This document shows positions 1 through 64,000 of a DNA stretch of 64,000 bases, one piece after another. The stretch is from Ectocarpus siliculosus. Its lineage: Eukaryota > Sar > Phaeophyceae > Ectocarpales > Ectocarpaceae. A program made the translations under genes and the position numbers. Below the pieces are notes generated by a model. It searched no databases. It was not told the origin of the DNA and worked only from the letters and a program-made list of their open reading frames with translations. Every line of letters starts with the position of its first letter. Positions within the stretch are counted from its first letter, which is position 1. The stretch lies in NCBI GenBank assembly GCA_000310025.1, contig FN648658.1, positions 2,520 to 66,519 on the forward strand, written 5' to 3'.

Positions 1-1740
<1,740 letters not shown>

Positions 1741-3128
1741 GCAGTTTAGTAATAGTGGCGTTTTGTGGGTGGGGGAGGCCACTCGCGTGTTCTGTAGCAT
1801 TCTGCGCTGTTTGGCTCTGCGTGGTTTGGCTGTTTGACGGCGGTCAGGAGCTTGTCGTAGCGCGGGGATCTGTAGACGAGAATGTGGACGGGGGGAGCGG
1901 GGGGCAAGACTGACTGGACGGTTTTCTCGCAGCCGGCGGGGTTACTCCTCCAATTCTTGCCGCAGGGCCGGGCAGTGCATGCCAAGTCGGGAAAGATCCA
2001 ACATGACGTGGTAGGTTGCTTCATGTACCACATATGCGGAGATACAGAGCCTCGGGTGTGGGGTGGAGAACGGCTTGGCTGGGGGGCTGGGTGGTAGGTC
2101 CATGGCGGCAAAGCACGGGTTGGCGTTTTCGCCCGGAAAATGGCGTCCTACCTGCTGTGTTTGGCATTTACCCGGCCCTCTACGAGGTGCAAAATAAACA
2201 TAAAATTCAGAAAAAACTCGTGTCTTGACGCCTGACGCTGGCACGTACTCGAAAGCTGTCCCCCAGAAATGGCATGGCCACGCGTGAAGATATGCTGGCC
2301 TACTTGGTGGTACGTGACTTGCCTTCGCGAAAACTGAGACATGCTCCAAAAAACAAGGAGAGGCGAACACGCCCCCGAGGATGGTTGGGTGTAGTTAGCC
2401 AACGACCAAGAAATCAAGGGATTCAGCCCCTAAGATAAGCTATACAGCTTGCGAGAGAAGCGTGTCGTCATGTTGCACGCGTGCTAACGTGTACCGTTCA
2501 TGACTGAAGACTATTCAAACGTGGTGCTCACCCCGACTGCGCTTTGATTATCTTCTGTCTTTTGTGGGGCGGCGTCCTGGATCCTACGATACCCCGAATA
2601 TGACTTCCAGGGAAGGCGGCAAAATAGCTCTGTCTCCGCACGCGTTCGAACTCCGCTCACAATGAAAATAGTTGTTTGCGCTGCGAGTGCCGCGGTACCT
2701 TTGCAACCGTCATGCACCCGGACACACACACCAAGGAGGTGGCTCCGACAGCTACACAAACATACGTGCCGTCTGCACGCGGGGCCCCCATCGCCAGCTG
2801 CTCCATGGGACAGCGTCAAAGCGATTGATCGATCGAATGGCGAGCCTAGTCCGGACTCCAGCACAACTTGTTACAACAGCACGTTCCCTTTTCTCTTTCC
2901 CATACGGACCCACCACACGGCGCCCTTTATACTCTATGAACATTAACTTTATACGTGTGTACTTTACGGGATGGGCGCCTGGCGATGAAGAACGAAGGGA
3001 GGATCGGTGTCAACACAACAAGGGGGGCTCGAAGTAAGTAAAAAAGCAAGCATGCCGGTGGGGGCGACGCGAATTGTGGTGTTTACCCCTCGTCACCCCC
3101 CCCCCGCGCGCGCGCTATTCTGGTGCTA
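1741..3128. other. Intergenic region between convergent genes
   Basis: This stretch lies between the stop of the RPT1 gene on the plus strand and the last exon of the glomulin-like gene on the minus strand, so it should hold both 3' UTRs. I see only short unsupported open frames and a C/G-rich run near 3090-3115. No conserved domain, RNA gene or clear repeat is visible. Confidence 0.5.
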
Positions 3129-6100
3129 TTATACTACCGCCAGCTCAAGCTCCTGAAGGCATTGCTGCGCAGCGTCCTCGAGAATGAAGAGCCGGAAGTG
3201 CTCAGGTCCAGCGTTGTTGGCCGTGATCACAGCTCCTCGCAGCTCGTCCAGCAACCCCTGAGTTAATTGCGTGCGGGTGTGCGTGTTTAGTGCGTGTGCG
3301 ATTCTTGAGGCTGCTGCGTTTTGGAATCGCGTGCGACAAGTTCTCCATCCAGCGTTTTCAAATAAAGCTTCAAACGAATAGGTTGGAGTTGTTACTTGCT
3401 GCTCGACCCTCTCTGGAGGAGGGGAGGTTTGCTTTGCGACGAGTGTCTTACCGCTGGCATATCGCGACGATCAGCATGAGCAGGAAACCCGTGAGGCCTA
3501 CATGCAGCAAAAGCAAGACAGACCTACACGAAGAGCAAACATTAACACTAATACGAAACTATTCCACTGTGAAAAATGATGAAAGGACACCTCCGTCTAC
3601 ATAACCAGCGACACACGAACACCCGACAAAATAAAAGCGGATGCATCATACACCTCCTACCCACCCACCTGCACGAGCAGTCTATTCTGCAGCAGCTTCT
3701 TCGGCTCGCGAAGCCCGAGCCTACCCCACGCCGCCCCGGCCTCCGCCCTACCACTATCCGCCCGGGCGCCGCCGACGGCGTCAAGCTTGTGCGCGTACCG
3801 GGCCAGCGCCAGCCCGCCGGTACGGCTGTCCATGTCCGCCATCAGTGACGCAAGCGGCCCTCTCCTGCACGCCCTCAGGAGCTGCCCGCACACCACGTCG
3901 CCCGCGAGCGCGGACGCGAACGGGGACGACGACGACGATGGTGCGGACGGCGCAGCTTGTTGTTGTTGTTGTTGCTGCTGCTGCTGCTGATGTTGCTGCT
4001 GCTGCTGCTGCTGCTGTTGTTGTTGCCGCTCCTCCTCCTCGATCCCACACTGCCGCAGCGCGCGGTCGATCTCCCGGCGGAAGGCGTCGAGCAGGAGCCC
4101 CCTCGCGTTCGGCCAGGGGCACAGCTCCACCAGGCGCCTCAGCAAGCGGAAGCGGGAGGCTTCGTCGGCGCCGCTCAGGATCGCCACGAGGGCCGCGTGC
4201 CCGCGAGTGCGGAGGCCAGGCAGCGGGCAGGACACCATCACGTCGACCAAGACCTGGAGGAAGCCGGCAAGGTCAAGGCGGTGGGGGTCGAAGGGTCTCC
4301 GTCGCGACGAAGGACTTGTGCCTTCGCTGGCGGTGCTGCTGCCGGCATCCCGCTGCTGCCAAGCCGCCACGTGGCGCCGAAAGGGGTGGAAGGGGGTGGG
4401 AGGGGGGCGGAAGATCGTAAGATAGTGGTGGGAGAGGAGGTCCGGGCTGTCGAACACCTTGTACCTTGTGCGCTCTCTTAACCTTACTAGCCTTTTACTA
4501 CCCGTAAAACTCGTGATTGTGTCCTGATGTGCGTGTGTGCCCGTACGGAGTGTCTGTATCTCGTGAGGGAAGAAGCGGGTGCGATTCCATTTCTTTCGTA
4601 TGTGCAAGCAAAGATCTCGATTCTCAACTCAAATACAAACACAAATTCAAACGACGAATGTGACGTGCACAGGAAAACAACAAGCAATAACGCGCCTCTT
4701 GTCGGCCCCCGCCATTCCAAGCACCGCCTCCGCCGCCGTCATCACCCGCACCGTCGATCTCTTCGTCCCCGGGTTCCCAGTCAAAAGCATAGGCGCCCGA
4801 GCGATCGGGAAACCCCCCGAGGCGTTCGGCCACGAAGCACGCCAGCTCCAACCCTTTGTTGGCGACACGCCTCGACCTGTCCCGCATCAGCACCTTTTTT
4901 TTTAACCCGTTCCGGGACGAATGGAAAAGAGTGGGAAGACGTGGGGCGGGGGCGTACTCATGTGCCTTAGTTGTTAAGGCCATTGACCACGCGTCCAGAT
5001 GTGGGTCGGGGGGGAGCGGATTGGTGTGAGCGGCGGCCTGAGTATGCCCAGGACTGATGCACTCCTCATCGGATGCTACAAAAAGACAAGTACCCAGCGA
5101 TAGACGATCCGTTCTCCACAGAGAAGCCGCCACGAGACCTGACGTTCGGCTGCAACCGAACTAGGGAACCCTCACACTCTTGGTGTAACAGCACCTCTGT
5201 TTCGGAGCCATGGCGGTGCGATGATACTTGAATCACGCTCCCGTGCACCACGCGGGCTTCCGGTATTTAGTACTGACATACGTGTGTGCGTGGTGCTAAT
5301 CAGCCCGATGGCGGGCTGACCTCCCCTGTTGCCTCCTACCTCCGCGTGCGGAAGAAACAGCCGGCGTTCCGTCCGCCGTGACCACACCAGGGGGAGCCAC
5401 TTGTCGCGGAGCCTCGGCTCGCAGGCGACCTGCCCGGGTGCAGGCAAAGAAGACGAACCTCTCAGCAGGCATTAAAACGCGCTCACCACATCTTCGCGAC
5501 CAAAGAGCACAAACAAGCTGCTAAATCATAGTGATTCATGGTGGACGGAGGGAGGGGGTGGTGTCTCAAAGCGACCGCTGGCGTAGCGAGGCCGTCTCGG
5601 AGCACGTTCTACGTGCGCTGGAAAAATTATTCGCCTCAAAACGCTCAACAAGTGCCTTCCTACCTCCGGTTTACGTTGGAAGCTTGCATGAGCACGACAC
5701 CCAGCGACAAGCGAAGGGAAAACAACTTCCGACCCCCTTGATCTACATACCCATGTACCTCCCGCCCAACAAAGCGGTCATCAAAAACCACCGCGACGTG
5801 CGGAATCTCAACCCGGCTCGTTGATCTCACTCACCAGGTATGCGAGGGTCGACACCCCTCGGAGCGTCCACGGCAGAGCACCGTTAACGGCAGCCTCTGC
5901 AAGCCCAACCGCCCCGCCTAACCTCGCTGCCGGCAGTTGCGACTTCCCCTCTTCTCCACCGCCCTCGCTCTTTCTCCTCCTCCGCTTAACCCCGCTCGCG
6001 TAGGACACTCGGCACCCGTGGAGCAGAGCGAACCGCAGGTCGAGGGGGCTATCGACGACGATTCCGATCAGCCGCTCCTCGGCTCTTGCCAGCGATTCCC

Positions 6101-7919
6101 CCGCCGCGGGGTTATCTTCAGAGCCTGTGGCGGCAGCAGCGGCTGCGGCAGCTGCCGTGCAGCACACCGACGTCTCCCCCGCGAGCTCCAACGCCGACAG
6201 CGCGAAGCCTATGTACGCCGCCAGCGACAGATCTGACGCCGAGACGCCTTCTTTTTCCCCAGACCCGACGGCGTGGCCACTCCCCCCGGCGCTCGCCGCC
6301 ACCGCCGCCGCCGCCGGCCTGCCTTCTCCGCGTCCCGCCGTTGGAAGCCCCGAAACCGCGAGCAGCGCCCGTTCCGCGCTTGCCTGCTCCATCAGGGGAC
6401 CGATGAAGTCGGCTGCGGTCTCTGCGGCGGAGGCGGCCGCGTCGTACGCCGCACTCGAGGGCATGTCTCCATCCGCTGTTGGCAGCAGCGGCGGCGGTGG
6501 CGGTGGTTCTTCTCCTCTATCCCGACCAGTGCCATCGTCGTCGGGATCTTCATCGGCATCACTCCCGCTCGATTTTTGCCGTAGTCCGGGTTCAGCCGGT
6601 GCGTCGCCGGCAGCCGCAACCAAACCCACGCGTTTCGCCGCTTTGAGCGCTGGTCGCAAAGAAGCCTCCAAAAACTTCGACCGGCGTGCAGTTGCCATTC
6701 GTTCTGTGCTGCGCCGCAGGATTGTCAGAACCACGCGTACAGTCCTGCCGTACCAGAGGCAGCGACGTAGAGGCGTGGGTTTCTTCCCGTGCGTTTCAAC
6801 AGGCTTCGTCGACCGAAAAACGGAGCTGAGCATCTTGGATGTCGTGCACATGTTACGGCTGATTCCGCATGTGAACGCAGATAGTCGCACGAGACCTCTG
6901 TTCTTATCGCTCTACAAGAACAAGGAAACCGCAACTAACGAATGCCGGTACATGGGTGGTAGTTGCGGACAGAACAAGCATGGGGGGAAACTCCATTCAG
7001 TAGAGACGAGGCATTGCTATCACCGTCCGTGGGGAATACTTTCATCACAAGGAACGCGAACGAAGGGGCTGCCTCACCTTGCTTTGGTATAGGCGTGGAG
7101 GTGCTCAAGCGTCATGAGGTGCAGCTCCTTCGGGCTGAAAATCTCCGCCATTGCCAAGGCCAACCCCTCCGACAGGGCGGCGCAATCGTCCGCGTCGCGC
7201 GACGTTGTTAGCGTCTCCGCCTCATCCGATGACTTCTCGAAAGTACCCGTGACGCTGCCGCTGCTGTTAGGGCTAGGGGAGGTGGCAAACCGCTCCAGGC
7301 AACCCACCACGAGCCCGAAGGCTTCCCAGGACACCGTGTCGAGGACTTCACCGACAGCCGCGCGGTGACTGTGCTCGCCTGAGAGGCACAACGGGAAAAG
7401 AAAGGAAGAGTGTGTCTTGTTTAGCAAAGTTCAAGTCTTAGTCTGACATGTTACAGCTCTACATGGTGGCAAAAAGTGTTGAGACGAGTCCGCACTGTAC
7501 CCTTTGCGTCCTGGGGCGAGTCGGCATCGGAAGCTGTACCAATATGTACGAGCACCGGAGATACATGTTTCCGAGAGGAGATATTTGTTGTGCCGTGCAT
7601 ATCCCGTACGCTGATGTTGGGTGAAACCTCGAGAACAGGAGGATGACGAACACCTTGCTCTACTGGTGCGCGAATTTGTCGGTGGCAGCTGTAAGTGGTA
7701 CGCTAGAGCAGTACTGTAGCACAACCCGCTCTCACCATCGACAAGCATGTCATAGAGTCCTTGCAGTGTCACTCGGACGCGCGGCCCCTGCAGATCCCGC
7801 TCAAGCGAAGATACCAATGCTTCCCGAGAACACTGCAGTCCGATCCCCTCTTCATCTTGAGGCGAGAATGCCAGCAAACCCACGGCCGCCATGGCAGTCA
7901 TCTCCTCGGCGATATCCAT
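3129..7919 (-). CDS. GLMN: Glomulin/ALF4-like protein (SCF-RBX1 inhibitor family)
   Basis: Glomulin and plant ALF4 are HEAT-like repeat proteins that bind the RBX1 RING and restrain SCF ubiquitin ligases. Exons on the minus strand are 7919-7736, 7378-7078, 6744-5835, 5429-5340, 4893 to about 4720, about 4355 (or 4321) to 3669, and 3257-3129 (TAA at 3131-3129). Phases fit at every junction except the unresolved one between about 4720 and 4355. Family landmarks appear in order: SPKELHLMTLEHL, VSTLAYL, LPHAEVLMRDRSRRVANKGLEL, then GFLQVLVDVMVSCPLPGLR and RFRLLRRLVELCPWPNARG, matching the human order around SLAYLV, VISKGLELL and VKVMTLCP. The start is the first ATG of the frame; an upstream exon is possible. 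The estimated product, about 800 residues, exceeds the usual 590-630 because of acidic/Ala/Pro and glutamine insertions. Confidence 0.78.
3958..4026 (-). repeat. CAG/CAA tract encoding polyglutamine in the glomulin-like gene
   Basis: On the coding (minus) strand the tract encodes about eleven Gln, one His, then about eleven more Gln, flanked by Glu/Arg and Ala/Pro/Ser. The mixture of CAG and CAA codons makes it an interrupted repeat. It sits within the conserved C-terminal region, between the segments equivalent to the helices around VELCPWPNARG and GQLLRACRRGP. Confidence 0.9.
4947..5001 (-). repeat. Short dispersed repeat with tRNA 5'-half-like sequence, copy 1
   Basis: Read on the minus strand it contains GGACGCGTGGTCAATGG and ends toward GAGTACGCCCCC. 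The same unit is found at 47488-47545 (minus) and 61542-61592 (plus). The core resembles an RNA polymerase III A box with a possible D-arm, but no B box follows. It lies in an intron, just 5' of the exon starting at 4893 of the glomulin-like gene. Confidence 0.5.
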
Positions 7920-8310
7920 GTCTGTCTATCTATGGAGTTGCCGTTGCCCGCGGTGTGGCAAAGGTACGGCTGTTCCGCCCCGCCGACCTTCTGCATACAC
8001 CAAGCTGATACCAGCAATACGCACAAATTCAAAGGGTCTGAGGCAACCTAACAATACATTGCCACTTCACACAAGAAGAGTAGCACGAATCTGGCGTCCG
8101 TTGAGGAGAAAGGGCTCAATCGTGGTCTCGAGTCTCGAAGGTGGGAGTGCGTAGGAGGGAGTTTGGGTTCGCCCTCGGTGGCCGCAAGGAGTACCAGCCC
8201 ATCTGATGGCGTTCCTACCCAGGGGCGCGGAGCCCCCCCCCCCCCCCCGTTTGCCAGCAACAGCAACAGCAACACCGCTCACCGCACAGCAGTCCACATG
8301 CACGGAGGTC

Positions 8311-11300
8311 ATGAGGACTCATAAGCATCGCCGTGGAACCACCCTGCTGGTGATACTGCAGGCGTGGATATTCCCGTGCCATGGGTTCACTTACGCGCCG
8401 CACAGCCTCGGCACCTCCCGATCTGGGTCCTCGTCGCCGGTGGGACATCAATCCTCCCTCGCTGCGCTGCAGCCTCGCCTGCTCAACGCCGCCATGGCTG
8501 TCTCAAGGGACACGCTGCCAGCCCTGAGCATGGCCGATGATGGAGAAGGGGCACTCTTCGGCCCAGAGGAGGTGCGTTGTTTTCAGGATCGTGCGTTGTT
8601 GCAGTGGTTTGCGCCCTTGTTGCAGTTGTGGGTTGTTCTCTACGAGTATGCTGCTGCTGCTGCTGCGTCGGGAAAACGCGCCACATGAACGGCGGCGGCA
8701 GACCGGAGAGTACGCTAGGAGCCGCTTGTCCTGCTGCGACAAGCCGAGCGCATCCCACTTATGTGGTGCTGTAGGCTGCACAGCAGCAGCCTACGCCAAG
8801 CTTATGCGGTACACGAAAATCAACCACATGATGGCGGGTTTGTTTCCAACAGCAACAGCAGAGATGCACACGTACATGTTAGCTGTTGTTTGCCGTTGGC
8901 TTGCGTGTAAGCGCGTTTCTCCAGGACATCAACTCATAGGAACCACAGGTCTGCTCGAACTGGAGCAGCCTCTTTGGTCTTGTGCTGTAGCATGTCCCCG
9001 TACACTACAGCAGTAGAGCGAACGTAATTATTTCTTCTTCGGGCAATATGTCAAACCGACTGTAATTTCTTTTGTTCTTGGAAAAGCCCCAACACCACCG
9101 TTTCCATCCCCGGAAGCTTGACTCAAGTCGAACCAACCGCACGTCCCCTCCTAAGCCTAGGGTTACGATATCACCAACCCAACCTCTGCTGCCGCCGACG
9201 CCGCTACCGCTGTTTCTGCGCCAAAACAGTCGGAAGGAGGTCCCGCCGGGCCGGGCGGAGACAGCAACCCCCTCGGCCCCCCCCCGCCTTATCGAGAAGA
9301 GCACACCCCCGGCGGCACCCGATTCAAGGAGCTCCTCGCCCGGGCCAACGGCCAGGGCGCTCCCCCCCCGCCGCCGCCGCCGTCGGCCAAGCCCCGGCGC
9401 GCCCTCCCGCCGGAAGGCGCTCCGGACTACGACGACGATAACCAGTGGGAGGAGCAGGCCATCGGGTCCCCGGACGTGCCGGACCCGCCCCTCCGGGAGA
9501 ACATGCCGGGGCTGGACCTCGGGCCCGAGCTCGACTACGGGGGCGGGGGCGAGGCCGGCGCGAGCGGCAGCGGCGGCAGCCGGTTCTCGCGGATGATGAA
9601 CCAGGCCAGGCAGAACGACGACCGGCAGGAGGCCGGGATGGCGCCGAGGGCGAGCCCGCGGTCGCCGCAGGAGGTGGCGAAGCGGGCGGCAGCGGCGCAG
9701 GCCCCCGTGAGCAAGGAGGAGAAGGAGAGGGCCATTAAGGCGGCCGTGGAGCGGCAGCAGAAGATGATGGCCAAGGCGAGGGGGATCGACCTTGACGACC
9801 CGACCCTCGAGGGTGCCGAGCTGGCCAGGAAGAAAGCTCTGAGCCGAGCACAGGCGGAGGCACAGTGAGTGGTAGAGTTGATGCAGTGCTGTCGACGGTT
9901 GTTGCGTAACGCCAATGGCCGTTCGGTGGTGGTGCACACTTGTCGATGACAACCGCTTTTTCTGTAACCGTGTTGTTGCTGCGTTGCTTAGTGAGATCTT
10001 TGGATACTCCTGTGCGCTGTATGTAGGTTTCCTGGTCACTAGCGGGTGCTGGGAGCTGATGCATGTACGTGTCGATCTGGCGCGTCGGTCCTGTAGGGTT
10101 TCACTCGGGCTTCTGGCCTGAGTACGCGCTTGTTGTTGATGGCACCTCCTGCATTTCTCGATTGTGTGTCTGCTGATACGCGAGAGCCTGCACGCAGCAA
10201 CGACTTTACGGCAAAGCCTCATGGAGTTTTCCTGTCTTTGGAGGCCTTAGTCCTGTGGTCTTTCCTCGCTATGCCTTGCTCCGGGGTCCGGGCTTGCCCC
10301 GTGTCCCCTGTCGGCCAAACGTGCGCGCACGTGCAACACAGCATGCTGAATGACTGGCCGATTGCAACCTGTCCTCGATCCGCTGTCGTTTTGTGGCGCC
10401 ACGGCAACCAACAGGGCCGGCGGCTACGTGCCGAGCTCGAGCGCCGCGGACGACTACCTCAACTCCCTCAAGGCCGACTCGCAGAAGAAGCAGAAGGAAA
10501 CGCAGGCTAAGCTGCGCGGGGAGCCCCTTCCCCCCAGAGAAGGACCGCTCCTGTCTGCTTCCCCGCCCACCGAAACGGCCACATCAGATGTGCCGGATAA
10601 GGTATCACGAGAGGAAATATGGCACCTTTGGCGTTAATCCCGAGGAAAGTTTTGCGGCTATGTACTCGCCCACCAAGAGCATCCTGTCTCATTGCTCCTG
10701 CTGATGCTGATGCTGACTCGAACAAAACGATAACAACGCCCGAGGTCGCCCGGAGAACGACGCAACACAAAATGATGGGTTTTTTGGGGGGAGGCGCGAG
10801 GGGGGTTGCCTCAGTTGGTTTTCCCGGACTCGTTTTGTTCCGAAGACCTCTGTCGCGTCGACTCCGCTTGGCCGGTTACAGCAGTAGGAGGGCAGAAGCA
10901 CGCAGACAATCGTCAGAGCTAACACATTAGTCAGGAATGGTTCGAATTTTGCAGACGAAAATATCCTTCCAATTGCTGTCCGGCTGGTCGAAGAACAATC
11001 TGCCGTGGGGCGTCGATGCCTTCGAGAAGATCAGAGTTTTCATCAATGATTCGGATAACATGGCTTGAGTGTCATGGACTTCATCCTTGAAGTATCCATA
11101 CCAGTCGAAGGGGAAGAGGTTATTGCGAACTGTCCAGCTGCCATTACCCCGTCTTGTACATTGCCCCCTTTTCATCATGGCTGCCATAACGTGAACAACA
11201 TGTGTTGACTCGTAACCAACAGTGGAAGACTGTAATGTTTCCTCTTTTGACACACACGTTGATGCTTCAGATCAAAACCCGTCCGCCGGTCGTTAGCATT

Positions 11301-13224
11301 TATCTGGCGTTGTGGTGCCAGATCCGGCTTCTTGCCACCGTACGACCCAAAACGATTGAATGCTTGGATTCACGAGCGGTACTTCTGAGCTTTGATCATT
11401 TGTTTGTTTCCTGTTGGACTCTTGACACTTTTTGGTGTCGCCGGCAAGAGGTGACCAACAGCCTGCCCGCTCCGCGTTTGCCCACATCAGCTTTTTTTTT
11501 TTTATCGTAGGTTCCTGCCGTTCATGCTGTCCCCCCTCCGATCACATCACCCCCCCCCCCTGCTCCACCCAACCGCTGTCAGTCGGCGGCGCCCCTGTCG
11601 TCGGGGGAGGACTACGAGCGGGTGAAGCCCCAGAAGCGCACGGCCGCTTCGTGGAGCATCCAGAACAAGGCCGACCAGTACATGGCTTCCCTCAAGGGGA
11701 TCAAGGTAGAACTCGCGGACGACAACCCGTACCTGAAGGAGTCTCTGGTTGAAGAGCCGCGGCAGCCGGTGCGGCGGCCGCCGCCGCCGCCGCCCAAGCC
11801 CCCGCTCGGCCCCCAGATGAGCTACGCCGAGAAGATGAAGCTCGCCAAGGGGGCGAAAGCTGCGGGTACCGCGACCGCCGCTGCGCCTTCGTCGAACGTG
11901 GTCGCGGCCCCTGTTGCTACCCTGCCCCCTGCAACCGAGGCGCCACCGCCGCCGGCCCCGTCTTCTGGATCGCCCGCTCTCAGCTATGCGGAGAAGCTGA
12001 AGCAGGCCCAGGCCCAAAAGGCCGCCGCCGGTAACGGGGTTTTCCCGAAGTCGGTGCCGCCGCCGCCGCCGCCGCCGCCGCCAACCGCGGCTGCTGCTGC
12101 CGTCGCCCCTGCGTCGAGGAGACTGTTGGAGCAGGATATGCCGTCGGGTGGTTTGGTTGACGAAGGCGACTCGCAGGCAAAGGTGAGCAAGCGCGTTGTG
12201 TTCCCGGCAAGAATAGGTATTATTGCTTGGTACGATGCCGGCAGAGCGCAGTGGAGTCAAGCTGGGTTGTTCTGTTGTGTTTTGCGTTCTTTGCTCGCCT
12301 CTCTGCCAAAATGGATTCGACAAAGTGCAAAATCGGTTATCCGGCTTACCGGAGGCAGCATCGGACCATTCACCCGCCGCACTACTACTGCTGTCTCGCC
12401 CGAAACAGATGGTTAAGTTGATGGACCTGCTTACGGAGCACAAGACGGCTGGACTCGAGGGCGAGGACCGCGTGTCCGAACTGCGCCACTCCCTCGTCGA
12501 TGCGCGTGAAGCCCTCCGGGCCGAGACTTACGGTAGGTCGGCGGCCGCGGCCGCGGCGCCGACAGCGGCGACGGTGTCATCGAAGCCCATGCCACCACCA
12601 CCACCACCACCGCCGCAACCAGCAGCAGCAGCAGCTCCGTCGCCCCCATCGCCACAGCAACAGCAGCAGTCGGCCCCGCCGGCCCCGCCAACGACTAGCC
12701 CAGAAGACGCGGCGATCCTTCGCCGCTGCAGCGCCCTGCTGCAGGCGCACGTGCACTCGGGGCTCGCGGGCCAGGACCTCCAGGCCCTGGTGGAAGGACT
12801 CGCGTCCTCCCTCACCATCGTCACGGCCCAGGTCGTGACCGGCACTGCCGCCGCGGCCGCCGCGGCCGGCGGCGGCGCTAGCGGAGCACCACCAGCAGCG
12901 GCGGGGGGTGATGATACGGGGGTGCCGGCTTACGCCGGGGGGATTCAGTCCGTAGGGGGAGCCCTGTCGGACATGGGCGTGGCGAAGAAACCGGCGTCGT
13001 TCTTGCCGGAGGAGGGGGAGGGGGACGGGAGCGCCGGGTGGACGGGGGGAAGCCTCGGGGAGGAGGAGAAGGCCGCGGCCTCTAAGGCGCTGGGCTACCT
13101 GCTCAAGCATCGCGGCGGGAAAGGGTACGGGCGCGGGAAGATGACCGGCGCGCAGGCGGAGGCGATGGTGGCGGCGCTCGCCGAGGTGACCGAGATCATG
13201 GAGGAGGAGATGGTCGAAGAATAA
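8311..13224 (+). CDS. Unrecognised plastid-targeted low-complexity repeat protein
   Basis: Five exons, 8311-8571, 9161-9864, 10415-10601, 11511-12182 and 12409-13224, join in consistent phases (0, 2, 0, 0) to give 879 residues. ATG 8311 is preferred over the in-frame 8206 because it is followed at once by a basic stretch and the hydrophobic core TTLLVILQAWIFPCHG, then FTYAP. A Phe directly after the cleavage site is the hallmark of heterokont bipartite plastid targeting (ASAFAP-type). The mature part is rich in Pro, Ala, Gly and charge and carries related short helical motifs: ADDYLNSLKADSQKK, ADQYMASLKGIKVEL, SYAEKMKLAKGAK and SYAEKLKQAQAQK. The C-terminal exon has helical blocks around MVKLMDLLTEHK, AILRRCSALLQAHV and KALGYLLKHRGGKGYG and ends MEEEMVEE. 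I do not recognise a family. Function is unknown; plastid location is inference. Confidence 0.75.
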
Positions 13225-14969
13225 GTTTCATTTTGGGGGGGTGAGGGGGGGGGCGTTGTTTGACCATTGACCACACGGACGTGTGGGGAGTTGTGATGAT
13301 TTAGAGACAGGGCCGAAGGTGGACAGGAAGATAATGCGCCTGGGCGAGAGCCGGTTTGACGTGCGATGTTCAGAACGAGTGTCGGGGCCAGCGAGGTTCA
13401 GCCACGAACTGGTTGTTGTTTCTGACTTGGGAGGTAGCCAAGAGGTGCCGGAAGGAACAACACGTGCGTGAGAGAAAGAAGAGAGACCGGGGTGGGGGGG
13501 GGGGGAGCCAGACCTGAACTAATGCCGTAGAGGAGTTGAGGTGAGGGTTGAGGTGTACTAGAAGCTTGTCACCCTCGACACGAACAAACTTTTGACAGTC
13601 GGCATGTAGTTAGTATAGTGTGGGCTTTCTAGGGTAAAAACGCGGACCAAGTGCGTGCATGGCATGCCCTGTTTTTCTTGGCGATGTGGCGTATGATAGG
13701 ACAAGCGACTCGACTACTGTTCAGAAAGGCCGATGTGAGACAGGAGATAAGGCCGCTTCCAAACAAAATGGTGTAGCTCCCCATGTAACTTCTTGGAACG
13801 GATCGACGACGTCCACTTTGCCTCGCCCAAACTCTTTTAAGCATGGCTTCTCCGCTGCACCGAGGTATGCCCCCGAGTCAGCGAGGGGACCCTTGGAGCG
13901 CCGCATCCCGTCCGCCTTTGCGACTCGGGAAGCCTTGATTGTGTTTGTGTGCGCCACATCACGCGGCCATGATGCATACCATGGCGTGGGGTTGCGTTCC
14001 ACTATGGTAGATTTTTTGGACTTCGGGTATCAGCTCATTCACAGACCTTTCGGTCAGGGCTTCTTGTCCGCTACACACAAGACCACAGGTTCATCAGACA
14101 CGCTTGGTGGACGCACACCACACCCAAGGTCATGTTGCCTGCGAAACAAGATATAGCAAGCTTTGCATACATTACAGGACAACCACGTGTATCAAGAGGT
14201 CTACAGCTGCAGCTACGAGAGCAACACAGATGGGGAAGAAGGGAGGGGGGGGGAGGGGGTACTAATCCTCTGACTAGGGATAGCTAATTCTTTTTCTTTA
14301 CAGCGCATGTTTCTTGGCGATCCGGCGTATGCAACGGTATGGACCTTTGCTCTTGACTCCAAAACAGCAACAGCCTGCCCAACGAGCACAGCACCATCGC
14401 ATCTCAATAGGTCAACAGAGCTGGCTCTCTCTCTCCTAGGCGTCATTTTGGTCAGGCCTCTGCCTGCAACTAGTCTCTTGGGGAAAGACCGGAATGGTTT
14501 CGAGAATGACTACTTTTGCCAGGTGTGCAACATAGCTCCAACGCGCGCCGCGAATCCGCGAAAAAGATAAAAAAAGAAAGCACACAAGCAGACGACGGCA
14601 GCAGTAGTTCTCGCCGTATCGTGCAGCTGATTTTCGACACGATCATCGGTGTTTACGTCGCTTTCCCTCTTCCTACGGTGGGTTACGTCGCTTTCCCTCT
14701 CCTACGGTCCTAATCGAGGGCTGTATGCGCTCGCCATATGCGCTCGTAAGCGCACAGGAAGCAACGCCAGTGCGTTGACACCACACGGAACAGCGGGCAC
14801 AGATGCGCACAAGCCTCCTCGCAGAGGTCAAGCTCTCCTTGCGCTAATCGCAATTACCGCCAGCCGCACCACCCCCCTCCGCGCCCTCCACCTAGAAGCC
14901 CCGCTGAAACAGTTGCTAGCGGAGCGACCGAGCTACACCGAGTGGTTCCAACGCCGCTGCCGCTGTAGT
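13225..14969. other. Intergenic region between convergent genes
   Basis: It lies between the stop of the plastid-targeted protein gene and the stop of the minus-strand MAM33 gene. It starts with G-rich tracts, has a short match (TGACCATTGACCAC) near 13260 to the dispersed repeat described at 47.5 kb, and holds a two-copy tandem repeat near 14651-14706. No gene could be supported. Confidence 0.5.
14651..14706. repeat. Two-copy tandem repeat, about 29 bp unit
   Basis: Two adjacent copies share TTACGTCGCTTTCCCTCT followed by CCTACGG, with one or two base differences. It lies 3' of MAM33 in noncoding DNA. Confidence 0.8.
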
Positions 14970-17900
14970 TTACTTGACGAACTTCGCCACCTCCCCCAAC
15001 CAGTTGGTGTACTCGTTCTGCTCCTTTTGGTCGGCGTACATGCAGATGAACGCCGCCAGGTCGTCGTCGATGTTGCGCTCCTTCAAGTAGTCGTACAGCG
15101 CGTCCTGCGGGAACAAGACGACAAGAGAAACACAAATGGTTCGTCGGTGCTACTGTGAGGGGGACCGCCTCCGCGAGAATTAAGAATACTCAAAGAGCAT
15201 GTAATAGAGAAAAGGGCTTCGTGCCTCTATCCCTAACTCCCAACCCGTACCGCCTACTAAACCCAAGATTAATGTTCTCGCGAAGGCTGCTGTGTGAGAG
15301 GGGCGAGCTCGACACTAATACTGTACATGCATTGAAAGCCACGCGAGCGCGTTGCCGCGTGCCTGCGTTCAGGACACGGTTGCCGAGTCTGCGCGTCGAC
15401 CGCGTCTAGATTATCAAGGGTGGTACACGAGACACGTCCATGACGGTTGTTGTGAAGCCGTCATTTTCAGTAGGAACGAAAAAGCTGAGAAGGGGGGGGG
15501 GGGGAGCCAATCACGGTAAGAAAGAATGAAATCAACAGATATGGGGTGTGTAACGGCCAAAGTCGATCTCCACCCCAAAACACTACGCGAAAACCAGCAC
15601 AAATGCTCCATATTTTCAGACGAGTGGAGAGCTTCAACCAAACAAAGGCACAGCAAGGGACATTCGTCATGAAGAACAAACAAGCCGCGCCGCTCGTCGG
15701 CGTGTCCGACCGGTAACGTCGAGTGCTTCCGCACGACGCGACGCTACACCCCCCCCCCCCAACCGCCGCCCACCTGCAAATCCGGATCGAGCTCGTTGAA
15801 ATCAGGACCTCGGTAAAGGGAAAAGTCCCACTCCACGTTTGCCGGGTTGATGCGGATGCCGTGCACGGCGATCGTGTCTGTGGCCGATCCCGAGAGAACC
15901 ATCTTCTTCGCCCCCTTGGTGATCGTTGCCGTGAAGCGGTAGCCTGTCGCGAAAGACCGGGGGGGGGGGGGACTCAACGGTGTGCTAAAGAGTATTAAAA
16001 GTCGTTCCACCGCTGACTTCGTCTCCCTCTGGAGATTTCACCTGGGTTTGAGCGATATTTTGTGTGTATTTTCCATTCGATACTTGAGAGCATGAATAGC
16101 GACATTTCCACGTCCCTTCAGACCGTTCCTCTTCCGCCTGTAGCGGCCACCATACTTCGACCGCGGTGGGCGGAGGATTGAAGAATAACCACAAAACAAA
16201 AAGCCGAGGGCGAGGACCGATACGATATCCCCACCAACGTGCACACCCGAGTGGGCACTTCTTTCTCTCACGGTGCTCGTATGCATGTGTATCTACGCAG
16301 CCGTCGTTGAGTCGATTGAGACCACGGAACAAATCAATCGCACCAGCCGCCCTCCATGAAATACCATACAAAGACGGCATGACCCTTTGCCGAGGGCTCT
16401 CATCATGCACCAAGACACACTTTCGGACCGCACCCATCACCGCGAGACCGGGGACTTGCCTGGGCCGATCATGTCGTCCTCCCCGCCCTCGTCCTCTTGT
16501 CCCTCCCCGCCCTTCCCTTGCTGCTGCTCCCCCGACTCCAAACTCAAGTCCGAGTCGTCCTCCAGGTCGTCCTCCCAACCGTCATCGCCGTCCCCCTCCA
16601 CGTCGCAGTCGAACTCCACCGATACCTTCAAAAACGTACCACACCCGTGCGCGCCGAAAAACACGACGACCGGAAACAGCAGGCGTTGGGGGTTATGCCT
16701 CCGCACCACCAGGTAAACAGCGACATTCATTCAACAACTTGTCAAGAAAACAAAAGTCACCATCAGCTTCTGTCGTTGGTGAACCAAACAGTCTCGCCGC
16801 TGGCCGTACTGCTGTTGGCGCATGTCGATCCGACCGCACCGTTTTGAGCGGTGTTAGTGTAGAGACGAGACAACATCGACTCGCGCCATTTCGTTTTGTG
16901 CGTCGATCACATGCTGCAAACGGCAGCGCTGCTGTGACAACAAACCGACTCACTGGCTGCAGCCAGGTACAAGCAGCGACTTTCAGACGACGAATATCTC
17001 AACTGCTGTGCAAAATTGTATGTAAGGCATGTTTCAATTTACGATCCAGGCCGTGATGCCAGACATGGCGATACGTACCCCCCGCCCCCCCCCAACCGCG
17101 CGACGCACAGAGAGAGGCCAAAGAGACGGGGATATCGTAAGCAACTATAATAGTAGTTCTGGCGCAAAGAGTGAGGCAGGACCGCCTTCGCCATGGAGCA
17201 ATATTAGTCTATCAACTTCAGAGGGGGTTTCGTTTCCCTAATCCTAATCCTAACCCCGACCCCGTACCCCCCAACTCCAACCAAGCTAAAACGTCCCGGC
17301 GAAGGCTACCGATTCTTCGCCGTCGCCGCCGTGGGGTTCACCTTCTCATCGCCAACGCCAGGTCCGAAGAGCCGTACCAACGACAGCCCGGGCTCGTCCT
17401 TCACGGTGATTCCCTTCTTGCCCAGTTCTTTCACCATCGATGCCACATCTGGGTAGAATAGCAATGTTCGTTGCACGGCATGTTGTTGAACAAAACGTTG
17501 ATTGCAGAACAAGCGCGCGGTGTATGGCAAGAGAAGGGAGCGGGCGGGGAGTGGGGGCTGCACTGCCCACTACTCACCCTCCTATGCATCTCAAAGAAAG
17601 GCGGATGATCGCTGTTTGAGAGTGTATACATGTAGGCTTGACAGGGAGAGAGGGAGTAACGTTGCCGCAGGAGTGCGCACGTGGCAAGTCACGAGTGGCG
17701 CACCGTAGGGCAGACGTCAAAAGGGACACACACAAGCAACAAAGATACCGTATATGACACAAGATAACACACACCCTGAACCGATTTCCAAAGCTCGATT
17801 ACTCCACGACGAAGAGGATGCACAAACAAAACGATACATTTTCGAAAATTTCTCGACGAGACGATTCCAACGCTGCCGTTTTCGGCGCCGTGACTCTTCC

Positions 17901-20003
17901 TGCTGTTGAGAAATCGAGCTTTGAAAATCGGCCAAGGGGGTGTGTTATCTTGTGTCATATACGGTATGTCGTAGATAACGGAACGAAGGAAGATGTGTTG
18001 ATAGTGGGGGACAAGTCAGAGCTCAAAATCGGGTGAATAGAATGGCAAGAGAGGTTCAGCAGTTACTAGAAAGATGCTCTGAGTTGAGACTCTCTGCCCT
18101 TGCCAAACTCGTCGATTTGAGTACCAGTCTTACACGAGAAGAGAGCGAGAATCTCGTGTCGTGTGAAATGGTCAAAACCAGCTGATATATCGGTGAACAG
18201 CGACTACAGCGGTACTGCTGTGGTTTTCGGAGTACAAGGCCCTTCCCCCGCCGGCGATCGCCGAAAACACCGATTTCTGAAAAATGTCACCGAAAAAACA
18301 GCTGAAAAAAAAATCGCCGGAAAAAAAAAAAAGTCGCCGATTCTGAAGGGGGCTCCGCCGAATCGAAAAAGATGTCGCCGATTGTCGCCGATTAAATTCA
18401 CGGTGCCCCCTGTACCTCCTTCGTAGCTCTACAAAGCAGAAGGCTATGACATATAATAACATGTTATTACATGTCATAGCTTTGTAGCTCTGTACAGCTG
18501 CACAGCTTCACACACGGCTGAACGGCGGTGCTATGTCGTCGCCTCTTAGCGGTATGCAAGCCTGCTCTAATAGTAGGTGGGATAATAGCAGTGAAAGCGA
18601 AGGGGATTCGGACAATGAGGTGCAATTTGTCCGCCAAAAGACAAGTGCCGCGGCTGCCACCAGCGGCGACAGCGGCAGCGGCAGCGGCGGGAGCAGAGGC
18701 AGCGGCAGCAGCGGCACTGGCAGCGGCACTGGCAGCGGCAGCGGCAAAGCCGCACCACCTGCTTCCGGTGCAAGAGCTTCGTCGCGGGTCTCTTCTGCTG
18801 GTTCAGGTTCTTCTAGCAGCAGGGCCTCTCTGCACGCCAACACAGCGTTGGTGGCACCACTTCCGCCGAAACTTCAAAATCGATGCCGCTTTTGCAACCA
18901 TCCTCTGCGTTCATGGAACGAGTGTTTTCCATCCTGCGGTGTTGCTTTAATGAACGACAAGAAGAGAGCGTGTACAGCGACCGCACTGCTCAAGTACAAC
19001 AGGGGCAGGGTCCAAAGTAGCAGAAGAGAAGGAGGAAAGCGCCGCAGATGCCAACAACGGCGGCGGCGGTAGCGACGAAAGCGATGACAGCGATCAAGAC
19101 AGCGACTGAAGACCTGTGATTTGTAAATTTAATGCTGATGTCTTTATTGTGTCGTAGGTCGTAGGAGCAAAACATTTTGTTGCCCCCAAGTCGCGATCCT
19201 ATCCTATTTCAGAATTTTTTCGATGTTGAGTGCAGGTTAGGAATATTGCATGCTGTTATGCTGTCTCTAGCAAAGAAATAAAAGGGCAAACTACTTCGTT
19301 CGCTAATCGCCGGCAGGTGACCTCTGCAGCAGTCCAACAGTCGACAGCCTCGCGACCCGCTCGTTTGTGTGTACTAGAAGTACATGTTGCGTCGCGAAAG
19401 TCGCTTCGATGAAGTCGCTGAAGTTAAAAATAGCATAGCACAAGGTAGCAGCCGAAGAAAGTAAGAAAATCGCCGAAAATCGCCGAAAATGAAACAGGAC
19501 TCACCGAAAAAACATACTGAATCGCCGAATGTCGCCGAAAAAGGGTTTTTTTCCATCAGTAGTATTTGCCGAAAAAAAATCGTGAATCGCCGAAAAAAAA
19601 AAAGAAAAGTCGCCGGCGGGGGAAGGGCCTACGGAGTACGCAACTGCCCTGCTACCAACCGTCAGATCGGACCCCTCTGAACCACCCAAGAAGATTTTGG
19701 ATTGAATCCAAATACACCCAAGGCCAGATGTCCACGACCTCTGCGAAGTGCTAGCCTCACTTGAAGTTAACCTGCTCGCTGCTGCACACCTCACACACCT
19801 TCGTCAAACGCAACGAGACGCTCCTCTTCGATTTCCGCCTTCAGCACCTCGCTCAGGCTGCTTGCGCATCGCAGGTTCTTGGGGGCGGAGGAGACAGCAG
19901 CAGCAGGAACGGAGGGGGAGGAGCACTTGGTCGTCGCGGCTGCAGCTCTTCGGACCAGTCCCGCCGAGGGACGGGCTGCGGCACGAGCGAGATTAGCGAG
20001 CAT
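14970..20003 (-). CDS. MAM33: Mitochondrial p32/MAM33 (C1QBP) family protein
   Basis: p32/MAM33 proteins form acidic homotrimers in the mitochondrial matrix, with roles in mitochondrial translation and respiratory maintenance. Exons are 20003-19799, 17448-17342, 16625-16460, 15943-15774 and 15104-14970, all phase-consistent, giving 260 residues, normal for the family. The N-terminus MLANLARAAARPSAGLVRRA is Arg/Ala-rich without acidic residues, as expected for a matrix presequence. Family landmarks are SEVLKAEIEEER, EKVSVEFDCD, the acidic GDGDDGWEDDLEDD segment, FTATITKGAKKMVLSG, and the C-terminal DALYDYLKERNIDDDLAAFI ... YTNWLGEVAKFVK. The third intron begins GCAAGT, a GC-AG intron confirmed by codon phase. 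Intron 1 is 2.35 kb and full of mobile elements. Confidence 0.93.
15162..15296 (+). mobile_element. Small TIR element with telomere-like core, copy 1
   Basis: It begins GGACCGCCTCCGCGAGAATTAA and ends TTCTCGCGAAGGCTGCTGTGTG, so the ends GCCTYCGCGAGA/TCTCGCGAAGGC are inverted. The middle has CCCTAACTCCCAACCC, a degenerate CCCTAA array. It sits in the fourth MAM33 intron, 57 bp from the acceptor at 15105. No coding capacity. Confidence 0.75.
17179..17310 (+). mobile_element. Small TIR element with telomere-like core, copy 2
   Basis: Diverged copy starting GGACCGCCTTCGCC and ending CGGCGAAGGCTACC, with CCTAATCCTAATCCTAACC and CCGTACCCC in the middle. It lies in the second MAM33 intron, about 31 bp from the donor side of the exon ending at 17342. 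Confidence 0.65.
17745..17967. mobile_element. 223-bp MITE-like element with long terminal inverted repeats
   Basis: The left end ATACCGTATATGACACAAG is perfectly mirrored at the right end (CTTGTGTCATATACGGTAT), and the inverted match continues with mismatches for about 50 bp, through AACACAC and CAAAGCTCGAT. There is no open frame. It is in intron 1 of MAM33. A fragment with the shared internal motif AAAGCTCGATTACTCCAC occurs near 31480-31524. Confidence 0.85.
18425..18490. repeat. Near-perfect palindrome inside the hAT-like element
   Basis: AGCTCTACAAAGCAGAAGG... is mirrored by ...CTTTGTAGCTCT around a centre near AACATGTT, including the arms CTATGACAT and ATGTCATAG. It would form a hairpin of about 30 bp just upstream of the internal ORF at 18533. 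Confidence 0.8.
18533..19072 (+). CDS. ORF inside the hAT-like element, Ser/Gly-rich with Cys/His cluster
   Basis: The 179-residue ORF starts MSSPLSGMQACSNSRWDNSS, then an acidic stretch (SESEGDSDNEVQF), a long Ser/Gly repeat, and a segment with regularly spaced cysteines: CRFCNHPLRSWNECFPSCG ... KRAC. The C-x2-C-x-H ... C-x3-C spacing could bind zinc. The end is very basic. It is wholly within the element bounded by the target duplication, so it is probably an element-encoded accessory protein or a remnant. I do not recognise the family; it may be spliced or untranslated. Confidence 0.4.
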   Translation: MSSPLSGMQACSNSRWDNSSESEGDSDNEVQFVRQKTSAAAATSGDSGSGSGGSRGSGSSGTGSGTGSGSGKAAPPASGARASSRVSSAGSGSSSSRASLHANTALVAPLPPKLQNRCRFCNHPLRSWNECFPSCGVALMNDKKRACTATALLKYNRGRVQSSRREGGKRRRCQQRRRR

Positions 20004-20395
20004 GTTTGCTCCGGGTGGCGGGGTGGACAGGCGGGACCGATCTCTCCACAACACAGACAGGTGCTTGAACGGTGGCGGCCAAAACAAAACAACAGGGGGT
20101 ACGCCGGTCGCATCTAAATTGAAATACAGTGTACGTGACGGAGTGATACTGCTGTCTGTGTGCCACGGACCACAGTTGACAGTTCCGTGGGCCGTTGGGC
20201 ACTTGACTCTTGACAGAGTGTCCAGTGAGACAGAGTATTGTTGCTCTGTGCTGCATCAGCGTAGCAGCACTCGCAACCAACCACGTTCAGCATCTCAGCT
20301 ACTGCCGACGTCATCTGGGGTATGGCGGGAAATATTAATATTTCGAGAAGAAGTGCAGGGGGAAAAGCAACGAGTTACGAGTTGCTCGTGGAACA
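20004..20395. promoter_or_regulatory. Divergent promoter region between MAM33 and the GET4-like gene
   Basis: About 390 bp separate the MAM33 start codon (minus strand, 20003) from the first identified coding exon of the GET4-like gene (plus strand, about 20396). The head-to-head layout suggests a shared upstream region, though upstream GET4 coding sequence may lie here in another frame. I see no clear TATA box. Confidence 0.4.
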
Positions 20396-23300
20396 ATGCT
20401 CCTGCGGCAAACGCGTACCGTACGAGGCCTTGCAGCTAAACTATCCCGCGGAGTAATCTCACGCAAGTCTGCACGAGGTAACCACAACGCGGCGCTCACC
20501 ATCGATGAGCAAGGGATAGGGGTGCTACTGGCTCGTGGCTACGTAGACTTGGCCACGGAGCTGGGCAACGTACTGGCGGGTATCCTCAATGATCATGAGT
20601 TGAACATGAGGATGCGAAGCGAGCAGCGGTTCTACAACAGCTAGAGGACGGCACAGGAAGGGCAGGGAGCGACGGGGGAGGTGGAAGAAGGCAAGGAAGC
20701 CGGACGAGGGATGTACTCTGTGGGGAGTATTGCAGGTGTGTGTGAGTGTGATGCGTTGTGAATTGCACTATCGATTGGAGACTAGTCTATACTGCAAGTT
20801 TCAGCGTGTGTAGGCCCGCACCCTCCGCTTGCCTGCTGTCGGAGGTAAGTGGTAGTGGTATGAGCACATCTCATGCTCTGAGCACATCTCATGCTCTTCG
20901 ATCAGCAGCGGAAAATGCTGCAGTAGCTCTGCCTCCGGTGCACGGCTGTTGTGCTTAGAAGTAAAGCTTGGCACTACTGCTTTGCTTATTGCATCAGGGT
21001 CGATAGCTGGGTCTCATCCCTTGCGACCCCTCTCGTGGCAGATCCACCTACAGCAAGTACTTGTAGTTCCTCCCGTAGAGCGGTATGATCGGGAGGTTGG
21101 CCACCACACGCGATAGAACATGGTCAACTCCATGTGGATGCTTGATTTTCAGCGCGCGAAGATCAGCAAGGCTTTTTCAGTCTCTGCTCCCAGCCTAACA
21201 GCTAAAAAGACGTTAACCCTTCCGTGACTACAGGCCGATTCAGCTCCGTTCTCAGCTCCGATCACTTTGCGTGCCGAAAGATCGCCGTTGTGCCTCGGCC
21301 AAGAGCAAAATCAATACAACGAGACCAGCAGGGAGACGCAGGCAGCCCACCCCAAAAGCACGCTTATCAGCAATGCGCACAGAACTCACATAGTACAATA
21401 CTATTCACCCATGCCTCATCTCTCTGACGTGGGGCAGATATCCTTTCCAGATCCAATCTACTGCCTACCGGTACTGCTGTAAGATTCAAACGCAAAATAC
21501 CACCGGAGGGTACATACAACACCCTGAACATGTGATCAACCCGGTGCCGCATCCGCGGGGGAGAGCAGAGAAAGCGCACACCGGAGCCGATGCTAACGTA
21601 CTGCCTCGGTGCTTGATGTTGTTGTGATTGCGGTGCGTGTGGTTCCCAGTATTGGGAGTCAAGGGTGGTTCGTCTGCTGTGTGCAAAATTTCGCTCAAAG
21701 GCAAGGGTTTTCGGGACTACAGCTCCGATCACAGCTCCGATCACAGCTCTCTATTTGTAGTACAAAAAGTAAAAATTATCACGATTTTAATGCATTTTGT
21801 GCGATAGTGGATGATGGTCTCGATTCTCTGATGAGCGGGCCGTTTTTTTGTCGATCTGGCGCTTCTGTTTGGGCGGTTTCCCGTCAGCGTCTTCGCATCT
21901 AGCGCCGCTAGCATATGCGCTTGCCGTATGCTCTGTCCAAGGATGAGGTGGAGAAGATGTGCCAACAGGTATTGCTTGCACAGGTACATCCTCTGTGCGG
22001 ACGGTTGCAAAAGGAGACAGGCATGCACACCTGCTCAGAAACTACTGCTTCTGTAACAGTCTATTTCTCTTCGCATAGCTGCTACTGCTGTACAACAGTA
22101 GTACTACTGTACTCCTGTTCGTCACCCTTACATTATACCGCGCCCCCATCCCTGTGAGCCCCACACATGGACCCACTGCTGCACCATCCTTGCCGCCGTG
22201 ATTGATGGGTGTACACGCATGCTTGGAAGATCTTTGACCGCAGAGAGCCAGTTGTGGGGAAAAAAACAAAAAGAATCAAATTAACCCAGTCACGTAAGGG
22301 TTAATACAAACCGCTCATACATTTCTCACCTTCGTAGTTTAGTACGGTATGTGCCTAGACCTTCGTAGCTGAGTACAGTTCGTGCGTAGACCGTTTCCTC
22401 GGGGCTGGGAATCAGGGTGATGCAGGTGGGTTTAGCTTACCTGTCTTCGTTGTCTCTCTTGGATGGTATCCATTTCTCATACGGTATCAAGCAAGTAGTG
22501 CGGCAGCTTGCTGACCACCATTGTGCGAATGATGACCGTAAACACGTACATCACAAGAGCATTACGATATCAATCCGTCAACACATGTTAGCATGACTTA
22601 GTAAGGCATGTGATAAACATGTTAACGGGTGATACCGTGCACTTTAACAGGCCTTTATTAACTTCCATCCACATGGGGGGTGTTACGTAAACACCGGGTG
22701 GGTAGCAACGTTCGCGAAAACGTGCCAAGGAGAAACATGTTGAAGTTGTCTCTTCTTCGTAGATGCGGCATAACCGCCGCCTCTTGGAAACCTCTAGAGG
22801 GCAAACAGGGAAGTGTCCGATACTTCGATTCCTGTTTATGGCCCCCATACCCCTAGCGCCGCGACCACCGGACAGTCACGGCCCATCATCGTATTTTGTG
22901 CAGATTCTACGCGCAGCCGCCAAAACACCCGTACAGGGTGGCAAAATGATTAATTTTGTTCTTCTATCTTTAGTCGTGGTGCTCATCGTCGTCAGCGTTA
23001 AGTCCCTGTGTTTCCCACGCGTTGACATATACCCGGTATGTAGTTTCGACGGCCGTTACAATCGGGTGGATACGCAAGCGGCGATGCGCGCGTTGCAGGG
23101 TCTCAGCGTATTGGGTTCTTGCGCGTACCAAACTTTTGTCGCCGATGTCTACCCGACTGACGGCATGCCTTGCACAACATCAGGGCTACATAACTAGACC
23201 TCTCCGACGCTTCGGTACCGTAGGTACCACACACCCCTACATCTGTTTTGTCCCACTGGGGATGCTTCTTTGACAGCCCACAGAATAATAGTTGTTGGAC

Positions 23301-24942
23301 AAGCAATAAAGTAACACTGTTTGAGAAAAACGCTCATTAGAGGTACAGCTTTTACCGCCCCGATGATTTTTGTTTGTTTTCCCAACAATGGTCACCGGTG
23401 GTGCACATACCGCTGCCCGCCGTCGAATAATGTTTGCTGTCTACTGTACGTGCGCAGCATGAGTGCTTTCCCTGGGAGCCGGGCGCACGCGTATTGGTCG
23501 CGCGTCCGTTCCATATGCATAACCAACCCTCTCGTGTACGTTACTCCGATCTACTTGTACCATATGCGATCTACCATATTTCCAACCGAACAGCAACCTA
23601 ATGGTACCAAATTTTCGAATGTACTCTCAGGGGCGATTCCTCAAGCTCGCGGTAGCCTGGACGACCGCACGCGGGCAGCGCCTGAGAGACGACTCCGGGC
23701 TGTGCGGTCTCGTGGGGCGTTGCCTTTGGAACGAAGGGGAGTTGGAGCGCGGCACAAGATATCACGTGCTGGGGGAGCGTCCGCAAGAGCTCTGCGACCT
23801 GATTCTGCAGGACGTGTCTGATGCGAACGCTAGGTATGTGTCACCTAGAGGCTGCTTGTCGGTGCTGGTTGTGGTGGTGGTGGTGTAGGTATTGATGTAG
23901 TTGGTGTCGTGTGTCGTGGTTGCGATCATAATCCTTTTGATGATGCTGGTCGCAAGAATTGTGTGAGCTCGCCTTCCATGATTCCTGCGGAAATACGAGG
24001 CAAAGTGGTGTTCTCGTTTTTTCCTGTTTTTTACGTGTCGGAACTTTTTGAGTAGGGGGCTGTCAAGACTTTCTGAGCGAGAAATTTTCTCCCATTGCTG
24101 TATCTGGTGGTACTTGCTTTGCGCAGAAAATTGGCGGTCGGTAAAGGTGTTCTGCAGTTCGCTCGCAAGAGGAGCCTGAGGGATGCGAACGCGCTATTGG
24201 CGGCAAACAAGGTGAGATCAGAAGTTGCGGCAGTCACGACAGAATGGGCTGGGGTGGGCGTTCGTGTCCACGTTTGAGAGAAAGAGCGGCCTTAGTGTGA
24301 ACTCGCATGGCCGATGGGTATGAGAAGGGGCGGGCACAAAAGTGGGAGAGTGTTTGTCCTCCCTGGTTTATCGTGTTTCCGTGGGTGACTGTAGTCTTTG
24401 GCTTGTGGTTGATTGGTTCATGGCATAGTCCGTACACTGTATTTGGAGTATGGTACCGCTTTCTCAAGGGATCGCTTCGAGTGGAGTGTTAGGGCTGACG
24501 ACCGTGTTGCGTGCAACCCCCATTTTGAACCGACCCTTACTCCCAAGCAGTTACAGCAAAGGGTAATGCAAGCATGTGCGGATAACACTGACTGGGCCCG
24601 TGTGCACGATGTAGGTGGCAAAAGGGAAGGGAGGGGCCCATGATAGTATGGACGGAAAATGAAGTGAAATTGTACTGGGGTGCACCTCGAGGGAGGGAGC
24701 CATCCGCCCGGGGCGGGGCTGTACGGTACCACATCAAACCAACACGACCGCTCATGCATTAGGTGGTAATCGTGAGCGTCCTAAGTATTGGTTCATCTCA
24801 GAAACGGGTGCCGGGTGTCCATGCGTCGACCAGGGCGTTTTTCCCTTTGGGGAAAGAGGTTTTATCTTTTCTGATCAAGTGTGTTACTCTTCGCCGGCAT
24901 CGCTCTGTCTTATTTGATCGTTTACTTTCTGCCTCGCCCAAG
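20396..24942 (+). CDS. GET4: GET4-like protein (guided entry of tail-anchored proteins), partial model
   Basis: GET4 is an alpha-solenoid protein that pairs with GET5/UBL4A and hands tail-anchored proteins to GET3 in the cytosol. Recognised exons are about 20396-20640, 23631-23833, 24127-24211 and 24802-24942; the last three join in consistent phase. Landmarks follow the plant and human order: NHNAALTIDEQGIGVLLARG, then FLKLAVAW ... GLVGRCLWNEGELERGTRYH, then KGVLQFARKRSLRDANALL, then GKEVLSFLIKCVTLRRHRSV and LFDRLLSASPK. The stretch just before the first block reads PYEALQLNY in the +1-shifted frame, resembling the family's YYEALQMY, so a 1-base loss near 20430 or a mis-modelled exon is likely. 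The equivalent of residues 90-130 and the C-terminal end were not found. The 3-kb first intron holds a TTAA element and a small ORF. Confidence 0.68.
21213..22304. mobile_element. 1.08-kb TTAA-flanked TIR element (piggyBac-like ends)
   Basis: The element at 21217-22300 is flanked by TTAA on both sides (21213-21216, 22301-22304). Its ends are 13-bp inverted repeats with one mismatch: CCCTTCCGTGACT on the left and, inverted, CCCTTACGTGACT on the right. TTAA duplications plus TIRs starting CCC are the signature of the piggyBac superfamily. Repeated CAGCTCCGATCA motifs occur near the left end and again at 21718-21755. No transposase frame is seen, so it would be non-autonomous. It lies in the first intron of the GET4-like gene. 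Confidence 0.75.
22329..22391. repeat. Two-copy tandem repeat, 31 bp unit
   Basis: Two adjacent units share CCTTCGTAG, AGTACRGT and GTGCSTAGA, differing at about six positions. It is noncoding DNA just outside the TTAA element. Confidence 0.7.
22946..23197 (+). CDS. Small predicted membrane protein ORF inside a GET4 intron
   Basis: The 83-residue ORF begins with a clear transmembrane or signal segment, MINFVLLSLVVVLIVVSVKS, then has CFPRVDIYPVCSFDG, a helical stretch and two more cysteines, and ends PCTTSGLHN. The frame is open upstream to 22763, but the internal Met is preferred because the hydrophobic segment follows it directly. The dense reading frame in an intron, and the compact single-exon form, are unlike its neighbours. 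I do not recognise the protein. It could come from an integrated large DNA virus of brown algae or from a mobile element; that is speculation. Confidence 0.35.
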   Translation: MINFVLLSLVVVLIVVSVKSLCFPRVDIYPVCSFDGRYNRVDTQAAMRALQGLSVLGSCAYQTFVADVYPTDGMPCTTSGLHN

Positions 24943-24984
24943 GTTCGGACTTGACGAAAGCCAACTCAAAACCCCAATGAACAG

Positions 24985-25166
24985 GGACCCCATTGAGAAA
25001 AGTTTTCAAGACGGTACGCTTAGAGGCACGAGAGAGGGCCGCCTGCAGGCAGACGGAGATTAGGGAGAGCATGCAGAAGATGGCCGAGGAGAGGAAGGCG
25101 CGTTTCTACTGTAGGAGTTCGAACAAGTCAGGGGGTGAGAGCAAAGAGAGAGAGAGGCGCACACTT

Positions 25167-25198
<32 letters not shown>

Positions 25199-26364
25199 GG
25201 GGTAGTGGTGCCGTTGCTTGTGGTAAAATGGCATAGGTGTTGGTAGTGTGCTGGTGGGATGTTTGGAGCCCACTTCTCAAAGGGCAGTAACTAATCACCT
25301 TTGAGTTTTGGATATCTACATACTTCTCTGGTGTACCCAAATTGAGGTACGGAGTCCCGTGCTTGCTTCCACATCCTTTTTGTGCAATGCGGCTACTGCA
25401 CGCAGCGTGGAGCTTGCTCACGAGTGATGAATTGTCTGCTATCGCTCTCTCCTCCTACTCCTCCTCATCTTCGCCTTTTGCCTGTTGTCGGCGTCGATTA
25501 TCACTGGAGGTAAATCGCTTTTTTATCGGTGGCTGTGTCACGCCTCTCTGTTGTTTTTATGCACATACACTGCTGTCGGTCTGTCAGCGCTGACAAGATG
25601 CGCGCGGAGATCAAGAACCAACACCCCAAGCTCGTGGTCGGGGGAATCACGCTCGCAGTGGCCCTGCCTTCGGCTCTCGGTGAGCAAGCTATCTCAGACA
25701 CCTACCTACCTGCAAGTGCTGTGTAATGGTCATGTGGAGACGGCAACCTTCTTAAGGGAGTGTGCTCACTTTCTTTTCAGTGTTGTGTCATCTACGGATT
25801 GTATAATCGTTTTCGAGCTCGTGATGAAGGGCGATACGCTTGCTTGCGGTGGCTCTGCCTTCGCGCGGGGTGGGTAAGCAAGGGGTCTAAGGGGTTAGCC
25901 CGCCACTGCTGTTGCTTTATTGGGGAATGTTCTCATTTTTTGCGGCGCTTCTCGAACGGTCGAGAAACTTATAGCTTACCTTGCGAGCTGGCGTTTGGGT
26001 GCGCTACTTACCACCACTTCTGCTACGTGGGCCGGAAAACGGCACGTGCGAAGGACCTACCTCTCTTTGACCGGATGTAGACAACAGCCTCGCCTGCTTC
26101 GTTTGTTTCTTTGGAAAGAGTGAGAGTTTCTGGATTGTTCCTCGTGAGCGTGCTTGTGTGGGTGGCTGCCTCTGCCACACAGCAGTAACCGGCAAAAATA
26201 ACGGACATTGTTCTTTCTCTTTTTTTCGTAAAAACTTTCCAGCCGGACGGCGGACGTTCTTCAGGAACGGCGCGAGAGCTTTGGTGCTGTCGCCACTGCC
26301 GTACGTGGTCTACGGGGGGGCATGGATGAAGCGGCGAGGCGCCACGACCGCAGTGATGTGCTGA
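24985..26364 (+). CDS. Candidate exons of an unrecognised small membrane protein
   Basis: Three coding-like stretches lie downstream of the GET4-like exons. 24985-25134 encodes a charged helix (EIRESMQKMAEERKARF). 25588-25679 encodes MRAEIKNQHPKLVVGGITL and continues hydrophobic (AVALPSAL). 26243-26364 joins the previous one in phase and encodes AGRRTFFRNGARALVLSPLP ending GATTAVMC and a stop. The last two give two hydrophobic segments around a basic loop. The phase between the first and second stretch does not match, so an exon is missing or the first belongs elsewhere, possibly to the GET4 C-terminus. No family recognised. Confidence 0.35.
25167..25199 (+). repeat. (TTG)n microsatellite
   Basis: Eleven TTG/GTT units in a row, directly after a GA-rich stretch and a likely splice donor at 25135, so probably intronic. 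Confidence 0.95.
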
Positions 26365-29300
26365 TCGAGTAATCCACACAGAGCACGAACATGTCTACTG
26401 CAAGTCGGAGGGAGGGAGGGGTTGGTGCCTGGGCAGAGGGGGGCGCCGAGGACTCTATGGCCTTCTCTCTCTCGCGAAGAGGTCGTGTGTAGGCGGGAGA
26501 GATGGAGGGAGAGATGGAGAGGGGAGGGGGAGGGCGGGGGAGATGAGATGTGCTCCCCGCGTAGCGGTTCTTCAAGTCGGTGAGAGTGAAGAAACCGATA
26601 TCTGCTTGTGCAGGTCATTGACTGACCTGCCTACCAGCCCAATGATGAGAACGGTGCTCTTGCTCCGAAGCCGAATGGTTGACTGGAGGCTAGAAGGTTC
26701 GCTTTGGGAGTCTGGCTATGCCATTGTCAGGGCATTTTCAGTTTGGTAGGAGTAGCTGCTCTCAGTGCCAACGTTTTATACCCACGCTGGGAATGTTGAA
26801 GGACCGTCTAATTTTGTTGCATGTTGTGAAGTTTGTTTCTTTAGGACGAAAGTGTGTGTTCGAGAGAAGAGCTTGTGCCGCCAGTAATGTCCAAAACACG
26901 TTTTCCTTCCACTGTCGTTGCGATAGATAGTCTTTTGTGGCATTGGAGCACGCCTGAGCTGCTGGTGGTGCTGCTGTTGGCTGTTCATGTGTCCGTGGCT
27001 TGTTTGGCTTTGGCGGGGGGGGGGGCGGTCGCTAGGCCATTCATCGCTCGTTCAAGCAAACAGCAAGTACATAGCATTTGGTTTGGGGCTCTAGGGCTGG
27101 CCGTGGATTAGATACCATGAGTATGCATTTCCTCGACCCCATGCTAGTCACGAAATAGACTCTTTTTCTTGCGGAACGTGTGCTGCACGTGTTTGTCGGA
27201 GAGAACGTGCGGGACGGTCAGGGTGTAAACGATGCCCGAATTCAAGGTCCCAGCGGTGTCAACAGGCGGGTAGTCGATAACCGTACGCCTTTGGGCCATT
27301 CAGCTTTTCTTCGGCCTTTCTTTCTTGCAACAAAGGTTCACCCTCCCTCCTCTGTTCTCTTTTCATCACCAATCACACGTGCTTGGGGTGGGTCCACTCT
27401 AGTCCTCGCTTTTTGTTCCATCACGACAATATGGTGGTCTGCCCAAACTGGATGAAGATAAACGCATGCATACGAGGAGAGGAAAGACATGGGACGCTAT
27501 GCATGCGTGCGAAGGAACTCATCACGCTCTTCAATGCATGCCGAAGGACGTGGTTAAATTCCAATCCTTGGAAGGAGCGGATGCTGCCCCCAAAAACTTA
27601 AACCCGTCATGATTTTGAGTTTTTGAGTCCGGCAGCGATTCCCCTGAGCTGACGAAAGCTACGCGCACGAGTTCGCGGCGGTGCCTTAGCGCGACCTATT
27701 TGTAGACCTCGGCTTTCTCTGTGCGGATGTTCAAACGAAGCGACACCGGTGCCGAAAGCAAGCTTTTTTTCCGAAAATATATGCACTCAAGCTTCCGCCT
27801 CTGTGTGATTGTATGCCAACGATTCCGGTTGACATCGGGTCGGCGCCACCCCCTCCACGCGTGTTAATCGTTCTTCGACCGTGTCTTGTCTCACGTGTGT
27901 GCTTTTCAGTGGATGGGACTAACGCGAGAATGGAGGTGGAGATAAAACCTACCGACAATGAGGACGAATTAAATAGCAATAATAGAACAGTGTCACGAAT
28001 CGTGGCGGAGGAGGTAAGTCGCACACAGTTGTTTGGTACTCCCAAGGTTTATCGTCACGATGAATTCGGCACGACCACGTGTTAGTTGTTGTGGTTTTCA
28101 CATAAAAAATCGTTCCGGTCTCTTTCATCTACTCAGTACCTTTCAAATGTCCGTACTGGTCTATCTGACTCGGGCACCTTACGTGGTCACAACCAACTAC
28201 CCAAAAAACGCGCAAACACTTGTAGTAGAAGTCAAACGGAAGATAAAATGTTGTGTTGCGCGTGGAAGACTTCCACCACCGCATGATACTAAAAACGGTG
28301 TGCCAAACCTTTGCCTCCACCTACTGAGTCTAACCGATGTATTTATCATCACTTCAATTGTCAAGACACAACAGTTCCCCCGTTCTCCCGCACAAATGGA
28401 CATATTACTCTCGTGTGTCGTGGCAACAACGTTTAGACATTGATTCTCGCATTCTCTCGGGAAGATCGACCCACACTACAAATCACCAAGAAACCAACAC
28501 CTGCCTCACCACAACTCCATCTCTATGATAAACCCTCTTTGCGCCCTTGGCGCGCTTTGTTTTAATAATTCCCACGGCACTCGTCGCATACACATCAAAG
28601 CACCTCTACATGTACATTCCTTAATTAAAACACAACACGTGACATCACATTTTTCTCCACCTCGCGGAGGCCGCGGCTGGTCCGCTCAAATGACGGGGCC
28701 GGGTACAGTACCGTATTGCCTGCCGTCGCGGCCACTCCTTCCATAGGGATTCTATCGCCGCCGCTGGTCTGCTCCAAGGCAAAACAAAAACACAACACTA
28801 GCATCACGTGGGGATCATCAAACGGTTTTTCATTCTTCGAGTAACATCCAAATAGCGCATTCCCCAACCTCTTTTCTTCGCGTTTTTCTTAAATGCAACC
28901 ATAATAATAAGTACTTCGTGACAATTAAATATTCTGGCAAAAATTGTAGCCTAAAAACACAACTCAGCTCCCCCATATCTCTAGTCTTTGTACTTGGTGC
29001 CCCGCCCCGCCCCTCCTTCCGCCGCTGCTGGTCTGCTCCAAGCTAAAATACACACAACATTGGCAAAAGGGCCTTGGCAAAACACCACGTCACTGCCCCC
29101 GTGTCTAGCCCTGCTATAATACTTGTGCCCAGCCCGGCCCGTGCTTACTGGTACTACTGTATCGCCTTGGTTTCACCAAACAATAACCGCTTTCGCGTAA
29201 ATAAAAAACTACAAATACAAACATGAAGTTACTGTACAAGCACGACAAACTCGAGCTCCCACTTGCATGTGCAGACTCTGCAGTACTGCTGAGGAACAAC

Positions 29301-29642
29301 AAACGCAGCTTAATTCCAAGCCCACACACGCTGCTCAATATCGTGGTCGATCGTCACTCAAAGGCATTGCCCCCGCCGGCGAATATAGAGATGTTGCGAA
29401 GTAGCGAGTTTTCGTCCTTTTGGCCGCTGGCTCTCTCTCTCTCCACAAACATTACACGTACTTTACATCATCAGCCATTGACCTCTCCTCTCACAAAACA
29501 GCATGTAGTTTACATCATCAGCCAATGACCTTCCCCCCAACCAGCAACCCCAAAGCTCCAATCCAAAATCCCATCCGAAACTCATACAATAGCACTCGGG
29601 TGAAAAGAACCGCGGCGTTCGGCGACGAATACGCTGTGCCAA
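26365..29642. other. Gene-poor region
   Basis: Between the exon ending at 26364 and the SET gene. One exon-like stretch on the plus strand (27910-28013, bounded by TTTTCAG and GAG|GTAAGT, encoding MEVEIKPTDNEDELNSNN) could not be tied to a gene. Around 28680-29150 similar segments recur about 270 bp apart, sharing CCGCYGCTGGTCTGCTCCAA. No conserved domain was seen. Confidence 0.4.
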
Positions 29643-32600
29643 TCAGAGGGAAGTCGCTCTACAGGCCTCACAGTTACATTGGAAACCGCGATTGTTCACC
29701 GCCGGCCCCAGTCCGACCGTGCCCGGGGCGGGGTACGAGAGAAAAAGCTCCTGCCCTGCCTCGATGCTCTTGAGGGAGCACACGAACACGCGCTTTTCCT
29801 GGGACTGCCCCTGCCCGACCGCCACCTGCGTGAAACGAAGGGCGCCAAGAAAGACGTTGGGATAGGGTACAAGACGGAGGGAGGGGGGGGTGTCACCAAG
29901 CTGCGCCATGTTCATACAAAGGAAAAATATATCACGGTATCGATAGAGTATGCACACGTCTATGGAGAAAAAGAGCCTTGTAAAGCACGTCAGTCTTTGC
30001 ACGGTGCGAGGGAGTACTTGTAAGAACAACGGGCCATGTGTCCACTCTCTTCCTTCCTCGAAATTGGGGCGATATGCAGCAGAGGATTCAGGCACCGCAG
30101 AAAACCCGACCAACAGCAGTCGACTCCAACAATAGTTAAAGACACAACTGTTGTCATGCACGGGTGCCGCTCGGCTGGGGCAGTGAGAGGAAGCCCCTTC
30201 TCCTCTCTTCACAACAGAAAAAAACAAACGTCCAATCTTCCTAAGCACGCCTGTACAGAGATACACGAACTGAGCAAAATAGAATTCAAACGCGTGTGCT
30301 TGGTGCTCTCAGCACACTCCACAATGTATCTATCACCCACCACACCCTGAATGATATCTACGGTAGAAACCGTTGGAAACAGCACGCGCTGCTCACCGTG
30401 TGCAGGTACGTGTTCGGCTGGCACGAGTGGTTGAACAGGCGCGGGGAGCAGCCCTCCGCCAACGGGTCGACCGTCACCGAGTCCAAGTAGCAGTCTCCCG
30501 CAATTTGAACGACACAACCCTGCCGTAGCGACGACACCGGGGGAGTCCAGAAAAGGGAAAGGGTGGCGTGGGCGGGAGCGTGGATAGGGGATGGGGGGGG
30601 TGGCTGACCTATTTGCGTGCCCCAAACGAACTGATTTGACAGCACACGATATGTAACACCACACGATCGTACCCGGTCATACCATCCACCCACGCCGTGT
30701 CCACCACGTCAACGTTGGGTATAGTCGCTGCTGCTGCTGCTGTCGACGTAGCACGTGCTTGACAGCAAAGAAAAGCAAGGGCAGGGAACACTACCTCACC
30801 CCAGCTTGACTTGAGGGTGTGTGAACACATGTACCACGGTTGCTCGTTTTCTACACATCTTTTCATACCCACGGAAATTGCCGTCGAGGCATCAGGCGAG
30901 GGTGTACGTGTAGCACGCACCATTGCTCCAAACAATTGTTGCCAAGGCCATGGACGTGCACAAACACAAGGTAGACTACAGGTGGGCCGATGATACAGAA
31001 GCTCACAAAACGAAGCACCCGAGTACGCAAAACACGCTGCTCCACTTCCATCTCTTTGTGTATGAAGAAATAGAATTCATGCGCCTGAGAGAAAACTATT
31101 AGCTATGCCCATCTTTGCCCTCCCTTGCTCTCACGTGGAAGTCCATCTTGCGGTAGGCCGCTACCCGCTGTCCGGCCACCGTCCTCGTGACCCTCTCCCC
31201 TGTATATTCGGCCAATGCATCCATTGGCTGAATAATGTCAGCGGCGAACACGCCGCAACCCTGTCATTATCGACGTTTCCACAAAATTACGAGGGGCGCG
31301 GGTGAGGCACGTGTGTAGTATGTATTGTGATAGCAACTCGACGAGTATCGTCGCGTTGCCTGTCTGAAGCTTTCCAGTTTTTTAGCCGTTAATAAAGTCG
31401 AGGGCGCACACCGCGACACGCTCGCACACCGAGCACGACAAAGAGTTCCATACACAGAGTAGATGACAGAAGATATCGCACCCCCTGAACAATTTTAAAT
31501 GTTCAAAGCTCGATTACTCCACAGCTGATACCGTGGCCGGGCGGCGTTGGCACCGATAGCTTTCCGACACAATCCTACCGTTTGACATCCTCGTCGTCGT
31601 GGACTAACATTATTAGCTGTGAATATTGATGATGCGATAATTATTAAATAGCTGTGAATATTGATGATGCGATATATTATAAGAACATCGAGCACCCTCC
31701 ATACTCCGGGCGCCCCGTTGGTCTAGTAGGTAACTTCAAAACCTTCTAGAGGTCAGGTTAGGGGTTCGAATCCCGGCGTAAGCGAGGTTTTCTTGCAAAG
31801 TGAGTTCTTCTCTAGCTTGCGCTCTTGGCTTAGTGGATGTAGCGCTAGTTCGTGTGTACACAGAGGGAAGAGAGTGCTGAACTCTTCTCGCATTAAATAT
31901 CGAAGGCAAAGTACGGCAGGAGGGGACGGTAGAGAGAGGCTCTTCCGTGTGACCACGGGTTGGAATAAACGTCACTAGTGCTGTGAGCGTTGATTAGAAG
32001 TGAAGACAAAAAAAAAAAAAAGCTCCAGGAAGTAAGTTACAGCAGTAAAGTAAGTAAGCTACTGTTGTAGTTGAGTTGAAACCTCTCATTACCCATCCAT
32101 GAAGAAGTCGTTTTATGCACAAATAGTAAAAAAAAAAAGGGCTGCAAAAACTATCCATGGACGAACCCAGCAGTGCCGTTGTTGTTGTCTTCACAATTAA
32201 TTACAAAAAACCGTTCGTTCTGTTCTCTCTACCCAGTACCTTCTTGTACCTTCTTCGTCTGTTCGCACTATTATGTATGAGATTTACACTGTAGCTCGAG
32301 ATCGGCATTTGAGACAGGGTCGGGCAAGGGGTGGGGGCTATGCGAATAAAAGTTCCACCCACCCACCCACAGATATTGAAATATGAGACTGAAGCTAAAG
32401 CTTCAGAATTATCCCCCCTCGTTCTCTCACGTGAAAGTTCATCTTGCGGTAGGTCGCTACCCGCTGTAGGGTCGCCGTCTTTTTGATCTTCAGCCCCTTG
32501 AATTCGGCCAATACGTCCATTGGCTGAATACTCTTTGCGGCGAATGCGGCGCTAAAGGGTATTCAGCCAATGGATGTATTGGCCGAATTTACGGGGGAGA

Positions 32601-35600
32601 GGATCACGAGGACGGTGGCCCAACAGCGGGTAGCGGCCTACCGCAGGATGAACTTCCACGTGAGAGCGAGGGAGGGCAAGATGGAAGATGGACAGAGCTA
32701 GAATTTTCCCCCAGGTGCATGAATTCTATTTCTTCACACACAAAGAGATGGAAGTGAAACAGCGTGTTTTGCGTACCCAGGCACGTCGTTTTCTGGTGTA
32801 GTCTGGCTGAGAAGCTAAATGTACCTTCCAAGTACCGTTAAACTAAACTCGGAAGAAGCACGCCTCTTTCCACGGGTCGCAATCTTGTCCGCGGGTCAGG
32901 TCGGGACCCGTAAAGTATAGGCAAGGTAACGACCCGCCAACACATCTGCCCCTGACTCGCGCGGTTGACCCATGGGTCATGCCTTACGAAATATTCCTGC
33001 GAAAAAATCCCCCTCAAATTTCAAGCAGACCGATGAGAGAAAAGCCGATGAAACCAAGCATCAGAACCCTAACAGCTGCACGTATTAGTGACAAAAAATG
33101 AAACAACCACTCGTACTAATAGTGTAAGCATCAACAGCAAGGGTTCGAAACAAACACACATGTGCCTACGTCCCTCGGCTTCGAAGGACAGGACCTGCGA
33201 CAAACTCGCTAACACCCAGCCGTGAGAAGACCTGTCCCTCCTACACAGTGCCTTCAGTCTCACCTCCACAGCCGATGCCCCCGTGAAAGGTCAGTTAGGC
33301 GATATCTTGCCGACGAGTTGCTAAAAGGTGAGCTGGCCATTTCCTGCGGTCTCTCCGTCGAGTCCCGTCGACTGGTACGCCGCCAACAGCAGCTCGCACA
33401 CAGGCACCACCTGATTGTGAGGGAGAGCATGGCACGGAGTTCAAGGCTTCAGAAATTTCGAACGTATGTGCTGATTCTGATTCAAGTCTACAAGTATGCG
33501 ACGGCAGCTCTCACGGTTTTGGCTCTTGCTCTCCGGCGACCCTTCAACTCATTTCTCCCAACACCACGCGCGCTGTAACACATATGCATATGTACAACAA
33601 CCCCTTCTTGTATTCCAGATCAACCGCTTGAGCTAGGGAATGAATACATACCATTAGCTGACAACAGAACCCTTACCGGCTTGGGGGTTTGAAGGTCTCT
33701 GACCGGCGTGGCGTACACGACGGGCATGGCGTCCATAAGCAGGCGGAGGCTGGCTCGACGGGCGCACGAGGGGGGGGGGGGGGGGTCCCGTAGGGGATTG
33801 TCAATCAGGCCGCACGACGAGGGAACTCGTGTTGTAACGTACGTACTTCGTATTGGCTTACGGAGGACTAACGCATGCCTCACGCGGAAAGAATGACGAA
33901 TGTTCCGGCCACAGTTGGTCTGACGGTCGAGGCGCTCACCCTCACACACCTGTGCACTCGCTCGACTCGCCAAACCGGACACTTTCCTGCCCCTCCCCTT
34001 CACTCAAGCACACGTGTTATTCTTACAGGGGAGAACGACGCACATACATGAGAGTCAATCCCAAGCTGTGGCACGGACCACCGTACGCACTGCCAAACCA
34101 CGCCGCAAAATTGCATGCACCCGACACGCCACCCGTAACGTACTAGTCCCCTGTGTAGGGAGTAGCTGTGGCACTCGTAGCGCCCTCGCACGGCCGCCGC
34201 ATCATCTCCGCTTGCGCCCTACCCGCCGCCGCCCTGCCCGCGGCCGCCGCCGTCCTGCCCTCCGCTTCCGCCTCGTTGTTGAGACGCGTCTGCAACACCG
34301 CCGGGTTATTCTTTTCCAACGCCCTGTACTTGGACAGAACCTCCTCGTCCACATTCAGTTCACATGCTTTGATGGCATCAAAGAGCGGGTGGGACGTTCT
34401 AATCACGTCTTCCAAGAGGAGGGGCGCCCCATCCCCCCTCGCTCTTACCGTTGCCACCACCGTCCAATCCGGATTTTGCTGCTCGTTGGGAGGCCGTGTG
34501 GTCGCGCCCGTTCCCGAGGTCATCGATACAAACCAAATAACAAAAAAACAAAAGAGACAGCGCGGGAAAAACAACGGAAGAGATGACACGATTTGTCAGC
34601 AGCAGAACGGCTGTCTGTTCCTTATCGCTACCGAACACCAAAGCAAGCAACTTTCGTTTCATCTTCTTGAGGAGAAGAAGCTTGCTTGGGAGGAGGCTCA
34701 AATTTTGTTCGTGTTGGCCCTTGGCGTGCCCATCAGAGCGACCGTTCGTCTTCCACTTCCTGTGCTGATGTGCTTGGGCGAGCGAGCGAACGAGAGAGAA
34801 AATTCACCGGCTGTGTCATTTCCAGCTTTCGCTCTTGCTACTATAATACAGTACTGGTGTACAAGAATGCTTTGTTCAACATTTTGGCTCGTGTGCGGTC
34901 AATAAGGGAGGGACGATGCGCCTTGTTGATGACCCTCGTGCTCGAGTTACGTGTTTGGTATCACCGCACGTCCATCCCCTCGTGTACCGACACGGGAGAG
35001 GTCAATTTCGCGTACAACGGAAGCCTGAGTTGACAGACTTTGCTCGTGAAGGTTGCTCTGTTGTTATGGGTTTCATGCGAGGTCCACAAAGACAAAAGGA
35101 CCACCGGTCTTCACTCGATCGGGGATGTATGCACTCTTTCACACACGCAAAGACTGCTGTCAACCTAGGCTGTACCTGGTAAACCAGACTCGTCCGCCCC
35201 ATCTTGGTGCAATTTGAACAGAACCACGCGTCCACCCGCGCTCGGAAAGTCGCCGCGAGCTGGCTGTCTGTTCCAGCCGGAAGACAACGCCGGTGGAACG
35301 CTCTGGGGCACCCATCGCAGCTGATCAGGTCTTCGGGTCTTCCGTAGACACGGGCAACTGACAAGGTCGTGCCACCCACCAGGACGCCCTTGTTGCCGCA
35401 GATGCTGCACGGGGAAGAGCAACACGTCAGGAATTAGTCAGAGAGAAATTTTGTTGTTTTGTTGCTTGCTTTCCTTTGAACCCTTGCTGGCCTAGACTTG
35501 AAACGCACACCAATCTAACAAAGCACGGTCGGGTGGGCGTGAGACCAACCAAAACCGGGATGGGGGGGCAACACGCCGAGCGGCAAGCCGGGAGTATCGC

Positions 35601-36172
35601 CATGACGAAACACGGCATCGATCGACAACTCTAGGTTCACACATCCGAGCGACGAGGCCACCCGTGAGCGGAGAACCATGTCAGAACAAGGATAACACAT
35701 GCCCAGCTGGTCGAGCAGCGTTCGATCCGCCCAGACAACAAGGCCATCGAAAAACAGCATCGTCAACACCGCCTACAACAACGCCGCCGCTCCCCCGTTC
35801 TTGCCGCCTCTCCTCATCATCTCACCTGCAGTGGCAGTCGTGCCTACCGCGCCAGGTCTCTGTCTGGTGGCACTCTCCACAGGCCGCTCCGCCCGCCGCA
35901 CTACCGCCACCACCGGAAGCGCCACGACCTTTACCTTCCTCGTCCGCAGCGGGAGCAGCGCCGGCCGGAGCGGAAGGGCCAACGACTGGCACACCGCCCG
36001 TCCGGCTACTATCCTGGGCCTTGGCCCGTGGCGGGGGCTGAGTCTCCCCTTCCTCTCTCCCTTCAGCTCGCTGCGGCGGGCCCGCCATCGCGGTGGTCGC
36101 ACTGCCAGCGGGAGCAGTAGCAGTAGAACCACCAGCAGCCGAGGATGCCTCAGGTGCTGAAACCCGTTCCAT
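29643..36172 (-). CDS. PHD-finger and SET-domain protein (putative histone lysine methyltransferase), partial model
   Basis: Solved exons: 36172(?)-35826, 35404-35176, 30519-30397 and 29825-29643 (TGA). The first pair encodes a C4HC3 PHD finger: CSICGNKG ... LISCDGCPRAFHRRCLP ... WFCSNCTK, preceded by CGECHQTETWRGRHDCHC. The last pair encodes the C-terminal SET half: RLFNHSCQPNTYLHT (the conserved NHSC), VFVCSLKSIEAGQELFLSY, and a post-SET-like CNCEACRA. Exon-like blocks between them on the same strand are about 34450-34145 (IKACELNVDEEVLSKYRAL), 33760-33680 (MPVVYATPVRDLQTPK) and 33425-33310 (VVPVCELLLAAYQSTGL). The SET N-terminal half (GxG motif) was not found; a long, transposon-filled stretch separates the blocks. 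Chromatin methylation is inferred from the domains; substrate unknown. Confidence 0.7.
31030..31275 (+). mobile_element. Half copy of a foldback element
   Basis: 31118-31255 matches, in inverted orientation, the right arm of the foldback at 32413-32680, sharing CTCTCACGTGGAAGT, GCGGTAGGCCGCTACCCGCT and TCGGCCAATGCATCCATTGG. The match continues outward to about 31030 (GTACGCAAAACACGCTG, CTTCCATCTCTTTGTGT). Only one arm plus the central loop is kept. Confidence 0.75.
31480..31524 (+). mobile_element. Fragment related to the 17745-17967 MITE
   Basis: CCCTGAAC ... TTCAAAGCTCGATTACTCCAC matches the inner part of the left inverted repeat of the element in MAM33 intron 1. The terminal sequence itself is not preserved, so this is a decayed or recombined copy. 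Confidence 0.5.
31616..31677. repeat. Two-copy tandem repeat, about 35 bp period
   Basis: TAGCTGTGAATATTGATGAT followed by GCGATA occurs twice, separated by ATTATTAAA. AT-rich, noncoding. Confidence 0.85.
31708..32021 (+). mobile_element. tRNA-derived SINE with poly(A) tail
   Basis: The 5' part resembles a tRNA: a D-arm/A-box region GTTGGTCTAGTAGGTAAC, and about 30 bp later a T-arm/B-box GGGGTTCGAATCCCGG. The acceptor halves do not pair fully, so it is not a functional tRNA gene. About 240 bp of unrelated body follow, and a run of 14 A closes it at 32008-32021. A Pol III head plus A-tail is the classic SINE layout. No flanking duplication was found. Confidence 0.6.
32413..32680. mobile_element. 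Foldback (long inverted repeat) element
   Basis: Two arms of about 110 bp are inverted around a loop near 32540-32560. The arms share TCTCACGTG, GCGGTAGG(T/C)CGCTACCCGC and CGGCCAATACRTCCATTGGC. The right flank to about 32785 is also repeated at 31030-31117, so the full element may be longer than the arms. It lies in a long intron or gap of the PHD-SET gene. Confidence 0.85.
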
Positions 36173-36586
36173 GGCCGGTGCGGCACCGGTGGCTGCCGCC
36201 TGGTGGAAGCAGCCAGAGAGGGAGAGAGAACAGGTCAGATCAAAGCAGCGCGGAACCTCTCCACACACAGTGTAAGTGGTAACACCTCGGAACACACCAA
36301 AAGTTGAACAATACAATATTACAACCCTGCTGCTGCCACCAGGGCGAAGTTTCATTGTCAACAGCACATAATATCCTTCAATACATTAACAAAAGACACC
36401 AGCATCAGGCGCTGCCGTCGCAGAATCCAGAAGTTCAGTTCCGATGGCTTTTCTAGCCCGGGGGGGGGGAGGTGCCAAAAGGGAACGTGTCAAAAGAGTA
36501 TTATTGAGTCCACAACTCAGGCCACTGTTGAATTCAGCCCGGAAAATAGCAAATCACCACGCCCACAGCTTTGGTATCGATCTTAC

Positions 36587-37246
36587 CTCCCCCCGTTGTC
36601 CGAGCCTCTGCCTCTTCCTCCTCCCACTCGTGGGGGCAGCCACTGCCCGCAATGCGTTGGCGGCTGCCGGGCCATCGATTGGCCTATTGTTGTGGGAAAA
36701 GTCAGGGAACATGTGTGAAAGGAAAACTACGCGGGGTGGCCGTCGCCTCGTGCTGCTCATCGCGAAGAAAAAGTTCATCTGCGAACATCTAGTAGGTCTG
36801 TGGTTTCGGGCAATCGAAATGCACGCCGGTATCTAACAAGAGACCATGTTCCTATGCATACAAGGATTAACTTTCTTGTCAGTAGTGTAGTTCTCTCTTG
36901 ATCTCCTTTACTTTCGAAATACCATACCTCATGGTGTGTTCCTGTGATCACACGTAAGTTCATACTGTAAAGCCGTTTGTTGGCTGTCAAGAGTTGCAAG
37001 CGGAGGTTTTGTACAGAGGTGGAGACGGTTTCTGACGTGAAGACAAACATCAGAATCAAAAGAGATAGAACCGGTGAGCACCGTGTAGAGGGTTTTCACG
37101 GAGGTTTCGAAAGCCACAAACCATGAGCGATGCACGACTCACCCCCAGAAACCCCGGGACACTTGTCCGGTCCCGCTGTTCCCCCAATGTGAGTGGAAGC
37201 TCGGCACCGGCGAAGGGGCCGGGCCGGGAGGGCGACAGTTCTCCCC
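36587..37246 (-). other. Candidate upstream exons of the PHD-SET gene
   Basis: Two exon-like stretches with good splice signals on the minus strand. 37246-37143 (CCAG acceptor, GGG|GTGAGT donor) is Pro/Ser-rich (ENCRPPGPAPSPVPSFHS). 36683-36587 (AATAG acceptor, GAG|GTAAGA donor) encodes GCPHEWEEEEAEARTTGG in one frame. They could be 5' exons of the PHD-SET gene or noncoding exons. No family match. Confidence 0.3.
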
Positions 37247-39154
37247 CTGGCATTGCCGAACTTCGTTATTGTCAACCGCGCTGTGCAGGCAGGGTGGACG
37301 GGGGCGGGGGTGGGGTGGGGCGAGGGTCACAGCTTGTTTGCAACAACGACCGTGAGCGCAAAGTACATTTTCTAACAATGGGTGAACACGGTTCTTCAAC
37401 ACGGACACAAAGAAATCACAACGACAGGATGTCTTATGCTTCCAAACCCAAAGTAGATGGAGGAAACAACACAAACTTACTGAAAAGAGATGAATTTCCA
37501 GAAGCTCCAACTACTCATCGGTTTGCGTACACCATCCATAGCCAACGCCTGTTTATGAGGAGCAGAAATGCTGGTGTTCTGGAGTTGTCACACTCCGAAC
37601 TTCCACTTCACTGACACAAAGTTAGGAGTTTGCTATGGATGCAGAGAAGCTCTACAACCGACCCAGCTGATACAACAATGCAATGATTAGGCCACATTTG
37701 TCTCATGAGACGATTGCGGCAACCAGATCATCGCAAAGTACAACACATCATGGGTAACTGCCGACGATTCACAACCGATATCGATAATATGTACAATACT
37801 ACAGTTGGGACGCGATGTCAGCAGTTTGGTTGCAATGCCGGGCTTCCCGTGCATGGTATCACGCTAAACAAACAGACCATGTGTGTGTGAAGGGACGTAG
37901 AGACAGCACAACACAGAGACACAAGCGCTTCGACAAGCGCGCTACACTTGGTAAGTCGCCTAGACTAGCATTGCCACGCACAACACCACCAGACACCAGA
38001 CACGATGGTTGGATTACAGGGTGCGAGTCTATGAAATTCTCGGATGCCCACTCATGTTGGTTGGAGGGTCAAGACACTAGACTACTCAGCGAGGCACAGA
38101 GGATGTATTTTGGTCGTGAAGAGCATCAACCACGCTGGACTACAAACAGCTGGCTAGTCTAGTGGGGCTGATCCTCTTGACGGATATAAGATACACAGTC
38201 AGTGCTGACCCGCTGTTTAGGGTCCTGAGATGACCGTTCGAACAAACACCCATCGCCCATGGCAGGCTAGGTACCGATTCAACACACCCCGTACCGCGGA
38301 AATATATTTTCATGTCATGAGCCGTGATACACGGCACGGGGGTCTATTGTTGGAGTTGACATCGGAGCGAAAAAAAAGCTGCAGAAAAATTAGCGCGTTA
38401 GGTACGGATAGATCTGCACAACCGTGTGTTGGCGGCGGGGTACCGCTATCAACATATATATTGTCGCTTACGTCGCGAGCTGCTATCTTCATTGGTTGAA
38501 CGTGGTCTCGCAATCACGGGTGTTTCTGATCAAATAAAAAACTGCTATTTGTGTCGCAACCAGTTCATGCGGGACACCTTAACTAATAGCACTGCTACGC
38601 ATAACACCAGCACAACGACCGAATCGACAAGGCTCCAAGTGCTACACTTGCCTGTTGGCATATTCACTCGTATCCACATACAAACGTGAGCGGACTCCTA
38701 CCCAAACCACAAAAAAATTACATTTCGTTCGTTGCAACGTCAACCAGGTCTTGTGGATTGATCCTTCGAACGAACAATAGATACTCTAGAAACACTACAG
38801 ACAGCTCTGGCCCACGTTATACCCTGCCCAACCAACACCCACCGCCGGTGGAGTGCACACTTAGTCTGCACTGCTTCTTCTGTTGTCACATCTCGGGCAA
38901 AATAACGCGGACGACGTCAGGCTCTACAGCAGAGCACGCAGAAACAACAATGGAGTTTTGACCAAAAAGTCGTTCTACTAGTAGTCCACAATCCTCAGCG
39001 GGTAACACTCATGACAGCAGTTTTTACAACAAGCCAAGGGTGTGTTGGTAGGATATTACTACAGTAAACGCCTGCTCAGAGTATTTTGAGCAAGCATGTA
39101 TATACACTCTACCCTACCCGACCGTGAGTACGGTTAAGCACTTCTACAACGTTG

Positions 39155-39316
39155 CGTACTCAAAATCTTGAGTCAATCAAATCCGCACCTCCCTGAGAAA
39201 GGTTCCTATTGTTCTTGTTCTTACTCAACACGCTTGACTAAGGTTGGGTAAAATACTCGCGTAGACCAGGTATGGGCACTATGTACATCTACACTTGACT
39301 CAAATTCTTGAGTACG
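39155..39316. repeat. Inverted-repeat pair, about 160 bp
   Basis: CGTACTCAAAATCTTGAGTC at 39155-39174 is mirrored by GACTCAAATTCTTGAGTACG at 39297-39316, with one mismatch. Each arm is itself nearly palindromic (ACTCAA/TTGAGT). Possibly a MITE. Confidence 0.7.
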
Positions 39317-39619
39317 GGTATTTTTTTTTGCTTACTCAAAGTCTCACGTTTCAGTGCAACTGCGTATACTCTAATAATACTCGAGTACGACGTACCTTTC
39401 TTTCTACACACACTGCTAGCAACCTCTCAACGCAAGCGCAACATTCAAAATTGAAACTTGTTTTTTTGCGACAATTGGGTCTGTGGATCTTTGCTCGAAG
39501 TTCATGGACCAATATTTTCATCTTGACTACTCTCGATGAGGAACTATACAATCACGACTAAGATTTGACTCATTAGCAATCGTATCATGGCTTTAAAAAA
39601 TATTGCTCGCCGAAAACAC

Positions 39620-39765
39620 GCCGGCCATGTTGTGTGAGCAAAATATCGATATGCACCGTAAAAGAGTTGCGTGTTGGCAATCCACACACAGCCCGTGTTG
39701 GGTAAGCAAAATACCGACATGTGCCTTAATAGAGTTGCGTGGGCAATGCTTTCCCAACTACGGGC
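39620..39765. repeat. Two-copy tandem repeat, about 70 bp unit
   Basis: Both units contain a segment like TGTTGTGTGAGCAAAATA, ATATGCACC/ACATGTGCC and AGAGTTGCGTG, with moderate divergence. Noncoding. Confidence 0.65.
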
Positions 39766-39997
39766 ACCAAAAAACAAAAATAGCGGTAGATCCTTAAGGA
39801 ATAATGAAAACACACACAGAAAGACTATCCATTCGAGATATACCCACAGTCGAACGGGATGTGGTGGAGTCTTTTCAGTGAGTGGAGGGAAACCGGCTGG
39901 GTACTGGACTTATTTCGAGTCTTTTTAAGTCTATACACTGATGATTTATACCAGTGATGCCAGCTGGTGCTAAGTACAAAAACATCTGTATAGGTAA

Positions 39998-40093
39998 CTT
40001 ACATTTTACAATACATCCCCTGTAGTTCTCCACTGGGTCAACGACAAAATATCGGGGAGAATCTCTCCGTTGTGTCGTGTATTGTAAAATGTA
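39998..40093. repeat. Hairpin element with 16-bp terminal inverted repeats
   Basis: TTACATTTTACAATAC at the left is mirrored by GTATTGTAAAATGTAA at the right, about 96 bp in all. No coding capacity; MITE-sized. Confidence 0.75.
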
Positions 40094-40872
40094 ACCTTCA
40101 CAGGGGACACGGCGCAGTGTCTATTGACAGCTTGCTGGTTTATTAGACATATTAGGAATAATATTTTAAAAATCATGGAAGGTGGAAAAAAGTCTACAGC
40201 AGTACATCACTCGTTTTTCAAATTTACAGATTTTTGAATTTCACGGACAGCAGATGTTTCCCGCCGTTTTTTTGAAGTTACATATCGTTTTTGATCCTTT
40301 GGGGTAACGTATCAGTGATGTTTATAAAGCAGCGGTAGATACTTGTACATACAGCATGACACAACACGCAGCCCAAACGAAAAAAACGGCAAAAAATATC
40401 TGCGTGTGGGTAGGATAGAATGTGTTTTATCTGCTGTGCCCTCGCCTGTTCGATGGTGCCGCTCCCGAAGCCTCGGTGGCGGCCGTGCTGGACATGTTTT
40501 CCAGCTGCACCCTGCTGTGACGAGTGGAACCGGAGGAACAAGAGACGGGATAAGCGGTCAAACAAGATATGCACCCTGCACCATGCTTGCACCAGCTGGG
40601 GTGGTCAGGATTTTCGCCCCGTGCAAACGAGGCGGAAAGGAAAGTAAACGCACAACACTTGCTGTCACGAGAGCATTTTGCAGCCACATTGCCTCGATCT
40701 CGAGCGCTTGCCACACCACCCGATGGAAACAATCTCAAAAACCGCTTCGTGATCGGCACACACACACAACAGAAACATATTTTTTCACGCCTATTTTTGG
40801 CTGGTGTGTGCACAAGATTGCAGTGCCCCCGCTAGGCTTGCCGCATTTTCGGTGCCAACCCCGCACGGCACG

Positions 40873-41660
40873 CTATTGAACGACGAACACGACTTTCGAA
40901 TGCAACAGAATCACCACAGCCTCCGTCGGCTGGTTGAAATACGTCAAGTATCCTGCACACGTGAGCAGAGGGGTAAGCTTTGACCTTAACCTTTAGCCAA
41001 CGAACTCTGGAAATGGACACCTGCCTTGGGTTTTGAGTGGCTTGGGGATTTGTGGGGGATTGACTGGCTAGGCTGGCCTGGATGTTTGAGTGGCTGCGGG
41101 CAATGACAGGCTAGCGCGAGGATCGAGATGCGGAGAGGGGGCAACCGCGGCCGGCTGGGAGTGACATATTATTTAGCTGCGTGAGGCCTCGCCACCACAA
41201 CGATGAGGGTCAGTGAGAGCGGATTGCCACCGCCCATCCGCCTTCTTGACAAGGGCAGAACCAACCCATAAAAACTACAAAATGGACAAGATCCGGACAT
41301 TCATGGCACTCACCTCGTGCGCAACACGGCCCCCGCCCAATCCGAAGCCTCGGGTTCTACATGTCTTTGCTTCTCCGTATCTTATGTGTCGATGCAGACT
41401 AGCGCCGTCTAACGTACGCAAACGTATGCACGACCTGCAACAAACTACAAACATTATGCCGCAATTTCACTCACTTCCTCTCGGCAGTTCAGCAGGCCTG
41501 CAGCCAGTCCAAAGAGGGAAGGAAGACACGCTCAAGTGCACCGCTCCTGCAGGAAGCTCTTGATCGCTGGTGCCGCTGGCTGTCGTCGGCGAAGAAGGCG
41601 GCCCTTGGTGCTGATGTTCAGGAGAGGAGAAAGGCGGGGGGAGAAGGTGTGAATGAGTGG
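40873..41660 (-). CDS. Weak two-exon candidate, C-terminal end of an unrecognised gene
   Basis: An open stretch ending at a donor after 41475 (GGAA|GTGAGTG) joins in phase with 40952-40873, which follows a good acceptor (CACGTGTGCAG) and ends TAG. The join reads ELPRGRYLTYFNQPTEAVV then ILLHSKVVFVVQ. Upstream, the first exon is Pro/Ser/Thr-rich. The phase match supports a real junction, but there is no family match and no start. Confidence 0.3.
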
Positions 41661-43928
41661 GTCGGGGAAGCGACAGAGCTAGCTTGAGGGGGGAGACGGC
41701 GACATGGAGGTTTCGAGTTTGGGGTGTGGTCTGGTCTGGAATAATGTAAAATATGGAACCACACCCCCGCGCATTTGCTGGGTGAACTACACAGACCTCT
41801 GCTCTACATGCTTTATTTACAAACACATCGGGAGAGCGGGATCAAGAGCAAGATATCCACACGGTAGATATGTATGTTGCAAAACGAAACACGTCTACGA
41901 TGTGGCAGCACTACAGTATCTCTCCAAGGGATACTTACCTCCCTTCATGATTACCGAGCTGGCACTCTCTTCTCCCTCTCCTGTTCTGTATCCAGCAATT
42001 GAAATTCAAATATTAGCCGGGAGACGTCTCTGCGACGTCGAGAGGACATGCTCCAGAAGGATGCTCTTGCTCCAATCCATAACTCGCGGCTAACCAACAC
42101 CTTCAGCGGCATCAGGCAACCAGCTGAGTGCGGCTGGTGAGTGGTGTATCGGCTTTGTCTCTCTCCTCTCCTGCGGGTTCACAAAGCAAGGGGGGAGGGG
42201 CAGTAACACACAACCTCTTTGGGCGGTTGCTTTGCATAGTCTAACGGCGACGTGCATATTACTCGGCTATCATACGATATGTTTCGCATGAGCATCAAAA
42301 CACACAGACCCTCGCAGAAACCCGGAGCAACATACAATGTATTTCGCCACCGGTGCACATCTATCTCATCATGCTTTTTAGATCACATCGTGGCTTGTAG
42401 AGCTGGCGGCCAGGCGTGTGCTTGGCATGAAATACTACGAGCACAAGGCCGCAGCAGCGCTACAGCTGCGTTGCCAACCTCTGTCTCATTTCATGGAAAC
42501 AAGAAGGAAAGAAGGAAAGAACGCGGAGAGAGTGAGAGAGAGAGAGGACAAAAAACACACGAGGCGGCGGGGAAAGGACGTCTGGGCCTGGCACGCTGTC
42601 TCTCTCTCTCTCTGTTCTGCATCCATGCACAGAACAGCCAGGCGCGTGCCGCCCTTGGTCTCAGCACCGCAGGGGAAACGAAAGCACACTCCTACCGGAG
42701 GCTATCTGCAGCTCTGTACCTATAAGCGAAGTTACCAGCATGACTGTACAGCTGTACAGATGCTGCTGTCGATGGGCGCACCGCCGTTCTGCACTCTGCA
42801 CCCAGGAACGTTCGCATACAAAAAAATCCGCCTCCTGTCTCTGGTCTGATGTTCTGAAAAAAATGTATTTCCGCGGTATGATTCTCCGGAGATTGCGCTC
42901 GTCTCTCGTCTGCCACCATCAGACTGGGCGGATGGGGGTGGCCGGCGTGTGCGCGCGCACTCTTGGGTGTGTGGTAGACATATAGCGAGGAGACCAAGAG
43001 CCAAACCGATGGCTGGGCCGTTGGGGGATCCTAGCAAGTCATCTGTCATCTGTTCGCTTTTTTCGTGAGTTTCGTCTGTTGTTGTTCGCAAGGCCATGTC
43101 ACTTGCTTGCTACGTACGCTGCTCGTGTGTAATCCGTCTCTCAAATCAAACTCACATGGCAACAACACGCTGTGCCTTCTTGGTGTCCGCCCAAACTTTC
43201 ATGTCCCACAGCAGGGAGAGGGAGGTAATATGTACCCTACAAGTCTCAAAAGAGGAAAGCAGTTGACAGGACTTGTCCGAAACACAAACCCGAAATGCGC
43301 TCCGTTTGTTGGTGGCAGCAAACTGCTTCAGCTGTGAACAGCTGCTGCGGCTGCTGTGTATTTCGCCACAACAAGCATCTTCATTATCCGGGAGTAACCG
43401 ACACCCCATCACGCCTCGTTTCCTGAAACGTCTGCTCTGTTGTTTGGCCTGGCTTGCTTACCTTTCGAATAATTTCTGCTGTAGATGTGGGGGGTCGTGC
43501 GAGGTGGTGAATTTCATTTTTTCCTGTCTACGAAGGCGGCCTATCACAGCGACAAGCTGAGTTTTCGCCCGACCGGGAACACACCAGTTGCGACAGAACG
43601 ACAGAACCAACATAACTATTCTTAAACATTTCCGGGTGCCCGGGACTAAACTTCCAGACGGACCTGGCGAGGCTTTGCGATCCCAGCGAAGTGCCTCCGT
43701 ACCATGGGCTGAAATCTTCATATGCATATGTACCATTCACACAGCTACGTCTTACGCCAGGCGCCCGGTCTTTTTTCCCCCGACAACCCCAGGCTAGAGG
43801 TCAACGGGCTGCATGGTGGCCGCGGCGCTTCGTGCAAGGAAGGCGCGGTGGACAACGGGCATGAGGAAAGGCCCGACGACTTCTCCGCACTTCTGCAATG
43901 TACAAGCAGCAAACAGCAGCTGCCGGAC
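41661..43928. other. Region without supported genes
   Basis: Only short unsupported open frames and GA/CT-rich tracts (around 42505-42620). No RNA gene, repeat family or domain recognised. Confidence 0.4.
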
Positions 43929-46900
43929 TCAAGAGAGAGAGGAGCCGTAGCGCCTAGCGACAAAGACAACACCCACTGGCGCCGGCTCCAAACCCGCGTC
44001 TATCCACAGCGCCGCGTTCGTGCACGCGCTCGCGACGACCTTGTACTGGGGCCGACCAGCACCCTGCCCACCGCGGACGAGTGCCTCTTGAGAGTCTTGG
44101 CCAGCTTTCCGCCTCCCGCGCGCCAGGCGTAGATGCCGCTGCCTTCGGAGCCGGACAGGACGTACTCCGCGTTCGGGGTGACTTGTACAGCTCCGAGTGC
44201 AGGTTGTTCTGGTGGTGCTCGGTGAACACCTGGCTGGATCTATCTGTGTATGTAGTAGTTGAACATGCATGTCGCAGCCGGTGCGGAGAGGTGCAAGTAT
44301 CGCGGGGAGGGCGAGGTGGGAAGGGTGTTAATGACGATGCAGTGCTGTGATTACCACCCTGTTGCCGTGAAGCAGTTATGATTGCTGTTGCGCAGCGGTG
44401 TCTTTGGCAATGTTTTCGCGGGCCCGAAGCGATATGCAGGCTCTGAGGTTCTACTGCTGTAGCGTCGAAACACCCAGGGTTTGTCAAGCTGTACATTACG
44501 TTCCATGCGGCGTGGCTGCTTCGTCCCAGACAAACGGGACGCGCCCCTCATCAATGCTGTCAGGCGAGGGCTGTATGGCACAGAACCGGGGCTAGCCCCA
44601 GAAACCTGAGTGATAGAAAAACCGTAGAAAAAAAGCATCACACGCACAACCAAAGACCAACAACAACGAAGAATGGGCAGTCGCAACCCATTAGCGCAGC
44701 CCCGGACTGGAGTTGCAGTTCTACAGTAGAGGAGTGGACGAACATAGAAGGGCAGGTAGCAACTGCGGGCGGCGTAGCGGAGGGGAAGTACATGTAAAAA
44801 AGAAAACAAACTCGCCAACGGCCGAGATCGCTACCGTAAAACTCCAAGAAGTACTCAGTATCATCGCACACCTTGCTAAGTTCCACGGTGAACTTGCTGA
44901 ACGAGCCCTTCTCGTACCGTCGTGTCCGCCGTCAGCGACGCCGAGACAAAAGCAAACGCGAGCATATGTACAGCAGTATCACAAGAAACAGCCACGAACG
45001 CAAACGGTGAGCTCGTCGTCGTACGTACACAGTTTTGGGCCACGATCTGTTAAGAAAACGTTCTACAAACAGAACAATTTTTCATCGACAGGACAACAGC
45101 AGCAGTTGGGCCGACGAACGACCACGACAGGTCGGGTTGTCGGGTCCATCGCCTCCATGGGTATCAAGTGAGCCTCAGCAAGCGTTTACGATAGCACGGA
45201 AAACAACCGACCGACCGCACACAACATTTGTTGCCACGCGGTACGGTGTGCGCTCTGTCGACAAACAACCAGGCTACCATCACAGCATCAGCATCAGCAG
45301 CAGCAACAGTAGTAACAAGACCAGCAAACGGAGTATACAAACTCACTATGAGGCCGGTCATGTCCCATGACACGAACGACATGGGGGTGAAACGACCCTT
45401 TCTTCGTGAAAACGGTGTCCCGCAGGACACACTCACAAAAAAACAGAAGGCGCCTGCATCCACCGAATATCCTAAAACCTTGACATCTCTACGAGGCCCA
45501 AATGCGCTAGGTGGGTACATGTGGCGGGGGAATCTCCGGCCGGCGCGCTGTCTCCCTACGCTGTAGCTCCTCACGGGTATGTCTCCCGAAAACGCACTCA
45601 CTCGCAAGCTACGCCCCAAACTACCATCCTTTCTTCCCCCCTTTCCTCTCTACAGCACTGGGGTACATCGACGACGACACACCATGCACGACTGTGAAGC
45701 ACTCGTTGCATATAGCAGTGGATGAAGTACTGAAAACCCATTCCTTCCCAATTCCTCCTCGGCAACGATACGATTGTACAAAAATAATGTCGCCGGGGAA
45801 AACATGATGTGTTGGTTACAATCCTGGCAGTTCTTATGAGGGCAGAGAGGGGGAAAGGCGGCCACGTATAGGAGGGTGGGCACCGCAGACGTTACTTCGG
45901 AAAACCAAACACCACACAAAACGCTGGTCATGACCACAATCAATCACGCCGCGGATGGGTCAGAAAGGTCTCCGCTGGCCAACAGCACCAGACTCTCACA
46001 TTTCGTGCATCGTGCAGCTTGACGGTGTTGGCCTTGCCGGTGGAGGTAGCTGCGGCGAAGACCAACCCCCGCTGGTCGTACACCACCTACGGCGTTCCGT
46101 GGCCAGGCGGAAACTCCAGTACCGCCAGGCCCTGTGGTCTCGACAGGTGCCATAACCGTACCGTCCTGGTGCGGTCGGCGCATGAGTTTGCCCCATAGAA
46201 ATCGATCATGCCGGCCGAGAAGAGGCGCACGCACAACTGAAAAGCGGAGCGGGGCAGGGGGAGGGGTGCATGAGGGGGCGCCGAAATATCGTTGAGGGCA
46301 AAGTTCATTTCAAGGAGGTATGTTCAAGGAGGTGTCCGCGAATCGCGACTCGGAACGTGCATAGCAACACCGTTGTTCAAGAGGGGGGCAGGGGCATGGG
46401 GGGCGGTTCCTGTGAGGTAATGGCAACATTGGCATTATTTCACGTCCGTCTCTCCCGGGGAGCATGTCGTCTGAAGGAACACGTGCTAGACACTCGCTAG
46501 CACACAACGGCACAATTAAACCACTCCGTCCCTCCTCCCTCAATGCAATACAACAAGTCCGATGCAGGGCAGAGGAAACCGATAGAGAAGCAGTTCCACC
46601 GTGTTGTGGAGAACACAGGCGACACGGAGCCCCTCCCTTCCTCACTCTCCGCCCAACTGTGCCTTGCGAAGCCAAGAAAACATAGGGCACAAGCCCTCGC
46701 TATTCCACGTAGACAAAATGTTGGCTCAAACATAATCAAGCTCTTTCAACCAATCCCATCAATTGTCCATAGCAGGAGAGGTGGGTGCGCAAAAACGAAT
46801 TCGGTAACAGGCTCTTGTTGCGAGAGAGTAGAGTATTCCTTTCTTTATCCTCCTCGGGCAGACGGAACACAACATCACCTTTCCCGCCAAATGTACTTTT

Positions 46901-47095
46901 GCCAGTCACGCCGCTGAAACCAGAAAGCGTGCTGGTGTGCTGGCACTTGAGAAGCCATCGTCAAAACAAAACACGTCTCCATGCGGAGATTACCTTCATA
47001 AAGGCTACAATCTCCCAACGTCTGTCGAGGACGATTCCCTCTTTTCACATCCACTTGATTCTCTTTTGGTTTCTGTTTGTCCCCGATTTTTTTTT

Positions 47096-47126
<31 letters not shown>

Positions 47127-47303
47127 ATGACCTGTCCGCGGAGCCGGTCATGAAGTGGTCGTCGGCGGGACTCATGGCAGTGGAGACGATCCTGTTGGTG
47201 TGCCCGGTGAAGAATCGGAGAAAGCGGTCGTCGTACAGCGACAAGTATCGCACGACATGGTCCGCACCGTCCGCGTCCGAGCTCACCAGCACGGTCTATG
47301 CAC

Positions 47304-47458
47304 CGGTAGCCTTGGCAGGGTTTTTCGTATTATGTACACATGTTGGATAAAGCATACAATGGGGGAAGTTGGGTTAGGGTTAGGATTAGGGAATAGGGTC
47401 TGCGTACCTCATTCCAGTTCAATTTCCTCATAAACTTACTTTCTCGCGAAGGCGGCCC
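47304..47458 (-). mobile_element. Small TIR element with telomere-like core, copy 3
   Basis: Inverse orientation to copies 1, 2 and 4. It runs from GGTAGCCTTGGCAGGGTTTT to TTTCTCGCGAAGGCGGCCCC, with GGGTTAGGGTTAGGATTAGG and AATAGGGTCTGCGTACC inside. About 100 bp match copy 4 closely. Its edge is only about 8 bp from the splice acceptor of the WDR82-like exon starting at 47295. Confidence 0.85.
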
Positions 47459-47487
47459 CTTTGCACGGGGTAGGGGGGGGGGGGGGG

Positions 47488-47545
47488 GGGCGTACTCATT
47501 TGTTGCTTGCCGTAGTCATTTGACCATTGACCACGCGTCCCTTTC
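47488..47545 (-). repeat. Short dispersed repeat with tRNA 5'-half-like sequence, copy 2
   Basis: On the minus strand it reads GGACGCGTGGTCAATGGTCA then AATGACTACGGCA, ending GAGTACGCC before a long C-run. It matches 4947-5001 and 61542-61592. It contains an A-box-like element without a B box. Confidence 0.55.
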
Positions 47546-47716
47546 GAGACGGAGCACCGTTCCTACACCTACTAGAGACACCACCAACATTTGGGAGCTC
47601 TTTACGTTTCTGCCACAAACTCCATAAAAATTTCTTGCACATCTTATCCCCATCCTCTAGGGCCTCTTGTGCCCACCATCTATCCCCAATTATCGCGATC
47701 GTTTTTTCGCTGTTGT

Positions 47717-48505
47717 CTAATTACCAAACTTGTCCATGTCACACCCTCTCTGTCTCATTTCCTCCTCGAGATCCTCTCTTTCCTTTCTGTACAACTTACA
47801 CTCCCCAACTGTGTGGGGTCTACTCTCCTCCGATTTGCCACATGGACATGTGTGTCTATCCTCCTCTTCCTCTCTCCTACGGCTGGTACCTCTTCCTCCG
47901 TTCTGGCAAGTCCAGATCGCCTACTCGAAATTGCAATTTCAGCTTTTTCGCATAGTCCATGGGGCCGTCCAAGTACGTCTTCATCCCTATCCCTTCTTTC
48001 AACTTCCCGTATATCTCCAAGTGGTCTTCGCTTCGTACCTTCTTCCGAAGGGTTGCCTCCTCCCTACTTTCGAGCATCTCCTTGACTTTCGTCTTGAACC
48101 CCCCGAACCCTTCCATGTCCAACGTCTCCTCCTCGTCTCCTATCTCCTTCCAAACCTTCTCTACCACCTTGTCCCATCTGATTCCCTTCTTCCCTGGGAG
48201 TCGCTTTTCCCCAAGCTGCCTTGTCAACCATGGATGGTAGTCTATCGTCCGACATCCTGCTTACCTTGTACTGCGAATTCAACTTCTGCATGTCTCTCTT
48301 TGTTTTAAGAGAGTACATTCCCAATTCTGCTCTCAATACAGTGTTGCTCGTTGTACTTGAACATCCTAGTATTTTCTTGGCCGCAGCCATCTGCACCGTT
48401 TCCAGCTGCTTGGCGGCCTTTTCGTTACCTTCCCATACCTCTCCTGCATACTCTAGCTTAGGTACAATCACATTCTAGAGAATACACCTCTTTATCCTAG
48501 TGTCT
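47717..48505 (-). mobile_element. Decayed 3' end of a LINE-type retrotransposon (reverse transcriptase C-terminus)
   Basis: On the minus strand, three frames together give the C-terminal part of a non-LTR reverse transcriptase ORF: NVIVPKLEYAGEVWEGNEKA and AAKKILGCSSTTSNTVLRAE, then KGIRWDKVVEKVWKEIGDEE in a shifted frame, then a zinc-knuckle-like tail in another frame (HTCPCGKSEES ... HTVGECKLYRKERED), closing with TAG at 47719-47717. At least two frameshifts and an in-frame TAG just upstream of NVIVP show it is dead; the 5' part is missing, typical of LINE truncation. It sits in an intron of the WDR82-like gene, between two inverted copies of the small TIR element. Confidence 0.8.
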
Positions 48506-49164
48506 AGGTGTGGGTCCGTCGGGGTAGGGGGGGGTGCCGCCCGGATTTTAAGGCGACGAAGGGGGAGGGATGTAGCAGCACGGCGTGATGAGCGATAGAG
48601 ACGTCAAAGAAGAGGACTCTGTCGTGAGTGACAAGGAGTGGGCGCGACCCGCATCGTTTGCACCGACAAAATTCGGCAATCCGTTCGAAGCATGCACGTA
48701 TTGTTGAACAGAAGTAGCGGCATGCAGATTCCGCGATGCACACGGACCTTGGGGCAAGCGGCGTTCATCTGTAGCCTTCAAAATAGCAAAGTACTACTTG
48801 TATTGCTGATCGGATGGACAGCCACAAGGCACATAATCTTCAACATAAAAATTGCACGTGCATCATGGCAGTCGGAATCTTGGCGCGTTGATGACTTGTG
48901 AAAGTCACCGGGTGCCATTCTCTCCTACACTGAAGCGCTGGCCCTATCACAAAGGGGTTGAAGTCGTGAGAAAGTTAAAGTTCATGCTTTTTGCTGGGCG
49001 AGCTCGCGATACACCGCCTGCTGCTAAACCCTCTCGTGGCATCAGCTCGGGGTTGAAGAAATTCGACGCCGATCCCAAAAACTCTGAAAATTCCCTCTCC
49101 ACGGCCTCGCAAGCACTCCATTTTGAACAGCCACGCGCCCACGACGATGGCATCATTTGTGCCA

Positions 49165-49310
49165 GGGACCGCCTTCGCGAGAAATTAAGTTAATGAGGAA
49201 AACGGTAGAACAGGGAGGGGGTACGCAGACCCTATTCCCTAACCCTAACCCTAACCCAACTTCCCTGATTGCATGCCGACATGTCGAAAAACCCTGCGAA
49301 GGCTACTGTG
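49165..49310 (+). mobile_element. Small TIR element with telomere-like core, copy 4
   Basis: Starts GGACCGCCTTCGCGAGAAA and ends CTGCGAAGGCTACTGTG, with three CCCTAA units (CCCTAACCCTAACCCTAACC) in the middle. TGTGCCAG occurs just outside both ends (about 49158-49165 and 49309-49316), a possible target duplication. It is about 97 bp from the donor of the WDR82-like exon ending at 49407. Confidence 0.85.
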
Positions 49311-49513
49311 TGCCAGAGAGCATCGAGTCAGACTTGACGTTCAACGCTACCGCGACACGACAACAAAAACAGGATAAGGCAGCAACGGGCGGCCCCTCGA
49401 TCCCACCTGGTCGTGTTGAGTGTAATGTCGCGGACCACCCCGCAGCCGTACTTTCGTATGTGGATATGGTTCTTATCTTGCGACCCTCCACGGCGTTGAT
49501 CAGAGTCACCCTC

Positions 49514-50985
49514 CTGCCAGATCGGGCGCGAAGCAAGCACAGGAACATGTGACCGGTTGCGTGTAGGTCAGATGCGGCGGGAAGGTTGTGCGTCCACCTT
49601 TTATGAGGCATTGAGCGAAACATGTAGGAACTGGGAAGACGGTCACAGCCAGCATCGCACTCCACACGCCCTGCAGTCAGGTTTGGAGGTGCGTATGGCA
49701 GCGTCGGTCTGAAAGGGGGTTCTGGATGGTAAACTCTAGCAGCCCTTCTCTTGTTCGGCGCTTCTGTTCCAAGCAGTTGCCTCCCTGGGTCCGAGAAAGA
49801 GCCTTTTCAACGTTGCAAGACCAACTTCAGACATGTACTCAAGGTGTACGCCTGAGCCTCTGCTGTGGATCACATCAACACCCGCTTTTGGAAAATGAAG
49901 TTTCCACACATCTGCAACCTAAGCTGCATAGACCACATAGACTAAAGTAGTGTAGTACTGTAGATATCCAGACGAGGAGCTTGGATCAACGTGATCGTGT
50001 GCTGGGAAGAGGTAGCCGCAACAACGGTGTGGACACATGTTTTGTCGGGGTACCAATCCCTGAGGGTGTGATCTTTCAAGCTCCACTGCCTCAGGAGTAC
50101 TGCTGCATCTACTAAACGAAAGAGAAAGAGTTGCCAAAGTTGCCGATCAATCCAATCGAGCCCACGTTTGAAAGTTTGAGTTGAAAGCTCCTCAGAAGAT
50201 CAATCCACGCCTTTATATGCATATGTAGCGCCTTTCTACGCAATATCCACACTTGTACATACACCAGGAAGGTGGGCGGCCAAACTTGGGTCATCGGCCC
50301 TGGGGGTTGGTCTACATATGGTATGCATATGCACAACACGAGGGCGCACACCAGCAGCAATAGCAGCATGGATCTTGTCAAGATTATGAGCGCAGGGTGA
50401 GCTTGCTCAACACAGAATACAGCTATTAACAGTACACATAGGGAAAGGCTGATGTTCGATCAAACACATGCGGAGCTTATTCACACTCACTTGTCGCTGC
50501 TCGCTGCCTCATAGGGTGGATTTCCCCGTCCTTATGTCAATGCATCGAGGCCAAAATGCTTTCACCCGGCAACGCCTTCCCCATGGCCATCCCCGGCACC
50601 GGGCGTTGCCCCTGCCTGCAGGCTTTCCTCAGGAAGAGAGAGCCGGCGCGTGATCTTTCGTCAAACCTGTGGATTGTTCGCCTCTCTGAGAATGCAACAC
50701 TCTGGTGAGATACAGCAAGACCGTGACTGACTGTATTGATTAGTCGAGACTGGGTCAAGGGGAGAAGCAGCAGACATAAGCAGCGGCCTACCTAGCCTGG
50801 CCAAGATGTCTGTGGTGTGCTTGCCCCACGTCCATGTTATATTTTTTCTTTTTTACGTGGGGGCACCGTGGTGTAACGAAGCGTTTGGTAGGTACAATGA
50901 ATACATGCCCCGCCGGCCCAGTTCCTCGCCCAGTTCGTGTGCTTGCCCACAGCAGGACACACAGACACCGCTGACCGCCGGACGA
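49514..50985. other. Intergenic region upstream of the ABC transporter
   Basis: It lies between the first recognisable WDR82-like exon (minus) and the ABCC start (plus). The missing N-terminal WDR82 exon and the ABCC promoter would be expected here, but I could identify neither. Short frames only. Confidence 0.4.
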
Positions 50986-53900
50986 ATGGGGTTGTTTGAT
51001 GCGGCGACCGTAGAGTGGTGGGTTCCGGCGAGTTACCTATTGCTGGCTGGAATCGCGGACGTTGCATGGAAGTCTCGGGAAGGAGTCCATGAAGCGGCTG
51101 CCAAATCCAACGACGACACAGACTCGACGAACACCAGCTTGTTGGCCCCGCTCATACATGAAGGTGAGAGACACGCCCCAAATGATCGCTGATCTGTATT
51201 GCAACGAGTAACTCCCTGCATTTTTTGCCTTCGTGCATCGTACGCGTGGCGTGACCTCGCGCCATATCTTCAGTGGTGATGCCGTCAGGGGAGAAAAGCG
51301 CCCGTGCAATACATGCGCCATCGTTGAGGGAGGATGCTGTTTGCTCACAAACATTCACAACTTATTTTTGGCTGCTTTGGCGTGTGGCGTGCTGGGTTCC
51401 CCCCGCCCGTTTGGCCCGTTTCCCCCGCTGGCAGGCGCAGAGAACAGTGACCGTCCTCCCAAGTATAATGTCACAGCGACTGGAGTGTTATGGTCAACCC
51501 TGAGCATATCCTGGGGGCTGTGCATCTACCAGGTATTGCATCGCAGTGTCGCACTATCAAGAGCCAGTTTAGGTTGGGCACCATTTCCAGCCGGTACATG
51601 TACAGCAGCGTCTACAGCAGTAGTGCTAACTGGCATACGTTGTAGCATAGCGTTCCTTGGCTCTCGAGGGACTACAGCAGTTGCTATCGAGGATGTCTCT
51701 AGACGTCGTCGTTTTGATTGCTCACGGCCGGAACGTCGCACGTACGTGGATACGTGGATTATCCGCCAGAGGACCTCGCCTTTGTCAAATTCAACGGATT
51801 TTCGAATGTGACGTTTTGGCGGTAATTTCATCTTGGTCGTTGCTGCTGTGGGCACGTTGCAGGGACCGTACCCCAACCCAACGCTTGCGAGACGGAGAAA
51901 ATTCTGCCCTTTGAAGAGATGGATGTGTTGAGTGCCGGGTTTCGAGAGATGACTTGGAGTGTTCATCTTGGCGTTGTATCCTCGCGCGTCTTGGGAACCA
52001 TATGGTCCTGTTGGCTCTTCGTTGCGAACCACCTACGTCCGTGTCACTCTCTGAAGCAGACCGCAGGACCATACTTGTACACACATGCGGCCTGGAATAC
52101 GCACCCTCTGAACGCAGGAACATGTGCATGCATACATGCAGTCTTCTTCTGGTGGAACACCCCTGAGTTCGTGACACCCGCGGAAAGAGATCTGGCATTT
52201 GTGCGGGACAAACGAGAGAAACGACCCGTACCGCAGGAATATCTCAGAGAGACAGTGTAAATAGTGTAAGGGAGCCGGCCTACGTTAGACCTGAGTGAGG
52301 GGCACAACCAAGCGACATCGACACCAATCACACGGGTGTTGAGCGCCTGGCAACAGCCGGCCGCCGCAGAGGTAGAGCGAGGCAGGGCGGACCAAGCTGA
52401 CGAGGCTGCATGTTTATTTCTGCAGGCTGTGGTGTTACGTTATTCTGTGTCAGGCGGGAAGTTTATGTTTATCCGCCTTTTGCGCGGGCGCCTTTCCGGG
52501 GGGCAATTGCAACTCGTTGGCTCGGTTTGTTTTTTTGCTTTTTTACGAGGTCTCGCACAACTATATTCGTACGTCCGGCAAAGTAGATAGTACGTTTCTT
52601 GGGGAATGAGCAGACGACGAGAAGACAAGAATTGAATAGTCTCCTCTCGTGGCGTGTGATGGACGATTGTTCACCATTTTGATGCCTTGGCCGCACACTA
52701 CTGCTGTGTACATGTGGCGTAAGTAAGCACAAGGCCTCCGTGTATGCATATGGAGTACATATGTAGTTTTTTCTTTTTTATTTGCGCACGGTGCCAGGAC
52801 ATCTCATCCTTGACAGTTGAGGGCCTTTCATGATGGTCATGCTGTCCTGTTGTTTCCGTTGACGTGGTGCGCGTCTTTTTCCCCCGCACGATATTTGCCT
52901 TTGTCCCTGTGCAGAACATACTGCTGCACTGCTGTGTCATGCCCACATCGCCCCTACAGCACAAACAACAATTCTGTGCCGTTCATCAGCGAGAGTTGTA
53001 AATAAAAGATTGATCGTTTCTGACAAAGTTTACGTTTTCCCGGTCGCCCCTTGCCCTTGCACGCCTCAGGGAGTCAGAGCCATCGTGGAGTTGGTACGGC
53101 ACGGCGCCGACACCACCGTGTTCGTCTCATCGACGGTGCTGTGCATCGCTTGGGCCGCCGCCTCGGTCCTCCGCAGCAGGGACCACTGGCGGGAGGCGGC
53201 CAAGGAGCCCTCGATCGGTAGCGACGGGCTCCCGGCCCGCAGGAAGCTTTGGTGGGTGTTCTGGCCGTTCTACAACCTGTCGTTCATGACCGCGCTGGTC
53301 GCGGTTATCGACCGGGCCGGGCACGGCGGGAAGAGCTGGTCCGGGGTTGTCAGCGTCGTGGCGGACGACAGGCTGTGGAACGTGGTCGCCCTTGCACTCG
53401 CCCTGTCCTTCGTGTCGTACTCGGTAGCGAGGGGGGCCGAGGTTACGCTGTGCACCCGGAAGCCGAACGGCGAGTTTACGGCGAGGTTTCTGTCGGCCGG
53501 GCTTTTCTCGTGGTTCTCTCCGGTTATCGACATCGGGCAGAAGAAGCAGCTCGATTTCGATGACCTGCCCATGCCGGTACGGAACGGGTACACACACATG
53601 GCTGTGGTGGATATGTAGCTACTTTTTTTGCAACCAATCAGAACACGGTGCCATTCACTCATCCCATGAAAAAGTTTCGCCGCCAGTACTTTTTCTTCTC
53701 GTACTGTAGAAACCATAAGAGCAGTCGCTGGACTGCCGTCATGTTGACTGCACCGATGATCCTTATCCCAAAGACAGCGTCCGTTCGAGAGGACCCGCAC
53801 GGGCCACGTTTTTTCTTGTCGTGTACGACGGGCACAAGTTTTTAACTCGCACCCCGTACTAATAGCTCCAAAACTCACGCTCGCCATGTTTATGTGCCTC

Positions 53901-56900
53901 GTTTCTCAGATCGATGACGACCTCTCCAGTACCGTGTGGAAAAAGATGGATGAGGCGGACCCTCGCAGCCCTCTCCCGTCCCTCTCTCTTCGCTGCGGCA
54001 AGAAGGAGGAGGGCAAGCGGCGCGGCGAGACTAGTGCGAGGGTGCAGGAGGGGGCGCAAAACGAAGACGGCGGTGCCGCGGCCGCGGCGGTTGTAAAGGA
54101 GTACGGGCTATTGTGGCGCATGTGGAGGGTGACGAAACCGATGGTACGTCGCGGGTGGGAGTTGTCCGTGTCACCTTAGGTCCTCTCCCACACAACACTC
54201 ATCCCATGCTGGACTGACCTATGAGAGAGATGTGTTTCTCTGAACGCCATGGCGATGACAATTTTATCCCTCGCCCGGCTCGTCTCTTCCCTCGTGTTCT
54301 CCGCTGTAGGTGATTTCTCAGGGGCTGTGGCAGCTCGTTGCGACGCTGACGGAGTTCTTGCCGTCCATCGCGATGCAGCAGATCATCGACTTCGTGACCT
54401 CGTACAACAAGGAAGGGGGGCGGGTCACGGGAAGGATCACATTTTTCGTGGTGTTGCTGTTCGTGGGCCCAATCCTGCAGGGCCTGGCGGACGGCAGGAA
54501 CTTCCACATCGGAAGGCGGATCGGCTGCAGGGTGCGCGGGTCGCTCGTGGGATCCATCTTCCGGAAGATGCTCGCCATGGACACGGCTTCTTCGACCTAC
54601 AGCTCGGGGCAGCTGACCAACCTCATGTCCGTGGACGCTCAGAGCGTGCTGGAGTACAGCTGCTACACGCACTTCATCTGGGCGACCAGTCTTCAGGTGC
54701 GTCGTCTGTACAAGCATCGTCTCTTCTTCGTCGTCGTAGCCCATTTCCGCATCAGGGTTTCCCTCCCCTCACTTTCTCCTGTGGCTGCAGCTGTCGCTCC
54801 GGCACGGCAGCAGCAACTTTGCGCTGGTGCTCTCCTTGAACCTTCTGCCGTGCACGCTCCCCAATCCCCCAATCATCGTTACCTAACCGCCTCTCCTTGC
54901 CTGCGAAACAACAAAATCCACGACATCAGATTATCGTGTCCGTTGGGCTTCTGTTCTACGTGTTGGGATCGGCCGCCTTTGGCGGCGTCTTGTTCATGGT
55001 CCTGAGCGTGCCGCTCGGCAAGTACACCACGAAGAAGACGCAGACCTTCCAGAAGGTTCTCATGACGCGGAAGGATGACCGCATGTCTGTCGTTGGAGAA
55101 ACGATGCAGGTGAGGAGAGGGAGGGTTTCCTCTCGTGCTTCGTGGCGCTTCACGACAAGCACCCCGTGTGTGTGGCGCTTGTGTCTTGGCACCAAGTGCG
55201 GTGGTGGCGTCTTGCGAGATGGAAGTTCGTTGGCGGCGGTTGACCCTCTCGTACATTGTCCAGGCCCTTTGATTCCGTATGCCCGGATTATCGAGTCGGG
55301 CCATTTACTAGCGAGTCGGGTAAGTTTATATTTGTGAAATGAGGGAGTCATCCTCGACAGACAGACGTTGGGGGGGATGTAGCGCATCTCCACAAACTGT
55401 CGTCTTTGAGCATGTTCTGACGGTCACGTCCCTGGGCCTTTTTCTGTCGTGACTGGCGCCTCCAGGGCATTCGCATCATCAAGTTGTTTGCGTGGGAGAG
55501 AGATTTCATGTCGAAGATCGACAAGACCCGCCGCAACGAGATGCGGTCGCTTCGCAGCTACATGGTGAGTATTAAATCGCACGTATCGTTTTCGGTGTCT
55601 TCATATCCCGCTGAAGCGTGTCTCCGTTGGTTATCTGTATCAATCCTCGCTTCGAGACACCGTGTCGGTGTCGAAAATGGGGATAGAGTTGTCTATTCCG
55701 ATGCATGGGGCGCACGCTGGTGGGGCACGAAGATCGTGTGTTGGGCCGATTCGTCTTGTTCACCCCGCTCCTCTCGACATCGGCTTGTATCCCAGGTGAT
55801 GATGGCCGGTGTTATCGTGCAGTGGAATTCAGTGACGACCCTGGTGGGCCTGTGCACCTTCTTGTTCCACACGAGGCTGTTGGGGCGAACCCTCACCGCG
55901 TCCCAGGGATTCACGTCTTTGAGCCTCTTCGGCATCCTCCGGTTCCCGCTTCTCGTGCTCCCCGACGTGGTCAACTTCTACCTGCAAGTGAGTAGGCGTT
56001 CGGACAAGTGCTGTGCAAGGGTTGGCACGTATGTGCGGGACAAGCGAGTTGTCTTCGAGGCTCCGATTGTAGCACGGCCGCCGTCCGAGATGCTGCCCCT
56101 CCGAGGGTACGTTTACGGCGACGAAAGTGTTGAGGCCACCTGCTCACTGGTCACGGCAACGCCGTCTCTCTTGGGTGGTTGTGCTGGGGCACCGAAAGTG
56201 GACCAAAGAGGCGGGAAGTGATACCGACAGGGTGGATTAGGCAGGTAGAACATTTTTTAGCCATCTTTGGCAAAGTCGGTGATCGGTCCTGTGGGAGCAA
56301 GGCTCCGTCCTCTCGAGGACGCTTGCTCGATGTTTTTTTAACAACTATTCTATGGCATACACAACAATAATATAGTACGCCTCCGCCCCCCACGTTGTCT
56401 GTTGGAACCGAAGGCCCGCGTGTCCCTGGACCGAATCGAGACGTTCCTGGGACGGAGGGACGTCGAGGGCCAGCCGGTGGACACCGAGTTGACGCGTAGC
56501 GTTCACCTTGCCGGCGGGCCGAGGGCACCGATCGGCGGCCTTCTTGTCCAGAACGGAACTTTCGCGTGGCCCCCATCGGTGAGTGCGTCGTGCCGATCGG
56601 CTGTATTTGTTGTGCGTCTATAATACCTGTTGCTGGTGTTGTCGATTACCCGGAGTACTCCGGAGTAACTCCGGAGCATCTGTTTTATTCGGTCGTTTTG
56701 AGGGGAAGCCGTTGTGTGCGATGCGCTGCTGTCTATTTTAGACACACGCTTGGTTGCTGGACTTCTATTATAGACACCAACATTATCACTCGTCTTTTGC
56801 CTTCTTTTTGGTTCGTCGTTCTGACTTGAAGACTGCTTCCGGCTCTCTCTCACTCTCTCTCCCTCTCTCTCCCCCTCCTATTGGTGCACGTGCGCACGCC

Positions 56901-59900
56901 CCCGGCGTGCCGGTGGCAGGAGAGGGAGAAAGTCTCCAACGACGGAGAAGAAGACGGGCGCGAAGAGGAGAAGCGCAGGAGCTCCGCAGACGACGACGAC
57001 GGCAGCAGCTCCGCGGCCAACACCCCCACGACGTCGCCCACGTCGTCCCTCTGGTCACCCCAAGAGGAGGAGTCCATGACCCTGAGCGATATCACCCTCG
57101 AGGTCAAGCCTGGGGAGCTGGTGTGCGTCTACGGGGCCACCGGGTGCGGCAAGTCGAGCCTGTTGTTGTCGCTCTTGGGCGAGGTTCGCCGCGTCGAGGG
57201 CACCGTGGAGGTGAGAGAGAAGCGACGGTACGGTAAGGGGATCTCTCGGTAGGGGGATCGCTGGCCAGATGTTTTCGCCGCTCTGCGCTGCGCATCCCAA
57301 GTGTGTTGAGTAGCAGGCTCGAGATGGTCCTGATTTTTTCGGGGGGGGGTTGCCACCAGCCTGGGTGGCACCCCCCTGTGCGAGCTTGTTACCACGTTTC
57401 CGCCCAACGCTTCGCAGGCCCGCCGCCTCTAGCCACACCTGTACTGACCATACCCATATTTTTTCGCACCACTTTTTCTTGTCCTACTCGGATCGGCGCT
57501 TTGATTGAAGATAAATGGGACAGTGGCCTACGCCGCACAGCGCGCCTGGATACAGAACGCCACCCTTCGTGACAACGTGCTCTTCGGCTCCCCCTACGAC
57601 CCCGAGCGCTACGACCGGGTTCTATCCGCCTGCGCGCTGACGGCGGACCTCGACCTTCTCGAGGCTGGCGATCAAACTGAAATCGGGGAGAAGGGGTGAG
57701 TACCCTTTTATTCCCGCCTTCACTGTATGTAGATAGTTCCACCAACGTGTGGTTTCGCGGAAAAAGTGTACCGATATCTTTTTTGTTTGTTTTATTGAAG
57801 GTTTTGTGGCAGTCAATAGCAAACCCTCTTTCAAGCAGGACGTGGATGGAGAAAGAATAAGAACACAAGCCTGGTCTTACCCGCTACTGCTGTTATCGCT
57901 CAGAGGAACCGGCAGCCGGAAACACTGCCCGACCTCGGCATCCTCTTGCGTGTTTTAAGTTTGTGTTGTGTGCGATTTGTGTGCCTTCTCTTGTCCGCTG
58001 ATATATTCACCGTAGGCATCTGGTATGGTTTTCTCACCGTCGTCAACACTTTTTGCTTGCCCCATGCGAACTTCCGTTCACCGTCGCCCCCCCCCCCCGC
58101 TGCGACACCCCGTCGCTTCCGTCGCCGTCAAACAATCCGACCACGGACGACAGCATCAACCTCTCCGGCGGGCAGCAGCAGCGGGTGTCTCTGGCCCGCG
58201 CGGTGTACGCCCAGGCGGACGTGTACCTGCTCGACGACGTGCTCTCGGCGGTGGACGCCCACGTCGGGGAGCACATCTTCAAGCACTGCGTCCGCGGGAT
58301 GCTTCGCGACAAGGCGGTGGTTCTGGTGACGCACCAGGTGGGCCACAGCTTTCTCACGATGGAGGGGGGGTGACATGTTGTGTTGTTTTTTGTGTCGTGT
58401 TTTTTCTTTCGGTGTGAAAGATTGGTCTCGCCTGCCCAGAAAACACAGCGTTCACGATTGTCGGTTAGCACGATACCCGGCGTGCTCTTTTGGTCTTTCG
58501 TCTCTGTTGGGCTGTTGGACTCCTCTCTGAAGCAGGTTTGGACGTTTAAACGACGGCAGCCCCCTCTCAAAAGCTGAAGCCCGGCCCCCTCCATGTCGGA
58601 CGTTGCACCATCTTGTCGCTTGCCGGGTACGCACTCAAGAACTTTTCAGCAGATAAGAACTTCATGCCCAACATTATATCCAATGATGTATCAAGACATA
58701 GGAACTTGAGCGCCGTCCGTGAGCCCGGTGAAGAGCCCCTACACTTAACAATCTATAATTCATCGCGAACATTAACATTTGCAGCCTACCACAAGAAGAA
58801 ACCCAGGCTCGGGCCAACTCTATAGGTTCTTAAGTGGGGCCGCTAACTCCATTTGCCCATCGCTTATCCTTTGCTCTGTATTTGGTCCGGAAATGCCTGG
58901 CTGGCTCGTGGTTAGGTTCCCATGACGGCGCGGTACGCGAACCGGGTGGCGCTGATGAGCGTGGACGGACGAATGGTGGAGGTGGGCAATCCCCGGGAGC
59001 TCATGGAAGACGAGAGCTCGCGCCTCTCTGCGCTCATCAACAAGGTGGACGGCTCGTTTAGTTTTTGCTGTTTGGTGTGCGTACGTATGTGTCGTGTTCG
59101 TCGTGACCGACACGCCGCTATTCGACAGGTAGTGTACATACCCGCAGAATAGCAGTTTTTTTGTGTCCGTGTGTACATAGAATCATCGAAGTTTTGCATT
59201 AAGGTCGTGCTTGTAGTACGTACATACGCGTATGTATGTGTTTTTTGTTCGTGGAGAATTTTCGTACAGCAGGTCAGGACGTGCTACGTGTTTAAGAGGG
59301 ACCCATCGAGCCTTGTTGTGGAACCCCAGTTACCCCTCCGCCCTGACGTCGCGGGGTTGCAGGCATGAATACACGCGACTGATTCGATCCTCACGGTTAA
59401 CGTACAGGTTGGTGGTGGCGGGAGGCTAAAGCGGCAGCCCAGCGTGGAGATGGAGACGAGCAGTGCCAGGGTGGAGGCGGGGGTAAACTCTAAGGAGAAG
59501 GCTGAGAAGGAACGCGAGAAGAACCAGCTCGTCAAGGAGGAGTCAAGGTGCGCGTAGTCCTTGTCTTGTCTGCTGTTGTTGTTGTCGCTGCTGACGCTGC
59601 GTCTGTGCTTCGTGAAGCTCGAGTGCGGTGTTGATTGTGGTTTGTGCCCATGTCTCGCCGAACCTGATTGTCTTCCGCACGAAAATGCACTACTATAGCG
59701 TCGGTCTTGTCAGCAGCTAAATAATAGTATTTCTGTGGGCGTGCTGGCGTGTCCAGGTGCTCCGTTGAGTCGAGAGCTGATCATGTTCCTGTCTCTGTCT
59801 CTGTCTCTGTCTCCCTCTATGTCGTCATCTCTGGTTATTTGCACGGTCATACATATCTTTGCCGGTTCCGGTGCCGTTGTTGACGTCCTCATCGCCATCG

Positions 59901-62900
59901 CCATCTCTTTGGCGTTACGTCACGCGTCGCCTCGCCTCGCTTCAGACAAAGGGGCTCTCCCGAATTCGGCATCTACGTGGCCTACTGCAAGGCCGCAGGG
60001 GGGATCTTCGTCTTCGTGGTGAGAGCTGGGCTCACTCGTGATGACAAAGGTTGCCAGCGCTGTGAAGAACCGAAGCAAGCACGCGTGTCGGAGATTATTT
60101 TTCTATGTGTCTGTCCTGGCACAAAACAGGGAGCTTGTTCCACGTGACGAATCGCGCTCCGTTTCCTTCCAGATGTTGGTTTTAGATTGAATTACTCCGT
60201 TACATGACTTGGTTGGCTAACTTGACCTTTTCGCGGCGTGTGACGCGGAATTTTCTTAGCAACTCTTAACCAGAGAGAAAACACCCCGCACTGTTCATAC
60301 GTATCTCGAATGCGAGAACGGGCGAAAATTGAGGGCGATAGTGCGTTGGGCGGTTCATGCCGGAGAGTGAAACGCGTTACTCGGCTTGTAGACGTGTGCC
60401 AAGATATGCTTATGTGAAATGTGTGTGCGTGGTAGGACGCCTTTGAGGCGACTGATCAATATATAGCTCAGACGGGGAGCGTATAGTCCCGTTAATTCGG
60501 CACTGACTGCTGCGTTTTACCTCATCGGGTTTTTCATGGTGCATGGCGTTTCCGTCTCCTGCGCTCGGTGGAATCGAACGGTGAGCGTAGGGGCAAAAAG
60601 TTCGCTGCATCCAGTCGGCTAAATGGCCCATCGCGGTCGCACGACATCCTGTTTTGTCTCACTCTGGATGGATATACCGGACGTTAGAATATTTTCTGGC
60701 AGCAGAGTTGATTCTCGAGAAGCTTTCGCTATTCCCCTATATGCATGCCTGCACACTCTTAAAGCCCTATACCCAACCAACCCCCGCCCTTGCTTGTCCG
60801 CGACGCCTCTCGATGTGCGCTCGCTTTTCCCCTTTCTGTCGGGTGCGAATCCCGCGCGAGCAGATCCCGTATCTGTGCTTCCATGCCTCGTACAACATCT
60901 TGCAGTTCGGGCAGAACCTGCTCTTGTCTCGCTGGGTGGACAAGCTGGAGGCTAACTCCAACGATACCCCCGTGAGTGTAGGGTTGTCATCAAGCACTTA
61001 TTTTTTTTATTCAGCGACAGAGCGTCGTGTATTGCGCTCTGAGCACAAGGTACATTGAACCCCCCCCCCCCTCAGTGTTTGCCATCGGGCTTGGGTTTTC
61101 GTCGCTTGGCAACGACGTCGTAAAACAAGCCGCTCACTTCGTGAGCTTGGCAACCAGGTTACCGCTTTTTTTTTTAGCTTCAAGTTGTTTTTTTTACGGC
61201 ACACATAATGGTGGTCGAGTAGATTGTATTGTGCGGGGTCGAGGACCCTCACTTTGCGCGAAGGGGATGATCGTACCACGTTGTGTCAAATTGGCCAAGC
61301 ATCCTCGAGGCAGTTACACAGTGCTTATAACCGTCTCTGGAAGTGAAAGCACCAGAAAATAAATTATGTCATACGCAGCTGTCATCCGTACGCAAGGAAG
61401 TAAGCACAAGATGCCGAACACCCTTAGCAGGATGCAGCTCACCCTTCATGCGACTCGCTGAATACCTCACGGGGCTTCGCGCTTGGTGATGTGAGAGCCT
61501 GGTCCGGTGAGAATCCGGCGTGCTCCGTCCCGGCTTTGTAGGGACGCGAGGTCAATGGTCTAACGACTACGGCATGCACGACTATGAGCACACACACACA
61601 CACCCCTGCTGCGGAGGCTGCGTTAACGTCCCCCCGCCCTATCGCACCCCACCCGGCTCGCAGGCAATGTGGCAATACATCGGCATCAGCTTCGCCGTGA
61701 TCGCGGCGGTGTTCTGCAGGTGAGGGGATGGGTCTTCCGCGATGCGCCGTGTTCGCAAACCAGCTCGGTGGATAGATACCCTTGTGTAGTTCGTTAGGCT
61801 CCTACTTCTCTAGTTACAGCGAGGAGCGTCCCAACCGACGACCTTGTTTTTCCTAGGCATCGTTAGGTGTTCCAGGCGCACCCCCGCCGCTCCCTTGAGT
61901 CCGCCTTTTCCTTCTCTAAAAGTATGTTTTAGCGGTATATTTTTTTTTTCTTGGGAAGAAAACTTCAAAATTTCCGGCCTCGCGGTGTCTGTTTGTCGTC
62001 GGATAGTCGGTTATTTGGCTTCCGGTCGTCAACGCATGGTTGAGCATATCCTCGCTGGTGACTTGTCTGTCGGCATGCTTGCCCCACGCCGACATCAGCA
62101 GAAACACCCACCGACCCCCCGGCGCAACCTTGCGTTAATTCTGTTCATGACACCAGGTCGCTGGTCCAGAGCCTGGCGTCGTTGAGGGCGTCCACCGCCA
62201 TGCACGACGCCCTGACGAAGAACGTCATGCATGCGCCGGTCGGGTGGTTCGAGCGCACCCCCCTCGGGCGCATCCTCAACCGGTTCAGCTCCGACGTCCA
62301 GGAGGTGGACAAGGAGGTAATGGACGCCATCGGATCCACGCTGGTCTGCCTGTTCTCGGCCCTGTCCATCGTGACCGTCATCGTGTACACGGTGAGAACC
62401 CCCGTTTTATTTTTTCTCTCGCATTTTTTTTTTGCTTCACCGGGGGGGCGGGAGAGTGTTTTGTTGTACTTGGTTTCCTGAGCTTGGGGTTTGCCCAACG
62501 TTCCGCCGGCCACGACTGGGGCAATTTTGTAATTTTGTAATTTCTGCCCTCTTCTCCCTGCGCCGCATGCTTGCTCACGAACAGGATGTCTGCAGAAAAA
62601 TAACTGACTGCTGCGGACATCGGCTTGTTTTGTGGATTTCGTTTGTTTGCATGTTCTACGAGATTGTGCGCGAACGTTTTTGTATATTGTATATACATCC
62701 GCATATTCTCGACACCCTTTTTTGCTGCGTTATGCATCGAAAAGTATCATTTTGTGCATTCGCGAACTTCTGCTCTCATCCCCCGACATTGGTCAGCCCG
62801 AAGGCTCCCCATGCCTTACATGCTGCTGTCACACATATTCACCCCCCCTCTCCGTATCTTCAGGTGCCCTTCTTGATACTGGCGCTCGTGCCGATATCCT

Positions 62901-63713
62901 GCTTGGCGATAGTGCTAGGCCACCGCTACCTGAACGCCAGTCGCGAGCTGAAGCGGCTGGACAGCGTGTCCAAGTCACCCATCTACGCGCACTTCACGGA
63001 GTCTGTCAACGGCGTGTCCACGATGTAAGACTACTACTACTAGATAACCCCATGTGTGTATTACAGCCCGATCTGTACTCCCGAACACTCCCCCCCCCAA
63101 AAAAAAATAAAAATAATACTAAATAAATAAAAGGAAAACACACAAGTCTATGGTAGTCTTTTCGTGCCTAAACCTACAGGGTATACTTCCTTCCGTTCGT
63201 CAACATGGTGTTTTGTCGATTTGCTCCGCGCAACCACCGACTGCTGTTACTCGTGTGTGTCTCGCCGCCGTGATGAAAGAGGAAAGCCCATCGGGGATAT
63301 GCGGTGTAATTTATCTTGGTACCGGCGCGATCTGCCCGTTCCTGCGAAGGAACACGCACTGAATGAATTACGCGTAGATATGAAGCAATGTGTATGTTCG
63401 TGTCTGTTTTGTTGTTTTGTGGGATTGACCTTGTTGACCGACAAGCAGCAGCACGGGAAATGGCACCGTGGTGGTAGGCCGTGCTATTGATGAACCCCCG
63501 TCTCCATTTGCTTTTCTTATTTTCGTTGTGGTGACCATGAGCCGTTCTTTTAATAACCCCCCTCGTTTTTTTTTTTCGTTATGTTAACCGTCCTGCTTGG
63601 GGCGTTTTTGTTTCCAGTCGCGCGTTCGGGGCGCAAGCGAGGTTCGTCGAAGAGAGCTGTCGTCGCGTGGACAAGTGCAACCGCGCGCACTTTTACCTCT
63701 GGGTTAGCAACAG
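50986..63713 (+). CDS. ABCC (MRP)-type ABC transporter, 5' part through start of TMD2
   Basis: MRP-type exporters pump conjugates and organic anions across plasma or vacuolar membranes. Twenty exons are traced: 50986-51163, ~51333-51532, 53070-53576, 53910-54143, 54310-54696, 54930-55109, 55466-55564, 55796-55987, 56414-56578, 56920-57210, 57511-57695, 58154-58337, 58916-59044, 59408-59547, 59946-60018, 60864-60971, 61664-61719, 62157-62391, 62864-63024 and 63618-63713. All phases agree. Landmarks: hydrophobic N-terminal segments (TMD0-like); the MRP entry motif [23 protein letters not shown]1 with [18 protein letters not shown]1 with Walker [11 protein letters not shown]-loop region [19 protein letters not shown], signature LSGGQQQR, Walker B DVYLLDD and H-loop VTHQ; a charged linker; TMD2 with [20 protein letters not shown] and [11 protein letters not shown]. 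An acidic insert ([14 protein letters not shown]) precedes NBD1. NBD2 lies beyond the window. The start codon is the weakest point; an in-frame ATG lies at 50806. Confidence 0.92.
61542..61592 (+). repeat. Short dispersed repeat with tRNA 5'-half-like sequence, copy 3
   Basis: GGACGCGAGGTCAATGGTCT then AACGACTACGGCATG matches the minus-strand units at 47.5 kb and 4.95 kb. It is followed by a short CA repeat. Located in an ABCC intron between the exons ending at 60971 and starting at 61664. Confidence 0.55.
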
Positions 63714-63749
63714 GTGTGCAAACGTCGTTGGTTTTTGCGCAACACCACG

Positions 63750-63899
63750 AGCGAGGCGGTATGGCCTTGCCGTCTTGCGCAAGCTGTGGGCGGCAACACT
63801 GGACCCCAGATTAAAACGTTTCGTATTTATTCTGCTCCAGCAGCTGACGCAGTTTAAGGAAACCCTCGAGCGAAGTCTCGTTGAAGCCAGGGGTCTAGC
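63750..63899 (+). mobile_element. Possible hAT transposase C-terminal fragment
   Basis: In one plus-strand frame the DNA encodes KLWAATLDPRLKRFVF followed by a charged helix (ETLERSLVEARGLALM). hAT transposases carry a conserved (A)xxLDPRxK block before their C-terminal dimerisation helices. It lies in the ABCC intron after the last traced exon. Too short to be sure. Confidence 0.35.
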
Positions 63900-64000
63900 G
63901 CTCATGGATCTTGCTCGGGCCTTTTTAGTCACGCGGAGTGTTTGTTTCCACATTAGTAATTTTTTTCGGGTGGAGCATGGGTTTTGTACCCCCTTCATAT

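Follow-up and report, generated by a model that had tools for sequence, protein, structure and literature searches.

A very probable non-autonomous hAT element in Ectocarpus siliculosus, whose cysteine cluster comes from a hAT motif in another frame

We analysed a 64,000-nucleotide stretch of the Ectocarpus siliculosus genome (hereafter the window) and found that a 1396-bp element within it is very probably a non-autonomous hAT transposon that arose when an element encoding a transposase lost its interior. The element has paired ends and flanking duplications, is present in several copies, and carries homology to the hAT C-terminus. Its conspicuous cysteine cluster is this hAT C-terminal motif, read in the wrong frame. 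The positions of the features are collected in Table 1.

Table 1. Features of the element and of its flanks (positions in the window)
Feature	Position	Strand	Basis or remark
Left target-site duplication CGGAGTAC	18228-18235		Direct sequence
Very probable non-autonomous hAT element, 1396 bp	18236-19631	+	Inverted repeat, 8-bp duplication, same ends in four other copies
Left terminal inverted repeat	18236-18257	+	Sequence and copy comparison
Left subterminal region, 7 CRCCGA	18236-18425	+	Motif count
Palindrome, 22-nt arms without spacer, 91%	18440-18483 (arms 18440-18461 and 18462-18483)		Sequence
179-residue ORF	18533-19072	+	Probable N-terminal transposase remnant, then hAT C-terminus out of frame; not a conserved protein
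hAT C-terminal motif LLQPSSAFMERVFSILRCCFNERQEESVYSDR	18889-18984	+	Not in the frame of the ATG at 18533
Next piece of the hAT C-terminus (ALLKYNRGR...)	18965-19030	+	In the frame of the 179-residue ORF; 73% to C60 across 22 columns
Acidic tail of the hAT C-terminus	19002-19106	+	Third frame; 56% to C60 across 36 columns
Right subterminal region, 6 CRCCGA	19427-19631	+	Motif count
Right terminal inverted repeat	19610-19631	-	Sequence
Right target-site duplication CGGAGTAC	19632-19639		Direct sequence

Boundaries and setting of the element

The two flanking copies of CGGAGTAC are exact, confirming the intact 8-bp duplication that the original prediction had described around a 1.4-kb element. 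The 22-bp terminal inverted repeats proposed with it are perfect over 21 bp (18237-18257 and 19610-19630); the 22nd, outermost base is mismatched (A on the left, T on the right), and the four other copies described below have T on the left where the window copy has A. Exact 21-bp inverted pairs lying 100-5000 bp apart have 17 start positions in the window, which amount to four places, and only for the pair at 18236-19631 does an exact 8-bp duplication lie 0-3 bases beyond the repeat. By comparison, 50 order-1 Markov resamples of the window contained no exact 21-bp inverted pair 100-5000 bp apart.

The window holds other inverted repeats as well. An exact repeat of 28 bp (17745-17772 and 17940-17967, beginning ATACCGTATATGACACAAGAT) encloses about 220 bp and resembles a miniature element; a word from it, ATATGACACAAGATAAC, recurs in the right-hand flanking sequence of the C14 copy of the 1396-bp element. 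A 23-bp exact inverted pair (31149-31171 and 32623-32645) is spaced about 1.5 kb apart, and two stretches in line, 22 and 23 bp long and exactly inverted (47363-47408 and 49220-49265), about 1.9 kb apart, in both cases with no adjoining 8-bp duplication.

Within the element, the subterminal clusters of CGCCGA type that had been predicted are evident. CGCCGA or CACCGA (CRCCGA) occurs seven times in the first 190 bp and six times in the last 205 bp, always on the plus strand, and once in the 1001-bp middle, versus 81 occurrences (1.29 per kb) in the remaining 62,604 bases of the window. As to their role, we infer that these repeats are probable binding sites for the transposase. The 66-bp palindrome noted earlier is also present, and 66 bp is a fair measure of its extent, since the copies match each other in reversed orientation over element positions 190-266; in the C14 copy the left arm is mostly absent.

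The insertion had been placed in an intron of a MAM33 gene. Matches to MAM33 (PF02330) do lie nearby on the minus strand (15003-15149 and within 15747-16037), and the presumed first exon sits beyond the element as seen from them. The presumed flanking exons (17309-17569 and 19794-20009) gave no match in a Pfam search, and the position inside a MAM33 intron is therefore likely rather than established. Elsewhere in the genome we recorded 87 matches to the light-harvesting family (PF00504), with clusters on contigs C92, C232, C488, and C16; for one light-harvesting protein, the best PDB match was FCP17 (325 bits), with fucoxanthin chlorophyll a/c proteins next in rank, which points to light-harvesting proteins of the fucoxanthin type.

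Copies and relatives in the genome

We searched one genome assembly (189.5 Mb, 492 contigs) and identified at least five near-full copies of the window subfamily, namely the window copy and those on contigs C343, C4, C14, and C19, all with both ends; copy numbers are lower bounds because 40 of 143 candidates were scored. The 8-bp duplications differ in all five (CGGAGTAC, GTTAAAAA/GTTAGAAA, GCTGCTGC, CATAAGAC, and GCTACACG) and are exact in four, that of the C343 copy having one mismatch. Pairwise identity among the five is 94.8-99.2% over ungapped columns, with the C19 copy aligned without its nested insertion. A genome search with the element ends, suggested as a check of the original prediction, thus returns several copies at differing targets, and together with the related elements described below it excludes a single-copy locus with no relatives.

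The nested insertion in the C19 copy (L034, C19:304000-308500, at about 1935-3738) is approximately 1.8 kb long, with ends CAGTGGGGGGCCCTCTATAGTGCCGG, lies at a TA site, and is presumably pogo/Tc1-mariner-like. In the C14 copy (L005), CATAAGAC stands once on the left (1495-1502) and twice in tandem on the right (2914-2929), which may have been left behind when an earlier insertion was excised. An empty site had been proposed as a further check. A query of 150 bp made by joining the flanks of the window copy had no match beyond each of its two halves, so that this one assembly, with its N runs or gaps, yielded no empty site; of eleven insertions, the search covered the one in the window.

An end pattern spanning three related kinds of ends had 109 matches in the genome, versus 3 for a reversed-pattern control. 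One of the related kinds marks elements of about 800 bp, whose duplications are exact at C477 and C21, with no exact one at C33. The second is TAGGCCTGTGCTCCGTAGGTGA, with C17, C12, C32, C11, and C28 as the members examined at both ends. All five of these TAGGCCTGTG subfamily members have exact 8-bp duplications, and between their TAGGCC ends they enclose hAT C-termini. A script search gave no end pair with duplication at loci L027, L028, L029, and L030, nor at L025, whose right end falls outside the locus.

The element at C28:895836-908853 bears the exact duplication GGCATCAG on both sides and contains several long transposase-like open frames, one of which is the hAT C-terminus. With regard to an autonomous element in this genome that would have the same termini, the inverted repeat of C28 is related to that of the window copy, not identical with it, and the genome search revealed no transposase-bearing element with an identical inverted repeat among the matches listed; the autonomous relative with the same repeat that had been anticipated did not appear there. 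The distance from the ATG to the hAT motif is 3648 bp in C28 (counted from its first long frame) versus 356 bp in the window copy, and about 3.3 kb lying between the C28 start codon and the motif are, judging from the two sequences, missing from the window copy. The middle frame of C28 (L025:3419-4027) has no Pfam match, and its sole full match in the genome is itself, with three others at 28% identity. At about L025:5434 the C28 sequence ceases to follow C17, its sister copy, and it follows it again from C28:908776, a break and resumption that point to a large insertion near the right end of the C28 element.

The cysteine-rich open reading frame

The 179-residue ORF with its cysteine cluster exists as predicted, but it is not kept as a protein among the copies. 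Among the five copies, the frame that opens at the shared ATG is 179, 190, 192, 180, or 30 residues long (190 and 192 in C343 and C4), with differing ends, and the C4 frame is shifted in its middle. The ORF had also been described as unknown and not a known transposase. It is no novel protein: the same DNA that gives the C-x2-C...C-x3-C cluster reads LLQPSSAFMERVFSILRCCFNERQEESVYSDR, a hAT C-terminal motif, in another frame. When six-frame translations were compared by blastp, with filters off, to a tiny database consisting of four hAT C-termini of this genome, the motif frame was 96.9% identical to C60 over 32 residues (E 2e-17) and 93.8% identical to C28 over 32 residues (E 1e-14). A six-frame search of the whole genome with the C28 C-terminal ORF as query also recovered the window copy, with E 6e-11 and 83% across 36 residues. 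Across 25 codons of the motif frame, the window copy and C28 differ at 12 sites, of which 2, 1, and 9 fall at codon positions 1, 2, and 3.

A Pfam search with the 179-residue ORF gave a single sub-threshold match (TSP1_CFP_C, E 0.21). For 18860-18988, all matches were again below the cut-off (DUF6011, E 0.005; TSP1_CFP_C, E 0.05; zf-C2HC5, E 0.06); this query was translated in the frame of the ORF and not in the hAT frame, and so did not probe the motif itself. In C60, the frame starts as in the window copy (MPSPLGGVEARLDNSSESEGNSEKEVQFV), the hAT C-terminus is unbroken, and the junction is different. From this like start, the first part of the ORF is probably the N-terminus of a transposase. 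The ATG and the motif are in different frames in C60 too, so that the link of this N-terminal part to a transposase is one of likeness and position only. Overall, the best reading of the ORF is as the decayed remains of a transposase, presumably without a role.

For the P element, the truncated transposase KP represses transposition. By analogy, C14-type copies might make a protein consisting of the N-terminus and the hAT tail that damps transposition, in which case the window copy would be a decayed repressor element. The C14 start codon and hAT motif do share one open frame of 180 codons, so a short protein could be made from this copy. However, four of the five copies, the window copy included, have the motif and the ATG in different frames, and the dimerisation region is only partly left, which makes a repressor most improbable.

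Even less probable is the accessory protein of its own, with a genuine cysteine cluster, that the element was originally suggested it might carry. The ORF is open in the window, and frames from the same ATG are open in C343 and C4; yet the cysteine stretch is 97% identical, in the hAT frame, to an unbroken hAT C-terminus, neither the length nor the end of the frame is kept among the five copies, and Pfam offers only the one sub-threshold match. We therefore rejected an accessory zinc-binding protein.

hAT assignment and proposed origin

In the PDB, a profile built from four related C-termini matched four distinct sequences at E <=10; each is a transposase, and the whole-sequence E-values are 3e-4 to 5e-4. 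Two are named Hermes (6dww and 8edg); the other two, 2bw3 and 4d1q, are named only 'transposase' and we take them to be Hermes as well. The Hermes alignment spans the W...SSA..ERxFS region, with E 0.0019 for the best single stretch. Against the PF05699 cut-off of 21.4 bits, one of the four C-termini scored above (24.5) and three just below (19.5, 17.9, and 20.7); the scores of 19.5 and 17.9 belong to the two closest. A whole-genome PF05699 search listed 20 places, among them the distant relatives C9, C12:508553, and C13 (29% identity to the C28 C-terminus). The closest relatives (C28, C60, C17, C11, C8, and C32:600868) were not among the 20 listed. The window copy itself retains its hAT C-terminus as a frame-shifted fragment only and lacks the RNase H-like catalytic core.

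These findings support the assignment of the element to hAT and agree with the predicted non-autonomous hAT element, which is present in at least five copies at different 8-bp targets and has relatives encoding a hAT C-terminus. The 8-bp duplications are accompanied by short inverted repeats of 21-22 bp and, in the relatives, by the C-terminal dimerisation region (PF05699 and the Hermes profile match). The ends of hAT elements follow a loose consensus, YARNG, rather than a strict one; those found here start TAGGC and depart from it at the fifth base. That the element might belong to another cut-and-paste superfamily, with the hAT-like stretch arising by chance, gains something from this departure, from the C28 middle frame without a Pfam match, and from 8-bp duplications being found also in P, Merlin, and KDZ/Zisupton elements, but is hardly credible given that C17, C12, C32, C11, and C28 enclose hAT C-termini between TAGGCC ends with exact 8-bp duplications.

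An internally deleted hAT element remains by far our preferred reading. The window-type element would have arisen from a transposase-encoding hAT element as Ds did from Ac. Both ends are kept, with the inverted repeat and the subterminal CRCCGA repeats. Of the transposase gene, roughly the final 70 codons and probably the beginning are retained, and the middle, where the catalytic domain is expected, is missing. We infer that the element moved by cut and paste with transposase supplied in trans, 8 bp being duplicated at the target. Since the remaining reading frame is shifted, the 179-residue ORF would be an accident.

In the Ac/Ds system of maize, internal-deletion derivatives of a hAT element keep the ends and subterminal arrays, and their transposase gene is internally deleted. 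The window element is alike in its ends, subterminal arrays, 8-bp duplications, and several copies at different targets, and apparently in its internally deleted transposase gene. Unlike in Ac/Ds, no autonomous element with the identical inverted repeat was seen among the matches listed, the repeat of the transposase-bearing C28 relative is related but different, and both ends carry their subterminal motif, CRCCGA, in a single orientation. The likeness to Hermes lies in the C-terminal profile of the relatives, with its W...SSA..ERxFS region; unlike Hermes, the window copy retains a 32-residue stretch and short pieces spread over three frames.

Our literature search found no publication on this element, which does not mean that it is unpublished. 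The hAT content of Ectocarpus is summarised as 4 families, 128 copies, 13 of them intact, and 0.05% of the genome (PMC12477816, its Table 1), figures that refer to the 200.2-Mb Ec32 assembly and not to the 189.5-Mb assembly searched here. The element is likewise hAT content, and the comparison is with these summary counts only.

The element is a further case of a well-known kind, the hAT internal-deletion copy. It documents, in a photosynthetic eukaryote, a hAT lineage in which internally deleted derivatives occur beside a relative that bears a transposase, hAT elements being scarce in the brown-alga transposon study by its tabulated share of the Ectocarpus genome. It also serves as a caution that a seemingly novel cysteine-rich transposon ORF can turn out to be the out-of-frame translation of a known domain.
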